A model generated the notes under the pieces. That model ran no database searches and was not told the DNA's origin. It saw only the letters and a program-made list of their open reading frames with translations. Below, in pieces: positions 1 through 64,000 of a DNA stretch of 64,000 bases; the first letter of the stretch is position 1, and the number at the start of each line of letters is the position of its first letter. Made by a program: the position numbers and the translations under genes. Source of the DNA: Clostridiales bacterium (GTDB taxonomy: Bacteria > Bacillota > Clostridia > Lachnospirales > Lachnospiraceae); contig DUNO01000005.1 of the NCBI GenBank assembly GCA_012839295.1, forward strand, positions 186,001 to 250,000, read 5' to 3'.

Positions 1-1109
1 GTATCGGCGGTTCCTACCTGGGAGCCAGGGCAGCAATTGAGTTCTTAAGGCACAGCTTCTATAATTCCGTGTCTAAGGAAATCAGAAAAACGCCTGAGAT
101 TTATTTCTGCGGGAATAATATCAGCAGTAATTATATGAACCATCTAAAAGAGGTTATTGGTGACAGGGATTTCTCCATCAATATCATCAGTAAGTCCGGT
201 ACAACAACAGAACCGGCAATTGCATTCCGTGTCTTTAAAAAGCTTCTGAATGAGAAATATGGCAAGAGGGAAGCGGCAAAGAGAATCTATGCAACGACGG
301 ATAAGGCAAGAGGCGCATTAAAGAGCCTTGCGACGGAGGAAGGCTATGAAAGCTTTGTGGTTCCGGACGATGTGGGCGGACGCTTCTCCGTACTGACTGC
401 AGTGGGTCTGCTGCCTATCGCAGCCAGCGGTGCTGACATCACGAAGCTGATGGAAGGCGCGGCAAGCATGAGAAATTATTGCCTGAATAATAGCTATGAG
501 GAGAATGATGCAGTTCTTTACGCGGCAGTCCGCAATATTTTGCTGAGAAAGGGCAAGAGCATTGAGATCCTGGCAAATTATGAGCCAAGCCTCCACTTTG
601 TATCCGAATGGTGGAAACAGCTTTACGGTGAGAGCGAGGGCAAGGACCAGAAGGGCATCTATCCGGCAAGCGTTGACCTTACAACGGATCTGCATTCCAT
701 GGGTCAGTTCATCCAGGATGGACAAAGAACGCTGTTCGAGACCGTAATCAATGTGGAGACATCACCTTCCGAGATTATTCTTGAGGAAGAAGAAGTAGAC
801 CTGGATGGCCTGAATTATCTTGCGGGAAAGAGCGTTGATTTTGTAAACAAGAGTGCAATGAAGGGTACCCTGCTTGCACATACGGACGGTAATGTTCCTA
901 ATTTGGTAGTTAATGTTCCGGAGCAGAACGAATTTTATCTTGGTGAGCTGTTCTATTTCTTTGAGTTTGCCTGCGGCGTAAGCGGATACCTGCTTGGTGT
1001 TAATCCATTTGACCAGCCGGGCGTGGAAAGCTATAAGAAGAATATGTTCGCCCTGCTTGGAAAGCCAGGCTTTGAAGCCCAGAGGGAAGAATTATTAAAG
1101 AGGCTGTAA
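1..1109 (+). CDS. pgi: Glucose-6-phosphate isomerase, 5'-truncated by window edge
   Basis: Interconverts glucose-6-phosphate and fructose-6-phosphate in cytoplasmic glycolysis/gluconeogenesis. The reading frame is open from base 3 ([15 protein letters not shown], the phosphosugar-binding glycine-rich segment), so the true start lies left of the window; the GTG at 69 is internal. Family signatures seen are the [14 protein letters not shown] sugar-isomerase motif, [20 protein letters not shown], and the C-terminal [18 protein letters not shown] segment that carries the catalytic lysine region. Roughly the last 80 percent of a ~450-residue protein is present. It ends 30 bp before a separate promoter and a candidate structured RNA. 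Confidence 0.96.
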
Positions 1110-1136
1110 TAGCTCCCTGGATTTTGTTTTACTCTT

Positions 1137-1167
1137 TTGTAACAAGAAATTATTTTATGAGTATAAT
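1137..1167 (+). promoter_or_regulatory. Promoter for candidate structured RNA
   Basis: TTGTAA (1137-1142) and a perfect TATAAT (1162-1167) with a 19-bp spacer lie in the pgi 3' gap. No plus-strand coding gene follows, only the structured stretch and a terminator, so the promoter would drive a standalone RNA starting near 1174. Confidence 0.45.
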
Positions 1168-1174
1168 ATAGTAA

Positions 1175-1360
1175 TGATGTAAGTAGCAGGACAGTTTAGC
1201 CGGGATAGGGTACATATCTTTGAGCACTCGCAACCGAATCCCTTTTACAATTAAGGAAGAGAGATCTATACTGCCTTGTTACCTTACCAGAACTATTCGG
1301 CTGCTTAACATAGATATGACTCACCGCCCCTGATCCTATAAGGAAGGGGCGGTGTTGTTT
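1175..1360 (+). ncRNA. Candidate standalone structured RNA (6S-like size and shape)
   Basis: This ~180-nt transcript would be bounded by the promoter at 1137-1167 and the terminator at 1322-1360. Bases 1179-1194 (GTAAG TAGCAGGACAG) pair with 1271-1287 (CTGCCTTGTTAC CTTAC) with only small bulges, closing a largely open interior that contains a second helix, GGGAT with ATCCC. AGCCG near 1197 could also pair with CGGCT near 1309 as a long-range or alternative helix. A long interrupted helix, standalone transcription and this length suit 6S RNA (ssrS), but I do not recognise a family-specific sequence, so another clostridial ncRNA is equally possible. Confidence 0.35.
1322..1360 (+). terminator. 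Rho-independent terminator, stem usable in both directions
   Basis: CACCGCCCC (1322-1330) pairs perfectly with GGGGCGGTG (1346-1354), followed by TTGTTTG. It ends the structured RNA on plus and could also stop the minus-strand hemolysin III transcript, which terminates at 1380. Confidence 0.8.
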
Positions 1361-1379
1361 GTATCAGCTTTACAGCCGT

Positions 1380-2048
1380 CTATGGCATAATTGCAATGTA
1401 TTGGTACATCAGCATGAAGTGGCAGAAGGTGCCACCCATTACGAAGAGGTGGAAGATTTCATGGGAACCGAAGTTCTTATGCTTATTATTAAAAATGGGA
1501 AGCTTAAGTGCGTAGATGATGCCGCCCAGGGTGTAGATGATTCCTCCGGCAAGCAGCCATCCAAAGGCCGCTGCTGGCAAAGCGTTGATGATCTGTGTAA
1601 AGGCCAGCACACAGGTCCAGCCCATTGCAATATAGACAATGGAGGAGAACCATTTCGGGCAATGAACCCAGATTCCAGTAACGACGATGCCAATGATGGC
1701 AAGGCTCCATACAAGGGCAAGCAGGGTATAGCCAGTCCGTCCGCCCAGCGCAATGGCACAGATGGGGGTGTAAGTGCCGGCAATTAATACATAGATGGCC
1801 ATATGGTCAAATTTCTTCAAACGGACATGGACCTTTTCCGTCTTTCCGAAGGTATGGTAAACCGTACTTGCAGCATATAATAAAATCATGCTGAGGACAA
1901 AGATTCCCAGCGAGATCAGGTGGATGCGGCTAGGTCCGTTTGCAGCCTTAATTAATAAAGGCGTGGAGGCGAATACTGCCATCAGGGCTCCAATAAAATG
2001 TGTAATTGCACTTCCGGGGTCTTTTGCTTTCACTCTTTTAACAGTCAT
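1380..2048 (-). CDS. trhA: Hemolysin III / PAQR-family membrane protein
   Basis: This 222-residue protein is almost entirely hydrophobic with about seven membrane segments, typical of the bacterial hemolysin III (TrhA/YqfA) branch of the PAQR family. Family motifs seen are THFIGALMAVF near the N-terminus, ASTVYHTF, FDHMAIYVLIAGTYTPIC and the C-terminal SHEIFHLFVMGGTFCHF; their Asp/His residues form the presumed metal site. The family is linked to membrane homeostasis; true hemolytic activity should not be assumed from the name. It is monocistronic, with an unusual palindrome in its upstream region. Confidence 0.9.
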   Translation of the reverse strand: MTVKRVKAKDPGSAITHFIGALMAVFASTPLLIKAANGPSRIHLISLGIFVLSMILLYAASTVYHTFGKTEKVHVRLKKFDHMAIYVLIAGTYTPICAIALGGRTGYTLLALVWSLAIIGIVVTGIWVHCPKWFSSIVYIAMGWTCVLAFTQIINALPAAAFGWLLAGGIIYTLGGIIYALKLPIFNNKHKNFGSHEIFHLFVMGGTFCHFMLMYQYIAIMP

Positions 2049-2208
2049 AAAATCAGCTCCTTTTCTTAATACTTGCGCACTGTCCGCCTTAGGTCAGTAC
2101 ACTATACTCAGCTCCGAACAAGGGATTTGCTTAGGAAATTCTCCTGCCCTATTATTTTTACCATTCATCTTTAGTTTATACATAGCGTCGATGTATTAAC
2201 TGTATAAT

Positions 2209-2225
2209 GTAGTATTGAATACTAC
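2209..2225. promoter_or_regulatory. Palindromic operator-like site upstream of hemolysin III gene
   Basis: GTAGTAT-TGA-ATACTAC is a perfect 7+3+7 inverted repeat, and a further ATACTAC half-site lies about 25 bp away toward 2247. It sits ~160 bp upstream of the minus-strand gene ending at 1380 and just beyond the 3' end of the racemase gene (stop at 2284), in an AT-rich stretch with several TATA-like boxes. The binding protein is unknown. Confidence 0.4.
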
Positions 2226-2283
2226 GTGATATGTATTTATATACTACAACACGTTGAAATAAAATGCAAGTGGTAAATTTGGA

Positions 2284-3483
2284 TTATTTTGAAATGGGAG
2301 CGTTTTTTTTGAGCATATTTTTCGGAGTATATTCTTTAAGGAGTATTTTGGGGCGTTCCAACCGTTCCCCTAAACGGCTTAGTATTTCATTGGCAATGGT
2401 TCCTGCCTGCTCTGCGAGATCGCAGGCAGTAATGGTTTCAGTGCCGGCCCGGCCAATGATTACGGCGATGTCCCCGGCCTTTACATCCGGAATGCCGGAA
2501 ATGTCCACCAGCATCTGATCCATACAAATATGGCCTACAATAGGAAGCTTATAACCGTGGATTAAAACATTTCCGGTGCCGCAGGACAGCGAACGCGGAA
2601 TACCGTCGCCATAACCGATGGTCACAACTGCAATTTTCGTATCCTGGGAGGCCACAAACTGCAAACCATAACCGGCGGCTTCCCCTTGGAGCAGGTCCTT
2701 GACCAGGGCAATTCTTGCTTTCACGGATAAGACCGGCTTCAGGGAAACGTTACAAAGCTCCGTTTCCCCACGGGTGCTGAGCATCCCATAGAGTGCAATG
2801 CCGACCCGCGCGTAGTTTTCCGCCAATTCCGGATAGTTCAGGAGGCCATAGCTGCTGACAATGTGCTTTCTCGGGCATGGGAATCCGCGCCGCCGCAGCT
2901 GTTCAATTACATCGTAAAATGCTTTTGCCTGGCTCCTGGTAAATTCTTTGCTTTCAGGGGAGGCTTGGTCAGAAGCACATAGATGGGTGAAAATGCCTTC
3001 CACCTTGAGGTTCTGATATCGGAAGATTCTGCTGATTTCCTCTATTCTTTCCTTGCGCTCCCCCAAGCGGTGCATCCCCGTGTCAATTTTGACATGGACC
3101 CGGAGCCTTTTCCCATATCTGTTGAGGGTTCCTGCATAGGAGGAATCAATGACAGTCTGTGTCAGGCCATGACGGTCCAGAAGAGGAAAATCCTTCGGAT
3201 GGGTGTAGCCCAGGATTAAAATATCACCTAGTATGCCGTTTTTGCGAAGCCCGGCTCCTTCCTGGACAGTAGCAACGCAAAAGGCCTTCACGCCCAGCCT
3301 GTTTAGCTCCTGTGAGACATAAACCGCTCCATGCCCATAGGCGTTGGCCTTGACGGCGGGCATCAGCTCACAGTCCTTCGGAAGTAAGGCACGGAGTGTT
3401 TCGACATTGTGGCGCAGCGCAGTTTTGTCAAGCTCAATCCATGCCCGCCCTTTCCAAAAGCTATTTTCTCCGATCATAGTCAT
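2284..3483 (-). CDS. alr: Alanine racemase family protein, VanT-like soluble racemase
   Basis: PLP-dependent fold-III amino acid racemase of 399 residues. The PLP-lysine motif PAVKANAYGHGA is near residues 43-54; the second-domain segments AAGYGLQF and VGHICMDQMLVD are present. It is the last gene of a vanG-type cluster and overlaps the vanXY 3' end by 23 bp, so in context it is probably the D-Ser (or D-Ala) supplier of the resistance pathway. Enterococcal VanT proteins of VanC/E/G clusters carry a large N-terminal membrane domain; this one starts directly with the racemase fold. Whether it prefers Ser or Ala cannot be decided from sequence by eye. Confidence 0.88.
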   Translation of the reverse strand: MTMIGENSFWKGRAWIELDKTALRHNVETLRALLPKDCELMPAVKANAYGHGAVYVSQELNRLGVKAFCVATVQEGAGLRKNGILGDILILGYTHPKDFPLLDRHGLTQTVIDSSYAGTLNRYGKRLRVHVKIDTGMHRLGERKERIEEISRIFRYQNLKVEGIFTHLCASDQASPESKEFTRSQAKAFYDVIEQLRRRGFPCPRKHIVSSYGLLNYPELAENYARVGIALYGMLSTRGETELCNVSLKPVLSVKARIALVKDLLQGEAAGYGLQFVASQDTKIAVVTIGYGDGIPRSLSCGTGNVLIHGYKLPIVGHICMDQMLVDISGIPDVKAGDIAVIIGRAGTETITACDLAEQAGTIANEILSRLGERLERPKILLKEYTPKNMLKKNAPISK

Positions 3484-4237
3484 TCCCCCACTCGGTCAGG
3501 ATGAACCCGTCCATGTTGTTGCCGGATACCGAGTATGGGACACTGGTATCCACTTCAAGTTTGGTATCCGTTCCTGTCGCAGCCTCCACGTAGGAAACCG
3601 AAATGCTCCGATGCCCGTTCGGGTAATAAAAGGGTTTCTTTCCATAAGGGTACTTTTTCAGGAAGGCATGGTATTCTTCCAGGGTAAATCCCATCTCCGT
3701 CATAATTGCGGCGTGGGGCGCCCCAACGTAGCGGAAATGCCAGGGCTCCTGGGCAATTCCTGTGACAGCTTCCTTTCCTTTTGGATAGCGCTCGATAAAG
3801 CCATATGGCACGGCTTTTTTCCGGAAGGTCTGGCAGATGCCGGAATAGGGAAAGTCCGGACGGATAAAATCAATATCCGGTTTCCTAAGCCCCAGGTCAA
3901 TGGCAAGCCCGGTCTGGTGCTCACTGTGGTTCGGGCGTGCCACAAATTGCTCTGTAAAGGCAGCCCCATTTTCCAGCAGGGAATATTCATAAAGCGCCTG
4001 CTGCTCCAGCTTAGAACGCCAGCCGCTGACCGCACTGATCCATGTCCAGCCGCTGATGTCGTTCATGAGCTTTGAAAGCAGGGTCAAAGCCCTGCGCTCC
4101 AGCATCACATCCTTGCTGTCCGTATTGACCGGGGCAAGGGAGCATTCGTCAATATCTGAATGGTAGGGATGCTGTCCGTTAACCAGGATCAGGCTGCCGG
4201 AGTGGATGGCTTTTTTTGGAATAATGAGTGTTTTCAT
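3461..4237 (-). CDS. vanXY: VanXY-type D,D-peptidase (M15 family)
   Basis: Zinc D,D-dipeptidase/carboxypeptidase of the M15 VanY/VanXY family, 258 residues. The zinc motif SEHQTGLAIDL (SxHxxGxAxD) and the downstream catalytic EPWHFRYVG (ExxH) are both intact. There is no signal peptide, as in cytoplasmic VanXY enzymes that cleave D-Ala-D-Ala and D-Ala-ending pentapeptide precursors. Its ATG overlaps the vanG stop (ATGA-type, 4234-4237) and its own end overlaps the racemase start, indicating tight translational coupling. Confidence 0.9.
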   Translation of the reverse strand: MKTLIIPKKAIHSGSLILVNGQHPYHSDIDECSLAPVNTDSKDVMLERRALTLLSKLMNDISGWTWISAVSGWRSKLEQQALYEYSLLENGAAFTEQFVARPNHSEHQTGLAIDLGLRKPDIDFIRPDFPYSGICQTFRKKAVPYGFIERYPKGKEAVTGIAQEPWHFRYVGAPHAAIMTEMGFTLEEYHAFLKKYPYGKKPFYYPNGHRSISVSYVEAATGTDTKLEVDTSVPYSVSGNNMDGFILTEWGNDYDRRK

Positions 4238-5295
4238 AGGCCCACCGCCAATTCAATCACGCGGGAGATCACCTGTCCAAAGGAAATACCGGCGGCCTTC
4301 ATCATGTTGGGATACCGGCTGTGGGGCGTAAAACCGGGAATGGTGTTGACCTCATTAAAGACAATCCTTCCCTGGTTATCCAAAAACATGTCCACCCGGG
4401 CAAAGCCCCGGCAGCCCAGCGCCTGATAAATTGATCTTGCAGTTTGCTTGATTTCCTCTGCTTTTTCCTTGGGGATCCGTGCCGGGACATGGATGGCGGA
4501 GGTTTCCAGGGTATATTTTTCCGTAAAATTGAAGAAGCCGTCCGCAAGCTCAATTTCATCGATTTCCCCGACCGTCAGGGCGTCATTTCCCATCACCGCA
4601 CAGCCGACTTCAAACCCTGTAATACCTTCCTCAATGATAACCTCGTCATCATATTCAAAGGCCAATTCAATGGCTGAGGGAAGCTCGCGCTGTTCAAATA
4701 CCTTGGTAATACCATAGGAGGAACCGGCTCTGACCGGCTTGATAAACAGCGGATACCCCAGGCTTTTAACCTGTGTCAGGGCAATTCTGGTATCCATATT
4801 TTTTTTCAGTCTGACGGAGGCGGGAACTAAAACACCGGCGGACTGTGCCAGCTTGTGGGCCAGATCCTTGTCCATACAGAGTGCCGAGGACAATGTGCCG
4901 CAGCCGACCAGGGGAATACCGGACAGCTCAAGCAGTCCTTGTACCGTGCCATCCTCACCGTTCTTTCCATGCAGCACGGGAAATGCGGCGTCAATAGGAA
5001 GCTTCACTACATTATCCTGATGGAATACCAGCAGGGTATGGGCTCCCCGGTCAGGGGAAAATGCTGCAGGTGTACAGTCTGATGGATTACACCAGGTATC
5101 CGTCCCAATTTTTTCAATGTCGCCGTCAAACCGGTACCAATCCCCCTTTGATGAAATACCAATTAATATGGGCATATATTTATCTGTGTCGATATGCTTG
5201 ATGATGGAATAGGCGGACTGCAGCGACACGCCGTATTCCGGAGAGCAGCCGCCGAACAGAACAGCAATGTTTAATCTTTTCATTTTGAACCTCAT
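4234..5295 (-). CDS. vanG: VanG-type D-alanine--D-serine ligase
   Basis: ATP-grasp ligase of the Ddl/Van family, 353 residues. N-terminal FGGCSPEYGVSLQSAYS, ATP-loop KPVRAGSSYGITKV, and C-terminal FNEVNTIPGFTPHSRYPNMMKAAG match what I recall of VanG. The omega-loop reads FTEKYTL; an EKY-type motif is typical of D-Ala-D-Ala and D-Ala-D-Ser ligases rather than the D-Lac ligases VanA/VanB. The D-Ser preference is inferred from the cluster, which also supplies a VanXY and a racemase. Position 5 of the SPEYG motif is Gly where relatives usually have Glu. A terminator-like hairpin lies just upstream. Starts at ATG; an in-frame ATG five codons in (MKRLN) is also possible. Confidence 0.9.
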   Translation of the reverse strand: MRFKMKRLNIAVLFGGCSPEYGVSLQSAYSIIKHIDTDKYMPILIGISSKGDWYRFDGDIEKIGTDTWCNPSDCTPAAFSPDRGAHTLLVFHQDNVVKLPIDAAFPVLHGKNGEDGTVQGLLELSGIPLVGCGTLSSALCMDKDLAHKLAQSAGVLVPASVRLKKNMDTRIALTQVKSLGYPLFIKPVRAGSSYGITKVFEQRELPSAIELAFEYDDEVIIEEGITGFEVGCAVMGNDALTVGEIDEIELADGFFNFTEKYTLETSAIHVPARIPKEKAEEIKQTARSIYQALGCRGFARVDMFLDNQGRIVFNEVNTIPGFTPHSRYPNMMKAAGISFGQVISRVIELAVGL

Positions 5296-5318
5296 CCTTT
5301 CCGGGAAAAATCTTTGTT

Positions 5319-5364
5319 AATAAAAAGTCCCCGCTTTGTACGTCTATCGTAGCAAAGCAGGGAC
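5319..5364 (-). terminator. Terminator-like hairpin between vanS and vanG
   Basis: Read on the minus strand, GTCCCTGCTTTG (5364-5353) pairs with CAAAGCGGGGAC (5338-5327) with one G-T or mismatch position, and is followed directly by TTTTTATT. It lies between vanS (stop 5416) and the vanG ribosome site (about 5302). Too little room remains downstream for a complete promoter, so vanG transcripts must start upstream and pass through this hairpin, or the site is leaky. Confidence 0.75.
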
Positions 5365-5415
5365 AAGAGTGTTTTTGATTTTTATTTAGAAAACCTGAAA
5401 ATTATAATATGAAAA

Positions 5416-6531
5416 TCATACGATTTTATGACAATCCACCGGAAGTGTCACGGTAAAGGCAATTTGCTCATTAGCGCTCTCGGCGGTGATGGTACCTCCA
5501 TGGAGTTCAGCAATCTCCTTTGCAATGGCGAGGCCAAGCCCGGCACCGCCGGTAGAGCTGGAGCGGGAGGTATCCAGCCGGAAGAACTGCTCGAAGATCC
5601 GGTTCAGCTTCTCAGGCGGGATCGTCCTGCCCCGGTTTTCCACACGGACCGTCACATAGCCGCCAAGCTGTTTCATATCCATCAGGATAGCCGTATCGCG
5701 GTAGCTGTAGTTAACGGCGTTTCGGATGAGGTTGTCAAACACCCGCTCCAGCTTGTCCGGGTCGCAGAGAATCTGGACATCCGGCGCTATGTGTAAATCC
5801 CAGTGCAGGGCCTTTTCCGACAGGATCGGGGTGGACTCAAAGGTGATCTGCTCCAGCATCCGGGTAAGGTTCACGGATTCCGGTTCTAAGGTCAGCTGAG
5901 TGAGGTTAAAGCGGGTGATGTCAAAAAATTCATTAATGAGCATTTCCAACCGCTCCGCCTTCTCAAGCGCGATGCCGGTGTATTTGCCGCGCAATTCCTG
6001 TGAGAGCTGGGGCTCGTCCCGGAGCAGCGTCAGATAGCCGATGACGCTGGTCAAGGGTGTTTTCAAATCGTGGGCGAGATAGACGACCAGGTCATTCTTG
6101 CGCTGCTCGGCTTCCTTTGCAGCAATGGCGCTGCGAAGAGCCTGCTCCCGCACCAAATTAAGTTCATCCTGGGTGCTTTTTAAAGCATCAGACAGCTTCA
6201 CCGGTTCGTTGGAGGACTGTGTAAGCTGCTCGGCGGCATCCACAACTTCGTCCAGATAATGCAGGGGCTTGGAAATAAAATAATAGGTAATTACAGCCCA
6301 CCCCGCAAAGATAACAATACCGTTGAACAGGTAAATATATTCCCCATAAAACTGCGCCAGGATATAAACGAAATCTGTTGCCTGGAAGGAAAAATGGGAA
6401 TATAGGTTATATGCAAAGAAAAAAAGAAAAATACAGCCCCCTGCAAAACCGGCCAGTGCCGTGGCATATTGAATTAAAATCCGCCTGGAAAGGCGGCTGA
6501 ATCTCAGACGTTTCGTTGAATCATTGCTCAA
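5416..6531 (-). CDS. vanS: VanS-like sensor histidine kinase
   Basis: Membrane sensor kinase, about 371 residues. Two membrane segments (ATALAGFAGGCIFLFFF near 20-40 and FNGIVIFAGWAVITYYF near 62-80) flank a very short outer loop, followed by HAMP, the phospho-acceptor box LAHDLKTPLTSVIGY, and N/G boxes (NLIRNAVNYS, GGAGLGLAIAKEIAELHGG). I chose the TTG at 6531: a longer frame exists upstream, but it only overlaps vanR in another frame and looks non-native. The G-rich tract encoding the VanR tail (GGGGGG) would serve as ribosome site. It overlaps vanR by 11 bp and probably senses glycopeptide or envelope stress. Confidence 0.88.
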   Translation of the reverse strand: MSNDSTKRLRFSRLSRRILIQYATALAGFAGGCIFLFFFAYNLYSHFSFQATDFVYILAQFYGEYIYLFNGIVIFAGWAVITYYFISKPLHYLDEVVDAAEQLTQSSNEPVKLSDALKSTQDELNLVREQALRSAIAAKEAEQRKNDLVVYLAHDLKTPLTSVIGYLTLLRDEPQLSQELRGKYTGIALEKAERLEMLINEFFDITRFNLTQLTLEPESVNLTRMLEQITFESTPILSEKALHWDLHIAPDVQILCDPDKLERVFDNLIRNAVNYSYRDTAILMDMKQLGGYVTVRVENRGRTIPPEKLNRIFEQFFRLDTSRSSSTGGAGLGLAIAKEIAELHGGTITAESANEQIAFTVTLPVDCHKIV

Positions 6532-7219
6532 TTTTATACCCAACCCCCCATACTGTTTTAATAAATTTTGGCTCCCTTCTGGGCTCCCGCATTTTTTCCC
6601 GGAGCCGCGCAATGTGCGCCATAACCGTGTTATTGTTATCCAGATATTTTTCACCCCAGACCGCTTCAAACAGTTCCTCCGATGAAACGACCTTTCCGCG
6701 GCGCTCACAAAGATACCAGAGGATATTGAACTCAATCGGGGTAAGTGGGAGCTCCTCCCCATACAGCGTACATTTATGGTTGTCCTGGCAGATATACAGG
6801 CCGGAAAAATCAAAGCGGCACGCTTCCGCCGGAGCCGCATTTGACGTGTTGTAGCGTGTGTAGCGGCGAAGCTGGGTCTTTACGCGGGCAACTAATTCCA
6901 GTGGGTTAAAGGGCTTTGTGACATAGTCATCGGCTCCCAGGGTCAGCCCCGTAATCTTATCCATATCTTCCACCTTGGCGGTCAGCATGATAATGGGAAA
7001 CAAATGGTTTTCACGGATTTTCTGGCAAAGTGCAAAGCCGTTCATGTCCGGCAGCATGACATCCAAAATGGCAAGGCTGAAATCCTCCTGCTCCATGCAT
7101 TCCAAAGCATCTGTAGCATTGTAAAATTTATGGACATGGTAGCCATCATTTTTTAGATAAACCTCAACGAGATCGGCAATTTCCCGTTCATCATCTACAA
7201 CAAGAACCTTATCACCCAT
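6521..7219 (-). CDS. vanR: VanR-like OmpR-family response regulator
   Basis: Receiver plus winged-helix regulator, 232 residues. The acidic pair is in VVDDEREIADL, the phospho-acceptor Asp is in LAILDVMLPDMNG, and the conserved Lys is in DDYVTKPFNPLELVARV. The C-terminal DNA-binding domain ends in KFIKTVWGVGYKIEQ. First gene of the van-type cluster, preceded by ribosome site AGGAG and a perfect TATAAT (minus strand, 7254-7249) with a weak -35. It should activate the downstream resistance genes with its partner kinase. Confidence 0.92.
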   Translation of the reverse strand: MGDKVLVVDDEREIADLVEVYLKNDGYHVHKFYNATDALECMEQEDFSLAILDVMLPDMNGFALCQKIRENHLFPIIMLTAKVEDMDKITGLTLGADDYVTKPFNPLELVARVKTQLRRYTRYNTSNAAPAEACRFDFSGLYICQDNHKCTLYGEELPLTPIEFNILWYLCERRGKVVSSEELFEAVWGEKYLDNNNTVMAHIARLREKMREPRREPKFIKTVWGVGYKIEQ

Positions 7220-7454
7220 GAATTCAAACTCCTTTTACCTGATTTCTGATTATATTACCACAAAATTTCTCAAACAGAAAGGGGTCATGGCTAAGAAAAT
7301 CAAGCTCTGTAGGGATGAAGGATGGCCGGCATGGGACAATGCTGTTTTTCGGCAGGCAAATTGAAAATCTTTTCAATCATGTGGAAGTATGTTATACTTT
7401 AGATAATTTAGGGTCTGCAGCATAATCCGGCAGGCCGTGGAAGGAGGGTGGCAG

Positions 7455-7652
7455 ATGGATTTAAAGGTAGGCGAGATTGTTAAATTAAAGAAGCAGCATC
7501 CCTGCGGAAGCTTTGAATGGGAGATCCTCCGCGTAGGTATGGACTTCCGGTTAAAATGTCTGGGCTGCGGGCATCAGGTCATGCTGCCAAGAAAACAGGT
7601 GGAAAAGAGTATCAGACAGGTCAGAAAACCGGCCGGTCAGGGTAATGAATAA
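7455..7652 (+). CDS. DUF951 family small protein
   Basis: This 65-residue protein (MDLKVGEIVKLKKQHPCG...) matches the DUF951 family, common in Firmicutes. It contains the CLGCGHQV zinc-ribbon-like pair of cysteines plus an upstream Cys, and a basic C-terminus suggesting nucleic-acid contact. The ATG at 7455 was chosen because GGAGGG (7443-7448) is ideally spaced; an in-frame GTG at 7437 would overlap that ribosome site. Function unknown. Confidence 0.88.
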   Translation: MDLKVGEIVKLKKQHPCGSFEWEILRVGMDFRLKCLGCGHQVMLPRKQVEKSIRQVRKPAGQGNE

Positions 7653-7733
7653 AGCGGCAACGCAAATAGCGGGTGCTAAATAAAGCGGAACGTGCTTATA
7701 TACTAAATGAAAAAGAACTGGAGGAAGGAACGA

Positions 7734-8486
7734 ATGAAATTAGTATCCTGGAATGTCAATGGACTTCGGGCATGCCTGAATAAAGGGTTTGAGGAATTTT
7801 TCCGTGAGGTGGATGCAGATATATTCTGCCTGCAGGAGACAAAGCTCCAGCCTGAGCAGGTTGAGATAGCCTTTGAAGGCTATCACCAATATTTTAATTC
7901 AGCGGTAAAAAAGGGGTATTCCGGAACGGCTATCTTTTGTAAGCAGGAGCCCTTGAAGGTAGCCTTTGACCTTGGAATGGACAGGCATAATGAGGAAGGC
8001 CGGGTTATTACCCTGGAATATGAGGATTTTTATATGGTTACGGTGTATACGCCGAATTCACAGAGGGAGCTGACAAGGCTTGGCTACCGTATGGAATGGG
8101 AGGAGGATTTCCGGGCGTATCTGCTGGAGCTGGATAAGAAAAAGCCGGTGATCGTATGCGGGGACCTGAATGTGGCCCATAAGGAAATCGATTTAAAGAA
8201 TCCGAAGTCCAATACCAGGAATGCGGGATTTACCATAGAGGAACGGGATAAGATGACAACGCTGTTAGACAGCGGCTTTGTTGATACCTTCCGTTATAAA
8301 TATCCTGAGGTGACGGATGCATATACCTGGTGGTCCTATATGTTTAAGGCCCGTGAGAAGAATGTGGGGTGGCGGATTGACTATTTCCTGGTGTCTGAGA
8401 GGATGAAGGACAGGATAGAGGATGCGGTAATCCATAAGGAGGTTACGGGCAGTGACCATTGTCCCGTCGGGTTGATTTTAAAATAA
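7734..8486 (+). CDS. xth: Exodeoxyribonuclease III (AP endonuclease)
   Basis: ExoIII-type AP endonuclease/3'-5' exonuclease for base-excision repair, about 250 residues. Start motif MKLVSWNVNGLRA, LQETKLQ (metal-binding Glu), GDLNVAHKEIDL and the C-terminal YTWWSY...WRIDYFLVS...GSDHCPVGL are all present, so the active site is complete. ATG at 7734 is preceded by GGAGGAAGG; an upstream in-frame ATG would add nine lysine-rich residues overlapping the ribosome site. Confidence 0.96.
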   Translation: MKLVSWNVNGLRACLNKGFEEFFREVDADIFCLQETKLQPEQVEIAFEGYHQYFNSAVKKGYSGTAIFCKQEPLKVAFDLGMDRHNEEGRVITLEYEDFYMVTVYTPNSQRELTRLGYRMEWEEDFRAYLLELDKKKPVIVCGDLNVAHKEIDLKNPKSNTRNAGFTIEERDKMTTLLDSGFVDTFRYKYPEVTDAYTWWSYMFKAREKNVGWRIDYFLVSERMKDRIEDAVIHKEVTGSDHCPVGLILK

Positions 8487-8539
8487 TCTATTAAGATCGA
8501 AAATAGGACTAAATTGTTAGTATTTGGCAAAATATTTGC

Positions 8540-8568
8540 TTGTAATTGCAAAAAGAGAAAGGTATACT
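8540..8568 (+). promoter_or_regulatory. Sigma-A-type promoter of the HD-GYP gene
   Basis: TTGTAA (8540-8545), 17-bp spacer, TATACT (8563-8568). It lies 38 bp before the ATG of the HD-GYP gene. Confidence 0.6.
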
Positions 8569-8606
8569 TTAAGGTATGTACAAAGGAAAGTGGGGGATAG
8601 AGCTAC

Positions 8607-9671
8607 ATGGAGGTAGTAAGGATTAGGACAGATCAGGCCAAGGCCGGAATGAGAGTGGCAAACGACATTTACTCATCATCAGACCAGCTGATTATTACAA
8701 AGGGCGCAGTACTTGATGAGAGGATGATCACAAGGTTACGTTTTTATAATGTCTATGGTCTTTTAGTGTATCGGGAGGATAAGGCGGTTAAGGAGGAGTC
8801 CTATATTGAAATGCTGCGCAGCACGCAGGAATTCAAGAAGTTTAACCATACCTATGTTGGAACCGTGGATCAGGTGGAAGGCAGCTTTAGCAGCTTCCTG
8901 AAAGGTGAAACGGAATTTGATGTGGAGGAGCTGTTAAAAAATACGGATAATATCCTGCGGGAAGGCCGCAACGGCAGCCATATCCTGGAGATGCTCCATG
9001 GAATCCGCGACTATGACGATTTGACCTACATGCATTCCTTGAACGTCTCTTTGATCTGCAATGTTTTCGGCGGCTGGCTGAAATTTCCCGAGGAGGATAT
9101 CAAGCAGCTCACCTTGGCAGGCCTTCTGCATGACATTGGCAAAATGCTTATTCCGAGGGAGATCCTGTCAAAGGACGGGAAGCTGGATGATGAGGAGTAT
9201 GAGATCGTAAAAACCCACTCCCTAAAGGGCTACCAGGCCATTAAGGATGCTCCGATTGATGTCCGTGTAAAGCATGCCGTATTAATGCATCATGAGCGCT
9301 GTGACGGCTCCGGGTATCCCAACGGATTTGTCGGGGACCAGATCGATCCCTTTGCAAAAATCGTCGCGATCGCGGATGTCTATGACGCCATGACATCAAA
9401 CCGCCGCTACCGCCATGCCATTTGTCCCTTTGGCGTGGTTGAGAATTTTGAACGGGACGGCTTCCTGAAATATGACCCGGGGTACCTGATGACCTTTATG
9501 GAACGGATCGTCATTTCCTACCTGCATAATATCGTCCGGTTAAATGACGGCAGGGAAGGGGAGGTTGTCATGGTCAACAGGCTTGCCCTATCCCGTCCCG
9601 TGATCCGGATCGGGACAGGCTTTGTGGATTTGTCAAAAGAGCATAAGCTGATGATTGAGAAGATTATATAA
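8607..9671 (+). CDS. HD-GYP domain phosphodiesterase (c-di-GMP type)
   Basis: This 354-residue cytoplasmic protein has an N-terminal ~110-residue region (MRVANDIYSSSDQLIITKGAVLD) like that found before many HD-GYP domains. The HD-GYP domain follows: HD pair H175/D176 in GLLHDIGKML, MHHE at 227-230, GSGYP ending at 238, then ADVYDAMTSNRRYR. All metal-ligand motifs are intact, so c-di-GMP hydrolysis is likely. The C-terminal ~50 residues (DGREGEVVMVNRLALSRPVIRIG) resemble the small beta domain trailing other HD-GYP proteins. No receiver or membrane part is seen. Confidence 0.92.
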   Translation: MEVVRIRTDQAKAGMRVANDIYSSSDQLIITKGAVLDERMITRLRFYNVYGLLVYREDKAVKEESYIEMLRSTQEFKKFNHTYVGTVDQVEGSFSSFLKGETEFDVEELLKNTDNILREGRNGSHILEMLHGIRDYDDLTYMHSLNVSLICNVFGGWLKFPEEDIKQLTLAGLLHDIGKMLIPREILSKDGKLDDEEYEIVKTHSLKGYQAIKDAPIDVRVKHAVLMHHERCDGSGYPNGFVGDQIDPFAKIVAIADVYDAMTSNRRYRHAICPFGVVENFERDGFLKYDPGYLMTFMERIVISYLHNIVRLNDGREGEVVMVNRLALSRPVIRIGTGFVDLSKEHKLMIEKII

Positions 9672-9678
9672 ATGATTA

Positions 9679-10014
9679 TTATGTAAAAATATATTGTACT
9701 AACAGCATATATAATAAGGCACCCCCTCCAATGCTGAGGAGGGTGTTTTTTTTCCAGAGGTGGAGCAGGGTAATAACCAGGATACTGACCGCCTCCGGCA
9801 GCGCGTGGGGGGGCTGGATAAAGGATACATCCTTTAGGCAGTAGACCACAAGCATGCCTATGATGGTGAAGGGAAGAATATCCGCAAGGTATTTTATGTA
9901 CTTGGGGATTTCTTTGTTCTCGGGGAAGACCAGGAAGGGGAGCACCCGGGTCAGCTGGGTTCCAAGGACTACGACGCCAAAGAACAGGACTAACTGTAAA
10001 GTGGAATAATTCAT
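9679..10014 (-). CDS. azlD: AzlD-type branched-chain amino acid transporter subunit
   Basis: A 111-residue membrane protein with four hydrophobic segments and the AzlD hallmark TQLTRVLPFLVF near residues 17-28. It pairs with AzlC to export or transport branched-chain amino acids. I place the start at the ATG at 10014 (MNYSTLQ), because the upstream in-frame ATG lies inside an interspersed repeat that separates azlD from azlC; normally the two genes abut. Confidence 0.9.
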   Translation of the reverse strand: MNYSTLQLVLFFGVVVLGTQLTRVLPFLVFPENKEIPKYIKYLADILPFTIIGMLVVYCLKDVSFIQPPHALPEAVSILVITLLHLWKKNTLLSIGGGALLYMLLVQYIFT

Positions 10015-10018
10015 GTTT

Positions 10019-10103
10019 ACACCCGTGCCTTTCATTTTTTGATGACCTATTCAAAAAGTAAATAGGCCTTAATAAATAGTTTGAAAGAAAGTCACTTTCA
10101 AAC
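10019..10103 (-). repeat. Interspersed ~55-bp hairpin repeat, copy A, with flanking hairpin
   Basis: On the minus strand a hairpin (GTTTGAAAG/CTTTCAAAC, 10103-10079) overlaps the azlC stop and is followed by GGCCTATT...ATCAAAAAATGAAAGGCACGGGTGT, ending five bases before the azlD ATG (split here as ATCAAAAAATG then AAAGGCACGGGTGT). The same module occurs at 12252-12306 and 16321-16408. It contributes the sequence in front of azlD, whose ribosome site would be the GGGTG of the repeat. Confidence 0.7.
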
Positions 10104-10796
10104 TTCATTGCTCCTTTCCATTGGGGATCTTGCCACTGTCACCAAGGTTAATATCATAATCATGGAAGGAATGATAAAGTTTGAGGCTCCGAACAGGAAC
10201 CGGCAGACAATGGCGCTAACAATGCCGATGATGGCGGGCAGATGATTTTTCGTGGACTGCCACTGGTTGATTAAAATAACCACGAACAATGCTGTCAGGA
10301 CGAAATCAATTCCCTTTGTGTTGAAATCCAGCAGGCTGCCAAGGACACCGCCGATGAGGGAGCCGGTGATCCAATAGGAATGGTTAAGCAGGGAAATAAA
10401 GAAATAGAACCATTTTCGGTCTACCTGCTCCGGAATCCCGGCGGAGCACACGATGGAAAAGGTCTCGTCTGTCAGGGAAAATATCAGGTAGGGCTTCAGC
10501 TTGCCAAAGCCCCGGTATTGCTTCAGCAAGGAAATGCCATAAAACAGATGCCTGGCATTGACTGCCAGGGTCATGAGGAAGGCACCCATCAAATCGAAAC
10601 CGGCAGCTAACAAAGATACTGTTACAAACTGCATGGAGCCGGCATAGATGAAGATGCTGGCAAGCAGGATCCAGAACAGGGAGAAGCCCTTGCTGTTCAT
10701 AAGGATCCCATAGGCTGCGCCAAGGACAAGATAGCCCGTAAGAACAGGGATTGTATGCGGGAAAGCAGCCTTTAAGGCTGCCCGTTGTGCGTTCAT
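10098..10796 (-). CDS. azlC: AzlC family branched-chain amino acid permease
   Basis: A 232-residue polytopic membrane protein with the AzlC signature KAAFPHTIPVLTGYLVLGAAYGILM at the N-terminus, split here by natural residues, and NARHLFYGISLLKQY in the middle. It acts with AzlD in export of branched-chain amino acids or analogues. Its last codons are within a hairpin that begins repeat copy A. Ribosome site AAGGAG lies before the ATG, and an imperfect 33-bp direct repeat is upstream. Confidence 0.92.
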   Translation of the reverse strand: MNAQRAALKAAFPHTIPVLTGYLVLGAAYGILMNSKGFSLFWILLASIFIYAGSMQFVTVSLLAAGFDLMGAFLMTLAVNARHLFYGISLLKQYRGFGKLKPYLIFSLTDETFSIVCSAGIPEQVDRKWFYFFISLLNHSYWITGSLIGGVLGSLLDFNTKGIDFVLTALFVVILINQWQSTKNHLPAIIGIVSAIVCRFLFGASNFIIPSMIMILTLVTVARSPMERSNEV

Positions 10797-10810
10797 ATGA
10801 AATACTCCTT

Positions 10811-10904
10811 TGTATTGAAAATGTTTTAATGCTTTGGATCTATATCAAAAAGATCCTAATCCTTTTGGGCATGTATTGAAAAGGCCTTAATTCTTCGGAT
10901 CGAT
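10811..10904. repeat. Imperfect 33-bp direct repeat upstream of azlC
   Basis: Bases 10811-10843 and 10872-10904 match at 27 of 33 positions (both begin TGTATTGAAAA and contain GGATC). Between them is GGATC...GATCC. It may be a regulator-binding region for azlCD. Confidence 0.5.
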
Positions 10905-10928
10905 GGCTGGCAGGAACCTGGGAAATTA

Positions 10929-11333
10929 TCAGGGTCTTGCTGAGGAACCGGCATAAACGGGCTGAAAATCATCGCTGTCCCCACAGACGAAGCCGGAGTA
11001 TTTTTCTACCAGCCGTTCAAAATAAGGGGTTACTGCCTTAATATCCTCTTCACAGACAGTGATGGCGAAGATAGTCTTAATATTACGGTTCTTAATAAAG
11101 GAAGCATCGGAAGGATCCTTAAAATCTGGTTCTATAGGTTCAAAGTCAACAGAATTCTTATTCGGCAATTCTATCTCAAGCACGTCCATTTCCTCCCAAA
11201 GCTGGGTGGAAAGCCCGTTTTCCTGCAGCAGTGCTGCAATTTCTTTTGCGTTAACCTCGGAGGGGGTCATAAATAGAAGGTCAATATATTTTTTTATTAC
11301 CTTCTTACCGGAACCTGGAGTTTTCTTAGCCAT
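10929..11333 (-). CDS. Conserved-looking protein of unknown function
   Basis: A 134-residue cytoplasmic protein starting MAKKTPGSGKKVIKKYIDLLFM. The start at 11333 has AGGAAAGGATGA just upstream; longer in-frame starts add a Ser/Pro-rich tail that looks non-coding. An acidic N-terminal half (KEIAALLQENGLSTQLWEEMDVLEIELPNK) precedes a regular alpha/beta-looking C-terminus ending GDSDDFQPVYAG. I recognise no family. It lies between azlC and flavodoxin, with its own spacing, so nothing is implied about function. Confidence 0.7.
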   Translation of the reverse strand: MAKKTPGSGKKVIKKYIDLLFMTPSEVNAKEIAALLQENGLSTQLWEEMDVLEIELPNKNSVDFEPIEPDFKDPSDASFIKNRNIKTIFAITVCEEDIKAVTPYFERLVEKYSGFVCGDSDDFQPVYAGSSARP

Positions 11334-11483
11334 TGTCTCATCCTTTCCTGGGCTTGATGGTGAAAGTGAAGGATCGGTGGTTTTCACCTTGGGTCAATTA
11401 TAATATATTCTCTTTTTTTCTGCAACTGTCATTGCTTGCTTGTCTTATTGTCGCTAAAAGGGCGGTTTTCAGTTTTTGGGCAT

Positions 11484-11523
11484 AAAAAAAGACGGCGGTA
11501 TCAATAAAATTCTCACCGCTGTC
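11484..11523 (-). terminator. Rho-independent terminator downstream of flavodoxin
   Basis: On the minus strand GACAGCGGT (11523-11515) pairs with ACCGCCGTC (11499-11491, one mismatch) and is followed by TTTTTTTAT. It lies 130 bp past the flavodoxin stop. Confidence 0.85.
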
Positions 11524-11653
11524 AAAGCCTGGATTTTGATTGGGGTTTACTATGAATGGAACAGCATGGATATCAGGCCTCTTACAGTACACACCCGATA
11601 ACGCAAAAAGACCTGATACCCTGCTTTGGTTCCAAGGCTATTTTGCGGCATCC

Positions 11654-12085
11654 CTACAGTTGGGCCAATTTACTGCCTAATTGGATGCACTGCTCTGTTG
11701 CGTCGGCATCCGGCGACCCTTCTGTTATCAGGCCTTCACCGTTAACAACATTGGCTCCTGCATCTTTCATCCGGTCAACCCAGTCACGCATCCATTGGCC
11801 GTCACCCCAGCCATAGGAGCCAAACAGGGCAATATTCTTTCCGGCACAGAATTTCTCAACCTCCGCTACAAAGGGCTCCATCTCACCCTCCTCCAGAACC
11901 TCATCACCCATGGAGGGGCAGCCAAGTGCAAAGGCAGGGGCGGCCTTCAAATCCTCCAATGATACGCGGGAGATTTCCGCTACCTCAGTTGTCTTCCCGG
12001 CCTGTTCAATTCCCTTCCCAATGGCCTTAGCCATCTCCTCGGTATTGCCTGTCTGTGACCAATATGCCACGATTACCTTATCCAT
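11654..12085 (-). CDS. Flavodoxin
   Basis: A short-chain FMN flavodoxin of 143 residues: low-potential one-electron carrier in anaerobic metabolism, often replacing ferredoxin when iron is scarce. The phosphate-binding loop SQTGNTEEMA is at residues 10-19, followed by FALGCPSMGDEVLEE and FGSYGWGDGQWMRDW around the isoalloxazine ring. Ribosome site GAAGGAGG precedes the ATG. A palindrome upstream suggests repressor control. Confidence 0.95.
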   Translation of the reverse strand: MDKVIVAYWSQTGNTEEMAKAIGKGIEQAGKTTEVAEISRVSLEDLKAAPAFALGCPSMGDEVLEEGEMEPFVAEVEKFCAGKNIALFGSYGWGDGQWMRDWVDRMKDAGANVVNGEGLITEGSPDADATEQCIQLGSKLAQL

Positions 12086-12159
12086 AGATATCCTCCTTCT
12101 ATCTTGCCCATGCGGGACATGAGCCTTCTATAAACATGCTGCTACTCAGGTTACGCTTA

Positions 12160-12183
12160 CTTGGTTAGTTAATGCTAACTAAG
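12160..12183. promoter_or_regulatory. Operator-like palindrome upstream of flavodoxin
   Basis: CTTGGTTAG (12160-12168) and CTAACTAAG (12175-12183) are inverted with 8 of 9 matches around a 6-bp centre. The TTAG-TTAG/CTAA-CTAA character recalls DtxR/IdeR-type iron boxes, and a DtxR-family gene is encoded at 22498-22971; the link is inference. Confidence 0.45.
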
Positions 12184-12251
12184 TACCATAATACTATATC
12201 CTATCTGCGCCTGGTTTTCAACAGTCCAGCTGATTAATCTTTCTCAAGAAA

Positions 12252-12306
12252 AGGCCTATTCAAATTTTTCGGATGGGACATCAAAAAATTTGAAAGGCAC
12301 GGGTGT
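12252..12306 (+). repeat. Interspersed ~55-bp hairpin repeat, copy B
   Basis: AGGCCTATTC, AAATTTTT, a variable loop, AAAAAATTT, then GAAAGGCACGGGTGT. TTCAAATTTTT pairs with AAAAAATTTGAA. The right part lies inside the 3' end of pdxT in antisense orientation, supplying its last residues (TRAFQIF) and stop codon. Confidence 0.7.
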
Positions 12307-12874
12307 TAAAATTAATCAGCCGTAAAAAGGCTTCATGTATCCTGACATCCTCTGTCAGCTCCGGATGGAAGGCCGTGCCCAGCTGGTTCTGGTAGCTGAC
12401 CGCCGCAATATTACCCTCCACACGGGCCAGCACCTGGACTCCATGCCCCACCTCCTCGATATAAGGTGCCCGGATGAATTCCATGGGGAAGGTTCCAATG
12501 CCTTCCAGGTCTCCCGGGACAGAGAAGCTCCCCAGCTGCCTCCCGTAAGCATTGCGTTTCACCGTAACGGGAAGGGTCTGGAAATATGCTTTGTCATCAT
12601 TGCTCAGCTTCTCTGCCAGCAAAATCAGGCCTGCGCAGGTGGCCAGCACGGGAAGCCCGTCCCGGATACGCTCCTGCAGCAGGTCAAACATGCCAAGCTC
12701 ACGGAGCAGCTTTCCCTGTACCGTGCTTTCCCCGCCCGGCAGGATTAGGCCGTCAAAGGCCAGCTCCAGGTCGGCTCTCTGCCGCAGCTCGATGCATTCC
12801 ACACCGAGCCGCTCCAGCATTTTGATATGTTCAATAAATGCGCCCTGTACCGCTAACACCGCTATTTTTATCAA
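12281..12874 (-). CDS. pdxT: Pyridoxal 5'-phosphate synthase glutaminase subunit PdxT
   Basis: Class-I-type glutaminase that delivers ammonia to PdxS for PLP synthesis, 197 residues. LPGGESTVQGKLL, the nucleophile motif LATCAGLILLA and AFHPELTED (His/Glu of the triad) are intact. TTG start one base after the pdxS stop, with AAAGGGG upstream, so the pair is translationally coupled. The last ~8 residues come from an interspersed repeat (copy B) and extend the usual C-terminus without touching the active site. Confidence 0.95.
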   Translation of the reverse strand: MIKIAVLAVQGAFIEHIKMLERLGVECIELRQRADLELAFDGLILPGGESTVQGKLLRELGMFDLLQERIRDGLPVLATCAGLILLAEKLSNDDKAYFQTLPVTVKRNAYGRQLGSFSVPGDLEGIGTFPMEFIRAPYIEEVGHGVQVLARVEGNIAAVSYQNQLGTAFHPELTEDVRIHEAFLRLINFNTRAFQIF

Positions 12875-12875
12875 G

Positions 12876-13751
12876 CTACTTGCCCCTTTCTGCCATCAGC
12901 AGATTTATTTCCTGCTCGTTAATTCCTACCATGGCTTCCCCTAAATCCTCGGAAAGGCCGGCAATCATTTTGGCATCGGTAAAATTGGTCACGGCCTTTA
13001 CGATAGCATTGGCCCGCTTTGCCGGATCGCCGGATTTGAAGATGCCGGAGCCGACAAAGACGCCCTCTGCCCCCAGCTGCATCATCAGCGCCGCATCCGC
13101 AGGGGTAGCCACTCCGCCGGCGGCAAAATTAACGACCGGGAGCCTTCCGTTATCGTGTACATATTGTACCAGGTCAAAGGGAACCTGCAGCTCCTTTGCA
13201 GCCTGGTACAATTCGTCCTCCCTCATAGAGGTGATGCGGGCGATATCACGGTTCATCATCCTCATATGGCGGACGGCCTGTACGATATCCCCGGTACCAG
13301 GCTCTCCTTTGGTGCGGATCATGGAAGCGCCCTCATTGATCCTTCGCAGGGCTTCCCCCAGATCCTTGGCACCGCAGACAAAGGGCACCTTAAACCCGCG
13401 CTTGTTAATATGGTAAACATCATCCGCAGGGGACAGGACCTCGCTTTCATCAATATAATCAATTTCGATTGCTTCCAAAAGCTGTGCCTCTACAAAATGC
13501 CCGATGCGGCATTTTGCCATAACCGGGATGGACACCGCTTCCTGTATTCCTTTGATCATCTTAGGGTCGCTCATCCGTGATACCCCGCCTGCCGCGCGGA
13601 TATCTGCCGGGATGCGCTCCAATGCCATGACAGCACATGCGCCTGCTTCCTCCGCAATCCTTGCCTGCTCCGGCGTGGTCACATCCATGATGACGCCGCC
13701 CTTTAGCATCTGGGCCAATTCCTTATTTAACTGATATCTTTTTTCTTCCAT
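12876..13751 (-). CDS. pdxS: Pyridoxal 5'-phosphate synthase lyase subunit PdxS
   Basis: TIM-barrel PLP synthase subunit, 291 residues, making PLP from ribose 5-phosphate, glyceraldehyde 3-phosphate and ammonia. [20 protein letters not shown], the catalytic-lysine segment MAKCRIGHF, and [20 protein letters not shown] are classic PdxS sequences. Full family length. Forms a two-gene operon with pdxT, divergent from the PdxR-like regulator; ribosome site GGGAGG precedes the ATG. Confidence 0.97.
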
Positions 13752-13909
13752 AAAGCTCCTCCCTTTTTTAAGCTATTGATGGCTTTGCAGCCCCCTTTTT
13801 GGCGTGATTCCTCTTTCCTGATGCCTTTTTTGGGCTTCCTTCAATAAATATTATTCTTTTTTTCATTGCTTTTCTTTACAAAGATGATAAACCCTATTAT
13901 AATCAAAAG

Positions 13910-13953
13910 TGACCATATTTAAATATCCATTTTAAATATATTAGAAATGGTCA
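13910..13953. promoter_or_regulatory. Operator-like region between pdxST and pdxR
   Basis: TGACCAT (13910-13916) and ATGGTCA (13947-13953) form an inverted repeat around two TTTAAATAT direct repeats. This layout of inverted and direct repeats between divergent pdxS and a MocR/PdxR gene suits PdxR binding; PdxR control by PLP is established for the family, the site itself is inferred. Confidence 0.5.
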
Positions 13954-13974
13954 GATTGGAGGGATTTCATTTCT

Positions 13975-15384
13975 ATGTTAACATATTCCTTTGCAGATAT
14001 AGGGTCAGATAGTCTTTATGAGCATTTATACAAATGCATTAAAAACGATATATTACAAGGGGTTCTGGCTCCGGGAGGCAGGCTTCCATCAAAGCGGAGC
14101 TTTGCAAAGCATCTGAACATAAGCACCATTACGGTTGAGAATTCCTATGCCCAGCTGTTGGCGGAGGGCTATATTTATTCCATAGCGAAGAAGGGCTATT
14201 TTGTGGCGGATATTACAAACTCCCCGAAGGTCATGCCGGCACCCTCCCGGGCATACCCGGAATTAACCGATGATAAGCCCGCATATTATGCGGATTTCCT
14301 GAGCAACCAGACCAATCCGGCCAATTTTCCCTTTTCCATCTGGGCAAAGCTGATGAGGGAGATCATATCGGAGAAAAGCGAGGAGCTGATGACGAATTCC
14401 CCAAGCGGGGGAAGCCTGGAGCTTAGGAATGCAATTGCCGGGCATCTGCTTGCGTTCCGGGGGATGAGGGTATCACCACGGCAAATCATCGTCGGGGCAG
14501 GTACGGAGTATCTCTACGGCCTTTTGATCCAGCTGTTAGGACATGATAAGGTCTATGCGGTGGAAGACCCGGGCTATAAGAAGGTTGCCCAGATTTACCG
14601 GAGTAACCATGTAAGTTGCCTTCATATCCCGATGGACAGACAGGGGATACTGATACCGTCCCTGGAGGAAAGCGGGGCAAGGGTGGTACATATTTCGCCC
14701 TCCCACCATTATCCCACCGGAATCATTACGCCCATCAGCAGGAGGTATGAGCTCCTTGGCTGGGCTTCCAGGTCGAAGGACAGATATATCATTGAGGATG
14801 ATTATGACAGTGAATTCAGGCTGCTGGGCAGGCCTATCCCGTCGCTCCAGAGCATTGATGTTATGGAAAAGGTGGTCTATATCAATACCTTCAGCAAGAG
14901 CCTGGCGCCCACAATCCGCATTGGCTATATGGTGCTCCCGGAGCATCTGGTGGAGAAGTTTTACCGGGAATTGAGCTTTTATTCCTGCACCGTCTCTACC
15001 TTTGAGCAGTATACCCTGGCAAAATTCATCCGGGACGGGCATTTTGAAAGGCATATCAATAAAATGAGGAGCTTTTACCGGATTCAGAGGGACTTGCTGC
15101 TGGAATGCATCAGGACAAGCCCACTGTCGGGCTCCGTGACGATCACGGAGGAGGATGCGGGCCTGCATTTTCTAATGGAAGTAAAGACGAAGCTTACAGA
15201 TGAAGACATCCTGCGCAAGGCAGAGCAGGAGGGGATACGGATCGGGTGTATCTCCCAGTTTTACCACAACCCTGCACCTGATCTGGAGCATATCCTGGTA
15301 ATGAACTATTCAGGGATTGAGACGGATAAGATGGGGGAAGCGGTTGGAAGGTTAAGCAGGTGCATTAGTTCTAAGCAGACATAA
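13975..15384 (+). CDS. pdxR: MocR/PdxR-type regulator (GntR HTH + aminotransferase fold)
   Basis: A 469-residue fusion: GntR winged helix at about 10-75 (GGRLPSKRSFAKHLNISTITVENSYAQL), a linker, then a fold-type-I aminotransferase domain with the PLP-lysine motif NTFSKSLAPTIRIGYMVLP and EDDYDSEFR. The family binds PLP and controls pdxST, and it is divergent from pdxST here, so PdxR function is likely. GGAGG ribosome site is present. The direction of control (activation or repression) is not visible. Confidence 0.9.
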   Translation: MLTYSFADIGSDSLYEHLYKCIKNDILQGVLAPGGRLPSKRSFAKHLNISTITVENSYAQLLAEGYIYSIAKKGYFVADITNSPKVMPAPSRAYPELTDDKPAYYADFLSNQTNPANFPFSIWAKLMREIISEKSEELMTNSPSGGSLELRNAIAGHLLAFRGMRVSPRQIIVGAGTEYLYGLLIQLLGHDKVYAVEDPGYKKVAQIYRSNHVSCLHIPMDRQGILIPSLEESGARVVHISPSHHYPTGIITPISRRYELLGWASRSKDRYIIEDDYDSEFRLLGRPIPSLQSIDVMEKVVYINTFSKSLAPTIRIGYMVLPEHLVEKFYRELSFYSCTVSTFEQYTLAKFIRDGHFERHINKMRSFYRIQRDLLLECIRTSPLSGSVTITEEDAGLHFLMEVKTKLTDEDILRKAEQEGIRIGCISQFYHNPAPDLEHILVMNYSGIETDKMGEAVGRLSRCISSKQT

Positions 15385-15420
15385 TGACCGGCTTTTCTTC
15401 ATTACCCTGAGAGCAGGCAG

Positions 15421-15490
15421 TTCAGAAAGAGATATTCGGAAAAAGATATTCAGAAAGTGATACCGAAAGTGATATTCAAAAAAGTAATAT
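15421..15490. repeat. Degenerate 14-bp tandem repeat after pdxR
   Basis: About five units of the type TTCAGAAAGAGATA run head to tail, with units of 12-15 bp. Non-coding, between the pdxR stop and its terminator. Confidence 0.6.
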
Positions 15491-15510
15491 TTAATAGATA
15501 ATCGGCTATA

Positions 15511-15557
15511 AAACGAATCCTCCCGGATCTAAGTTATCCGGGAGGATTCGTTTGTTT
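15511..15557 (+). terminator. Strong terminator of pdxR
   Basis: AAACGAATCCTCCCGGAT (15511-15528) pairs perfectly with bases 15536-15553 and is followed by GTTTCT. The remainder of the 15385-15787 gap holds the tandem repeat and AT-rich leader of the dedA gene with no clear gene. Confidence 0.85.
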
Positions 15558-15787
15558 CTATGAAGATATCCATGTTCATCCATCTGCAAAAAAGAACCAG
15601 TGTATTTGCACAGCTGGTGGAGATTAAGAAGCTTCTTAAGAAAATCTTTAGTTTTTTCTGAAGTAATCCTTTAGATTATTCCGTTATTATAACTTAAGAA
15701 CCTGGCAAAACCGGTAAATGGCTTTGCGTGGAGCTGCGCAAACAAAAACTAACTATGAAAAAAGCTGGAGAAAGAGGAAAAGGAGAT

Positions 15788-16297
15788 ATGGATGTTCAAT
15801 TACTGACGGACTACTTTTACCGTTACGGAGGCATCGTGATTTTTATTATTGTATTTCTGGAGTATCTGAATCTGCCGGGCTTTCCGGCAGGTGTCGTAAT
15901 GCCGTTAGCAGGAATATGGGCATCCAAAGGAGGAATCGGATTTGGATGGGCACTGCTTTTATCTGTATTGGCCGGACTTTGCGGGAGCTGGGTGCTCTAC
16001 CTGCTGGGAAGGTATGGCGGAGATTTCGTTCTAAAAAAATATATAAAGAAGCATCCGAAGCATCAGGAGTTAATTGAAGGAATCATGGAACGGCTGCGAA
16101 AAAGAGGGTATCTGGGATTATTCTTCGGAAAGCTCATCCCGATGTTTCGTACCATCATTTCCATTCCGGCAGGTATTTTGAAGCTTAATTTTGTATGGTA
16201 TTCGGTATTTTCCGGCCTGGGGATATTAATCTGGAATCTGGTGTTTGTAGGAGCAGGCTACTTTTTCGGCGACACGGTACTAAATATGTTTACCTAA
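15788..16297 (+). CDS. DedA family membrane protein
   Basis: A 169-residue polytopic protein of the DedA/SNARE-associated (VTT) family, implicated in lipid flipping and envelope homeostasis. Typical features are FLEYLNLPGFPAGVVMPLAG near the N-terminus, a YLLGRYGG segment and FFGKLIPMFRTIISIPAGI, the re-entrant loop with conserved Arg. ATG at 15788 follows AAAAGGAG; upstream in-frame starts give a basic, non-family extension. It heads a run with a glycosyltransferase and an acyltransferase-like gene. Confidence 0.9.
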   Translation: MDVQLLTDYFYRYGGIVIFIIVFLEYLNLPGFPAGVVMPLAGIWASKGGIGFGWALLLSVLAGLCGSWVLYLLGRYGGDFVLKKYIKKHPKHQELIEGIMERLRKRGYLGLFFGKLIPMFRTIISIPAGILKLNFVWYSVFSGLGILIWNLVFVGAGYFFGDTVLNMFT

Positions 16298-16320
16298 GGA
16301 TCAAATACAGTGAGGTAACT

Positions 16321-16408
16321 AGGTTGAAAAAAGATCATTTTCAACCTTTCTATTCAGGCCTATTCAATTTTTTTGGTGGGCCGTCAAAAAATTGAAAGGC
16401 ACGGGTGT
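16321..16408 (+). repeat. Interspersed hairpin repeat, copy C, with flanking hairpin
   Basis: Hairpin AGGTTGAAAA (16321-16330)/TTTTCAACCT (16338-16347) is followed by the ~53-bp core 16356-16408: AGGCCTATTC, then TTCAATTTTTT pairing with AAAAAATTGAA, then AGGCACGGGTGT. It lies between dedA and the glycosyltransferase, with its end three bases before the ATG, as in copy A before azlD. Confidence 0.7.
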
Positions 16409-16411
16409 GGC

Positions 16412-17710
16412 ATGAGAATTGCGATGATGACAAATAATTATAAACCCTTTATCGGGGGAGTTCCCATATCGATAGAACGGTTGGCGGAGAAGCTTAGAAA
16501 ACTGGGCCATGAGGTATATGTTTTTGCCCCAAGCTATGATGCGGAGGTTGAGGAGGAGTATGTGATAAGGTACCATTCCTTAAAACGGAAGCTGCGCAAG
16601 GAATTTATTATTCCGAACATCCTTGATCCGATGATTGAAGAAAAGTTCAGGGAACTGTCCTTTGACCTGATCCATGTGCATCATCCCATGCTGATCGGTT
16701 ATATTGCTGAATATCTGGGGAGGAAATACAATATTCCGGTAGTCTTAACATATCACACCAGATACGAGCAGTATCTTCATTACCTGAAGCCCTTCGAGAG
16801 AAAAAAGGGATGCCGGCAAAGCAGTCCAGGCAATGAAACAGCCGGAAATAGACTGTTAATCAGCAGTGGCGAACGATTGTTGGCTGTCCACAACCGGAGG
16901 ATCATTAACCGCTGCAGCATGGTATTTGCCCCTTCTCCCAGTATGAAGCAATACCTGATGGAACAGGGTGTCTTAACGGATATCGAAGTCATACCGACAG
17001 GAATCCTTGAAGAAGAATTCGAATTTAACCAGGAACGGGCGGCCAGTATCCGTAAACAGTTTGGAGGTAATTCGGCCCATGTGTTCTGCACCGTATCAAG
17101 GCTGGAGAAGGAAAAGAATATTGAATTCCTTCTTGAGGGATTAAAAGCCTACCAAGACCGCAGGGGTGATGATTTTCGCTTCCTGGTTATCGGAGAGGGA
17201 GGCAGAAGGCAGCTCCTGGCCGAAAGAGCGCGAAGCCTTGGCCTGGAAGAGAATATTATATTCTGCGGTAATATTCCACATACAGAGCTTAGCGATTATT
17301 ACCATGCCTGTGACGTATTTCTGTTTGCTTCAACCTCGGAAACTCAGGGCATTGTGCTGCTTGAGGCGATGGCAGCGGGTTTACCCGTAGTAGCAGTAAA
17401 GGCAAGCGGTGTCCAGGATGTAATTATAGATGGCCGAAACGGATTTATGACGAAACCGGAGATATCACCATGGGCGGATAGACTGATACAGGTTGTTGAA
17501 AATAAAGAACTCCGGGAACAGATGCAAAAGCGCGCCCTGGAGGAGGCAAAAGGATACCTGGCCTCCAATATCGCAAAAAAGGTACAGCAGCATTATCAAA
17601 ACATCTTGTATAACAGGAGGTTGGAGCAGGAATATGAATACCAGAATATTTACCCGATTACAAGCAGGATTATTTCTTACTTATCTGAAAATAATCTCAA
17701 AAACCGGTAA
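16412..17710 (+). CDS. GT4-family glycosyltransferase (diacylglycerol glucosyltransferase-like)
   Basis: A 432-residue GT-B enzyme. The N-terminal domain begins MRIAMMTNNYKPFIGGVPISIERLAEKL and contains IHVHHPMLIGYIAEYL and TYHTRYEQYLHY, as in diacylglycerol or phosphatidylinositol glycosyltransferases of Firmicutes. The C-terminal nucleotide-sugar domain has SRLEKEKNIEFLLEG and FASTSETQGIVLLEAMAAGLPVVA (E-x7-E type motif). A basic insertion (KKGCRQSSPGNETAGN) interrupts the middle. Likely role: glycolipid or teichoic-acid anchor synthesis. The start at 16412 was chosen because the longer frame runs into repeat copy C. Confidence 0.87.
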   Translation: MRIAMMTNNYKPFIGGVPISIERLAEKLRKLGHEVYVFAPSYDAEVEEEYVIRYHSLKRKLRKEFIIPNILDPMIEEKFRELSFDLIHVHHPMLIGYIAEYLGRKYNIPVVLTYHTRYEQYLHYLKPFERKKGCRQSSPGNETAGNRLLISSGERLLAVHNRRIINRCSMVFAPSPSMKQYLMEQGVLTDIEVIPTGILEEEFEFNQERAASIRKQFGGNSAHVFCTVSRLEKEKNIEFLLEGLKAYQDRRGDDFRFLVIGEGGRRQLLAERARSLGLEENIIFCGNIPHTELSDYYHACDVFLFASTSETQGIVLLEAMAAGLPVVAVKASGVQDVIIDGRNGFMTKPEISPWADRLIQVVENKELREQMQKRALEEAKGYLASNIAKKVQQHYQNILYNRRLEQEYEYQNIYPITSRIISYLSENNLKNR

Positions 17711-18239
17711 AATTGAAATAAAAAACGGGGAAAAGCTCCGGGATAATACCATGGTGGGCTACTGGCATGGCGACAGCTACTGTATGCAGCTGGTGCTTCA
17801 AAATATTGCTGCCCGGCAGGCGGGGATAAAGGTTATCGTAACCGCCGATAAACGAGGTGATGTCATTGAACGGATGTTAAACCGTTTTGGCGCGGAAGCC
17901 GTACGTTTACCGGATGGACTGAAAATGCGGCCTTTCTTCCGTGAACTAAAGGAGACCGGCAGAACCTCAAGGGAGCTTCTGGCCGCATCCCTGGACGGTC
18001 CTTTGGGACCGCTGCATGAACCAAAAAAGCTGTTATTTTTATTGGCATCGGAAGCGGGAAAGGAGGTTTCATATATACATTTTAATTACTCTCGTGTCCT
18101 TCGGCTGAAGAACCGTTGGGACCGTTACGTAATTCCCCTGCCCTTTTCCAGGATTACCGCACAGGTAGAGTCCCTTGGGAATATGGATAGGAAAAGAATC
18201 CAGGATTTTGACGCAATAAAAAAGCAACTAATATATTAA
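17634..18239 (+). CDS. DUF374/lysophospholipid acyltransferase-like protein
   Basis: About 201 residues. VGYWHGDSYCMQLVL (an H-x4-type acyltransferase motif), KVIVTADKRGDVIERMLNRFGAEAVRLPDG and AASLDGPLGPLHEPKKLL resemble the DUF374 branch of the LPLAT superfamily. The ATG at 17634 with AGGAGG upstream gives a 77-bp overlap with the glycosyltransferase gene; the longer frame back to 17493 is only out-of-frame overlap. A glycolipid-acylating role in the same pathway is inference. Confidence 0.72.
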   Translation: MNTRIFTRLQAGLFLTYLKIISKTGKIEIKNGEKLRDNTMVGYWHGDSYCMQLVLQNIAARQAGIKVIVTADKRGDVIERMLNRFGAEAVRLPDGLKMRPFFRELKETGRTSRELLAASLDGPLGPLHEPKKLLFLLASEAGKEVSYIHFNYSRVLRLKNRWDRYVIPLPFSRITAQVESLGNMDRKRIQDFDAIKKQLIY

Positions 18240-18252
18240 GGGAATAATATAC

Positions 18253-18310
18253 TTGGAAATTATAGTAGTAAATGTGTATAATGTAAGCTAAAATAATAAG
18301 CCGGCTTATT
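18253..18310 (+). promoter_or_regulatory. Promoter and palindrome of the two-component operon
   Basis: TTGGAA (18253-18258), 18-bp spacer, TATAAT (18277-18282), then a perfect 16-bp palindrome AATAAGCCGGCTTATT (18295-18310) just downstream of the expected start, positioned to block or modulate transcription. Confidence 0.55.
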
Positions 18311-18353
18311 AAGAATGTGGTTTCATACCGAGCCAGGGCTGTCGGAGGTTGTT

Positions 18354-19052
18354 ATGGACTCATTTCATATACTTATAGTAGAAGATGATAAAGAGATTTT
18401 GGAGGGGATCGGTATATTTCTAAAAAATCAGGGCTATACCGTATATAAGGCCTCCAATGGTGTTGAAGGCTTGGAGATCATCCAGAAAGAGGAGATACAT
18501 CTTGCAATCGTGGATATCATGATGCCAAGGATGAACGGGATTACGATGACGATGAAGCTGCGGGAAAAATATGAATTTCCGGTCATTATGCTTACTGCAA
18601 AGTCGGAGGAAATCGACAAGGTAACAGGGCTTAACATCGGAGCGGATGATTACGTTACAAAGCCCTTTGCACTGATGGAGCTCTTAGCCAGGGTAAATTC
18701 CCAGCTGAGGCGCTATACCAGGTACCGGGGCGTTACGGATAGAAAAGAGGAGAATGTATATGTCTGCGGGGGACTGGAGCTGAACGAAAATACGGTGCAG
18801 GTCAGTGTAGATGGTAACCCCATTAAGATCACGCCCCTGGAATTTAAAATACTGGCACTCTTAATCAAGCATCCGGGGCAGGTATTTTCCTCCGATGAAA
18901 TCTATGAAAGAGTATGGAATGAGCGGCCGGTCGGAACCGATACTATCATGGTCCATATCAGAAATATCCGCGAAAAAATAGAAATAGACCCGAGAAATCC
19001 AAAATATTTAAAGGTGGTGTGGGGAGTTGGATACAAAATTGAAAAGCAATAG
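18354..19052 (+). CDS. OmpR-family response regulator
   Basis: A 232-residue receiver/winged-helix regulator. IVEDDKEILEG (acidic pair), LAIVDIMMPRMNG (phospho-Asp) and DDYVTKPFALMELLARV (Lys) are intact; the effector domain ends YLKVVWGVGYKIEKQ. The ATG at 18354 follows CGGAGG. It is strikingly similar in layout to the VanR-like protein at 6521-7219. Overlaps the partner kinase gene. Confidence 0.93.
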   Translation: MDSFHILIVEDDKEILEGIGIFLKNQGYTVYKASNGVEGLEIIQKEEIHLAIVDIMMPRMNGITMTMKLREKYEFPVIMLTAKSEEIDKVTGLNIGADDYVTKPFALMELLARVNSQLRRYTRYRGVTDRKEENVYVCGGLELNENTVQVSVDGNPIKITPLEFKILALLIKHPGQVFSSDEIYERVWNERPVGTDTIMVHIRNIREKIEIDPRNPKYLKVVWGVGYKIEKQ

Positions 19053-21279
19053 CCCTAATAATGTAATTGGCTTTTTAGTAAGTATGCTGGCAATCATAAG
19101 TATTGCTATCGGCATCTTATTATCCTATCAGCCGGTACTTAAATACTCCGGACTTCTTTCACAGAAGCTGCGGGCACAAAGGGAAGAGGGAATAGAGGAA
19201 CAAAAAGATTATTATAAGCAGGAACTCCTGGATGTATTGGAACGAAGTAATTTTGTCCTTTTTTGGGATTTGGCGTCCGGAAAGGATAATACAAACAGGC
19301 AGCCCACTGATATATTCTTGCCGGATAATATGAAGAATCTCCAGGAGGATGACAACTGGTATGAGCAGAAGAAAGCTTTTCTCAGAAATTTTAATGATAT
19401 ACTCTACCGTTGGCATAATTCGTTCTACTCCGATACACTAAGGAATTATCCTCTCTTTGAATACTATGTGCTTGATGATACTACCGGAAATTATCTGACA
19501 AATACCTATAATTCTATCGAGCGGCTGCTTACAGCATCGGAGGAAGTGGCCAGGCTGAAGCTGCAATACCCATTTTATCTGATATTTCAGTATGGAGAGG
19601 ATGGATCTCTGCAGATACCGGATTATTCAGGTTTTAGTGAAGAGCAGATTAATAATCTTTTGCTGAAGGAACAGAATAAGGACATTATTAAGGAGGTAAT
19701 GGATAGCAGCTATTGGCATCAATATTGCAGCCTGATCAATGTGCCGGTAAATACGACTTTTGTATATGCCTCACAGTCAGAGGATTTTTTCTATACCGAA
19801 GGATCACGTCAGAACTCGCTGCCGGATCCTGTAAAGGATTTTAGCGAAGGCGGATTTGAGTATGTATGTGTGCTTGCGGCTTCTCTTACGGCGCTTCTTG
19901 CGTTGTTGCTGCCGCTTGTAAAAAGTTGGGGAATAGGTCGGGGGCTTGGGAGCCGGATTCCATTTGAGTTTATTTTTCTCGGCATAGTACTGATTCCTCC
20001 TTCTTATGAAGGCTTACTGTCGATGGCTTATGAGACGGTAACAGACTTCTTTCTTATAAATCCAAGTCAGACCGTATTTTCCGCAAGGGTGATCCATATT
20101 TTTGATGATATCCTTAATTTTGCGATATGGACAGGGGTTTTATCGATTATTTTTATATCGGTATTATCTCTAAGGCAGCTGTATGTCCTTGGACTGGGAC
20201 GATATATAAAGGAAAGAACCATAACAGGAAGGATATACCACTTCCTTGCCGGCAATATTAAAAAACTATTCATCAGCTTAGGCAATGTGGATTTGACGGA
20301 TCCATCCAATAAAGCTATTTTGAAAATCTTAACTGTGAATTTTATTATCCTTGTGATTCTTTGCAGCATATGGGTGGCTGGAATCGCAGTGCTTGTACCA
20401 TATAGTATAATGCTGTTCTTTATTTTAAAAAAATATATGGATGACATTAAGAAAAAATACTCCATACTTCTTGACGCTACAAGAAAAATGGCAGAGGGTA
20501 ATCTTGAGACGGCGATAACAGAGAATCTCGGAGTATTCGAGCCCCTAAAGGAAGAGTTTTCGAAGGTGCAGTATGGCTTTAAGAAGGCAGTGGAAGAAGA
20601 AATGAAAAGTCAGCGTATGAAGACGGATCTGATTACGAATGTTTCCCACGACCTAAAAACTCCTCTGACGGCTATCATTACCTATGTCGACTTGCTTAAG
20701 AACGAGGATATAACACCGGAGGAACGGAAAGCTTATATTGACACCCTGGACATGAAATCACAACGGTTGAAACGGCTGATTGAAGATTTATTTGAAATCA
20801 GCAAGGTCTCGAGCAATAATATTACGTTTAATATGATGGAGATTGATCTGAAGGATTTAATTAAGCAGGTGCTGTTGGAGCTGGATGATAAGATTGGCAA
20901 ATCCGAGATTGAGTTTCGCCTGCATCTGCCGGAGGAAAAAGTACTGCTCCTGCTGGATAGTGAAAAAACCTACCGGATTTTTGAAAATCTGATTACGAAT
21001 ATTACGAAATATGCGATGCCCCATTCCAGGGCTTATATTGACATGGAAGCCAAAGAGGATAAGGTTATGGTGATACTAAAGAATGTATCTGCCAGCGAGT
21101 TGGATTTTAATATGGAGGAAATTACGGAACGCTTTGTAAGGGGAGACCAGTCCCGCAATACGGAGGGCGCCGGATTAGGGCTTGCAATCGTAAAAAGCTT
21201 TGTCGAGCTGCAGGGCGGGGATTTTGAGATACAGGTAGACGGTGACCTGTTTAAGGCCATAATTATCTGGAGAAAATAA
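19039..21279 (+). CDS. Large sensor histidine kinase with multiple membrane segments
   Basis: About 746 residues. A first membrane segment near the N-terminus (VIGFLVSMLAIISIAIGILL) is followed by a ~240-residue outer domain, a cluster of five or six further membrane segments (about 275-460), HAMP, the H-box NVSHDLKTPLTAIITY, and an ATPase domain with NLITNITKYA and GAGLGLAIVKSFVELQGG. I prefer TTG at 19039, with GGGGAG about 12 nt upstream, by analogy with the VanS-like gene; TTG at 19027 is also possible. The start lies inside the regulator's last codons. Signal unknown; adjacency to lipid genes suggests an envelope signal. Confidence 0.88.
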   Translation: MKSNSPNNVIGFLVSMLAIISIAIGILLSYQPVLKYSGLLSQKLRAQREEGIEEQKDYYKQELLDVLERSNFVLFWDLASGKDNTNRQPTDIFLPDNMKNLQEDDNWYEQKKAFLRNFNDILYRWHNSFYSDTLRNYPLFEYYVLDDTTGNYLTNTYNSIERLLTASEEVARLKLQYPFYLIFQYGEDGSLQIPDYSGFSEEQINNLLLKEQNKDIIKEVMDSSYWHQYCSLINVPVNTTFVYASQSEDFFYTEGSRQNSLPDPVKDFSEGGFEYVCVLAASLTALLALLLPLVKSWGIGRGLGSRIPFEFIFLGIVLIPPSYEGLLSMAYETVTDFFLINPSQTVFSARVIHIFDDILNFAIWTGVLSIIFISVLSLRQLYVLGLGRYIKERTITGRIYHFLAGNIKKLFISLGNVDLTDPSNKAILKILTVNFIILVILCSIWVAGIAVLVPYSIMLFFILKKYMDDIKKKYSILLDATRKMAEGNLETAITENLGVFEPLKEEFSKVQYGFKKAVEEEMKSQRMKTDLITNVSHDLKTPLTAIITYVDLLKNEDITPEERKAYIDTLDMKSQRLKRLIEDLFEISKVSSNNITFNMMEIDLKDLIKQVLLELDDKIGKSEIEFRLHLPEEKVLLLLDSEKTYRIFENLITNITKYAMPHSRAYIDMEAKEDKVMVILKNVSASELDFNMEEITERFVRGDQSRNTEGAGLGLAIVKSFVELQGGDFEIQVDGDLFKAIIIWRK

Positions 21280-21379
21280 TTGAAAAAGCATGAACGCCAT
21301 TGGTATCACGGGATATGGCGTTGTCCCTTACACAAGGTGAAGCAGCTTCTGATTCACCTGTCATGAATAAAAAATCATA

Positions 21380-21424
21380 AAATAAGTAGATGCTAGCTAT
21401 TAACTGCCATCTACTTATTTTTAT
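21380..21424. terminator. Bidirectional terminator between kinase and XRE regulator
   Basis: AAATAAGTAGATG (21380-21392) pairs perfectly with CATCTACTTATTT (21408-21420), with T-rich sequence on both outer sides. A second hairpin AACGCCAT/ATATGGCGTT lies nearer the kinase gene. Confidence 0.75.
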
Positions 21425-21461
21425 GCTTTTGTTTAAGGATAAAGTGTAACGCACCTTCAGA

Positions 21462-21920
21462 CTAACTCCGTTCCATATTGCCCGAGTTCTCGGCACAGTG
21501 GAGGGTTTCACCTGTGACGGTGCCATCACGCAAAAGATTCATATTCATGGGGGTATTGACCGGCCGGCTATCATAGGAAGTAACCTTTGTGATGTACTCT
21601 TTAATTACTTTACGTTGGCTTGGGTCTAATAGGAGGTATTCACCGATGATTTTAGTATCCAGCTCATCCAGATTATAATTTGACAAGAGCTGGCTGATCT
21701 CGGAGGGAAACATGGACTTGTACATTTCACCCTCACCATATCTTAACCATGTCTCATTTATATTGAATTCCCTGCATATCAGTAATATCATCTGCCCGGT
21801 TAGCTTGCGCTGGCCGCTTTCAATTTTTGAAATACTGGCTCCGGTAACTCCTAACCGTTTCGCAAAAGCTTCCTGGCTCATATTTAGTTCCGTACGGAGA
21901 AGTTTTATTCTGGTATTCAA
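21462..21920 (-). CDS. XRE-family transcriptional regulator
   Basis: About 152 residues. A cro/cI HTH at the N-terminus (LNTRIKLLRTELNMSQEAFAKRLGVTGASISKIESGQRKLTGQM) is followed by an acidic linker and a C-terminal helical part with IGEYLLLDPSQRKVIKEYI, a segment common in clostridial XRE regulators. TTG start with AAAGGGG upstream is preferred; an ATG at 21953 is in frame. Divergent from a 52-residue micro-ORF behind a perfect promoter, so it probably represses that promoter and perhaps itself. Confidence 0.85.
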   Translation of the reverse strand: MNTRIKLLRTELNMSQEAFAKRLGVTGASISKIESGQRKLTGQMILLICREFNINETWLRYGEGEMYKSMFPSEISQLLSNYNLDELDTKIIGEYLLLDPSQRKVIKEYITKVTSYDSRPVNTPMNMNLLRDGTVTGETLHCAENSGNMERS

Positions 21921-21965
21921 GCCGACACGCCCCTTTCGAATTGATATTAACAAAATTATAAAATT

Positions 21966-22056
21966 TAGTCAAACATATTCCAAATAAAGTGTTGACAGTG
22001 CATGTAATATTATGTATAATATTGGCATAGTCAAGAATATATATGACAAAGTCAAG
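21966..22056 (+). promoter_or_regulatory. Strong promoter with repeated AGTCAA motifs
   Basis: TTGACA (21992-21997), 17-bp spacer, TATAAT (22015-22020): near consensus. Four AGTCAA/TGTCAA-type hexamers flank or overlap it (near 21967, inside the -35 in reverse, 22029 and 22051). The strength of the promoter and the repeats fit tight control by the divergent XRE regulator. Confidence 0.65.
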
Positions 22057-22158
22057 GAAACAACGCAAATATGGCAAAATTAATGTATTAATACTAGTGT
22101 AACCAAATCAATGCTGCAAGTCAATGTGTGCTTAAAGGATTCCAAGTGAGGTGGCTGA

Positions 22159-22317
22159 ATGGATGATAAGCAACAAGCCCAGGAATTATTAGTAGAGATA
22201 GTAGAAATGATAAATGCATTACAGACCTTGGAAGAATCCCAGAAGAGGGAGATAATCTCAAAGATAGAGAAAGTGCGTGCAGTTTACTCTGCAGGCGGCA
22301 ATGTCAATGATCAATAG
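22159..22317 (+). CDS. 52-residue acidic helical micro-protein
   Basis: ATG at 22159 with GAGG ribosome site about nine bases upstream; ends TAG at 22317. Sequence begins MDDKQQAQELLVEIVEMINA and continues LQTLEESQKREIISKIEKV, giving an amphipathic helix pattern of Leu/Ile/Val every three to four residues, suited to a coiled coil or partner-binding peptide. No known family recognised. It is the only gene behind the strong promoter at 21992-22020, and a terminator follows at 22436. Confidence 0.65.
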   Translation: MDDKQQAQELLVEIVEMINALQTLEESQKREIISKIEKVRAVYSAGGNVNDQ

Positions 22318-22435
22318 GGCATAAGGCGGAGGTACCTTTAATTTTATCCCCATACCGATAGATTTTAGTTTTATGTTCCAATGCCTTTGTCTTATGCTTT
22401 ATTGAGCGTTGATATTAAGAATGAAGAACACAAAT

Positions 22436-22473
22436 AAGACCTTTACGGATTGTTTTCGTTAAAGGTCTTTTTC
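22436..22473. terminator. Bidirectional terminator between micro-ORF and DtxR gene
   Basis: AAGACCTTTA (22436-22445) pairs with TAAAGGTCTT (22460-22469), followed by TTTCG; an A-rich left side serves the minus-strand gene. Confidence 0.8.
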
Positions 22474-22497
22474 GTATGCTTTTTTTAGGAAGCGGGT

Positions 22498-22971
22498 TTA
22501 TTTTTCATTCAAAAAATCTTCATATTGCCTGAGAATATCAGGGTTTTTGCTGAGAAATTCATTGAAGGCGTCCAGCTTATGTAAGGTGGATATGGAGATG
22601 CTGTGCTCAATTAACTCCGTTTCCACCAGGATGTTTTCTCTGACACCAAGGTTGGTTAAGAACAATTCAATAATATTGTGGCGCTGCAGCAGGTACTTGC
22701 CCAGCTCGGCTCCGGCATCCGTCAGAAAAATGATCCCATATTTTTGATAGTTAAGCAGGCCGTATTGGTTTAGCTTCTGGACCATTTTTGTGGCAGAGGG
22801 CGCTGCTACATGGAGAAGCTCGGATAATGTGTTAATGCGCATATAGCCGTAATTCAGGCTGTTGCGGTAGATCATCTCCAGATAATCCTCCATGGCGGGG
22901 GTTAACAGCTTCTTGTTTTTTTCTAGCAGCTGATAGCCGCGGACGGTGTGGAAACCGGACGCTTCATTCAT
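22498..22971 (-). CDS. DtxR/MntR-family metal-dependent regulator
   Basis: A 157-residue regulator with an N-terminal winged helix (LTPAMEDYLEMIYRNSLNYGYMRINTLSELLHVAAPSATKMVQKL) and a dimerisation/metal-binding part with RHNIIELFLTNLG and ETELIEHSISISTLHKL, containing the His/Glu ligands expected for Mn/Fe sensing. Start at 22971 follows GGGAGG. It lacks the C-terminal SH3 domain, as in MntR. Target could be a metal uptake gene elsewhere or the flavodoxin palindrome at 12160. Confidence 0.9.
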   Translation of the reverse strand: MNEASGFHTVRGYQLLEKNKKLLTPAMEDYLEMIYRNSLNYGYMRINTLSELLHVAAPSATKMVQKLNQYGLLNYQKYGIIFLTDAGAELGKYLLQRHNIIELFLTNLGVRENILVETELIEHSISISTLHKLDAFNEFLSKNPDILRQYEDFLNEK

Positions 22972-23106
22972 CCTGCCACCTCCCAAAGAATGCTTATCTG
23001 TACCAATATATTCGTAAAGTCTCTAATTTATGTGGCGGCCGCTATCCGGGAAAAGGCCATAAAGGGCTTGAGGAAAGCAGAGGTTTACTAAAGGAAGGGG
23101 ATACTG

Positions 23107-24219
23107 CTACCGTCTGTTTTGTAGTGTACCTGCTATCTCCAGCATCTGGGGCAGGCAGGCCTCAAAGAACATTTCATAAGCCTTACAAAAATACTGATGG
23201 TAGGGTTCGTCCGGCTGACGGTTTCTGGTGCAGCCTCCCCGGCAGAGGGGGTAGAACCGGCAGCTGTCACATTTTTTATCATGCTGCAGGGACTTCTCCA
23301 GAAACCCGAGCCCGTCCCTGGATTCGTCGATCTGGGCTACGGTATGCTCACAGAAGGATCCCAGGCGGTAGCCATCCATCACAAAGAAATCGCAGGGATA
23401 GACGGAGCCGTCAGCCTCTACTACATACTGCTTGCTGCAGATGCCGTTCATATCACAGGATTCCGGGGGATAGCCCAGCAACATGGAAATATAGTTTTCA
23501 AATTGCCGGATATAGGGCTGGGTACCCTGCAATAAATCCTGGTACCATAGACGGAAAAGCTTGATTAAGAATTCCCCGTATACCTCCGGCAAGAGGGAAT
23601 AATCCCTTAATCCCGGCTCTTCACCGATGGGATCCAGGCAGGCAATGAATTGGAGGTATTTTAGGTCATGCTTTTTATAAAATTCATAATTTCGCTCAAT
23701 CTGGGGAGCGGTTTTACTATTGACGACGGACAGGATGTTAAACGGAACATCGTATTTCTGGAATAAGGCAATGGTATCCATCACACGGTGGAAGCTTCCC
23801 TCACCCTTCGCATTTAACCTATAATGATCATGGATCTTTGGTCCGCCATCCAGGGATACGCCCACAAGAAAATTATTGTCGACATAGAATTTAGCCCACT
23901 CCTTGTCGGTATAATATCCATTTGTCTGGATGGCATTATATATTTTTACGTGGTTAATATTATATTTATTTTGAAGTTCAATGGATTTTTTAAAAAAGTC
24001 CAGGCCTATCAATGTAGGCTCTCCGCCCTGATAGGCTATGGTGCACTCCCCTTCTGCGTGGGCAAGTACCTTTTCCAGAACCTTCTCCAGCACTTCCACG
24101 TCCATAAATCCGTAGTTCGCGTGGGAACGTTTTGATATGGTATCATAGTAAAAGCAATAATTACATCTGAGATTGCAGTTGCCGGAGGCAGGCTTAATTA
24201 ATACGTTGATTGGGGGCAT
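23107..24219 (-). CDS. Anaerobic sulfatase-maturating enzyme (radical SAM/SPASM)
   Basis: A 370-residue anSME-type radical SAM protein that converts an active-site Cys or Ser of sulfatases to formylglycine. The SAM cluster motif CNLRCNYCFYYD has C15, C19 and C22; GGEPTL and SLDGGPKIHD follow. SPASM cysteines are in CDMNGICSKQY, YPCDFFV and CDSCRFYPLCRGGCTRNR, sufficient for two auxiliary clusters. No sulfatase gene is in the window, so its substrate must be elsewhere. Neighbour TauE could move sulfur oxyanions. Confidence 0.93.
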   Translation of the reverse strand: MPPINVLIKPASGNCNLRCNYCFYYDTISKRSHANYGFMDVEVLEKVLEKVLAHAEGECTIAYQGGEPTLIGLDFFKKSIELQNKYNINHVKIYNAIQTNGYYTDKEWAKFYVDNNFLVGVSLDGGPKIHDHYRLNAKGEGSFHRVMDTIALFQKYDVPFNILSVVNSKTAPQIERNYEFYKKHDLKYLQFIACLDPIGEEPGLRDYSLLPEVYGEFLIKLFRLWYQDLLQGTQPYIRQFENYISMLLGYPPESCDMNGICSKQYVVEADGSVYPCDFFVMDGYRLGSFCEHTVAQIDESRDGLGFLEKSLQHDKKCDSCRFYPLCRGGCTRNRQPDEPYHQYFCKAYEMFFEACLPQMLEIAGTLQNRR

Positions 24220-24313
24220 TTTTCTCTCCGTTTCTTTCTTGTTAAAGTATCCGCTTGGTATCTACTTATTATATCCTCCTTTCTCCCGGGATTCAATCCA
24301 TTAAAAGGCGAAC

Positions 24314-25099
24314 TTAACAGACAAACCTAAAAATATTATAAATACTGATGCCTATGATTACTGCCATTAGGCCAATAAACAGCCTTTGTCCGTTTTGTGA
24401 GGATATTTTTTTGTGAAGCTTGCTTCCCAGCATTCCCCCGGTAATCCCGGCAAACACCATGATGATAATAATAAGGATATCAAATTCTGGAAGGCTCTTC
24501 GACAGGATGGTGCTAATGAGGCTGGTAAACTGGGAAATCATAATGATATACAGGGAATTAACGGCGGCCTCCTTATGCTTGATGGAAAAGCAATATTCCA
24601 ATAATATCAGATTAATAGGTCCGCCTCCGATCCCCAGGAAGGATGAAAGCAGCCCGAGTGTCAGGCCAACCAGGGAAACGGCCAGCTTATTTTGAAGGTG
24701 GTGGGTTTTTATTTTATGGGACATTAAGGTATAGATTAAGGTTCCTAATGTAAGTAATACAAGGATAAAGGCTTGGATCGCGCCTATCTTGTTATTGTCG
24801 GGAAGCAGCAGATAGAAATACTGGAAAAGGTATTTTCCCAGGATGCCCCCAAAGGCTGCACCGATTGCAAGGGGGGTGCTTAAGCTTAAACGGATCACAT
24901 GTCGATCTGTCTTTAAATGAAGCATTACGGATACCGTGGACATGGCCAGGACCGTGGAGCCGGATAAAAAGCTGATGGAGCTTACATCAAAATAGCCAAA
25001 TGCGTCTAAAACGGGCTTGATGATAATACCTCCGCCGATACCGCAGATGGAGCCTACAATAGAAGCTAAAAAGCTGATGATAAAAAATATAAAATACAT
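24314..25099 (-). CDS. TauE/SafE family sulfite/sulfonate exporter-like protein
   Basis: A 261-residue membrane protein with about eight segments and the two TauE/SafE repeats: SIVGSICGIGGGIIIKPVLDAF at the N-terminus (split across the first helix) and LSSFLGIGGGPINLILLEY in the second half. The family moves sulfite, sulfoacetate or related anions. It lies between the sulfatase maturase and a divergent LysR regulator, which supports a sulfur-compound role. Confidence 0.9.
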   Translation of the reverse strand: MYFIFFIISFLASIVGSICGIGGGIIIKPVLDAFGYFDVSSISFLSGSTVLAMSTVSVMLHLKTDRHVIRLSLSTPLAIGAAFGGILGKYLFQYFYLLLPDNNKIGAIQAFILVLLTLGTLIYTLMSHKIKTHHLQNKLAVSLVGLTLGLLSSFLGIGGGPINLILLEYCFSIKHKEAAVNSLYIIMISQFTSLISTILSKSLPEFDILIIIIMVFAGITGGMLGSKLHKKISSQNGQRLFIGLMAVIIGISIYNIFRFVC

Positions 25100-25336
25100 A
25101 ATTCCCCCCCATAAAGGTTAAAATAATAAATTTACCTGCTGGGAATTCCCGCAGGTACTTTACTTTAAATTATAGTACTTAGGATAGACATAAATCAATT
25201 ATTATATTATTATATAATACATAATAAAAAACATATGGATATCTGGACTTAATTCTGGCCAAAAATCGTAAAAGCATTTATTTTATACTTATACCAGGAA
25301 GTATCAGTGATAAATGATAGGAAAGGGGTAGCCGCA

Positions 25337-26221
25337 ATGACATTAAAGCATATGAGGATTTTTAAAGAGGTGTGTGTCCAGGAAAGCATTACAAGGGCGG
25401 CGGAGCAGCTTGGCATGGCTCAGCCGGCGGTGAGTGTAATCATCCGGGAGATGGAGGAGCATTATAGGGTAAAACTATTTGAACGGCTGAACCGCCGCCT
25501 ATATATTACGGATGTGGGAAAAGTATTGCTGCAGTATGCGGATACGATTATCCGGCAATTCGAGGAAGCGGAGAACCTAATCCACAGCTCTGCTTATGTC
25601 AGTACCCTGCGGATCGGGGCTAATATATCCCTGGGTTTAAGCGTGCTTCCTGCAATTCTTGAAGAGTACGGGAAACGGTACCCCAAGGTGATTATAACCT
25701 CTATGATTAACAATTCCGATTATATAGAAAAGAAGCTTGTCCAGAATGAGATTGATTTAGCCATTGTCGACCATATGGCCTCCAATACCAATTTTAAAGG
25801 AGAATATCTTATGGAGGATAAAATGGTAGCTGCCTGCAGCAAAAGCCACGGAGGGCAGCCCGGAGGGGAAATTACCTTAGAGCAGCTGGCGAAGGAAAAG
25901 CTTCTGCTGCGGGAAAAAGGAAGTGGTCTGCGCAGCACTGTGGATTCTGCCTTTGATTTATATGGCCTGGTGCCGAATATCGTAATGGAAAGCATAAGCA
26001 CAAATGTGCTGTTGCAGGCGGCAGCACACAACCTTGGAATCCTGGTTATTCCAGAGAGAAGCCTGGAGCGTAGCGGGTATAAGGATGTGCTTGTTAAAAT
26101 GGCAATTTTAGACGCAGATTTACGGAGGAAATACTATGCTATCTATAATCACAATAAATATGTAACGCCTGACATGACGAATTTTATGGAGCTAACACAT
26201 GAAATCCTTCAGCAATTGTAA
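25337..26221 (+). CDS. LysR-family transcriptional regulator
   Basis: A 294-residue LTTR: HTH at 1-60 (MTLKHMRIFKEVCVQESITRAAEQLGMAQPAVSVIIREME) and an effector domain (LRIGANISLGLSVLPAILEEY...). The start at 25337 follows GAAAGGGG. It is divergent from tauE with an AT-rich 237-bp gap, a classic LysR arrangement; sulfur-related control as in CysL-type regulators is inference. Confidence 0.9.
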   Translation: MTLKHMRIFKEVCVQESITRAAEQLGMAQPAVSVIIREMEEHYRVKLFERLNRRLYITDVGKVLLQYADTIIRQFEEAENLIHSSAYVSTLRIGANISLGLSVLPAILEEYGKRYPKVIITSMINNSDYIEKKLVQNEIDLAIVDHMASNTNFKGEYLMEDKMVAACSKSHGGQPGGEITLEQLAKEKLLLREKGSGLRSTVDSAFDLYGLVPNIVMESISTNVLLQAAAHNLGILVIPERSLERSGYKDVLVKMAILDADLRRKYYAIYNHNKYVTPDMTNFMELTHEILQQL

Positions 26222-26335
26222 TATTAACCAAGATTGTAATTTCACATGATAAGCAAATGCTAACCCAGTATTCTGCGACGCATTTTTACTGGAGACGGAT
26301 TTTAATATATATTCATTCGATGTCATCACAAGCCC

Positions 26336-26372
26336 GAAAAGGCCCTGCTTTATCAATAAGCAGGGCCTTTTC
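26336..26372. terminator. Bidirectional terminator between LysR and GH43 genes
   Basis: GAAAAGGCCCTGCTT (26336-26350) and AAGCAGGGCCTTTTC (26358-26372) form a perfect 15-bp stem with a 7-nt loop. Confidence 0.9.
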
Positions 26373-26449
26373 AGTGATTGTTAAAGATTAGATTGTCGCA
26401 TGCTTTATCGAAAGGATCGGAGGTGTTAGTTCAAATGGAGCATTTTTAA

Positions 26450-27508
26450 TTACTCATAATCCTCAATTCTCCACTCATCCTTCCAATCGATATATACCAT
26501 GTCGTCTTCAAAACGGATTGGCAGCCAGACGTAGTCCGCTATGGAGGTGTTCCTCATCTCTGAATCATCCAGATCATCATTCCGGTCCCCCATCTCCTCC
26601 GGCTTCACCTCTCCGCCAAAGATTTTCTCAAAAATAGCGGCATATTCTTCATACTCTCTGTCCATATGTTTTGGAAGCCAGCGGTCTGCACAGGCGATGT
26701 AAAGATCCTTCTTCCCGGGTACTTTAAAAATAGAAGAGATCTGGGAATGGAACGAGGTATTGCTTTCATCCCCTACATGGGGGTTTCCCAGCACGGTAAA
26801 CGGGCCATGCCAGGTATCGGCCACGGCAGCCTCCGAGGGATTTGGAAGATATCCTGTTGTACCTGACGTGATAAGGTAATGCTTTCCCTTTCTCAGGCAG
26901 TGTGCCGTTGCTTCCCTGACAAAGGGAGGCTGTGTATGTGGGAAATGGGTACTGTAATAGCCTGTCACATCCGTATAATCCGGTGTCAGGTCCGCACAGA
27001 TCGTCTCACTGTGAACACGTTCAAAATAATAATAAGCCTTCCCATCCGGAGCTACTACCAGGTCAAAGTCGCCTGCACTCATATTCAGGGGCTTCAGCCC
27101 TTCTCTTACCTTGGTATAGGGCCCAAGGATATGGTCGGCAGTCATGACGGTCTCCGTCTGTGTTCCATCTCTGTGCATGATTTTCAGCCAGGCTACATAT
27201 TTCTTGGTATCCTTGTTGTAAATAATGTGGGGACGGTCCATTTGGGAAGAGGGGTGAAGGGATGAATCAGGATTATCCGGTTCAGGGGGAATAATCAGCC
27301 CCTGATCCTCCCAGTTGTATAGATCCTTTGAAGCATAGCATCTTACTCCCCAGTGCCAGATATCATTGTCTCCTGTGGTTTTCTCCTTATTTTCCCCGTA
27401 CCAGTAATAGGTTCCGTCGATGTACATGACGGATCCCCCATGTGCGTGAATCCTGTTTCCGTTTGTATCCAGCCATACCTGGCCGGGACGAATACTATTA
27501 TAAGCCAT
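26450..27508 (-). CDS. Glycoside hydrolase family 43-like protein
   Basis: A 352-residue five-bladed beta-propeller enzyme. RIHAHGGSVMYIDGTYYWYGENKE near residues 19-42 resembles GH43 members of the exo-galactanase-like group, and DRPHIIYNKDTKKYVAW, AGDFDLVVAPDGKAYYYFE and VREATAHCLRKGKHYLITSG are typical propeller strands with likely catalytic acids. No signal peptide, so it acts on imported oligosaccharides. Last gene of the YesMN-ABC operon. Confidence 0.85.
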   Translation of the reverse strand: MAYNSIRPGQVWLDTNGNRIHAHGGSVMYIDGTYYWYGENKEKTTGDNDIWHWGVRCYASKDLYNWEDQGLIIPPEPDNPDSSLHPSSQMDRPHIIYNKDTKKYVAWLKIMHRDGTQTETVMTADHILGPYTKVREGLKPLNMSAGDFDLVVAPDGKAYYYFERVHSETICADLTPDYTDVTGYYSTHFPHTQPPFVREATAHCLRKGKHYLITSGTTGYLPNPSEAAVADTWHGPFTVLGNPHVGDESNTSFHSQISSIFKVPGKKDLYIACADRWLPKHMDREYEEYAAIFEKIFGGEVKPEEMGDRNDDLDDSEMRNTSIADYVWLPIRFEDDMVYIDWKDEWRIEDYE

Positions 27509-27548
27509 AAAAATTTACTCCTTTTCTTTTATATTTTTCCTAAGCCGC

Positions 27549-28442
27549 TCATTCCTTAACTCCGCCAAGTGTAATTCCCTTGACAAAATACTTCTGGAAA
27601 AACGGATAAATAATTAAGATGGGCAGAATACCTACTGTAGCAATTGCCATCCTGACCGTGGTGCTTGGCATCTTTATATTCATGCCTCCTAAGGAGGAAG
27701 AATTCTGTATCAGGACCTGAATATTTTCATTGATATTATTCAGGATAATCTGGATGGTATAAAGATGTCCGCCTCCCCGTTCTGTCAGGTAATACATGCC
27801 GTTCTGCCAATCGTTCCAGTACATCAGGCCGGTCATTAGGCCAATGGTCGCTACGATGGGGAGGCTGAGAGGCAGGACGATCTTGCAAAAAATCCCGAAC
27901 TCGCTGGCTCCATCCAGCCTAGCTGCCTCAATCAGGCTGACCGGGATGCTGTTGGTAAAATAATTTCTAACCAGAATGACATTAAAGGCATTCATCAGCA
28001 ATCCGGGGAAGATCAAAGCCCAGACCGTATTTCTGATATGAAAATAATTAACATAAGTATAATAAGTCGCGACCAGGCCGCCATTGAATAACATGGTGAA
28101 AATCAGCAGAAAGCTTAAAAGCTTCATGCCCGGTACCTCTGCCTGGCAGATCGCATAAGCGAAAAGCGTGGTAATCAATATGCTGACAGCAGTTCCGGCA
28201 GCCGTAACCACCAGGGTCATAAGATAGGCGCGCCCGATGGTATCCCATTGCACTGCAATATAATGATAAGCGTCCAGACTCCATTTCTTCGGAAAGAAGG
28301 AAAACCCATTTGCAGTCGCCCAGGTATTATCCGTCAGGGATGCAATAATGAGCAGAATAAAGGGCAGAAGAGCCATCAGGGCGAAAAGGCCGCATACAAA
28401 ATTAGCAATTGCCTGTGTCATGATAGATTCCTTTGATTTCAT
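27549..28442 (-). CDS. Carbohydrate ABC transporter permease (LplC/YtcP type)
   Basis: A 297-residue inner-membrane permease with six predicted segments and the EAA loop LIEAARLDGASEFGIFCKIVLPLSLPIVATIGLM. Pairs with the upstream LplB-type permease; only 11 bp separate them. GGAGGTGG ribosome site. Family members take up complex oligosaccharides using a shared MsmX-like ATPase, which explains the absence of an ATPase gene here. Confidence 0.93.
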   Translation of the reverse strand: MKSKESIMTQAIANFVCGLFALMALLPFILLIIASLTDNTWATANGFSFFPKKWSLDAYHYIAVQWDTIGRAYLMTLVVTAAGTAVSILITTLFAYAICQAEVPGMKLLSFLLIFTMLFNGGLVATYYTYVNYFHIRNTVWALIFPGLLMNAFNVILVRNYFTNSIPVSLIEAARLDGASEFGIFCKIVLPLSLPIVATIGLMTGLMYWNDWQNGMYYLTERGGGHLYTIQIILNNINENIQVLIQNSSSLGGMNIKMPSTTVRMAIATVGILPILIIYPFFQKYFVKGITLGGVKE

Positions 28443-28453
28443 AGGGCCACCTC

Positions 28454-29410
28454 CTAAAATAGTGAGCTGCTGGATTCATATTTCTTCACAAGCTTATTGG
28501 CGCCGATGATAAGTACAAATCCTACAATGGACTGGTATACGCTGGCAGCACTGGACATGCTGTAGTCATTGTTTTTCATTAATGCCTGATAAATATATAC
28601 ATCCAGGGTCCTGGTGACGGGATACAGGGCTCCGCTGTTTCTTGGCATCTGATAAAAAAGGCCGAAATCAGAGCGGAAGATCTGTCCCACGCTTAGGATG
28701 AACAGCGTTATTAATGTCGGCTTTAGCAGCGGAAGGGTGATGCGTCTGATCTGCTGCCATTTCGTGGCACCGTCAATCCTAGCTGCTTCAAAATAATCCA
28801 TGCTGATGCCCACGATGCTGGACAGGTAGATGATCATGCTGTATCCCACACCCTTCCATACATTGATGAAGACAAGGATAAAGGGCCAGTATTTTCGCTC
28901 CTGGTACCAATTAATTCCCTCCCGTCCAATAGGCTCCAGTATGCTGTTATTGACCATGCCGGTCTCGGCGGAAAGAAACGTGAACGCTAAATAGCTTATA
29001 ATGACCCAGCTCATCAGGAAGGGAAGGAGGATCAGGCTCTGGTAAAGCTTCTTAACAAATTTTTTGCGGATTTCATTAATTAGGATTGCGATGGCAATTG
29101 CCACTATATTCCCGGCCAGAAAAAAGATAATGTTATAAAGGATGGTATTTCTCGTAATTACCCAGGCATCTGAGGAAGCGAATAGAAATTTGAAGTTATC
29201 AAAACCACACCACGGGCTCCCCCAGATTCCCATTTTGAAATTTAGCTTCTTAAATGCTATTGCAATTCCGAACATAGGCAGATAATTATTGATGATGATA
29301 TAAATCAGGCCGGGGAGTGCCATCAGATAAAATGGCAGGATCCTTTTCCAGCGGATTTTTTTCCGGGATGCTTGTTTGGCAGGTGCTGCCGCTGTACTTT
29401 TTGTACTCAT
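28454..29410 (-). CDS. Carbohydrate ABC transporter permease (LplB/YtdP type)
   Basis: About 318 residues with six membrane segments and the EAA motif YFEAARIDGATKWQQIRRITLPLLKPTLITLFIL. The start MSTKSTAAAPAKQ at 29410 follows AAGGAG; the longer frame upstream runs through the intergenic hairpin region. A perfect-looking hairpin (ATTGCGGGTCGT... region around 29480-29520, CCGTGGATTGC/GCAATCCACGG) separates it from the solute-binding protein gene and may protect or attenuate the permease message. Confidence 0.93.
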   Translation of the reverse strand: MSTKSTAAAPAKQASRKKIRWKRILPFYLMALPGLIYIIINNYLPMFGIAIAFKKLNFKMGIWGSPWCGFDNFKFLFASSDAWVITRNTILYNIIFFLAGNIVAIAIAILINEIRKKFVKKLYQSLILLPFLMSWVIISYLAFTFLSAETGMVNNSILEPIGREGINWYQERKYWPFILVFINVWKGVGYSMIIYLSSIVGISMDYFEAARIDGATKWQQIRRITLPLLKPTLITLFILSVGQIFRSDFGLFYQMPRNSGALYPVTRTLDVYIYQALMKNNDYSMSSAASVYQSIVGFVLIIGANKLVKKYESSSSLF

Positions 29411-29522
29411 TTTAATACTCCTTCCACGATTGCCAATTCCTTGGGAGATGCTGCAGGATAATAGAATGGCCTGAACCGTGGATTGCGGGTCGTAAGACGG
29501 CAATCCACGGTGCCGGTCGTTG

Positions 29523-31109
29523 TTACCTGTTTGCTGCCCATTCATCCAATTGCCGCTGGTTTTCTGCGATAACCTTATCGATACCAGCTGATTTTAGTGC
29601 ATTTTTGAACTCGGCCAGGTTGGTCTCGGGATTCAGGGTTCCGCAGTTCATGCTGGGAATATACTGCTGGATCACTGCGGATACGGCGGAATATTCAGTA
29701 GATACGCTTTCCACGTTGAAGCAATACCCAAGTGCCGGAGATTTTCTGGAATCCGGGATATTGTCGCTGAATTCCCGGATGATGGCATTCTTGTTGATGG
29801 GTGAAGGACTCATCAGCGGCCATGCCAATCTGTCTCCATATACACCAAAGGGCTGGAAATAAGGAAGCGTGCTCGGGTCAGCGGAGAGATATTTAATTAA
29901 GGTACCTTCCTCATTCTGCTCCAGAACCTCATAGTCCTGTCCCTCAATACCATACTGCAGGAGCCAGGCGGCTTCCTTATGCTCATAGATATAATTCAGG
30001 GCTTCCACTGCCTTTTTGGGATTTACGGAAGTAATCGGCACGCTCCAGAGGATGCTCTGGAAACGGTCACCTGCCGTATATCCATCGATCACCTTAAGGA
30101 TTGCCAGGTCATAGCCGGTCTGGGCCTCTGTATCCCAGATTGCACCCGGCGTACTCCAGCCGAAATACCCGAGATAGTTACCGCCTGATATCAGGACGTT
30201 CCGGTCCTCTGTGTTGGTTGCGGCATCCTTGGAGATGTATCCTTTTTGTGCCCATTCATACATGAGGTTAGCGTAGGCTTCATATTCCTCTGTTTCGTAT
30301 ACGTTGGATATGGTCATGTTTTTGAAATCCTTGTTCAGCATCAGGAAACCGGAAGCAGAGGTTGCGCCAAGCTTATCATATTCAAAGGCAACTCTGGAAA
30401 GCGGCTCTTCTGAGGTGGCTTCTGGTATTTGGCAGAAGAAGTTGTTTCCCTCTCCGGCCTTTACAGTCGCAAAGATTTTTTCTATTTCATCCAGTGTATA
30501 GAATTTGTTTTCGTCTACGGAGATGCCGTATTTGTCCAGGAGGTCCTGACGAACGATATAGCCATAGGACTCACCCTGGATATATGCATTGGGCATTCCG
30601 TACAACTTGCCGTCATAGTATCCGCCAGACATGGCAGAACCGCATTTTTCAAGAATGGATGCGCCATGCGCATCTATGATGTCATCCAGGGGTTCGATTA
30701 ATCCGGTGCTGACCAGGCTGCCTACGCCGGTACCGACGGACAGGCAAAGGTCTAATTGTTCGCCGGAGGATACGGCCAGCACAGTCTCATTGGCCAGATT
30801 GCTAAAGGATACAGGCTCCAGTGTGACATGGACGCCGATATCCGGCTCCATCATGGCGTTCAGTGCGTCCTCAACTGCCTGAAAACCAGTATTAGTGCTT
30901 CCTGTGGACGGCCATTGCCAGATGATTTCTGTCAGTTCTCCGTTTTCACCGGATGTCTGTGAATTGCTTTCGTCCCCCACGCTGCTTGATGCATCAGACT
31001 GTCCCGCCGTCGGTTTGGCATCTGTAGGTGCCTGGCTGCCGGAGCATCCGGCCAGTCCGCCCAGGACAAGCGCAATGCTTAAGACTACTGCTAATGTTTT
31101 CTTTTTCAT
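29523..31109 (-). CDS. Extracellular sugar-binding lipoprotein of ABC transporter
   Basis: A 528-residue LplA/LipO-type solute-binding protein. Signal peptide MKKKTLAVVLSIALVLGGLAGC with lipobox LAGC places Cys22 as the lipidated residue, followed by a Ser/Asp-rich linker. The mature part has the type-1 binding-protein pattern (TEIIWQWPSTG, GKLYGMPNAYIQGESYGYIVRQDLLDKYG). AGGAGG ribosome site. A long hairpin element lies 144 bp upstream. Confidence 0.94.
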   Translation of the reverse strand: MKKKTLAVVLSIALVLGGLAGCSGSQAPTDAKPTAGQSDASSSVGDESNSQTSGENGELTEIIWQWPSTGSTNTGFQAVEDALNAMMEPDIGVHVTLEPVSFSNLANETVLAVSSGEQLDLCLSVGTGVGSLVSTGLIEPLDDIIDAHGASILEKCGSAMSGGYYDGKLYGMPNAYIQGESYGYIVRQDLLDKYGISVDENKFYTLDEIEKIFATVKAGEGNNFFCQIPEATSEEPLSRVAFEYDKLGATSASGFLMLNKDFKNMTISNVYETEEYEAYANLMYEWAQKGYISKDAATNTEDRNVLISGGNYLGYFGWSTPGAIWDTEAQTGYDLAILKVIDGYTAGDRFQSILWSVPITSVNPKKAVEALNYIYEHKEAAWLLQYGIEGQDYEVLEQNEEGTLIKYLSADPSTLPYFQPFGVYGDRLAWPLMSPSPINKNAIIREFSDNIPDSRKSPALGYCFNVESVSTEYSAVSAVIQQYIPSMNCGTLNPETNLAEFKNALKSAGIDKVIAENQRQLDEWAANR

Positions 31110-31252
31110 AACTTAACCTCCTTGTGTTTTTTGCATTTTTGCATGTTTTATTTTATTGTTTTTTGTGTATTTTTACCATAACTTCATCAAACCTCAAGAT
31201 GGCTTTTTCAAACCTTTTTGAAATTGTGAAGAAGCCTTTTGTTGGAAGAGGT

Positions 31253-31394
31253 TTAGGCTGTGAAATGAATACGAGCACATATATATGCATCTGGCTTGCC
31301 TTTAACATCACATGATTACCAAGTGCAGGCAATCATGCGAGGCCCGGTCTGCGCCAGATGCATATATATGCGCTCGTATTCATTGCGCTAGTTA
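31253..31394. repeat. Long covarying hairpin element with pseudoknot-capable loop, copy 1
   Basis: The 5' arm starting TGAATACGAGC (31267 on) pairs with the 3' arm ending GCTCGTATTCA (to about 31382) over 30 bp with a single mismatch, closed at CTGGC/GCCAG. The ~57-nt apical region is nearly identical to copy 2 at 47267-47409, including TTGCCT/AGGCAA and CATG/CATG pairs that interleave as an H-type pseudoknot. No T-tract follows either end. It occupies the 389-bp gap between the YesN-like regulator and the sugar-binding lipoprotein. Confidence 0.75.
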
Positions 31395-31498
31395 TAGAAG
31401 TTCATTTATCAGGTACTAAATATTGACGTAAGCATGAAGAATATGCCACCCTGGGATAAATAATGAGGGGGCATGCGGTTTCGCAGAGAACGCTATTT

Positions 31499-32302
31499 TT
31501 ACGGGATTTGCCCATGTGGACCGGCTTCCTGATATTGGGTTGGGGAGCATTCGTAATATTTTTCAAACATGTTGTAGAAATTTGTATAATGGGTATATCC
31601 TACCTTGGCGGCAACCTCATTGGCATTGTAATTACCCGTACGGAGCAGGGAGGCAGCCATCTTCATCCGTTCGTTAATGATGAACTGGCTGACGGAAACA
31701 TTCTTTTCCTTTTTAAACAGACGGTTCAGATAGACCGGATGGAAGAAAAATCGTTCTGCCATTTCATTTACACTCAGTTCTTCGTTCCCAAGGTTTTTTA
31801 TAATATAACCACTAATTTCTTCCACAACCTCCTGAGGGGTCCGTTTCTTTCCGTAATGTTCGTCTTCCTTCCGGATCTGTTCCTTCATCATATATTTTCC
31901 ATATTCCTGATACCGGGCTGATTCCCGCTGCTGTGTAAGGCGGCGGACTACCCTCTGGATTATGGCGCCAATTTCGTCGTATTTGGCTGGGATCAGGATA
32001 TAATCCTGGCAGCCCAGGCTGATCGCTTCCTTCGCATAGTCGAAGCTGGCATGGCAAGTGAGGAAGACACATTCAATGTCCTTCCCCTGCTCTCTTACCC
32101 AGCGCAGGAGGGCAAGCCCATTTTCCCCCGGCATCTCTATGTCACAGAGCATGATATCAATCCTGTTATTCAGGATCTGCTCCTTTCCGGCTTCCGTGTC
32201 GTAGGCCGTATAGACCTCATCAATTCCGTACTGCTTCCAGGGGATATCCTCCTTCATCGTCTCAGCGGTCAGTATCTCATCATTTACCAGCAAAAGTATC
32301 AT
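31499..32302 (-). CDS. YesN-type response regulator with AraC output
   Basis: About 267 residues: receiver domain starting MILLLVNDEILTAETM with phospho-Asp in IDIMLCDIEMPGENG, and an AraC double HTH at the C-terminus (NEELSVNEMAERFFFHPVYLNRLFKKE, AAKVGYTHYTNFYNMFEKYYECSP). The usual acidic pair at the start reads N-D instead of D-D, and the conserved Lys region reads ILIPAKYDE. The start overlaps the kinase 3' end by 23 bp. Controls the sugar operon downstream. Confidence 0.92.
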   Translation of the reverse strand: MILLLVNDEILTAETMKEDIPWKQYGIDEVYTAYDTEAGKEQILNNRIDIMLCDIEMPGENGLALLRWVREQGKDIECVFLTCHASFDYAKEAISLGCQDYILIPAKYDEIGAIIQRVVRRLTQQRESARYQEYGKYMMKEQIRKEDEHYGKKRTPQEVVEEISGYIIKNLGNEELSVNEMAERFFFHPVYLNRLFKKEKNVSVSQFIINERMKMAASLLRTGNYNANEVAAKVGYTHYTNFYNMFEKYYECSPTQYQEAGPHGQIP

Positions 32303-33962
32303 TCTGCACCTCCAAATCATAGGGAAATTGTATCGTGATGCAGGTTCCCATACCGGGCTCCGAACCAATTGTAATGTCGGCCGTTTCACCATAGAAATAT
32401 TTTAGGCGTTTCAGGGAATTGGAAAAGCCAATATGCTCTCCGTCCATATCCTTGCGGCGCATCCGTTCATCCAGGGCGGCAATTTCCTCCTTTTCCATGC
32501 CAGGACCATTGTCCATTACCATGAAGGTGACCGTCCTGTTCTCGTATTGGCCTACGAGGGAAATGTGTGTCAGATTATTTTGCTTTACCACATGCTTTAT
32601 AATATTCTCCACAAAATTATGCAGCAGGAGAGGTGGTACCCGGACAAAGGAAATCTCGGGATCGTAGACATATTCTGCTTCGATGCTGGATGGATAGCGC
32701 AAGCTGGCCATACTGATATAGCCCTCGATCAGCCTTTGTTCCTTGGGAAACAGCTCCAGGTTTTTTCCGCTGCGGAATAGATAGCGGAAATAATCGGACA
32801 GGTAGATGGCCACGTTCTGTACGGCATTGGTTTCATTCCTCTGGGCAAGGGTATAGAGCAGGTTAAAGGTGTTCAGCAGGAAATGGGGATGTATCTGAAG
32901 CTGCATATTTTTCAGCTCCATTTCCTGCCTGCTCAGCTCCTTTTCATAATTCTCTATTTTTAGTGTTTGGATCCGCCTGGCCATTTGGTTAAAGGATTTG
33001 AAGGAGTACTGGTACTCAATGGAAGAGGCGTTTTCCTTAATCCGGTAATCCAGATCACCCTCCTGCAGTCTTTTTTGCGCATTGTTTACTGTCCGCAAGG
33101 GGATCAGCAAAAGATTGGAGATGCCCAGGTATAGCACAGGGATCAGAATAAGCGCAATAAAAGCTCCAGCGCGCATTGCAAGATAAATAAAGGAAATGCC
33201 ACCTATGATTTCACTTTTGCTCAGGGTTGCATTTAACCAGGCATTTCCTTTCCTGGACTGGACAGCGATAGGTATCTTACCTTCGGTAGCCATGCCGTTT
33301 TTCACGGCTTTTGCAGGCTTGTCATCAAAGGAGAACACAGACTGTTTATACTGGATATCGTCCGACAGCTGTGTGGTTATGTTATCCAGATAGATCCATC
33401 CTCCGTAGATGACGTCCCTGATGTTTACAAACATGCATAATATTGGTCTTCCATCTACCGTATATACATTCCAGCCTGGAGTAATTCCCTTTTCGATTTC
33501 GCCTTTTGCAAATTTCTCCCCAGATATCTTGTTCGCCCCGGTACTGTCCCATACGATAATATCATCCAGATTAACCATATAGAAGAAGTAGCCGTCTGCA
33601 CCATCTGCCATCCTCATATTGTTCAGAAGCTTATGATAGAAACGGACCTTGGCTGCCAAATATTGCTCATCGCCTGCCTGCCGGGCCAGGATGGTTCCGT
33701 CCGTATCTTCATTTTTCATATTCCATAGCAGGTAGCCTGCATCCTCCATCCTGTTCTGCAGTTCCGTAATATAATTCTCCATGACACTCGTTACAGATAG
33801 TTTTGCCTGCTCCGTCATGGCATCAATTGCCGTATGGCTTAACATGATTGCCAAAATATTAAGGGGAAGCACTAAAATCAGAATAATCAGGACCACCTTT
33901 GTGGATATAGACTTTCTGAAATGTGCAATCATATTCCTGGCCTTTCTTAGCTTTTCGTTCAT
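32280..33962 (-). CDS. YesM-type sensor histidine kinase
   Basis: A 560-residue membrane kinase: first membrane segment near 17-40, an outer sensor domain of ~230 residues, second segment (AGAFIALILIPVLYLGISNLLLI, split here around 270-290), HAMP, then the LytS-type kinase box QIHPHFLLNTFNLLYTLAQ and ATPase motifs NFVENIIKH, MDNGPGM. GGAGG ribosome site before the ATG. Forms the sensing pair with the YesN-like regulator for extracellular glycans or their breakdown products. Confidence 0.92.
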   Translation of the reverse strand: MNEKLRKARNMIAHFRKSISTKVVLIILILVLPLNILAIMLSHTAIDAMTEQAKLSVTSVMENYITELQNRMEDAGYLLWNMKNEDTDGTILARQAGDEQYLAAKVRFYHKLLNNMRMADGADGYFFYMVNLDDIIVWDSTGANKISGEKFAKGEIEKGITPGWNVYTVDGRPILCMFVNIRDVIYGGWIYLDNITTQLSDDIQYKQSVFSFDDKPAKAVKNGMATEGKIPIAVQSRKGNAWLNATLSKSEIIGGISFIYLAMRAGAFIALILIPVLYLGISNLLLIPLRTVNNAQKRLQEGDLDYRIKENASSIEYQYSFKSFNQMARRIQTLKIENYEKELSRQEMELKNMQLQIHPHFLLNTFNLLYTLAQRNETNAVQNVAIYLSDYFRYLFRSGKNLELFPKEQRLIEGYISMASLRYPSSIEAEYVYDPEISFVRVPPLLLHNFVENIIKHVVKQNNLTHISLVGQYENRTVTFMVMDNGPGMEKEEIAALDERMRRKDMDGEHIGFSNSLKRLKYFYGETADITIGSEPGMGTCITIQFPYDLEVQNDTFAGK

Positions 33963-34065
33963 AGTTTAATTCCTCCATGGTTTTTAGTTTAAGGGAACTT
34001 GGAGGTAAAAACAATATAGTATATGATACTTTTATTTTGAAGATTGGCTTAAAATAAGTTATCCC

Positions 34066-34797
34066 CTACTGTGCTGTAGGGGATAAACGATTCGGAACAT
34101 TTTTTTCAAGAACAACCTTCACCGGGTTTCCGGCACGGATCCCGTCCTCATATACGAGGGCATCATAAGCCAGGATGGTGACACCCTTTTCCTGTGCAAG
34201 CCTTAAGGCCTTTGTAAACTCCGGATCCCTGACGGTATTAGGGGTAAAGTATTCCACGCCCTTCATTTGAACCAGGAAGAAAATAAACCCGGCGTAACCT
34301 TCCTCCACGGCCTTTATCATCTCATAGACATGCTTGCTGCCCCGCTCTGTCGGGGCATCAGGGAACATGGCAATTCCATCTGTCTCAAGAGTCACGCCTT
34401 TCACCTCAATAAAGCCCTTTTGCCCGCCGCTTTCAAAATACAGGTCGAACCTGGAATTGCCATAGGTAACCTCTCTTGACAGCCTGGTAATTTTCTGGAA
34501 CTCCTTCAAGCTCCCATCCTTAATACCCTCATAAACGACCATATTAGGAACCTGTGAATCAAGATTAATCAGGATTTTGTCTTTATATGCTGCGATTAAG
34601 GAGTATTTTGTCTTACGGTTTGTGTTTGTGTTGTCTGCTTCTTCAAGGATCACTGCTGCGCCTTCCTGCAAGATCTCCCGGCACCGGCCTGTAGTTTTTA
34701 CGTGAACGATTTCCTCCCTGCCATCGACAAGTACATGGGAAATGAACCGGTTGGGACGGCTGATGAAGATAGCCGGTTTTGTAGATGTATATTTCAA
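34066..34797 (-). CDS. sfsA: SfsA family protein (sugar fermentation stimulation / nuclease)
   Basis: A 243-residue SfsA protein. FISRPNRFISHVLVDG at the N-terminus, DLYFESGGQKGFIEVKGVTLE (nuclease-like E-x-K) and AMFPDAPTERGSKHVYEM in the middle are family hallmarks. TTG start with AGGAGG ribosome site, ten bases upstream. Monocistronic and divergent from cwlD. Confidence 0.94.
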   Translation of the reverse strand: MKYTSTKPAIFISRPNRFISHVLVDGREEIVHVKTTGRCREILQEGAAVILEEADNTNTNRKTKYSLIAAYKDKILINLDSQVPNMVVYEGIKDGSLKEFQKITRLSREVTYGNSRFDLYFESGGQKGFIEVKGVTLETDGIAMFPDAPTERGSKHVYEMIKAVEEGYAGFIFFLVQMKGVEYFTPNTVRDPEFTKALRLAQEKGVTILAYDALVYEDGIRAGNPVKVVLEKNVPNRLSPTAQ

Positions 34798-34996
34798 AGG
34801 TATATTCCTCCTGTTTTTCTGTTGGTAGTTCCTGTGGATCTGATATTTAAATCCGGTACAGGCCTCTTATATTTTAACTTGCCCCGGGAGGATATGCAAT
34901 GTGCAAGAGGAATTATCCAGTCATTTGCTAAAAATTTGTCCTATATGGCAACTTAATTCATATTCATATAATGAAAACCTGTGGAGTGGAATTGAT

Positions 34997-35725
34997 ATGA
35001 AGAGGAATAACTTTATAGTAACAGTTATTTTTATAATATTATTAACCGGTCTTTTCTTATATAAGGAGGGGGATGGCGTAAAGTATCTGCTCTCCGATAA
35101 ATCAAGGAAAATTACAGTAGTGCTTGATGCAGGGCATGGGAACTTTGATCCCGGAAAGATTGGCATTAATAAGGCGGTTGAAAAAGACATAAACCTAAGC
35201 ATCACATATAAGCTGAAGGCTCTTTTAGAGGACAACGGCATTAACGTCGTCATGACCAGAACGGATGATAACTGCTTATGCAAGAAATCTGACACGGATA
35301 AAAAGCGTGCGGACATGAAAAGGCGAGTTTCAATCATTAACTCAAGCGGCGCATTAATAGCCGTCAGCATACATCAAAACAGCTTTACCCAGGAATCCTC
35401 AAGAGGCGCCCAGGTATTTTATTATCAAAATTCAGAGAAGGGACAAATCCTTGCAGAAATGATACAGGATAGCATAAAAGGGTACATCAAGGATGGCAAT
35501 CATAGGCTGGCAAAGGCAAATAGTTCTTATTACCTGCTAAGATATTCAAACTGCCCGCTGGTAATAGTGGAATGCGGCTTTTTATCCAACAGGGCGGAAG
35601 CGGAGCTTCTGTGCACGGATGCTTACCAGGACAAGATGGCGTGGGCAATCCATTTGGGTATTATAGAATATATAAACAGCAACATTGCAGATAACGCAGT
35701 ACCATTAGTGGAGAAGAATGAATAA
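34997..35725 (+). CDS. cwlD: CwlD-type N-acetylmuramoyl-L-alanine amidase
   Basis: A 242-residue Amidase_3 protein. N-terminal signal-anchor (NNFIVTVIFIILLTGLFLY), then VVLDAGHGNFDPGKIG (zinc His), EKDINLSITYKL (zinc Glu), AVSIHQNSF (zinc His) and VIVECGFLSNRAE (catalytic Glu). Size and anchor match sporulation amidase CwlD, which starts muramic-lactam formation in spore cortex; other Amidase_3 roles are possible. ATG at 34997 follows GGAG. Confidence 0.85.
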   Translation: MKRNNFIVTVIFIILLTGLFLYKEGDGVKYLLSDKSRKITVVLDAGHGNFDPGKIGINKAVEKDINLSITYKLKALLEDNGINVVMTRTDDNCLCKKSDTDKKRADMKRRVSIINSSGALIAVSIHQNSFTQESSRGAQVFYYQNSEKGQILAEMIQDSIKGYIKDGNHRLAKANSSYYLLRYSNCPLVIVECGFLSNRAEAELLCTDAYQDKMAWAIHLGIIEYINSNIADNAVPLVEKNE

Positions 35726-35732
35726 GAAACTC

Positions 35733-36434
35733 CTATACAAGGTCATCTTTCCGACCCCAGGATAAAAGGGCAGGTAATTTATATTTTGCAGTAATCCACC
35801 GGATAAAGAAGATACTGGCAAGACCAAGCAGGCTGGCACAGGTTCCCCTTAGGGAGGACAGCGCATCAAATCCGCTGTTTGATTGGAGGTGCAATAGATT
35901 CTGTATGGTATTCGCCGCAAAATGGGCAGCGATTGCCGTCCAAAGGCTGTTGGTTTTCTCAAACATATAGCCCCAGATGAATCCAAAGGTCACGGTACCA
36001 AGCAGAAGCACCAGCCCATACATAAAAGCACCCATGAGGCTTTGCTCGCCGGACAGATAGTATTTCAGCGGCCATACTAAATGCCAGGCACCGAACAGCA
36101 GCGCCTGGAGAAGGTTTGCCATCCAAAAACGGAAACGGACCTTCAACGCCGGTAAGAAAACGCCCCTAAACAGGCCTTCCTCATATAACCGGAATTCTGT
36201 ACGGTAAAGGGCCTTTTCGCAGTAGACAAAGGTTCTTTTGTCGATGCTCTCAATATAATAAATGTCCGGGGCACTGATCCAAATTTGGCCATTCTGGTCG
36301 TTGGTGCATTTTACCTTATGCTCTACAGAGTTAACGAGGGCTATCAGGCGATTGACGGTCTGGTTTCTTCTGGCATATTTGATCAATACCTCAATATCCT
36401 TTTGTGCCAGGTCTTCCACTAATTTTATTAACAA
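35733..36434 (-). CDS. Chimeric LytTR/CPBP gene (fusion of two fragments)
   Basis: The 233-residue product joins two unrelated families. Residues 1-84 match the N-terminal half of a short clostridial LytTR regulator (APDIYYIESIDKRTFVYCEKALYRTEFRLY). From residue 85 it is the C-terminal half of a CPBP (Abi) intramembrane protease: EEGLFRG (85-91), FGAWH (H118) and HFAAN (H171, N175) preserve all three motifs. The LytTR DNA-contact half and the leading CPBP membrane helices are missing. No stop or frameshift. TTG start with GGAGGGG. It looks like a deletion product; whether it functions is unknown. Confidence 0.75.
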   Translation of the reverse strand: MLIKLVEDLAQKDIEVLIKYARRNQTVNRLIALVNSVEHKVKCTNDQNGQIWISAPDIYYIESIDKRTFVYCEKALYRTEFRLYEEGLFRGVFLPALKVRFRFWMANLLQALLFGAWHLVWPLKYYLSGEQSLMGAFMYGLVLLLGTVTFGFIWGYMFEKTNSLWTAIAAHFAANTIQNLLHLQSNSGFDALSSLRGTCASLLGLASIFFIRWITAKYKLPALLSWGRKDDLV

Positions 36435-36484
36435 TTTACTTCCCCTCCAGTATAAAAATTCAGGTTAAAAAAAGCAAGGTACCT

Positions 36485-36530
36485 GCAACCGACATACAAA
36501 TACGGCTTACCAACCTGCAAATATGGTTCA
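36485..36530. repeat. Direct repeat upstream of the chimeric gene, likely LytTR operator
   Basis: CAACC-GACATAC-AAATACGG and CAACC-TGC-AAATATGG are repeated in tandem about 50-100 bp upstream of the LytTR start. LytTR regulators bind direct repeats of this kind in their own promoters. A small hairpin (CCCGGA/TCCGGG) follows near 36534-36553. The rest of the 317-bp gap to 36751 shows no gene. Confidence 0.45.
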
Positions 36531-36751
36531 AAAGCCCGGAGCTTACTTCCGGGTATGAGTAATTATAGTATATTTAAGTTTAATCATTAATGCAGGAATT
36601 GTAAATACTGTTATCCGGGTTAAAGCGGAGCAATCCTAGGCGCCGCACAAAAAGTTCTGGACAGCCTATGGTAGAAAATGTAGTATGTTTAATATATAAT
36701 GCTAATACTTATGGGACAGAAAATGAATGGAAATAAAGGGGTAGTAAAACA

Positions 36752-37444
36752 ATGAAGGATAAAGCGGTCAATTATCTAATGAAAAACCAGCTGCTGCATA
36801 TTGATATGCTGGAGCCTATTAGAAAGAATACGGCAGATATATTATATGCTGATTCAGAGGGCGTATTAATAAAGGAGCTGAAAAGCGGTGCATATATGAT
36901 ATCCGCGGATACCCTGGAAAAAGGGCGGGAAGTGCTTAAAAATGTATCTGAATGCGACCTTATTGTAGCGCATCAACCCTTTATGGTGGATTATATACAA
37001 AATAAATTCGGCCTGAAGAATAAAACGGAATGCATCCAAGCAGTTTATACGGATAAGGATAAGCTTGAAGGAAAGAGTGAAATAGAAATAAGGCAGTTGG
37101 ATATCGCGCATATAGATGTAGTGTTGAAACATTATAAATTATTGTCCGGTACAGAGATAGAGGAGCTTCTAAAGGCCGGCAGCATATTTGGAGGTTATAA
37201 GGATACAACGCTGATAGGTTTCGTTGGCCTTCATTTGGAAGGCAGCCTCGGCTTGTTGGAGATATTTCCAGAACATAGGCGTAAAGGCTACGCTATGGCG
37301 CTTGAAAGCTATATGATAAACAAGGTTCTTGCCGCCGGGGGCGTACCCTATGCACAGATAAAGGTAAATAACAAGGCTTCCATCAAATTGCAAAGGAAGC
37401 TTGGGCTCAGGTTTTCTGAGGATAGATTATGCTGGATGTTTTAA
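36752..37444 (+). CDS. GNAT family N-acetyltransferase
   Basis: A 230-residue protein whose C-terminal half is a GNAT fold: GGYKDTTLIGFVGLHLEGSLGLLEIFPEHRRKGYAMALESYMINKVL with the acetyl-CoA loop HRRKGYA, then VNNKASIKLQRKLGLRF. The N-terminal ~110 residues form a second, GNAT-like region without an obvious loop, as in double-GNAT proteins of Firmicutes. AAAGGGG ribosome site. Substrate unknown. Confidence 0.87.
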   Translation: MKDKAVNYLMKNQLLHIDMLEPIRKNTADILYADSEGVLIKELKSGAYMISADTLEKGREVLKNVSECDLIVAHQPFMVDYIQNKFGLKNKTECIQAVYTDKDKLEGKSEIEIRQLDIAHIDVVLKHYKLLSGTEIEELLKAGSIFGGYKDTTLIGFVGLHLEGSLGLLEIFPEHRRKGYAMALESYMINKVLAAGGVPYAQIKVNNKASIKLQRKLGLRFSEDRLCWMF

Positions 37445-37502
37445 CAGGCATACAGCTCATAATAACCATAACAACCATTATTGAAAGCGAGGTAAATGTA
37501 CT

Positions 37503-37913
37503 ATGTGGAAATGTCCTAAATGCGGACGGGAGTTCAAGAACACAGACCAAGACCATTACTGCGGGGAGGCGCCGAAAACAATTGGTGCCTATATCGCTGC
37601 ACAACCGGAGGAGGTCTGGCCATTGTTAAATCAAGTGCGGGATACGCTCCGTGCCGCCCTTCCAGATGCCGGGGAGCGTATTTCCTGGAGTATGCCGACC
37701 TATTGGGAAAAACAAAATATCATTCATTTTGCGGCATTTAAAAAGCATATCGGGCTGTACCCCGGTCCTGCAGCTGTGGAGTATTTCGCGGAAAAGCTCA
37801 CGGAATATAAGACAAGTAAAGGGGCGATACAGTTTCCCTACAGCAAGCCGTTACCACTTCCGCTCATCGCCGAAATAGCAAAATGGTGCTATGAGACAGG
37901 AAACCACCATTAG
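37503..37913 (+). CDS. DUF1801 family protein with N-terminal zinc ribbon
   Basis: A 136-residue protein. Residues 1-20 hold a short ribbon (MWKCPKCGREF...HYC) with three or four metal-ligand candidates. The remainder is a DUF1801/YdhG-like fold: VRDTLRAALPDAGERISWSMPTYW, NIIHFAAFKKHIGLYPGP and TSKGAIQFPYSKPLP. In related proteins this domain is linked to surface or iron-related functions, but the role here is unknown. Confidence 0.87.
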   Translation: MWKCPKCGREFKNTDQDHYCGEAPKTIGAYIAAQPEEVWPLLNQVRDTLRAALPDAGERISWSMPTYWEKQNIIHFAAFKKHIGLYPGPAAVEYFAEKLTEYKTSKGAIQFPYSKPLPLPLIAEIAKWCYETGNHH

Positions 37914-37996
37914 TGTGATCAGTGTGACCGGCTTTTCCAAGGAATTGTTAGCCATAGGCGAGAAATAAGATTCTTGAAAAAAGGAATTATAAATTA

Positions 37997-38049
37997 TTGA
38001 CATTTTGAGATTACTATTGTAAACTATAGAAGACTACAACAGTAATCTC
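37997..38049 (+). promoter_or_regulatory. blaI promoter overlapped by BlaI-type operator
   Basis: TTGACA (37997-38002), 17-bp spacer, TAAACT (38020-38025). Arms GAGATTACTATTGTA (38007-38021) and TACAACAGTAATCTC (38035-38049) are inverted with one mismatch, each resembling the TACT...TGTA half-site of BlaI/MecI operators. The overlap with the promoter implies autorepression. Confidence 0.75.
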
Positions 38050-38091
38050 GAATGGAGGGGGATCCTCCAAAGAAAATACAGGAGGTCTGGA

Positions 38092-38451
38092 ATGAAAAAG
38101 CAAATACAGATTGCCGACGCGGAGCTGCCGATTATGAAGGTTCTGTGGGATAAAGGAGACCTTACCTCCCCGGAAATATTTGCAGACATGGACGGCAATA
38201 AGAGCACACTGAAAACCTTATTACAAAGGCTTGTAGCAAAGGGGGCGGTTAAAGCGACGGAGGTTAATTCACGTACCTACAGGTATTCTCCCATTATTAC
38301 GCGGGAGGAATACACGAACGCAACCCGCAAAAGCTTTATCCAAAAGGTATTTGACGGCTCTTCTGAGAAAATGCTGCTGAACTTTGTGAAGGAAGAGAAA
38401 ATCAGCCGGGAGGATTTACAGAGGCTGCTGGATATAATTGAGGAGGAATAG
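38092..38451 (+). CDS. blaI: BlaI/MecI/CopY-family repressor
   Basis: A 119-residue winged-helix repressor: ISDAELPIMKVLWDKGDLTSPEIF-type start (here IADAELPIMKVLWDKGD), recognition helix LKTLLQRLVAKGAVK, and RYSPIITREEYTNATRKSF, the region cleaved or destabilised in induction. Three bases separate it from blaR1. AGGAGG ribosome site. Represses its own operon through the operator at 38007-38049. Confidence 0.93.
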   Translation: MKKQIQIADAELPIMKVLWDKGDLTSPEIFADMDGNKSTLKTLLQRLVAKGAVKATEVNSRTYRYSPIITREEYTNATRKSFIQKVFDGSSEKMLLNFVKEEKISREDLQRLLDIIEEE

Positions 38452-38454
38452 CCT

Positions 38455-40719
38455 ATGGCCACAATTATAAATAAGCTGAATATACTGGCCTTTGCCATTG
38501 CACCGGTTTTTTATAAGCTGCTGTTCATGTCCATTGCCGCGCTGTGCATTGGGGTGGTGATTTTGCTGCTCCGCAGGTTTGCTGACAGCAGGATCTCCCC
38601 GGCCTGGAAATATGCCCTGTGGCTTGTGATGCTGGTTGCCCTAGTCATTCCCTACCGGTTGCAGACGGAAGCAGCACCCCTTGACCCTGTGGCCAGGATA
38701 CAGGAAATATCCTACCGTGAGGAATACGACCAGGTCAGAAAAAGTCAGCATGATGTTATTAATATAGAACAGCCTACGCCTGGGCAGCAGGCAGAATCCG
38801 ACGGTCTGAAGACCCAGACCCGGAATGTATTCCTGAAATCCCTGATCTTTGATGTAGCAATTCCTTTACTATGGTTGTCAGGAGCAGTTGCCATTGCCCT
38901 GTTTATGCTGATAAGCCGTATGCGCCTGATCCATAAGCTAAAGAAGCATCAGCCGGAAGCCGGTGGCAGATATCATGCCCTGCTCCAGCATTGTAAGTCC
39001 GCCCTTGGAATCAGAAGGGATGTACAGCTATATATCCAGGATTATATCGGCTCCCCGGCGCTGCTTGGCTTTGTCCGGCCTAAAATCATACTGCCGTCCT
39101 ATGCGGAAGAATTGAGCGATGAGAGCTTAAAGTACATTCTGCTCCATGAGCTTTCCCACCATAGGAGATTTGATATGCTGCTCCATGATTTCCTTTTGCT
39201 GCTGCAGACAGTATACTGGTTTAATCCCCTGGTGTGGCTTATGTTCCGGTACATCCGCCAGGATATGGAGCTTGCCAATGATGCATCCGTCATGAAGCGT
39301 ATCGGCAATGAGAACGGCAGGGCCTATTCACGTTCCCTGGTGGAGGTGCTGGGCTGCTGCAGTAGGACCCGGCTTACCCCGAAGCTCCTTTGCGTGGTGA
39401 ATGGCAAGGACAATATGGAGCGCAGGCTTAGGATGATTAAGCTGGGTGAGCATTTTAAGAAGCGGAGGCTCTTGGTTGCAGCCATAAGCATTGCCATCAT
39501 TTGTACGGTCAGCATCCTGTTTCTTACCCAGTCGCCAAGCTCCCGTGATACTATGAAATGGGCGAGGAAGCTGTCTGTAAGCGATGTAAAACGCATTGAG
39601 CTGGTGGTTATGCCAAGCTCGGAAAACGAACGCTATCGTCTGTTTGAGGAGGATGAGCTTGGGGAGGTTATTGCCCTGATTAACCAAAGCAAGGGCAAAT
39701 ATCTGGATAATCCGGAAGCCATAGCCGGTGGGGCAGCTACCCTTTACGTGACAACACAGGATGGCACACGCCATAGGGTAATCAACATCGGCAATGTTCA
39801 GCTTTTTATTGACGGCGACTATTATGATGCCGGATACGGCCGGCTTTCCTCTTGGAAATACAAGAAGGGAAACGCTCCGCTGCCGGAAGACTTTTCCTTC
39901 GAAGACAATGCAGAGGGAGAAAAGCTTCAGGCCTTTAAGGGATTGGAGCTTTATGTGTGGAAAAGCCCGGAGCTTGCTGAAAATGAAGAGCCGTATTTTA
40001 CCCTGCTTGAGGGTACTAACAGGAGCAAGGAGTGGGAGGAAATTTACGACTTGGATGCTGCTACTTCGGATATCCGTGCCATCGGGCAGAAGCTGTCCCG
40101 GTACGGGGATGGACTTTATCTTCAGATTTACCAAATGAATGAAGCGGATTTTACCAAGGAGCAGATGATGGGATTCTCGGATGAGCTTATGAAATATATG
40201 CCCCCGAATTCATCCATGTCAGTAGGCTTATTTGAACTGCTGCCGTCTCCTACTGCTGAGCCCGAGGAACCACCAGTTGAAGCGGCAGAGTATTTCAACA
40301 AGCTGGGTATCACAGTTCTTTTGCCTGAAAATGAAAATTGGATTGGAAATCCCACCTATAGCATCATAGATGAAAGCATTGCCCAGGTGGAATATTATGA
40401 TAAAATTGTCGAGACGGACATGGTACTTCGTGCCGGAAAGGAAGATATCCAGACCTTGTCCGGGATTACTTATTCCTTTGATAAGAAACGGACGGAGAAC
40501 TGGTCTGCCAGAACCTTTGAGGATGGGGATTATATAGAAATCAAGGTACAATATGCAGTTTCTGATGGGGAAATGAAAGGAGTACTTGCCAGCTGGACCT
40601 ATAAAGACATTAACTATACGCTTTGGGGGGAGCTTTCCGATAAAGACGTAGAACTTTCTTCGGGTGATGTATCCCCGATTGCAAAAACAGCGGTATACGT
40701 TGCACAAAATATGAGGTAA
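38455..40719 (+). CDS. BlaR1/MecR1-type M56 sensor protease without penicillin-binding domain
   Basis: A 754-residue membrane metalloprotease. The N-terminal membrane region with M56 domain carries LLHELSHHRR (H231-E232-x-x-H235) and NPLVWLMFRYIRQDMELANDASV, typical of BlaR1. A further membrane helix near 343-360 (LLVAAISIAIICTVSILFL) leads to a ~390-residue outer domain. That domain lacks visible SxxK or KTG penicillin-binding motifs, so the inducing signal is probably not a classical beta-lactam acylation. With blaI and the downstream DUF3795 gene it forms an operon. Confidence 0.9.
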   Translation: MATIINKLNILAFAIAPVFYKLLFMSIAALCIGVVILLLRRFADSRISPAWKYALWLVMLVALVIPYRLQTEAAPLDPVARIQEISYREEYDQVRKSQHDVINIEQPTPGQQAESDGLKTQTRNVFLKSLIFDVAIPLLWLSGAVAIALFMLISRMRLIHKLKKHQPEAGGRYHALLQHCKSALGIRRDVQLYIQDYIGSPALLGFVRPKIILPSYAEELSDESLKYILLHELSHHRRFDMLLHDFLLLLQTVYWFNPLVWLMFRYIRQDMELANDASVMKRIGNENGRAYSRSLVEVLGCCSRTRLTPKLLCVVNGKDNMERRLRMIKLGEHFKKRRLLVAAISIAIICTVSILFLTQSPSSRDTMKWARKLSVSDVKRIELVVMPSSENERYRLFEEDELGEVIALINQSKGKYLDNPEAIAGGAATLYVTTQDGTRHRVINIGNVQLFIDGDYYDAGYGRLSSWKYKKGNAPLPEDFSFEDNAEGEKLQAFKGLELYVWKSPELAENEEPYFTLLEGTNRSKEWEEIYDLDAATSDIRAIGQKLSRYGDGLYLQIYQMNEADFTKEQMMGFSDELMKYMPPNSSMSVGLFELLPSPTAEPEEPPVEAAEYFNKLGITVLLPENENWIGNPTYSIIDESIAQVEYYDKIVETDMVLRAGKEDIQTLSGITYSFDKKRTENWSARTFEDGDYIEIKVQYAVSDGEMKGVLASWTYKDINYTLWGELSDKDVELSSGDVSPIAKTAVYVAQNMR

Positions 40720-40737
40720 CAGATCTATGGAGGATGT

Positions 40738-41295
40738 ATGAAAAATTTCAAAAGAGAGGATTTGTTATTTTCCCTTTGTGGCTTAAACTGTGGCTTATGC
40801 ACGATGCAGCTGGACCACTACTGTCCGGGCTGTGGTGGCGGAGCGGGGAATCAGGCCTGTGCAATTGCGAGGTGCAGCCTGCAGCATGAGGGGGTGGAAT
40901 ATTGTTATCTGTGTGATGAGTACCCCTGTGAAAAATATGAGGGTATAGATGAATTCGATTCCTTCATCACCCACCGTAATCAGTTAAAGGAGTTTGACAA
41001 GGTTAAAAGCATGGGGCTGGAGAATTATCATGCCGAGTTGGCGGAGAAAGTTGAGATCTTAAAATATCTATTGGCAAACTGTAATGATGGGAGACGGAAG
41101 AGCTTTTTCTGTATTGCTGTTAACCTGTTGGAGTTGCAGGACATAAAGCCCATAATGGAGAAAATTGAAGAGAAAATAGTCCAGGGGGAGCTGAATCTAA
41201 AGGAAAAAGCAATCTTTGCCGCAAATTTGTTCGAGGCGTTGGCAGCGGAGCGGGGGATTGTTTTAAAGCTTAATAAAAAGGGTGCAGCAAAATAA
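40738..41295 (+). CDS. DUF3795 family cysteine-rich protein
   Basis: A 185-residue protein. The first ~65 residues contain eleven cysteines in the DUF3795 pattern (LCGLNCGLCTMQ, CPGCGGG, CAIARCSL, YCYLCDEYPCEKYEG), suitable for metal or Fe-S binding. The rest is helical. It starts 18 bp after blaR1 behind GGAGG, so it is probably co-regulated with BlaIR. Function unknown. Confidence 0.88.
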   Translation: MKNFKREDLLFSLCGLNCGLCTMQLDHYCPGCGGGAGNQACAIARCSLQHEGVEYCYLCDEYPCEKYEGIDEFDSFITHRNQLKEFDKVKSMGLENYHAELAEKVEILKYLLANCNDGRRKSFFCIAVNLLELQDIKPIMEKIEEKIVQGELNLKEKAIFAANLFEALAAERGIVLKLNKKGAAK

Positions 41296-41341
41296 ATAGG
41301 ATTTATTTTGAGTGTAAAAAACCGGAAAGGAAACAGTGTTT

Positions 41342-41779
41342 ATGGATTGGATCAATCTGTTTGGCCTTATTATTCTTATATTTTTATTTCTGCCTAACAT
41401 AATATACTTTAAAAAAAATAAATCAGTAGAAAACCGGTATAAAAACAAAGTGGTAGATATCATTGAGCAGACTGGCAGGTATGGATCAATGTTTTTTATG
41501 GTTTTTAATGTTGGGCTGTTGGAATTTGGTTTCAGGTCAAAGGTAGCATTTGTCGCCTGGCTGCTGAGCAGTATCATCTTGCTCTTGTTATATTGGGGAA
41601 TTTGGGTTCTATATTTCAAAAGCTACAGGCCGTTATTTTCTATGCTGCTTGCAATTATCCCATGTGTAATATTTATTTCCAATGGATATTTCCACGGTCA
41701 CTGGCTGCTTATTATATGCGGCATTATCTTTGGAATAAGCCATATCTATATCACGTACCAGAATACATATGTAAAATGA
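41342..41779 (+). CDS. Small integral membrane protein, unknown family
   Basis: About 145 residues with four hydrophobic segments (LFGLIILIFLFLPNIIYF; YGSMFFMVFNVGLLEFGF; AFVAWLLSSIILLLLYWGIWVL, split across a turn; LFSMLLAIIPCVIFI) and a basic loop after the first. ATG at 41342 is preferred; the GTG two codons earlier is possible. A terminator follows within 10 bp. I do not recognise the family. Read as the last gene of the plus-strand run from blaI. Confidence 0.7.
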   Translation: MDWINLFGLIILIFLFLPNIIYFKKNKSVENRYKNKVVDIIEQTGRYGSMFFMVFNVGLLEFGFRSKVAFVAWLLSSIILLLLYWGIWVLYFKSYRPLFSMLLAIIPCVIFISNGYFHGHWLLIICGIIFGISHIYITYQNTYVK

Positions 41780-41785
41780 AAAGTT

Positions 41786-41838
41786 AAGTGCAGATGTTAA
41801 GCATGTAACCGGTGCTTAAACAGCTGCACTTATTTTTT
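41786..41838 (+). terminator. Rho-independent terminator
   Basis: AAGTGCAG (41786-41793) pairs with CTGCACTT (41824-41831), with inner pairs TTAAGCA/TGCTTAA, followed by ATTTTTTC. Separates the convergent membrane-protein and ABC permease genes. Confidence 0.85.
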
Positions 41839-41862
41839 CATACCCCGCAGTTCTATTCCTTA

Positions 41863-44520
41863 CTACTCTGTCTCCCGCAGGCGCTCCACAATAGAGTGCT
41901 TGGAAACAGTGCGGTAGACTGCCAGGGGCAGCAGTGTGCCGAGTGCGGCAAAAACTGGCAGCAGAACAAGAATAGGCCATACGGTGAAACGGTAAGTAAA
42001 GAACCAGAACATGCTGCCCAGTGCGTTAGACAGTAACGGTGCGAAAGCCGTACTGAGGGCCAGTGACACCAGTATGGCACCGAGGGCATAATACAGGCCT
42101 TCAAAGATGAGCATGGTTTTTAACTGTTTGCCGGTCATGCCGATGGACTGGAGCATTGCAAACTCACGGCGGCGGATCAGGATACCGGTTAAGATGGCGT
42201 TGAGGAAATTAAGTACGCCCACCAGTCCGATGATAAAGCTCAGTACGCCGCCCAGCATCAGGAACATATTGCGGAAGGACTCGAATTCCTTGGCATAGGT
42301 CGCCTTGCTTTCATAGTCGAACTGGGGCAGCTGCTCCTTTGTCAAATCAGAAAAGAAGGCTTCCATTGTGGCAGTATCCTCATCATTAACGTCACAGGCG
42401 TAATACATGACAGAATCAGTACCCGTGTCGTGGATAAAGGTCTGGTCGTTCATGACGAACTCATCGGACCCGAAATACCGGTAGCTGAGGGAGAGGGGCA
42501 CACAGACCAGGGCTGCCACTTCGTAATCAATGTCCTGATAGGTCTTTGCCCGGGCGCTATAGGGCTGGTCCTCGGAAATATTATCAGGATCCAGGATCTT
42601 GCCTGTGTTAGGGTCATAATATTCATACTCCTCCACATAGCGCAGGGTAATGGTATCCCCAAGGCGTGCCCAGTGGGAGCTCATGTCAGGGGTTCCATAG
42701 TCATCATCCATGAATACTGCGGCAACATAGCGCCCACCCGGTTCGTGGAGCTTGGATAAATCACCCTCCAGCAGCCGGAGCCTGTCGAGGGCGTAGCCTT
42801 CCATACCGTAGAGCTGTGCCCGGTCGGCAAGGAGGCCTGCTGCATTTTTCTCGGTGCGGGAAATGAGGTGATCCAAAGTGGCTTCGTCGTTCCATCTGCT
42901 CATCCTTGCCCGGTAATAATCCTCCGTAATAAATTCCTCAATGGAGCTGTCTTTACCATAGACCCGCCCGCCTGCTGTGATTCCGGGTCTGGCTTCTACC
43001 AGGGAGATGACATCCTCCGGCAGGGCATCCTCGCCGCTCCAGAGGTGGTTTACCTGGAAATAACCTGCATCCGACAGAATAAAATCTGAAGCCATGTTGG
43101 AAAGGTATTTATCCATATCAAAGCCATTTGCAAAGGTAACTGTCATGTTAAGCAGCAATACTGCCAGGGACAGGGAGATTACCGTAACTGCAGTTTTACT
43201 GCGGTTGCGTCCAAGGTTAGCCCAGGACATCTTGGGCAATGATGCACGGGACTGTGACTTCCGCAGGGTCTTCCTGGAGCCTGTTGCCTCCGTATAGCGC
43301 ACCGCTTCCACCGGGGATACCCGCGCTGCCATGCGTCCCGGCCTTCGGCAGGAAATCATGACCGTGACCAGGGCAAAGACAGCTGAACCGATGAAAATCA
43401 CAGGGCTTGCTGATATAGTTCCTGGCACTACTCCGTTAAGCTGGGACGATACGACAGGGGTCAGCTTAATGCCGACACCGTAGCCTGCCAGCAGACCCAG
43501 GGGGATGCCAAACAGCGACAGCAGCAGGGCCTGCTGTCTTATGATACGCCTCAGCTGCCGGCCTGTGGTGCCGATGGTCTTGAGCAGTCCGTAGAAGCGG
43601 ATGTCGTTTGAGACGGAGATCTGGAATACGTTATAGATAATGAGGTATCCGGTAAAAATGATAATCAGCAGCAGCCCGGCAATGGCAATGGCAGTGAAGG
43701 GATCCAGGTTGTTTGCCAGCCGTGCGCCGGTATAGCCCCAATTGACGCCGGTCATGATATAATTGTTTTTTGAGGAGGGATCTACCCCCTGATAACCGTG
43801 CTTTGCCAGTATTTTATTTAGATCCTGCCCGATGTGCAATGAGCTGCCAAGCATTATGTCCATATTCCAGGAGCCGACCAGGCCGTTCTTGCTGATGCCG
43901 TCCCCAATGCCTACCTGGTCGTAGATTTCCTGGGCACGGCTATGGGGAATCAGCACATGGTTGGCAACAATGGCTTCATCATAGTTCCACCAGCCGCACA
44001 GGGTGAAGGTTTTTGTGACAGATGTCCCATCCACGTCAAAGGTCAGGGTAAACTTTTCCCCTAACACAGGCTTGACGCCCAGCAGCTCCAGGACGTGGGT
44101 GTCGGTGGCGGCTTCGTCCGTATCTTCCTTAGGAAGGCGGCCTTCCACAGGGTCACAGTACATCCAGTGGGCTTGGGTTTTATCGCTGTAGCCTATCTCC
44201 ACATGGGATTTATTGAAGGGCTCTTCCTGGGGCATGCCCACAAAGCGCCGCAGGCCGTATTCCTTGATCAGGGAGTCATCTTTTAATTCGTCATATTGCT
44301 CCTTGGTCAGATATTTGAAGCCTCCGTGGCTCCAGCCCCCGGCCTGGCGGAAGTTGGCCTCCTGGATGGAGCGGTTGATGGAGAGCGCCACTGTGAACAG
44401 GGAGGTAAACAGCACAGCAGTCAAGGCAATGGCGAGGACGGCAATGAGGTTCCTTGTCCTTGCGGCCTTCATGGATTTTATACTCAGTTGGCGGATACAT
44501 TTTTGGTTAGCTACATTCAT
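41863..44520 (-). CDS. MacB/FtsX-type ABC transporter permease
   Basis: An 885-residue permease with two FtsX domains: a first membrane helix near 25-45 (LIAVLAIALTAVLFTSLFTVAL, split), a ~230-residue outer domain, three helices near 275-400, a second helix/outer domain (about 450-730) and three final helices. Start MNVANQKCIRQLSIKSMKAARTRN at 44520. Such permeases export or sense peptide antibiotics, or move lipoproteins. Works with the ATPase 16 bp upstream. Confidence 0.92.
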   Translation of the reverse strand: MNVANQKCIRQLSIKSMKAARTRNLIAVLAIALTAVLFTSLFTVALSINRSIQEANFRQAGGWSHGGFKYLTKEQYDELKDDSLIKEYGLRRFVGMPQEEPFNKSHVEIGYSDKTQAHWMYCDPVEGRLPKEDTDEAATDTHVLELLGVKPVLGEKFTLTFDVDGTSVTKTFTLCGWWNYDEAIVANHVLIPHSRAQEIYDQVGIGDGISKNGLVGSWNMDIMLGSSLHIGQDLNKILAKHGYQGVDPSSKNNYIMTGVNWGYTGARLANNLDPFTAIAIAGLLLIIIFTGYLIIYNVFQISVSNDIRFYGLLKTIGTTGRQLRRIIRQQALLLSLFGIPLGLLAGYGVGIKLTPVVSSQLNGVVPGTISASPVIFIGSAVFALVTVMISCRRPGRMAARVSPVEAVRYTEATGSRKTLRKSQSRASLPKMSWANLGRNRSKTAVTVISLSLAVLLLNMTVTFANGFDMDKYLSNMASDFILSDAGYFQVNHLWSGEDALPEDVISLVEARPGITAGGRVYGKDSSIEEFITEDYYRARMSRWNDEATLDHLISRTEKNAAGLLADRAQLYGMEGYALDRLRLLEGDLSKLHEPGGRYVAAVFMDDDYGTPDMSSHWARLGDTITLRYVEEYEYYDPNTGKILDPDNISEDQPYSARAKTYQDIDYEVAALVCVPLSLSYRYFGSDEFVMNDQTFIHDTGTDSVMYYACDVNDEDTATMEAFFSDLTKEQLPQFDYESKATYAKEFESFRNMFLMLGGVLSFIIGLVGVLNFLNAILTGILIRRREFAMLQSIGMTGKQLKTMLIFEGLYYALGAILVSLALSTAFAPLLSNALGSMFWFFTYRFTVWPILVLLPVFAALGTLLPLAVYRTVSKHSIVERLRETE

Positions 44521-44536
44521 TCTGCATTCCACCCCC

Positions 44537-45205
44537 TTACCTGGCAACGATGAGCCCATCCTCAATGCGGATGATGCGGTCGGCAAGCTGGGCGATTTCC
44601 TCGTTGTGGGTAATCATTACGATGGTTTGGACGAATTTCTGGCTGGTGACCTTTAGAAGCCCCAGCACATCCTGGCTGGTTTTGGAATCCAGGTTTCCCG
44701 TGGGCTCATCTGCCAGAATAATAGCGGGCTTTGTAGCCAGGGCCCTGGCGATGGCAACCCGTTGCTGCTGTCCGCCGGAAAGGTTGCCCGGGAGGTTTGA
44801 CAGCTTGGACTGTAAGCCCAGTGTTTCAACAATGTTGCTTATATAGCCGGAATCAGGCGTGTTGCCATCCAATTGGATGGGCAGCACCAGGTTTTCATAG
44901 ACATTAAGCACGGGAACCAGGTTATAACTCTGGAACACGAAGCCGATCTTGCGGCGGCGGAAGATGGTAAGCTCCTCATCCTTTAAGGAGAAGATGTTCT
45001 TGCCGTCTACTGTGACGGTGCCGCTGCTGGGGCGGTCCAGCCCGCCCAGCATGTGTAAAAGTGTACTTTTACCGCTGCCGGAGGTGCCGACGATAGCCAC
45101 AAATTCGCCCTTTTCCACCTGCAGGTTGACCCCTGCCAGGGCGTGGACGGCGTTTTCTCCGGTGCCGTAAATCTTTTTTAAATCATGGGTCTGCAAAATT
45201 GTCAT
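44537..45205 (-). CDS. ABC transporter ATP-binding protein (MacB/LolD type)
   Basis: A 222-residue ATPase: Walker A GTSGSGKST, Q-loop FVFQSYNLVP, signature LSGGQQQRVAIARAL, Walker B IILADEPTGNLD and H-loop MITHNEE. ATG at 45205 follows GGAGG. It is first in a two-gene unit with the FtsX-type permease, transcribed behind the large inverted repeat at 45223-45284, and lies next to a two-component system that probably controls it. Confidence 0.95.
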   Translation of the reverse strand: MTILQTHDLKKIYGTGENAVHALAGVNLQVEKGEFVAIVGTSGSGKSTLLHMLGGLDRPSSGTVTVDGKNIFSLKDEELTIFRRRKIGFVFQSYNLVPVLNVYENLVLPIQLDGNTPDSGYISNIVETLGLQSKLSNLPGNLSGGQQQRVAIARALATKPAIILADEPTGNLDSKTSQDVLGLLKVTSQKFVQTIVMITHNEEIAQLADRIIRIEDGLIVAR

Positions 45206-45222
45206 GATGAGTACCTCCAAAG

Positions 45223-45284
45223 ATAAAGTCTGCATTGTACCAAATTAAAAATAACTTTTTAATCCTACAATACAGACTTTATCA
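45223..45284 (-). promoter_or_regulatory. Large inverted repeat in the ABC exporter promoter
   Basis: GATAAAGTCTGCATTGTA (45223-45240) and TACAATACAGACTTTATC (45267-45284) are inverted with 17 of 18 matches, and an AT palindrome (ATTAAAAA/TTTTTAAT) fills the centre. On the minus strand TTAAAA-17 bp-TACAAT forms a possible promoter whose -10 overlaps one arm. Likely operator of the adjacent response regulator, or a 5' UTR hairpin ending just before the ribosome site. Confidence 0.6.
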
Positions 45285-45464
45285 TACGTTTCTTTCCAGA
45301 ATCTTTCCGGTGGCCAAATAATTCTTACAAAACTGTAAGAATTGCCTGTGCCATGGGGAGACAGATACAACCATGGATAAACCCAACTGCAGAATAATCA
45401 TGGGATGGTAAGAAAATTCCTGAGAAGAAGCATAATTTTATAAAAATCCGGCAGTTTTAAAAGG

Positions 45465-46382
45465 TTAAGCTTCCCGGGGCAGAAACATAGAAAATACGGA
45501 GCCGCTGCCCAAAGCGGAGGCCACCTTGATGTATCCGCCCTGGCTGTTTAAAATTTGGCGGGTCAGGTACAGGCCGATTCCTACCCCTTCGTGTTCGCTG
45601 ACGGACTGGGAGCGGTAAAAGCGTGTAAATATCTTTGCCTGCTCCCCTTCTAAGATCCCGATCCCCGTATCCTTTACATCAATGCGGCAAAACAGGTTGT
45701 ATTCCGTGACGGAAATCTGTATCCTGCCGCCGGAGGGTGTATATTTAATGGCGTTATCCACCAGGTTGCAGAGGGCTTCCGTAGTCCATTTGGGATCAAA
45801 TACCGCATGGGCGCCGGTGGAATCCACAGTCAACCGGATTTCTTTATGCGTCGCTTTTTGCATAAATTGTCTGGCTGTCTCCTCCAATATGGGTGCAATG
45901 GCACCGGGAACCGGATGCAGGGTGAAAACCCCCGTTTCCAGCCGGGACAATTTCACCAGGGAGGCAATCAGGAAATTAAGCTTTTCGGCCTGTCCCTGTA
46001 ATGCAGCCACGCAGCTTCTGCTTTCCTTTGGCAGCTCCTGCTCCTCCAGCAGCTGTGCATAGAGCAAAATATTAGAAAGGGGGGTTTTGGTCTGATGGGA
46101 GATATCCGCCAGCAGCTCCTTGATTTTCTCCTTTTCGGCGGTTAAGTTGCGCGCTGATACTATGGAAGCGGTCAGATACCGGTTTAGGCTGCTTTCCACT
46201 GAGGAGAGCAGGCTTTCGTCATAGGAATGCTCCGTAAAGCTGCCGTCTATGGCGCTGTCCAGCATTTTTTTGAGGGTAAGCAGGGTTTTCTTAAGCCTGA
46301 GATGCTGGAATACCATGGCTGTACAGCATAGTATAAGGGCTGTTAGCCCAAGGATTATCAGGGTAAGGCTCCATTCATTCAT
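45465..46382 (-). CDS. Sensor histidine kinase
   Basis: A 305-residue kinase with one clear membrane helix at the N-terminus (SLTLIILGLTALILCCTAMVF), no large sensor domain, H-box LADISHQTKTPLSNILLYAQLL, N-box NLVDNAIKYTPSGG and G-box GVGIGLYLTRQILNSQGG. The reduced N-terminus is typical of kinases that read the state of a partner ABC transporter. Its ATG overlaps the regulator stop by 8 bp. It ends 260 bp before the exporter start; that gap holds the inverted repeat. Confidence 0.92.
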   Translation of the reverse strand: MNEWSLTLIILGLTALILCCTAMVFQHLRLKKTLLTLKKMLDSAIDGSFTEHSYDESLLSSVESSLNRYLTASIVSARNLTAEKEKIKELLADISHQTKTPLSNILLYAQLLEEQELPKESRSCVAALQGQAEKLNFLIASLVKLSRLETGVFTLHPVPGAIAPILEETARQFMQKATHKEIRLTVDSTGAHAVFDPKWTTEALCNLVDNAIKYTPSGGRIQISVTEYNLFCRIDVKDTGIGILEGEQAKIFTRFYRSQSVSEHEGVGIGLYLTRQILNSQGGYIKVASALGSGSVFSMFLPREA

Positions 46383-47058
46383 CCCGCTTCACCACCCATA
46401 CATAGCCCAGTCCATAGACTGTTTTGATATATTGTCCTGCATCCAGCTTGTCCCGCAGGCGCTTGACGGTTACGGAAAGGGCATTCTCATCCACAAAATC
46501 AGCACTATCCGTCCAGATGCGGTCCAGCAGAACGGCCCTGCTTAGGGTGACGCCCCGGTTTTCTACCAGCAGCCGGAGGAGCTTTTGCTCTGTTTTGCTC
46601 AGCTCTATGGCAGTATCCCCCTTAAAAAAGGCCATATGTTCAAAATCAAACCGGTAGCCGCCGATAGCCAATGGCTTTGACGTGGGGGCTGTGCCGTGGG
46701 TGCCATGGCGCAGCTGGGTTTTAACCCTTGCACGCAGGATTGCAAGGCTGAAGGGCTTTGTAATGTAATCATCCGCACCGTACTCCAGCCCCGTGACAAC
46801 ATCCATTTCAGTGTCGTTGGCGGTTAGCAGGATTACCGGCAGGTCACTTTTGGATTTTATTTCGTGAAGCAGGGCCAGGCCGCTGCCGTCGGGAAGATTG
46901 ATGTCCAGCAAAACCAGATCCAGCTTACATGAGGCAAGCTGCGCGCGGGCTGATTTTAGATCAAAGCAGGGGATAATCTGAAGCTCCTGGTCCTTTAAAG
47001 CGAGGCATAGGCCCCGGCTAAGGTCGCGGTCATCTTCGACGATTAGTAACTGTTTCAT
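46375..47058 (-). CDS. OmpR-family response regulator
   Basis: A 227-residue regulator: IVEDDRDLSRGL, LVLLDINLPDGSG (phospho-Asp), DDYITKPFSLAILRARV (Lys), and a winged-helix domain ending YIKTVYGLGYVWVVKRDE. ATG at 47058 with GGAGG. The 537-bp gap upstream to clpB contains the second long hairpin element. Probably activates the ABC exporter. Confidence 0.93.
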   Translation of the reverse strand: MKQLLIVEDDRDLSRGLCLALKDQELQIIPCFDLKSARAQLASCKLDLVLLDINLPDGSGLALLHEIKSKSDLPVILLTANDTEMDVVTGLEYGADDYITKPFSLAILRARVKTQLRHGTHGTAPTSKPLAIGGYRFDFEHMAFFKGDTAIELSKTEQKLLRLLVENRGVTLSRAVLLDRIWTDSADFVDENALSVTVKRLRDKLDAGQYIKTVYGLGYVWVVKRDE

Positions 47059-47266
47059 GGCTTGGCCTCCTTTAGAGTTGATATGTCCTGGGTACTCCAG
47101 ATTTTGTATGTAGGGTAATGATAACATAAAGAGGGAGGGATTTCAATTTTCATTTCTGTATAGGGAGAGGCTCTTCGTTGACCCCGGAATACAGAGGCTG
47201 AAGCTATCGATGTATATACAAGTTGTAATATTACATAATATGATTTGAGAGGCAAATGGGATAGGG

Positions 47267-47409
47267 TTAGGCTGTGAGGTGAATCCGAGTGCAGATATAT
47301 CCGCCTGGGCTTGCCTTTAACATCCCATGATTGCCAAGTGCAGGCAAACATGGGATGCCCGGTCTGCGCCCAGGTGGATATATCTGCACTCAGATTCACC
47401 GCGTTAGTT
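47267..47409. repeat. Long covarying hairpin element with pseudoknot-capable loop, copy 2
   Basis: The 5' arm starting GGTGAATCCGAGTGC (47278 on) pairs with the 3' arm ending GCACTCAGATTCACC (to 47400) over about 33 bp with one mismatch and one G-T, closed at CTGGGC/GCCCAG. The apical loop matches copy 1 in about 52 of 57 positions; here ATCCCATG and CATGGGAT pair perfectly and interleave with TTGCCT/AGGCAA. Lies between divergent RR and clpB genes, 209 bp from the RR start and about 187 bp from clpB. Confidence 0.75.
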
Positions 47410-47595
47410 TGGTATAAAGAAGATTTTGTTGAGTGGATTATAATAATAGTAGATTATAAATATTAGGAAAATAATATTTATTGAAATTTCCTATTGCCTT
47501 CTTGTAGAGTTGGTGTTATAGTTGGTATAGAACAGACAATAAAGTGGATAAAACCTGTAGGATTTTAGGAAGCGCTCGTGAAGGAGGAGTGGAAT

Positions 47596-50199
47596 ATGAA
47601 CATTAATAAATTTACACAAAATTCGATGCAGGCGGTGCAGAACTGCGAGAGTCTGGCCTATGAATATGGGCATCAGGAGATTGATGTGGAGCATTTGCTT
47701 CATAGCCTGCTTACTTTGGAGGACAGCCTGATAAGGAAGCTGCTGGAGAAGATGGAGGTTAATACGGAGGTATTCCTTGCCCAGGTGGAGGGGCTGTTGA
47801 ATAAGCGCCCCAAGGTATCAGGGGGGAAGGTTTATATCAGCAATGACCTGAATAAGATTTTGATTTATGCGGAGGATGAGGCGAAACGGATGGGGGATTC
47901 CTATGTATCTGTGGAGCATTTATTCTTGAGCATTTTAAAGCAGCCGGGTAAGGCGGTGAAGCAGCTGTTACAGGATTTTAGGATTAGCCGGGAGGCTTTC
48001 TTGAAGGCATTGCAAACGGTCAGGGGCAACCAGAAGGTAGTGAATGATAACCCGGAGGCTACCTATGATACCCTTGAGAAATATGGTTATGATTTGGTAG
48101 CCCGTGCGAAGGACCAGAAGCTTGACCCGGTTATTGGCCGTGACAGCGAGATCCGTAATGTGATCCGTATTCTGTCCAGAAAGACTAAGAATAACCCGGT
48201 CCTGATCGGTGAGCCTGGGGTTGGTAAGACTGCCGTTGTAGAGGGGCTGGCCCAGAGGATTGTCCGTGGTGATGTTCCACAGTCCCTGCAGGATAAGAGG
48301 CTTTTTGCCCTTGACATGGGTGCGCTGGTGGCCGGTGCCAAATACCGTGGTGAGTTTGAGGAGCGTCTCAAGGCCGTGCTGGAGGAGGTAAAGAAAAGTG
48401 AGGGGCAGATCATTCTTTTTATTGATGAGCTCCATACTATTGTGGGTGCAGGAAAGGCAGAAGGCTCCATGGATGCGGGCAATATGCTAAAGCCATTGCT
48501 GGCCAGGGGCGAGCTGCATTGTATTGGTGCAACGACCCTGAACGAATACCGCCAGTATGTGGAGAAGGATGCTGCCTTAGAGCGGCGTTTTCAGCCGGTT
48601 ATGGTGGAGGAGCCGACGGTGGAGGATACGATTTCCATTCTTAGGGGCTTGAAGGAACGTTATGAGGTATTCCATGGCGTTAAGATTACGGACGGTGCTT
48701 TGGTTAGTGCAGCCACACTTTCCAACCGGTATATTTCCGACCGTTTCCTGCCGGATAAAGCCATTGACCTGGTGGATGAGGCCTGTGCCCTGATTAAGAC
48801 GGAGCTGGATTCCATGCCGACGGAGCTGGATGATATGCAGCGGAGGATCATGCAGATGGAGATTGAAGAGGCAGCCCTGAAGAAGGAAAATGACCGGTTG
48901 AGCCAGGAGCGTCTTACGGATCTTCAGCTGGAGCTGTCGGAGCTTCGGGATAATTTTGCTTCGGGAAAAGCCAGATGGGATAATGAGAAAGCCTCTGTCG
49001 ACAAGGTCCATAAGCTCAGGGAAGCCTTGGAGGAGTTGAATAATGAGATTGAGGTTGCGGAGCGCAACTACGATCTGAACAAGGCGGCAGAATTAAAATA
49101 TGGCAGGCTGCCGGAGCTTACGAAGCTCCTGGCAGAGGAGGAGGAACGCCTTAAAAAGCAAGAGAACATGCTGGTTCATGAAAATGTCAGTGAGGAGGAG
49201 ATTGCAAAGATTGTATCCCGTTGGACGGGCATCCCCATTACGAAGCTGACGGAAGGGGAACGCAGCAAGACCCTGCATCTAAGTGAAGAGCTCCATAAGA
49301 GGGTGGTCGGCCAGGATGAGGGTGTTGATAAGGTATCGGATGCTATCCTTAGATCCAAGGCCGGAATCAAGGATCCAAGTAAGCCTATCGGCTCCTTCCT
49401 GTTCTTAGGGCCAACGGGTGTTGGTAAGACGGAGCTGGCAAAGGCGCTGGCAGAAAGCCTGTTTGACAATGAGCATAACATGGTCCGCATCGACATGAGT
49501 GAGTACATGGAGAAGCATTCCGTAGCAAGGCTGATTGGGGCGCCTCCGGGATATGTAGGGTATGAGGAGGGTGGACAGCTGACAGAGGCGATCCGCCGCA
49601 AGCCCTATGCGGTAATCCTCTTTGATGAGGTAGAGAAGGCGCATCCGGATGTATTTAATGTCCTGCTCCAGGTATTGGATGACGGCCGTATCACGGATTC
49701 CCAGGGAAGGACGGTGGACTTTAAGAATACCATCATTATCCTGACCTCAAATATCGGCTCCAGATACCTGCTGGAAGGAATTGAGGACAACGGTGACATC
49801 AGTGAGCATTGCGAGGCTCAGGTAATGAGTGAGCTGAGAGGCTCCTTCCGCCCGGAATTCTTAAACCGTCTGGATGAGATCATCCTGTTTAAGCCGCTTA
49901 CAAAGGAAAATATCAGCAACATTATGGATCTTATGGTTGAGGACTTGAATCGCCGCCTGTCTGACAGGGAGATTAAGGTGGCCCTGACGAATGCCGCCAA
50001 GGATTATGTTGTAGACAGGGCTTATGACCCTGTATATGGAGCCAGGCCATTAAAGAGGTTCCTGCAAAAGAATGTGGAGACCTTAAGTGCAAGGTTGATC
50101 CTAAGTGACCAGGTAGAGCCGGAGGATACCATTGTCATTGATGAGGTGGATGGTGAACTGGTTGCCGGTGTACAGAGATTTTTGCAAGAAGAAAGTTAA
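47596..50199 (+). CDS. clpB: ATP-dependent chaperone ClpB
   Basis: An 867-residue Hsp100 disaggregase that works with DnaK. Clp_N repeats at 1-145 ([30 protein letters not shown]), first AAA with GEPGVGKT and [10 protein letters not shown], a coiled-coil middle domain at about 400-525, second AAA with [14 protein letters not shown] and FDEVEKAH, and a ClpB-type C-terminus. The M domain distinguishes it from ClpC/ClpA. ATG at 47596 follows AAGGAGGAG. I see no CIRCE or CtsR-type heptad operator upstream. Confidence 0.97.
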
Positions 50200-50242
50200 G
50201 GGACTAAAATAGTCCGGTCCACCAGATTGGAGGTTTTGTATA

Positions 50243-50410
50243 ATGAATAAATTGTTTTTTCCGGCATTGTTCCATAAGGCGGAAGAAGGCGGTTTCTGGA
50301 TTTCGTTTCCGGATATACCGGAATGGTTAAATGAAGATGCCACCTTACTTGGTGTTAATTTTTCACAGGTATTGCAGGAAGCCTTAATTCAAAAAATTTA
50401 TTCCCGGTAA
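50243..50410 (+). pseudogene. HicB antitoxin remnant with internal deletion
   Basis: A 55-codon frame with a GGAGG ribosome site. Residues 1-25 (NKLFFPALFHKAEEGGFWIS, then FPDIP) are a HicB N-terminus; residues 24-53 (IPEWLNEDATLLGVNFSQVLQEAL) match the ribbon-helix-helix C-terminus of full-length HicB proteins. The ~75-90 residues normally between these parts are missing, joined at FPDIP/IPEWL. No hicA toxin gene is adjacent. Expression of a short protein remains possible. Confidence 0.6.
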
Positions 50411-50427
50411 ATAGGCATAGACAATAC

Positions 50428-50536
50428 AAAAATGAGGGTACTGCAAAATAGAGCAGCATATCCATATATTGCAGAAGTAAAAGCGTATTTCTTCAATATA
50501 TGGCATGGGAGATTCTCTTTGCAGCATCCTCATTTT
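50428..50536. repeat. 109-bp imperfect palindrome
   Basis: AAAATGAGG...CTGCAAA at the left pairs with TTTGCAG...CCTCATTTT at the right, and inner CCATATATTG-CAGAAG pairs with CTTCAATATATGG. Nearly the whole stretch folds as one long interrupted hairpin. It lies between the hicB remnant and the GH3 gene 3' end and could stop transcription of both, but its length suggests a MITE-like or RNA element. Confidence 0.6.
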
Positions 50537-50564
50537 AAGTTGTTTTATGGAAAAATTACAGCGA

Positions 50565-53075
50565 CTATTTATCCGTAAGTACAAACTCCGCTTTCAATAA
50601 GTCCACATCCCTTGAGCTGGTGCCCACGAACACGTCGAATTTACCGGGATCAGCCACCTTCTCGCTCTCCTGATTATAATAGCTAAGCAGCTCTCTGGTA
50701 ATTACAAAGGACACTTCCTCACTTGCCCCGGGAGCTAAAGTAACCCTCTGAAAGCCTTTTAATTCCTTCACAGGACGGGCAATCTGGGCGGCCACATCAT
50801 GGATGTAAAGCTGCAGGGTTTCGGTTCCTTCCATAGTTCCGGCATTCTGAATGGTTGCACTTACCTTGATTTCCTCATCCGGCTTCATTTCACGGGAAGA
50901 AAGCTTCAAGTCCTTTACTTCAAAGCTCGTATAGCTCAAGCCGTAACCAAAGCTGTATAAAGGGTCATTGGGACCGTCCAGGTATTTGGACAGGAATTTA
51001 TCAGGGTTACCCTCCGTATATGGACGTCCGGTTCTTAAGTGGTTATAATAAACCGGAATCTGGCCATGGGTTCTGGGGAAGCTGATGGAAAGCTTACCGG
51101 AGGGGTTATAGCTTCCTAACAATACATCCGCAATTGCCCTTCCAGCCTGGGAGCCCAGGAACCAGGTCTCAACAATAGCATCTGCATTTTCTTCAAACCA
51201 GTCTAATAATAAAGGACGGCCATTGGTTAATACCAGGATCATCGGCTTTCCGAGCTTTTTAAGCTCGGCGGCTAAATCAAGCTGAACCTGGGGGATCACA
51301 ATGTTCTGGCGGGAGGCCGCTTCACCGGACATGCCCATAGTTTCCCCAAGTGCCAGCACAATGACGTCGCTTGCCTTTGCGGCCTCCACTGCCCGCAGGA
51401 CACCGCCCTCTATGGCAGCGGCAACCTCGCAGCCCGGCTCATAGCTTACCTGGATTCCCTTGGCTTCCAGGCCCTGTTTTAAGGTAACGGTCTTGTCATT
51501 ATATTTACTGAACTGCCAGGGACCAAGAAGATCTGTGCTGTCTGCCTTCGGGCCGATTAAGGCCAGCTTCTTATCCGCTGTAAGGGGCAGGACTGAGTTG
51601 TTCTTAAGAAGTACGATGGATTCCCTTGCCAGCTCATAGCTTACCTCAAGATGTTCCTCACAGAATAGGACATCATTCTTATCCGGCTGGAAGTAACGGA
51701 ACGGATCATCCATTAAGCCGGATTTATATTTAAGGGTAAGGACACGGCGGACAGCCTCGTCAATTAATTCTTCCTCCACTTTGCCTTCCCTTACCGCTTC
51801 TGCCAGATGGGCAAGATAGTTCGTAGAAGCCATCTCCATATCCAGGGAAGCACGTACGCCTTTGATTGCCGCATCCTTGCCGTCCTCTGCCGCACCGTGG
51901 ACGATGGCTTCGGAGAGTGCATTGTAATCTGAGACCAGCATTCCTTCGAAGCCCATTTCCCCACGCAGGATATCCCTGCATACCTTCTTATTGATTACAA
52001 CAGGAATGCTATCCATTACATTAAAGGAATTCATAATGGAAGCAACGCCTGCATCAATCCCGGCCTGGAAGGGCGGCAGGTAGGTATTGTGGAGGCTGGT
52101 GCCGGTAATCTCTGCAGTATTATAATCCCGTCCGCCTTCTGCTGCGGAGTAGCCTACATAATGCTTCAGGCAGGCGAGCAGGGAATCCTCGGCATCCAGC
52201 TTATCCCCCTGAAAGCCTTTTACATGAGCCTCACACATTCTGGAGCACAGGTAGGGATCCTCCCCGTTGCCTTCGGATACACGTCCCCAGCGCGGATCCC
52301 TTGCGATATCCAGCATGGGGGAGAAGCCCAGCTTAATGCCCTGTGTGGTAGCTTCCTTTGCCGCAACCTGCATGGCCTTTTCTAAAAGCCCGGGGTTAAA
52401 GGAGCAGCTCCAGCCAAGTGGAATCGGGAAAATGGTCTGGTAGCCATGGATAACATCCTGGCAGAACAGGAGGGGGATACCAAGACGGGACTTTTCTACG
52501 GCAAGCTTCTGCTTTTCAAATGCGATTTCCTGGGGAGCCATCAAAATCATGGAGCCAAGATAGCCAGCCATGATACGCTCATCGTCGGTCATGACGGTTT
52601 TTACGGCACCGCCGATCTCCGCGGTGTTGGAACCGCCGGACTGGCTCATCTGCCCGATTTTCTCCTCCAGGGTCATTTCCTTAAGCAGTGATTCTACAGC
52701 TGCAGCGATTTCTTCATCGGTACGCTCTACTACCTTGCCGGTGAGGTAATTAGGAAGCTCCTCAAGCATCTGCTCAAACCTGGTTTTCCCAGTAAAGGCA
52801 ACGGCCTTTCCGGTGATCTTGCCAAGGATGGGAAGCGCACCATCTACTTCGTAATATCCTTCCTTCCAGGTCAGGTTCATATGACCCTTCAGGTTTTCCA
52901 TCATAGGAATTGATAGCTCCAGTTGGATTAGGCCGCCGTTGACGGTCACATTGGCAGGCCTCATTTTTATCCCGTTATTCGTGCTTTCCATCACGATGTC
53001 CAGGGTGTCGTCTGATTTTTGGATGTCATACATTAGTTCTCCAATGGAGGTTGGTAATACGTATTTTCCCAGCAT
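50565..53075 (-). CDS. Glycoside hydrolase family 3 beta-glucosidase (BglX-like)
   Basis: An 836-residue GH3 enzyme without signal peptide. Residues 1-~115 are an extra N-terminal domain of no obvious family (MLGKYVLPTSIGELMYDIQK). The GH3 TIM barrel follows (EEKIGQMSQSGG...SPMLDIARDPRWGRVSEGNGEDP; nucleophile Asp in GMLVSDYNALSE), then the GH3 C-domain (LALIGPKADSTDLLGPW) and a fibronectin-III-like tail. Cleaves beta-linked oligosaccharides inside the cell. Divergent from an AraC regulator. Confidence 0.94.
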   Translation of the reverse strand: MLGKYVLPTSIGELMYDIQKSDDTLDIVMESTNNGIKMRPANVTVNGGLIQLELSIPMMENLKGHMNLTWKEGYYEVDGALPILGKITGKAVAFTGKTRFEQMLEELPNYLTGKVVERTDEEIAAAVESLLKEMTLEEKIGQMSQSGGSNTAEIGGAVKTVMTDDERIMAGYLGSMILMAPQEIAFEKQKLAVEKSRLGIPLLFCQDVIHGYQTIFPIPLGWSCSFNPGLLEKAMQVAAKEATTQGIKLGFSPMLDIARDPRWGRVSEGNGEDPYLCSRMCEAHVKGFQGDKLDAEDSLLACLKHYVGYSAAEGGRDYNTAEITGTSLHNTYLPPFQAGIDAGVASIMNSFNVMDSIPVVINKKVCRDILRGEMGFEGMLVSDYNALSEAIVHGAAEDGKDAAIKGVRASLDMEMASTNYLAHLAEAVREGKVEEELIDEAVRRVLTLKYKSGLMDDPFRYFQPDKNDVLFCEEHLEVSYELARESIVLLKNNSVLPLTADKKLALIGPKADSTDLLGPWQFSKYNDKTVTLKQGLEAKGIQVSYEPGCEVAAAIEGGVLRAVEAAKASDVIVLALGETMGMSGEAASRQNIVIPQVQLDLAAELKKLGKPMILVLTNGRPLLLDWFEENADAIVETWFLGSQAGRAIADVLLGSYNPSGKLSISFPRTHGQIPVYYNHLRTGRPYTEGNPDKFLSKYLDGPNDPLYSFGYGLSYTSFEVKDLKLSSREMKPDEEIKVSATIQNAGTMEGTETLQLYIHDVAAQIARPVKELKGFQRVTLAPGASEEVSFVITRELLSYYNQESEKVADPGKFDVFVGTSSRDVDLLKAEFVLTDK

Positions 53076-53160
53076 ATACAGAACTCCTTCTCTTCTATGA
53101 ATTTGATAGTACCCCTATCTTATCTTATATGGTAGCATATCGGCGGACATGTTATCAATG

Positions 53161-53200
53161 ACCATATTTAAGATATATTATGGGTTGAATTTAATATGGT
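53161..53200. promoter_or_regulatory. Inverted repeat between GH3 and AraC genes
   Basis: ACCATATTTAA (53161-53171) and TTTAATATGGT (53190-53200) are inverted with 10 of 11 matches, 18 bp apart. Probable binding region of the divergent AraC-type regulator controlling the GH3 gene. Confidence 0.55.
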
Positions 53201-53316
53201 TAATCTGATACAATGGTGGCAAGGATAATGGATGGCCAGAAAGTAAGACGGGACTGTTTTGAAACGGCAGGCTTTGCTATGGGACTACAAGGAAAGGGGA
53301 ACAGGAGCTAAGGATC

Positions 53317-54585
53317 ATGGATAACAATTCAGTATACGAATATTTATTAGAAGCAAATGAATGGGAAAGGAAAGCATTGGAGTACATCAGGCGGCATGGC
53401 AAAAAGCCTTCCGGTAAAGACCTGTTGATGATCTATAGCTCGAATGTAATCCCGGGATATGCACAGGATGGGGAATCTTATGAAGATTGGGATAGCGAAG
53501 CTTCTGAAAGTTGGGAGAGTAAAGTCCTTGGAAATAAGGAAGACAAATTCGTCAAGAACCGAGAAGATAAAGCATCCAGAAGCCAAGATGGCAAGTCTCT
53601 CCAAAATCGATGTGGAGAAAACACTCAGGATAAAAATGGAGGATCCTCCGGAAATCAGGAGGTTTGGGAAGGGTACCGGAGGTATAGTGAGAGCCTGCAC
53701 TCCCTTGGGCGCATTGTATACCAGGAGGAAGAATGCTTCCTTCCGGGCTCCAATATTGAGCTGTGCAAGGTCGAGCGTTATGTGGATAATGTGCTGCATA
53801 CCCATGAATTTTTCGAGGTGGAGTATGTCTTAAAGGGCAGCTGCATCCATATCGTAGAAAAGCAGGAGATACCGATCCGGGAGGGGGATATCGTGATTAT
53901 CCCCCCGAATGTGGAGCACAAGGCATTGCCGGAGGATGACGGTGTTACGGTGAACATTAAAATAAGGAAGAGGGTCTTCCACAACGCCTTTATCAACCTC
54001 CTCTCCACGGATACGGAGCTTTCCACCTACCTGTCAAGAACCCTGTATTCCACAGCCTACCGCTCTTCCTTCACCTTCCATTGCGGAGGGGATCCTTCGG
54101 TCAAATCCATCATTTTATCCATGTATGGGCAGCAGCTGGAGCAGAAACCATTCTTTAACTATATGCTGGAGGGAATGACCCTGACCCTGTTCTCCTGCCT
54201 GATGCAAAACCACTCCCAGAATGTGGAGATCTCCAACTTCGTAATTACAAGTGATGACCGTATGTCAAAAATCATCGCCTACATTAACGAAAACTATAGA
54301 AATGTCACCCTCAGCTCGGTTGCAGGCAAATTCTATATCAGCGAGCCCTACTTAAGCAGCATCATAAAGAAGGAAACAGGCTCCACCTTCTCCTCCCTGC
54401 TCCGTGAGATAAAGATACAGAAGGCGACGATGCTTTTGCTGACGACTAATTTAAATATTGACGAGGTCTGTGAGCGGTCCGGATATCAGGACACGACACA
54501 ATTTATTAAAACCTTCAAAAAATACCATGGCTTATCCCCGAAAAGGTACCGCCAAAGCATGCAGCAGATGAGTAAAGCGGAGTGA
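53317..54585 (+). CDS. AraC-family regulator with cupin domain and charged insert
   Basis: A 422-residue protein. A short N-terminal helical part is followed by a highly charged, low-complexity stretch at about 50-120 (rich in D, E, K, S, N, with repeats of the ED-K/QD-K type), then a cupin-like sensor (HTHEFFEVEYVLKGSCIHIVEKQ, EGDIVIIPPNVEHKA) and a C-terminal AraC HTH (VTLSSVAGKFYISEPYLSSIIKKE; CERSGYQDTTQFIKTFKKYHGLSPKRY). Likely activator of the divergent GH3 gene in response to a sugar. Confidence 0.9.
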   Translation: MDNNSVYEYLLEANEWERKALEYIRRHGKKPSGKDLLMIYSSNVIPGYAQDGESYEDWDSEASESWESKVLGNKEDKFVKNREDKASRSQDGKSLQNRCGENTQDKNGGSSGNQEVWEGYRRYSESLHSLGRIVYQEEECFLPGSNIELCKVERYVDNVLHTHEFFEVEYVLKGSCIHIVEKQEIPIREGDIVIIPPNVEHKALPEDDGVTVNIKIRKRVFHNAFINLLSTDTELSTYLSRTLYSTAYRSSFTFHCGGDPSVKSIILSMYGQQLEQKPFFNYMLEGMTLTLFSCLMQNHSQNVEISNFVITSDDRMSKIIAYINENYRNVTLSSVAGKFYISEPYLSSIIKKETGSTFSSLLREIKIQKATMLLLTTNLNIDEVCERSGYQDTTQFIKTFKKYHGLSPKRYRQSMQQMSKAE

Positions 54586-54726
54586 AATGGGAACCCTGTT
54601 TTAGAGATAACCGAGTATTAACCTGGCAGAATTATTAACTTGGCAGTGTTAAATTGGCGATGGCAAGTCATGAATTTAGAGGCAGCCTCATAGATTTTAA
54701 TAACGGATAAACCTATGGAGGTTGCG

Positions 54727-55143
54727 ATGAGGAGCACGCGTATTCTACTTATGCTTTTTATGATAGTGATGACAGCTGCTGCACTGATGGGATGTAAATC
54801 AGAAAACACGGAAGTTAAGAAAATCAAAGATCTGGAATTTACCGTAGTTGAGGATGCCAATTTACCAGGAGAGCTTAAAGAGATCATTGATGAGAAGAAG
54901 GAGGAGCCCTTCCGCCTGACCTACGCAAATAAAGACAATTTATACATTGTAGTAGGCTATGGGAAGCAGAACAGCGGCGGCTACAGTATCGCCGTGGAAG
55001 AGCTCTACTTAACCAGTAATGCGATTTACATAGATACAAATCTGATCGGGCCGTCAAAGGAGGATAATGTATCCCAGGGAATCACCTATCCCTATGTGGT
55101 CGTGAAGCTGGAATATATGGATGAGCGGGTTGTTTTCGAATAA
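54727..55143 (+). CDS. Small lipoprotein with PrcB-like domain
   Basis: A 138-residue lipoprotein: signal STRILLMLFMIVMTAAALMGC with lipobox LMGC. The mature part (LEFTVVEDANLPGELKEIID, FRLTYANKDNLYIVVGYGKQNSGGYSIAVEELY, YPYVVVKLEY) matches the pattern of PrcB C-terminal domain proteins, which in spirochetes and clostridia partner proteases. ATG at 54727 follows GGAGG. No protease gene adjacent. Confidence 0.82.
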   Translation: MRSTRILLMLFMIVMTAAALMGCKSENTEVKKIKDLEFTVVEDANLPGELKEIIDEKKEEPFRLTYANKDNLYIVVGYGKQNSGGYSIAVEELYLTSNAIYIDTNLIGPSKEDNVSQGITYPYVVVKLEYMDERVVFE

Positions 55144-55396
55144 TTTCACTATAAATAACCATATTTAGCCTTACAAATATAGGAAGTGTCAACATCTTGT
55201 GGTTTTAAAAATTCTGGAAAAATGTAGAGTAAACTGAGGTTGTACATGAAAAAATTGTGCAAAAATACTATATTTGGATAGGTACATGGTACTAGGCCTG
55301 TGAAATTATTCCATAAAAATAAACAAAAATCTATAGGTTTCATGTGCATATTTTTCTCCCAAATTCCCTCAAAAGTCTGAATTGTCAGAAAATTCA
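55144..55396. other. Intergenic stretch without recognised gene
   Basis: AT-rich sequence between the lipoprotein gene and the veg promoter. The only long frame (minus strand) has an unnatural composition and no ribosome site. No strong hairpin with T-tract seen. Confidence 0.5.
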
Positions 55397-55425
55397 TTGA
55401 CTTGAAATGCTATTTATGCTATAAT
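55397..55425 (+). promoter_or_regulatory. Strong promoter of veg
   Basis: TTGACT (55397-55402), 17-bp spacer, TATAAT (55420-55425). veg in Bacillus is known for a very strong sigma-A promoter, and this near-consensus site 108 bp upstream fits. Confidence 0.75.
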
Positions 55426-55532
55426 GCAAGCGGTGCATAAGATTTGTAACAGATTTATTGAGTGATGTTGACAAAAGCCATAACGGAATCCGATTTTATT
55501 ATGGCAGAAGGAGGCATTGACAAGGAGATAAT

Positions 55533-55775
55533 ATGATGCAAAATAATGTAAATAATGTACGGAATGCAGTGGCAAATCAAATGGGGAAAAAGGTAAAAAT
55601 CCGGATTAACAGGGGAAGACATAAAGTAGATGTATCAGAAGGAATCATATCAGAAACATATCCCAATATTTTTATGATAAGGATTCAGGAATCAGAGGAT
55701 ATGCCGGTCAGGATGGTATCCTACAGTTACACCGACATTTTAACAAAAGACGTGGAATTAATTTTATGTAACTAG
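55533..55775 (+). CDS. veg: Veg family protein
   Basis: An 80-residue Veg protein (RGRHKVDVSEGIISETYPNIFMI core, SYSYTDILTKDVEL C-terminus). In Bacillus subtilis Veg influences biofilm matrix gene expression and spore outgrowth; molecular role in clostridia is unclear. Start at one of two adjacent ATG codons behind AAGGAG. Followed by a hairpin (AGGGTGCG/CGCACCCT) and a true terminator. Confidence 0.95.
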   Translation: MMQNNVNNVRNAVANQMGKKVKIRINRGRHKVDVSEGIISETYPNIFMIRIQESEDMPVRMVSYSYTDILTKDVELILCN

Positions 55776-55833
55776 GGTGCGGATGAAAGCAGGAGCCTTC
55801 GGACGCACCCTGGCATATAGCAAGCAGTACGGG

Positions 55834-55867
55834 GAGCTAAAACCAATCGGGTTTAGCTCTTTTTTTG
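55834..55867 (+). terminator. Terminator downstream of veg
   Basis: GAGCTAAA (55834-55841) pairs with TTTAGCTC (55852-55859), followed by TTTTTTTG. Confidence 0.9.
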
Positions 55868-55966
55868 TTTATTTTTTTATCAGGTTGAATTCATAATTCC
55901 AGGGGGCAGGGAATAAGATATGACAGAGGCATCTATCGTATGTCCGAATACAAGGAGGGATCATAA

Positions 55967-57535
55967 GTGGAATTGGTGAAAAAGAATATTCATATGAATA
56001 AATTGAAATGTAAGAGCAACCTGCAGCTTACATTGGACGACGACTTTAATGTCCCTGATGTCAAACCTGATATTGGGAGGATAATAACAGAGCAGGGTGA
56101 GGTTAAGATCAGCGACATTCGGGCAATGAATGGAAAGCTGTTAGTAAAAGGGGCTTTAGTCTTTAATGTCCTTTATCTATGTGAAGGAGACCAGGTACCG
56201 GTCCAGAACATCAGCGGGGAAATTCCTTTTGATGAAGCCATCAATATGGATATTAACTGCTCTGATGACGAGCCAAATGTAAAATGGGAGCTGGAAGACC
56301 TAAATACCAGTATGATCCATTCCAGAAAAATCAGTGTCAGAGCCATCGTAGGATTATATGTGGCGGTAGAGGAGCTCTATGACGAAGAGACAGCCGTAGG
56401 CGTGGACTGCGAGGATGATGTCCAGTACATAAATAAAAGGATCGAGGTAACGGATGTAGCCATCAACAAGAAGGATACCTATAGGATCAAGGATGAGCTT
56501 ACACTGCCTGCTAATAAGGGGAATATAGCAAGCCTCCTTTATCAGGACATCGGCCTTAGCAACGTGGAAATCCGGCTGCTTGACGACCGGTTTACCATTA
56601 AGGGTGAGATTCCGGTATTCATCCTTTATACCAGTGACGGGGAAGAGAACTCCATGGAGTATTATGAAACGGAGGTTCCCTTTAGCGGTACCATAGAGTG
56701 CAATGGCTGCAGTGAAGACATGGTAGAGGATATCATGGTTGGAATTGCGGGCAGGCATCTGGAAATTAAGCCGGATTCGGACGGCGAAGAGAGGGTACTT
56801 GACCTGGAGGTAATCTTAGAGCTTGGCATCCGGGTATATGAGACCCAGGAACCGGAGATCCTGTGCGATGTTTACTCCCCTTACAAGGAAGTTACGCCGA
56901 TTATGAGAAATGCCAACTATGAGAACCTGGTAGTTAAGAATAACAGCAAATACAGGGTGGCGGACCGGATCCTGGTAGCCGAGAACCAGCCCAGGATTCT
57001 CCAGATCTGTCATGCAAACGGAATCATCCGTATTGATGAGATTACCTCCGAAGGCTCGGAGCTGATGGTGGAAGGGGTAATTGAGGTTGGAATCCTCTAT
57101 ATCTCCGAGGATGACGCGCGCCCGATGAACGCCATCAAAGGAATGATCCCGTTCTCCCAGATTATTGAATTAAAGGGCATGAAGCCGGGATGCAATTATG
57201 AGATTAAGCCTACCATCGACCAGCTGAGCGTAATGATGCTGGATGGCCAGGATATTGAAGTAAAAGCCACCATTAACCTGAATACGATTGTGTTTGAAAT
57301 GATTTCAGAGCCAATTATTACGGATATTGAAGTCTCCGACCTGGATATGGAAAGGCTCCAGGCCATGCCGGGTATCATAGGCTATGTTGTGAAAAAGGGA
57401 GATAACCTGTGGAAAATTGCAAAGAAATATTACACAACCGTGGATAATATTATGACAATTAATCATTTGGAGGATGAACAGGTTAGGGAAGGCGATAAGC
57501 TTATTATCATGAAGAAGGTAGATGCAGTTTTGTAA
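55967..57535 (+). CDS. SPOCS (DUF3794) domain protein with C-terminal LysM
   Basis: A 522-residue protein with repeated SPOCS/DUF3794 segments (about 30-130, 175-280 and 320-430; e.g. VKGALVFNVLYLCEGD, IKGEIPVFILYTSDGEE, VEGVIEVGILYISEDD) and a LysM peptidoglycan-binding motif at 465-515 (GYVVKKGDNLWKIAKKYYTTVDNI). Related to spore-coat/exosporium proteins such as SafA or CotE-associated SipL of clostridia, where SPOCS/LysM links coat to cortex. No signal peptide. GTG start behind AAGGAGGGA. The veg-SPOCS order is characteristic of Lachnospiraceae. Confidence 0.93.
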   Translation: MELVKKNIHMNKLKCKSNLQLTLDDDFNVPDVKPDIGRIITEQGEVKISDIRAMNGKLLVKGALVFNVLYLCEGDQVPVQNISGEIPFDEAINMDINCSDDEPNVKWELEDLNTSMIHSRKISVRAIVGLYVAVEELYDEETAVGVDCEDDVQYINKRIEVTDVAINKKDTYRIKDELTLPANKGNIASLLYQDIGLSNVEIRLLDDRFTIKGEIPVFILYTSDGEENSMEYYETEVPFSGTIECNGCSEDMVEDIMVGIAGRHLEIKPDSDGEERVLDLEVILELGIRVYETQEPEILCDVYSPYKEVTPIMRNANYENLVVKNNSKYRVADRILVAENQPRILQICHANGIIRIDEITSEGSELMVEGVIEVGILYISEDDARPMNAIKGMIPFSQIIELKGMKPGCNYEIKPTIDQLSVMMLDGQDIEVKATINLNTIVFEMISEPIITDIEVSDLDMERLQAMPGIIGYVVKKGDNLWKIAKKYYTTVDNIMTINHLEDEQVREGDKLIIMKKVDAVL

Positions 57536-57609
57536 TACCCTTCAATAGAGCTGGTAAAACACAGGAAATATAAGAACAGCAGGCAATAAGGAAGTAATTT
57601 CTTGGGATA

Positions 57610-57640
57610 CGGCATAGTCCACTGGGCTATGCCGTTTTTT
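57610..57640 (+). terminator. Terminator downstream of SPOCS gene
   Basis: CGGCATAGTCC pairs with GGGCTATGCCG around a 3-nt loop (57610-57634), followed by TTTTTT. Confidence 0.92.
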
Positions 57641-57820
57641 CCTTGTTCTTTCCTTGCTTGAGGATTATCCGGTAAATCAAGCTCTCCACTAAAATTAATG
57701 ACAATATCTCCCCGCTGCGTGCGCCTACAGCCGGATCTATCCGATGCATAAAACAACAATTTTATTAATAAGTTTGTTGGAAATTGGTTCTCCATTATCC
57801 CTGAGAAGTCGTTTTTAATA
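57641..57820. other. Intergenic stretch, possible decayed sequence
   Basis: Part of the 352-bp gap 57536-57887. A minus-strand frame crosses it but lacks a ribosome site and family resemblance. No gene is called. Confidence 0.4.
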
Positions 57821-57871
57821 TTGACAATAAAGTGCTGATAGTGTATAGTGTGCATATTAAGACATCACACT
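57821..57871 (+). promoter_or_regulatory. Promoter and operator of the GntR-ABC cassette
   Basis: TTGACA (57821-57826), 17-bp spacer, TATAGT (57844-57849). AGTGTG (57848-57853) and CACACT (57866-57871) form an inverted repeat overlapping the start site, as expected for self-repression by YtrA-type GntR proteins. Confidence 0.7.
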
Positions 57872-57887
57872 TGAAAGAGGTATTCTT

Positions 57888-58262
57888 GTGAAAATACTTA
57901 TAGCCAATAACTCAGAAACCCCTCTATATCAGCAAATAAAAGACCAGATAAAAGAGGCTATCCTGAAAGGGGAACTCACCGAAGGCGATCCGCTGCCCTC
58001 TATAAGGTCTTTTGCAAACGATTTGAAAGTAAGCGTTCTAACCATACGTCGTGTTTACGAGGATTTGGAGCAGGAAGGCTTCATAACAAGTCAAGTCGGC
58101 ATAGGAACTTTCGTATCAACCGGAAATCTCGAACTGCTAAAAGACTCAAAGAGGCGGCTCGTCGAGGAGCAGATGCAGGTTATGATAAAAACTGCAAAAG
58201 CTCTGGGCATTTCAAAAGATGAACTAACCGCCATGATGGATATTCTATATGAGGAGGAATAG
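57888..58262 (+). CDS. YtrA-subfamily GntR regulator
   Basis: A 124-residue regulator: winged helix (TPLYQQIKDQIKEAILKGELTEGDPLPSIRSFANDLKVSVLTIRRVYEDLEQEG) with a short C-terminal dimerisation helix, the YtrA form of GntR. GTG start with AGAGG. Represses the two-gene ABC unit downstream; four bases separate it from the ATPase gene. Confidence 0.92.
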   Translation: MKILIANNSETPLYQQIKDQIKEAILKGELTEGDPLPSIRSFANDLKVSVLTIRRVYEDLEQEGFITSQVGIGTFVSTGNLELLKDSKRRLVEEQMQVMIKTAKALGISKDELTAMMDILYEEE

Positions 58263-58265
58263 GAA

Positions 58266-59132
58266 ATGAACAATATTTTAGAGGTCGCGGGTCTGAACAA
58301 AACCTATGAAAAGTTTTCGTTGAAGAATGTTACATTCTCCCTGGCGGAAGATTGCATTGTCGGTTTTATTGGTGTAAACGGTGCCGGAAAAACTACTACA
58401 ATACGCTCAATTCTTGGTCTTGCCCGGAAAAACTCAGGTAAAATTTCCGTATTGGGAATGGATATGGATACACACGAAAAAGAAATAAAGGACCGTATCG
58501 GTGTTGTGATGGATGAAGGTTGCTTTTATGGTGATTTATCCATGGATGAAATGAAGAGTATCATTGCCCCTGCTTACACAAGATGGAGCAATAATGATTA
58601 CAGGGACTTTATGCGGAAATTTGATCTCGATCCAAAGCAAAAGATATCTACGCTTTCGAAAGGGATGAGAATGAAATATTCCTTAGTTTTGGCTCTATCG
58701 CATCAAGCAGAATTGCTCATTATGGACGAACCAACCAGCGGACTTGACCCCTTGGTGCGAAGCCAACTCTTGGATATTATGGCCGAATACATGAAGCAGG
58801 GTGGAAAAGGCGTATTCTTTTCAACTCATATTACGTCAGATTTAGACAAAATTGCAGATATGCTCATTCTAATTGACGATGGCAAAATAGAATTTGAAAA
58901 GAGCAAGGATGAGTTGTTTGAAAACTATCGGATTATTAAGGGGGATGCCAAACTGCTCAATAGTGAGAATAAAAAGCTTTTCTTAAGTCTGAAGGTCACA
59001 AACTATGGTTTTTCCGGTGTTACAGATAATGTAGTAAAAGCACAAAAAAGTATACCGGATATCGTAATAGAAAAGGCTGGTATTGAGGATATTATGCTTG
59101 CCCATATTGAGAGGAGGACACATAGTGTTTAA
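58266..59132 (+). CDS. ABC transporter ATP-binding protein (CcmA/YtrB type)
   Basis: A 288-residue ATPase: Walker A GVNGAGKTT, signature LSKGMRMKYSLVLAL (degenerate LSxGM form common in ABC-2 exporters), Walker B LLIMDEPTSGLDP, H-loop FSTHI. AGGAGG ribosome site. Partners the following membrane protein; YtrA-type cassettes respond to cell-wall antibiotics or lipid II disturbance in Bacillus. Confidence 0.94.
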   Translation: MNNILEVAGLNKTYEKFSLKNVTFSLAEDCIVGFIGVNGAGKTTTIRSILGLARKNSGKISVLGMDMDTHEKEIKDRIGVVMDEGCFYGDLSMDEMKSIIAPAYTRWSNNDYRDFMRKFDLDPKQKISTLSKGMRMKYSLVLALSHQAELLIMDEPTSGLDPLVRSQLLDIMAEYMKQGGKGVFFSTHITSDLDKIADMLILIDDGKIEFEKSKDELFENYRIIKGDAKLLNSENKKLFLSLKVTNYGFSGVTDNVVKAQKSIPDIVIEKAGIEDIMLAHIERRTHSV

Positions 59133-59766
59133 TCTTATTAAGAAGGATTTTCTAATTGTTAAAAAACTCTCTTATATTACTATGGGGGCAATTATTCTTA
59201 TTCCTGTTTTTATCAGCATAGTTGCCCCAAGTGCCCCTGAAATTTTAACGTTGTTATATATGGTTATTATGGGAACAATAATGCTATTACAGGCTATTTC
59301 CCAAGAGGAAGAAAAATATCCAAAAGCCTCAGCACTTATTTGCTCGACACCATACTCGCGAAATTCTTACGTTATAGCAAAGTATTTAGCTTTCTTCGCC
59401 ATTTTTGTGTATTGCTATATCATTGACACATTAGTTAAAGTAATTTTTAATAGGGGTGCTTTACTCGGCATTAATTCAATTCTTCTTGTTTTGTTTGCGG
59501 GCGTAATTGTGTTTTGTATCTATATGCCTGTCGAGATTAAGTATGGTGCAGTCAAGGCCAGATACCTTTTTTCAGCTATTATTATTATGTTTGCTATGGG
59601 GCCGGCAGTAATAAAAAACCTTTTCTCGAACATCACATTTGATCTGTCTTTCCTTGAAAAATTACCATCCGTCATTATGCCACTAATTCTGGCCTTAGGC
59701 TGTATTGTTATTTTTACGGTATCACTAATTAGTTCGCTTAGGATTTTTTCAAACAAAGAATTATAA
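59125..59766 (+). CDS. ABC-2 type transporter permease
   Basis: A 213-residue membrane protein with six hydrophobic segments and the soluble motif QAISQEEEKYPKASALICSTPYSRNSYVIAKYL, typical of ABC-2 permeases paired with GntR-regulated ATPases. GTG start at 59125 behind AGGAGG overlaps the ATPase stop by 8 bp. Base composition is more AT-rich than neighbours, as for the whole cassette. Confidence 0.88.
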   Translation: MFNLIKKDFLIVKKLSYITMGAIILIPVFISIVAPSAPEILTLLYMVIMGTIMLLQAISQEEEKYPKASALICSTPYSRNSYVIAKYLAFFAIFVYCYIIDTLVKVIFNRGALLGINSILLVLFAGVIVFCIYMPVEIKYGAVKARYLFSAIIIMFAMGPAVIKNLFSNITFDLSFLEKLPSVIMPLILALGCIVIFTVSLISSLRIFSNKEL

Positions 59767-60038
59767 ATAATTGAATAAATATGGTCAGCTAAGTAATCCG
59801 GAGAATTTCTTTTGTCCAAAGGTAAAATACTATTAATTTATTTTGGAAACCTGCCGAAATATATGCTACAAGGAAATACTTTGTCAATAGTAAAATGCTC
59901 CCGGCAGCCAAGGACGGCAAAGGGGCAGTAACTAACAAATGAGGAAATTCACGAAGGTATTAGTAGCGCCCAATTGGGTGGGTGAAGCCTCACATATCAT
60001 CAGAGGAGGAATCCTCTGCCGATCAAGGAGGATAAGAT

Positions 60039-60638
60039 ATGGGCTTAGAAGGAATAAGCAGCGTAACACAGTCTTATGGCACAAATGCAACTGCCAAGGC
60101 AAAGGAAAGTGAAGCCAAGGTAAAGACTGGACAGCAGGAAAAGGAAGGGGATGCAGCGGTTTACGAGAAGAACGAAACAGCAGCCCCCAAGAATAAGATT
60201 TACCAAAGAGATGATGATACGGTAAGCAGGCTTCTCGCAGAAGCAGAAAAGCGGTCACAGAGCTTAAGGGATTTAGTCGAGAAAATGTTATTGAAGCAAG
60301 GCGAGACCTTTACGGAGGCGACAGATATGTATGCGCTGTTGCGGGAAGGAAAGCTGCAGGTTGACCCGGAGACACAGGCACAGGCCAAGAAGGATATTGC
60401 CGAAGACGGTTATTGGGGCGTTGACCAGACCTCAGAAAGATTAGTTTCCTTTGCCAAGGCACTCACAGGCGGAGATCCCTCCAAGGCAGAGGAAATGATT
60501 GCGGCAGTAAAGAAAGGCTTTAAAGCCGCTGAAAAGGCCTGGGGCGGTGAGCTTCCCGAGATCTCCAAGAAAACCCTGGATGCGGCAATTAAGAAGCTGG
60601 AGGCTTGGAGGGACGGAACAGACAGTACTTCCAAATAA
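60039..60638 (+). CDS. Conserved hypothetical protein
   Basis: A 199-residue hydrophilic protein. The first ~60 residues are low-complexity and charged (SYGTNATAKAKESEAKVKTG), then a helix (DTVSRLLAEAEKRSQSLRDLVEKML), and a C-terminal block GYWGVDQTSERLVSFAKALTGGDPSKAEE...AAEKAWGGELPEISKKTLDAAIKKLEAW that I have seen as a conserved module in unrelated bacteria without known function. ATG behind AAGGAGG. The leader (59940-60020) contains a CAGAGGA/TCCTCTG stem with GGAA loop and a CCCAATTGGG palindrome. Confidence 0.8.
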   Translation: MGLEGISSVTQSYGTNATAKAKESEAKVKTGQQEKEGDAAVYEKNETAAPKNKIYQRDDDTVSRLLAEAEKRSQSLRDLVEKMLLKQGETFTEATDMYALLREGKLQVDPETQAQAKKDIAEDGYWGVDQTSERLVSFAKALTGGDPSKAEEMIAAVKKGFKAAEKAWGGELPEISKKTLDAAIKKLEAWRDGTDSTSK

Positions 60639-60704
60639 AGAATCCTAAAAGTAAGAGGTCTGCCGTAGGAAGTGTAAAGAACATATAGCAGGAAACTTAA
60701 AAAT

Positions 60705-60751
60705 AATGCAGCAGAAAGCGCATAAAAAATGAATGTGCTTTCTGCTGCATT
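60705..60751 (+). terminator. Terminator-like hairpin
   Basis: AATGCAGCAGAAAGC (60705-60719) pairs perfectly with GCTTTCTGCTGCATT (60737-60751); the T-tract is weak. Confidence 0.65.
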
Positions 60752-60785
60752 GCTATAAATATTTCATGCATAGACAGTATTTTAA

Positions 60786-60830
60786 GATTACATGGGGAAC
60801 AGCGTCCAGTGGCCGCTGCCCTATGTAATC
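60786..60830 (-). terminator. Hairpin overlapping the MFS stop codon
   Basis: GATTACAT (60830-60823 on minus) pairs with ATGTAATC (60793-60786) with inner GGGcAGCG pairs, then TTAAAATA. The stem includes the last two codons and stop of the MFS gene. Confidence 0.55.
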
Positions 60831-62062
60831 TTTTTCTTTCGGAAGGTAAGCAGGCTGATTGCAATCAATACGGGAAAGATGACCGCTATCAGCAGACCGG
60901 TACGCAGACCGGCCTGTTCCAGGTTAAGGCCACGGCCGGACCAGACGGACAGGGTGCGCCCGGAGCTTTGGACGTAGTCGGAGACCTTTCCTGCCAGCCA
61001 GGGACCGAAAGAACAGCCGATGTCACCGCATACGGCAACGATACCGAACATTAAGGTACCTCCCCTTGAAAATTTAGCTGAGGTAAGACTAAAAGTACCG
61101 GGCCACATCAGTGCAACGGATAAGCCGCATAAGCTGCAGGCCAGTAAGGAAAGGAATGCATTTGGGCTGAATACGGTCAGCAGATAGGTTGCAATGCAAA
61201 GGATGCTGCTTCCGAACAGGCAGGCTTTTAAGGGAAGCCGTTCCCCAAAGTGTCCGTATATTGTCCGCCCGATTCCCATGAATACGGCAAATAAGCCGGG
61301 ACCCAATAAATCACCTACTACCTTGGGAACCTGTAAGCCCTTTTCCGCAAAGAGGGAGGACCATTGTGACATAGTTAGTTCACTTGCGCCGGCGCAAATC
61401 ATCAAAAGCATGGCAAGATAAAAGGTGGGATGGGAAAGAAGCTCCTTAAGACCCATCCCGTTCCCGTCATGTACCAGGGGCAGGAGGGGAACCTTCCGAA
61501 ATTGGAACAGGTTATATAATGGGAATAAGGCCCATAGGATTGGAAGGACAAACCATAAATCACGTCCGATGACCCACAAAAGCAAGGTGCTGATAAATAC
61601 AACGCCCATCTGTCCCCAGCAATAGAAGGAATGCAGGAGACTCATAGAGGCTTCTTTATTTTCATTTGGGAGAGCCTCAATTATGGGGCTTACAATAACC
61701 TCCAATAAGCCTCCTCCGATGGCATATACAATAACTGCGAGAGTAAGGCCGATATAGGGGGAGGGCAGCAGAAGGGGCAGCAGCCCTAAGGAGGCCAGAC
61801 CTATGGCGCAAAGTGCGTGGGCGGCAACCATACATTTGCGGTAGCCAAAATAATCTGCATATTTGGATGCCCAAAGATCCGTTACAATCTGGGTAACAAA
61901 ATTGACCAATACCAATTGTCCCAGCTTTTCATAGGAAAGAGAGAATTTGGTTTGGAAAATAATGAATAAAATAGGTGCCAGATTATTAATAATTGCCTGG
62001 GTGATATATCCGCGGTAACAGGCAAAGGTTGTGTTACGGTATGTGTACTTATGTGCTGTCAT
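60821..62062 (-). CDS. Major facilitator superfamily transporter
   Basis: A 413-residue permease with twelve predicted segments. LWASKYADYFGYRKCMVAAH after helix 2 is the MFS loop motif (D-x5-R/K), and GIGRTIYGHFGERLPLKACLFG repeats it in the second half. Start MTAHKYTYRNTT at 62062 follows AAGG; a longer in-frame extension reaching the tandem repeats (to 62134) is less likely. Resembles fucose/sugar-type MFS permeases (FucP-like fold), substrate not determined. Confidence 0.9.
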   Translation of the reverse strand: MTAHKYTYRNTTFACYRGYITQAIINNLAPILFIIFQTKFSLSYEKLGQLVLVNFVTQIVTDLWASKYADYFGYRKCMVAAHALCAIGLASLGLLPLLLPSPYIGLTLAVIVYAIGGGLLEVIVSPIIEALPNENKEASMSLLHSFYCWGQMGVVFISTLLLWVIGRDLWFVLPILWALFPLYNLFQFRKVPLLPLVHDGNGMGLKELLSHPTFYLAMLLMICAGASELTMSQWSSLFAEKGLQVPKVVGDLLGPGLFAVFMGIGRTIYGHFGERLPLKACLFGSSILCIATYLLTVFSPNAFLSLLACSLCGLSVALMWPGTFSLTSAKFSRGGTLMFGIVAVCGDIGCSFGPWLAGKVSDYVQSSGRTLSVWSGRGLNLEQAGLRTGLLIAVIFPVLIAISLLTFRKKKIT

Positions 62063-62121
62063 AGTAAATGCCTTTCTTAAATAGTAAATATCCTTTGTTT
62101 TATTCTTATTATTTTGTTCCG

Positions 62122-62281
62122 GTGCAGATGTCATATGATACCCATTTATTTAATTAATCTCTTTGCATGTGTCATATGATACCTATTTATTTAATTAATC
62201 TTTTTGCATGTATCGTATGATACCCATTTATTACATTATCTTTTTGCAGGAGGCTTATAATACCCATTTATTACATTATCT
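62122..62281. repeat. 40-bp tandem repeat, four units, upstream of MFS gene
   Basis: Four head-to-tail units of 39-41 bp (62122-62160, 62161-62201, 62202-62241, 62242-62281), each containing GATACCCATTTATT and a TCATATGAT-type palindrome. The last unit runs into the 3' end of ispE. They fill the ispE-MFS gap and would sit in the MFS promoter region on the minus strand. Confidence 0.8.
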
Positions 62282-63151
62282 TTCAGGATAATAGGGCTTT
62301 GTAAGAAATACCTGCTTCCCGTAGTGCTTGTGGCGTTTAAAATAATTAAAAGCCTTCTTCGCCAGCTCCACGTTTTTATAAATCCCAAACACGGTAGGGC
62401 CGCTTCCGCTCATCAGGGAGGTTAGGGCGCCCAGCTCCAGCATCTTGCGTTTGATGTCCGTAATAATGGGATAGTCCTTAACCGTCACAGTCTGGAGCAG
62501 GTTATCCATGGTTTTTGCCAGGGAGGAGAGGTCGTTTTGCTCAAGGGCATGCCTCATCCCTGCAATATCAGGATGTGTGACGGTACCGGTTAAACGCAGA
62601 TTCTCGTAGACGTATTTTGTGGAAACGCTGATATCGGGCTTTACAAGCAATACGGTGCATTCCGGGATGGCGGGCAGGGGTGTCAGCACCTCCCCAATTC
62701 CCTCCGATAGTGCGGTTCCAAGCTGGACGCAATAAGGAACGTCAGCACCTATTTTTACGCCGAGGCCTTTTAGTTCTTCCGTTGATAAGCCGGTTTGGTA
62801 TAATTCGTTCAAGCCCTTCAGGGTAGCAGCGGCATCAGAGCTGCCGCCCGCAAGGCCGGCGGCAACGGGGATATTCTTTTCCAGGGTAATGTTAAGGCCG
62901 TCCTTAATCCGGGCAGCCTCTAAAAATAATGCGGCAGCCCGATAAACCAGATTCCCCTGGTCGTTTGGGAGATAGGAGAGGTTTGTCCTTATCTTGATAC
63001 CGGTGGAAGGAATACGGCTAATTGTTATGATGTCGTGAAGATCCAGGGACTGCATGATCATGCAGACATCATGGTAACCATCGGGACGTTTTCTTATGAC
63101 ATCAAGACCGAGATTTATTTTCGCATAAGCGTTCACTGTAATTGTATTCAT
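62276..63151 (-). CDS. ispE: 4-diphosphocytidyl-2-C-methyl-D-erythritol kinase
   Basis: GHMP kinase of the MEP isoprenoid pathway, 291 residues. Start motif NAYAKINLGLDVIRKRPDGYHDV, ATP loop IPVAAGLAGGSSDAAATLKGLN, and C-terminal SLMSGSGPTVFGIYKN are all intact. GGAGG ribosome site. Its last two codons and stop lie in the tandem repeat array. Confidence 0.97.
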   Translation of the reverse strand: MNTITVNAYAKINLGLDVIRKRPDGYHDVCMIMQSLDLHDIITISRIPSTGIKIRTNLSYLPNDQGNLVYRAAALFLEAARIKDGLNITLEKNIPVAAGLAGGSSDAAATLKGLNELYQTGLSTEELKGLGVKIGADVPYCVQLGTALSEGIGEVLTPLPAIPECTVLLVKPDISVSTKYVYENLRLTGTVTHPDIAGMRHALEQNDLSSLAKTMDNLLQTVTVKDYPIITDIKRKMLELGALTSLMSGSGPTVFGIYKNVELAKKAFNYFKRHKHYGKQVFLTKPYYPER

Positions 63152-63249
63152 GTATGCCTCCGTAGCGTTGATTGCAAGAAAGTCGGTGGAATGTGCTGCC
63201 TGTTCCGTGACAATACAACCGTATCTGGGATACTTTAAAAATGTTTGTC

Positions 63250-64000
63250 TTATAGATAGTTAACAGGGATAGCCCTATCCTCACCTTTTAATGTAATTAA
63301 ATGATCATACATACACACGACACCGCCGGATCCCCGCCGGACTCCTGGAATTTTATCCAGCAAAGCAAATGCAGCGACGTCATTCTTTCCGGGATCAGCG
63401 TGTTTTTTTATCTCTATGGGATAAAGCGTACCGTTTTCATGGATTAAAAGGTCTATTTCATTTTGCTCCTTATCACGGTAAAAATAGATTGGGGGCTCAA
63501 GAATACCTGTATTATAATAGCTTTTTGTTATTTCAGATACCACAAAGCTCTCGAAAAAGGCTCCCGCCTGGGCACCTGTCTGAAGCGTTTCAGGTGTGGG
63601 CCAACGGGTGAGATAAGCCATCAGCCCCGTATCAAGAAAATAGACCTTTGGTGTTTTTATAGCCCGTTTTGTAAGGTTGTTATAGTACGGTTCAAGTAAA
63701 TGCACAATGCCGGATGTCCTTAGAATCGAAAGCCACCGTTCTGCGGTGGGGGGACTGATGCCAACATCGCGGGAAACAGAAGCAAGATTTAAAAGCTGTC
63801 CGCTGGATGCGGCAATCACCGTCATAAATTTCAGGAATTTCACTTCATCGCCAACCTGAGTCAATTCACGGACATCACGTTCAATATAAGTTTTTACATA
63901 GGCTGCATAATAGAGCTGCCAATCAAAATCAGGATTTGCTGTAAGTTCAGGCATGCTGCCCCGATGAATAATATGCCATATATCCTTATATGGTGTTTCT
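63250..64000 (-). CDS. AAA ATPase with DUF4143, N-terminus outside window
   Basis: The frame stays open to the window end (ETPYKDIWHIIHRGSMPEL at the edge), so the ATG at 63954 is internal. The visible ~250 residues cover YVKTYIERDVRELTQVGDEVKFLKF, a winged-helix-like part (SVSRDVGISPPTAERWLSILRTSGIVHLLEPY) and the nuclease-like tail EIDLLIHENGTLYPIEIKKHADP typical of DUF4143. The family has an N-terminal P-loop domain, here beyond base 64000. Role unknown, often in mobile or variable loci. Confidence 0.88.
   Translation of the reverse strand, partial: ETPYKDIWHIIHRGSMPELTANPDFDWQLYYAAYVKTYIERDVRELTQVGDEVKFLKFMTVIAASSGQLLNLASVSRDVGISPPTAERWLSILRTSGIVHLLEPYYNNLTKRAIKTPKVYFLDTGLMAYLTRWPTPETLQTGAQAGAFFESFVVSEITKSYYNTGILEPPIYFYRDKEQNEIDLLIHENGTLYPIEIKKHADPGKNDVAAFALLDKIPGVRRGSGGVVCMYDHLITLKGEDRAIPVNYL

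Follow-up and report, generated by a model that had tools for sequence, protein, structure and literature searches.

The two elements of the window and their neighbouring genes

The window, i.e., the whole stretch of DNA analysed here (64,000 nucleotides; C2:186001-250000), belongs to a Lachnospiraceae genome of 6.36 Mb in 82 contigs. A preliminary description had reported two copies of a long-stem element in it, at 31253-31394 and 47267-47409, and both sequences were verified at these positions. The arms are 32 bp long in copy 1 and 33 bp in copy 2, with 57 nt between them in both copies, in agreement with the reported stems of ~30 bp and loop of ~57 nt; they are 97% and 94% complementary, respectively. 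Both strands of both copies fold 8.8-13.5 s.d. below dinucleotide shuffles, none of 200 shuffles folding as well for each strand. The features are as follows:

31253..31394, + strand: copy 1 core (core type A), from sequence, genome matches and neighbours
31264..31295, + strand: copy 1 left arm
31293..31306, + strand: copy 1 conserved internal-loop strand GGCTTGCCTTTAAC, from (nearly) invariant columns and relatives
31308..31340, + strand: copy 1 inner hairpin with 13-nt arms and a 7-nt loop (AAGTGCA), from the minus-strand fold
31342..31355, + strand: copy 1 conserved internal-loop strand GCCCGGTCTGCGCC, from (nearly) invariant columns and relatives
31353..31384, + strand: copy 1 right arm
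47235..47241, unstranded: copy 2 left target-site duplication ATAATAT, 6/7 match to the right flank
47242..47439, + strand: copy 2 whole element, left to right inverted repeat, ends according to the consensus of relatives
47242..47260, + strand: copy 2 left terminal inverted repeat GATTTGAGAGGCAAATGGG, by consensus from relatives
47267..47409, + strand: copy 2 core
47278..47310, + strand: copy 2 left arm
47368..47400, + strand: copy 2 right arm
47423..47439, + strand: copy 2 right terminal inverted repeat ATTTTGTTGAGTGGATT, degenerate, by consensus from relatives
47440..47446, unstranded: copy 2 right target-site duplication ATAATAA, 6/7 match to the left flank

The limits given previously cover the core only, as conservation continues outside them in the flank alignment. 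Terminal inverted repeats and target-site duplications sit just outside these limits, contrary to the earlier impression that no IS end was present; the left end of copy 1 was not recognisable by eye when the copies were aligned with their flanks. That no known riboswitch or ribozyme had been recognised was borne out, since no Rfam family exceeded its cut-off in the window.

As for the neighbouring genes, the "sugar regulator" assigned beside copy 1 is actually an AraC-type response regulator adjoining a histidine kinase, as examined by Pfam, and DUF3502 is the sole Pfam match of the lipoprotein gene product beside this copy. Copy 1 is antisense to both neighbours, namely the minus-strand response regulator gene and the DUF3502 protein gene. 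Copy 2 is flanked by divergent genes, which encode a response regulator and a ClpB-like protein (names from Pfam matches), so that both window copies are untypical in placement.

Two further repeats were seen in the window. An imperfect 32-bp inverted pair containing AAAGGCACGGGTGT (10009-10040 and 12285-12316, 2.2 kb apart) possibly represents the ends of another transposon, and letters similar to this pair occur beside copies L021 and L029. At 62123-62285, a 41-nt unit is present in four tandem copies between two minus-strand ORFs.

Copy number and distribution

The element is repeated throughout its own genome. A DNA query found 40 sense places and six reverse-strand echoes with 40 of 108 candidates scored, and a covariance model gave 130 matches, both strands counted. 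Sixteen contig ends of this genome fall inside the hairpin (C10, C12, C13, C14, C17, C22, C25, C29, C31, C32, C41, C46, C49, C51, C63 and C64), and contigs breaking at the element were also met in the search for an autonomous partner. Because the assembly breaks at the element, the own-genome copy counts are lower bounds. Copies examined below number 87, comprising 61 from the own genome and 26 from genome G012.

A covariance-model search of relatives, as the preliminary description had proposed, found further homologues: 11 of the 34 genus genomes matched, the own genome included. A plain DNA query matched 2 of 61 relatives, again including the own genome. Core A and the second core described below (core B) had no match at 1e-5 in plasmids and phages, and viral contigs had no match to one exact pattern. 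Rfam gave two weak microRNA matches in nine relatives, which were dismissed as not credible. No description of the core-A element was found in the literature, as covered by titles and abstract openings, with subscription papers mostly outside this scope.

Terminal inverted repeats and target-site duplications

Intact relatives are ~170-315 bp long and are bounded by terminal inverted repeats GATTYGAGYGTCAAAAGYC with 6-7 bp target-site duplications. The pattern ATGATTYGAGYGTCAAAAGTC, allowing up to two mismatches, was present in 12 of the 34 genus genomes, and a control pattern in none. Matches to the inverted-repeat pattern are mostly inward pairs, 76-314 bp long, and 6 of 17 loci (L145, L146, L154, L156, L157 and L158) had no near partner. 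The flanks matched exactly over 6 bp in 12 of 46 rows, whereas re-pairing the flanks predicts 0.56; many offsets and lengths were tried, of which this is one, and the 46 rows include three overlapping rows of L115 that represent one element. An exact 7-bp match was found in 5 of 45 elements versus 0.2%, and the elements with an exact 6-bp match and those with an exact 7-bp match form disjoint sets.

In addition, short forms that lost the core retain the ends, and ORFs overlapping the elements are few and mostly short. Terminal inverted repeats, target-site duplication, non-coding character and high copy number, by which a miniature inverted-repeat transposable element (MITE) is recognised, were therefore all found. 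Because of the inverted repeats, the 6-7 bp duplications and the core-less short forms that keep their ends, we assign the element to the MITE class: both window features are copies of a MITE-like transposable element, a variant among MITE-like structured repeats. Two results weigh against this reading. No transposon-distance pair with transposase-like ORFs, as expected for an autonomous transposon, was found among the matches listed, and eight ORFs beside unpaired ends included no transposase by eye. Furthermore, alignment yielded neither an empty site nor a shared insertion; of the candidate pairs, L023/L230 and L016/L240 were aligned, and neither represents a shared insertion.

As a separate observation, some copies of genome G004 (L127/L148, L149, L150, L188 and L191) lie inside a longer palindrome that recurs with them and whose outer letters resemble AAAGTCCCTTT. 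These embedded copies are perhaps nested MITEs.

Other cores between the same ends

The same repeats also enclose other cores. Core B, ~270-315 nt long and unrelated to core A, lies between them in G004, G010, G016 and G029, as well as in G167 and G223, which belong to other genera. A core-B DNA query matched 22 of 299 family genomes with two places scored per genome. Among eight further core-B loci, the central module was present in six, one lacked the motif, and one had its motif match elsewhere.

A third core is a known Rfam family, Clostridiales-1 (RF01699; cut-off 48 bits), which lay between the same inverted repeats in L246 (121.5 bits) and L258 (118.7 bits), both from genome G277 and both found through the repeat pattern. 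L247 scored 54.9 bits, and L248 scored 27.8 bits, below the cut-off. The Clostridiales-1 covariance model matched 82 of 150 family genomes, 63 of them over the cut-off and often at 17 or more places per genome; it matched none of 14 control genomes and had no match in the own genome, including the window. Clostridiales-1 was seen as a high-copy element in G084, G095, G035, G104 and others. Exact 7-bp duplications flanked 12 of 30 copies (best matches only, from 13 genomes) versus 1.5% of 870 re-pairings. Clostridiales-1 is listed as a candidate structured RNA in a table of its founding paper of 2010, and no paper on mobile Clostridiales-1 was found among titles and abstract openings, subscription papers being mostly outside this scope.

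These results raise the tentative idea, which we consider rather unlikely, that one kind of Lachnospiraceae mobilisation system spreads unrelated, elaborate hairpin RNAs (core A, core B and Clostridiales-1) as functional cargo, often to dozens of copies per genome, and that orphan RNAs of gut Clostridia may largely be such mobile RNAs. If so, the cargo cores would act on the mRNAs behind which they insert, or on the transposition machinery. The findings also suggest that the orphan Clostridiales-1 RNA can be explained as a mobile element with 7-bp duplications, and they predict that several structured cores are carried by related transposases, in part into 3' UTRs.

Position relative to genes

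Among the 61 own-genome copies, 39 lie between two sense genes (++), four between two antisense genes (--), nine between convergent (+-) and eight between divergent (-+) genes, and one lies at an edge; the length-based ORF rule used for this count misplaced window copy 1. For tandem pairs, the difference between sense and antisense gives p = 3e-8 with the copies taken as independent, and the counts under three other ORF rules were 36:5, 38:4 and 39:4. In convergent pairs, the stop codon of the sense gene was the nearer one in nine of nine cases (3-64 nt versus 126-386 nt), and in 11 of 12, 9 of 10 and 8 of 9 cases under the other ORF rules, which indicates that the element is anchored to the gene end and not to the replication strand. 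In these placements, the inverted copies L215 and L216 were counted by loop orientation. A sense stop lay within 75 nt before the core in 55 of 85 copies of the two genomes, and the other way in four.

In G012 the orientation bias is weak, at 13:5 (p 0.1) and at 15:6 with stricter rules. Other core-A elements had nine distinct ++ versus two -- placements (L092 included as core A), core B is oriented oppositely in the naming used here (9 to 2, without L092), and forms untyped by core were divided 6 to 6. Clostridiales-1 had no bias, with 7 ++ versus 11 --.

Given that the own-genome copies are mostly in the sense direction right after stop codons, they probably lie in 3' UTRs, and transcription of most of them as part of a 3' UTR, in the form of a hairpin, is probable, judging from their placement in the sequence. 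Against this reading stand the weak orientation in G012, its absence in Clostridiales-1 and the untypical placement of the two window copies.

Stem covariation, loop and pseudoknot

In 38 own-genome copies, 90.5% of the cells of a 53-pair structure were paired. Double changes were observed in 27 of the 53 pairs and 160 cells, whereas the shuffled means were 15.2 pairs and 43.2 cells, and none of 500 shuffles reached the observed values. Note that related copies were taken as independent in this count, and that two of the 53 pairs come from the fold of the minus strand and do not form at all on the plus strand. The compensating arm changes first noticed between the two window copies are thus general across the 38 copies, beyond shuffles. 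Own-genome copies show hardly any variation in the loop strands GGCTTGCCTTTAAC and GCCCGGTCTGCGCC; in other species these strands are recognisable as TGCCTTWCC ... CCGGTCT, and the part beyond them varies between species.

An H-type pseudoknot had been suggested for the loop. In own-genome copies its helices are indeed 97.2% paired overall, the first helix at 99.1% with hardly any variation, and a nested alternative is 92.7% paired. Across species the suggestion did not hold: 24 loci were tried, all but one from other genomes, and 19 were readable. Seven of these contain a perfectly complementary stretch of 6 nt or more; among the seven, L095 pairs with another stretch and L118 is an own-genome copy. 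The pseudoknot was therefore rejected as a family feature, although it may form within own-genome copies.

Origin of the matching arms

Arms may be made to match by template switching, a caveat already raised in the preliminary description. Alternatively, a structured RNA (3'-UTR or antisense) may be directly selected for pairing, with mismatched RNAs being removed and mobility being secondary, which we consider rather unlikely. The covariation beyond shuffles, the internal-loop strands conserved across species and the sense orientation after stop codons, together with the orientation of core B (9 to 2), favour such an RNA, and the kinds of changes in the stem speak against it. Specifically, comparison of each of the 61 own-genome copies with its nearest neighbour gave 246 double changes from one Watson-Crick pair to another, comprising 159 double transversions and 87 double transitions, and 99 single departures from Watson-Crick pairing, of which 80 were transitions; a further 77 single and 14 double differences were not assigned to a class, related copies were treated as independent, and neighbours are not ancestors. 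Stepwise RNA evolution via G-U would favour transitions, so that the many double transversions count against it. However, 159:87 is also close to the 2:1 ratio given by plainly saturated stems, which weakens the argument for template switching.

The whole loop was inverted between the outer ends in 2 of the 87 copies (L215 2001-2142 and L216 2001-2141), which likewise disfavours a directly selected RNA. In L215, the loop is reversed, but the outer ends are placed as usual, in sense and 52 nt downstream of a stop; in L216, unlike L215, the outer ends run antisense and no stop is near. Homogenised arms together with an inverted spacer are described as the footprint of template switching in parts of PMC8604942 and PMC8794818. 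Passages of PMC8604942 cite a transversion preference in bacteria, although its own yeast data show more transitions, and loop inversion with compensation is stated to be extremely rare in rRNA in a passage of PMC8794818.

We also compared the two strands. The strand opposite to the gene sense gave the better fold in 59 of 61 own-genome copies, 25 of 26 copies of G012, 9 of 15 other core-A elements and 16 of 20 core-B elements, a point in favour of a selected RNA, but this better-folding strand is not the one transcribed from the upstream genes. On the gene-sense strand, the ratio of A.C to G.T was 109:68 for the own-genome copies, 38:5 for those of G012, 28:49 for the 15 other core-A elements (one of them from the own genome) and 74:97 for the 20 core-B elements. 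The own-genome A.C excess on this strand, which corresponds to G-U on the other strand and is one-sided (87:26 in stem columns), supports a structured RNA and counts against template switching; nevertheless, wobble favours no strand throughout the four sets. Assignment of the functional strand by wobble was dropped, as the own-genome minus-strand bias reverses in the other core-A elements and core B.

In the stem middle (columns 27-34 of the 61-copy alignment), 123 cells had an A-C/T-G exchange that keeps the alternation of A/C and T/G columns, 81 had transitions and 25 had others. These exchanges with column parity are explained by neither template switching nor stepwise RNA selection.

Taken together, the earlier claim of selection for structure stands in part: covariation is strong and the loop and ends are conserved, but template switching fits at least as well. 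The template-switch caveat agrees with the inverted loops, with the excess of double transversions (159 versus 87) and with the lack of a consistent wobble strand. Template switching is thus the likelier main cause of the matched arms, in addition to selection on the loop and ends, neither being proven; the conservation of loop and ends indicates some selection.

Proposed explanation

We regard it as probable that the element is a MITE-like non-autonomous element whose arms are rematched by template switching with some selection on the hairpin, and whose copies are mostly transcribed as 3'-UTR hairpins. A transposase supplied in trans would move the elements by their inverted repeats. The core would form a long hairpin in which the loop and ends are constrained and the stem middle drifts, with DNA template switching, or cruciform exchange, making its two arms identical time and again; selection on the hairpin may contribute to some extent. 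By analogy with the Correia and ERIC elements, a hairpin of this size in the 3' UTR would be expected to influence how the mRNA is processed or degraded. With its dozens of paralogous hairpins, this genome provides a natural set for separating template switching from RNA selection, and it calls for caution where covariation tests take selection for granted.

Alternatively, the host may retain the element as a transcription terminator or as a protector of 3' ends, selection having amplified and oriented it; this would also account for the sense placement right after stop codons. We consider this improbable, because a terminator scan matched 25 of 61 copies downstream versus 26 of 61 upstream and does not discriminate, a T-run directly after the hairpin is absent by eye, and the inverted repeats and duplications are marks of insertion. 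A single-stranded DNA recombination substrate read as a folded strand (attC-like, IS200/IS605-like or REP-like) has very little probability: enzymes reading single-stranded DNA recognise long hairpins in which the unpaired strands are conserved and the stem is free to vary in sequence, and G.T wobbles pair in DNA as well, but the short core-less forms retain their ends, the core end motifs TTAGGCTG and GTTAGT are direct rather than inverted by eye, and the elements have terminal inverted repeats with 6-7 bp duplications, which to our knowledge attC, IS200/IS605 and REP-type systems do not make.

Comparison with known systems

The attC sites of integrons have inverted RYYYAAC / GTTRRRY boxes at their ends. 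An attC identity was rejected for the core-A element in view of the direct arrangement of its end motifs. The Correia and ERIC elements are MITE-like, as is the present element, but differ from it in their ends and hosts, and we know of no such long variable stem with a fixed loop in either of them. RNase III cuts messages containing Correia, and ERIC has effects at gene 3' ends, according to passages of PMC10969869.

REP elements are described in part of PMC3733652 as high-copy palindromes with GTAG or CGTC tags and proposed roles in mRNA stabilisation and termination; they measure 20-40 bp, in contrast to the ~170-315 bp of the core-A element with its inverted repeats and duplications. Among the repeats bcr1-bcr18 of the Bacillus cereus group, some are MITE-like and some have conserved secondary structure, 84 of 165 and 62 of 155 repeats lay within transcripts in two strains, and among bcr1-bcr3 a correlation with decay was reported for bcr3 only, as stated in passages of PMC3446304. 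These repeats differ from the present element in organisms and sequences, and arm homogenisation and inverted loops are unmentioned in those passages.

Finally, Clostridiales-1 differs from the core-A element in that its core has no recognisable relation to core A and its orientation bias is absent; like the core-A element, however, it is a multicopy long hairpin, and its usual ends, GATRCCAGGGTCAAAAG ... CTTTTGACCCCAACATC, resemble those of the core-A element.
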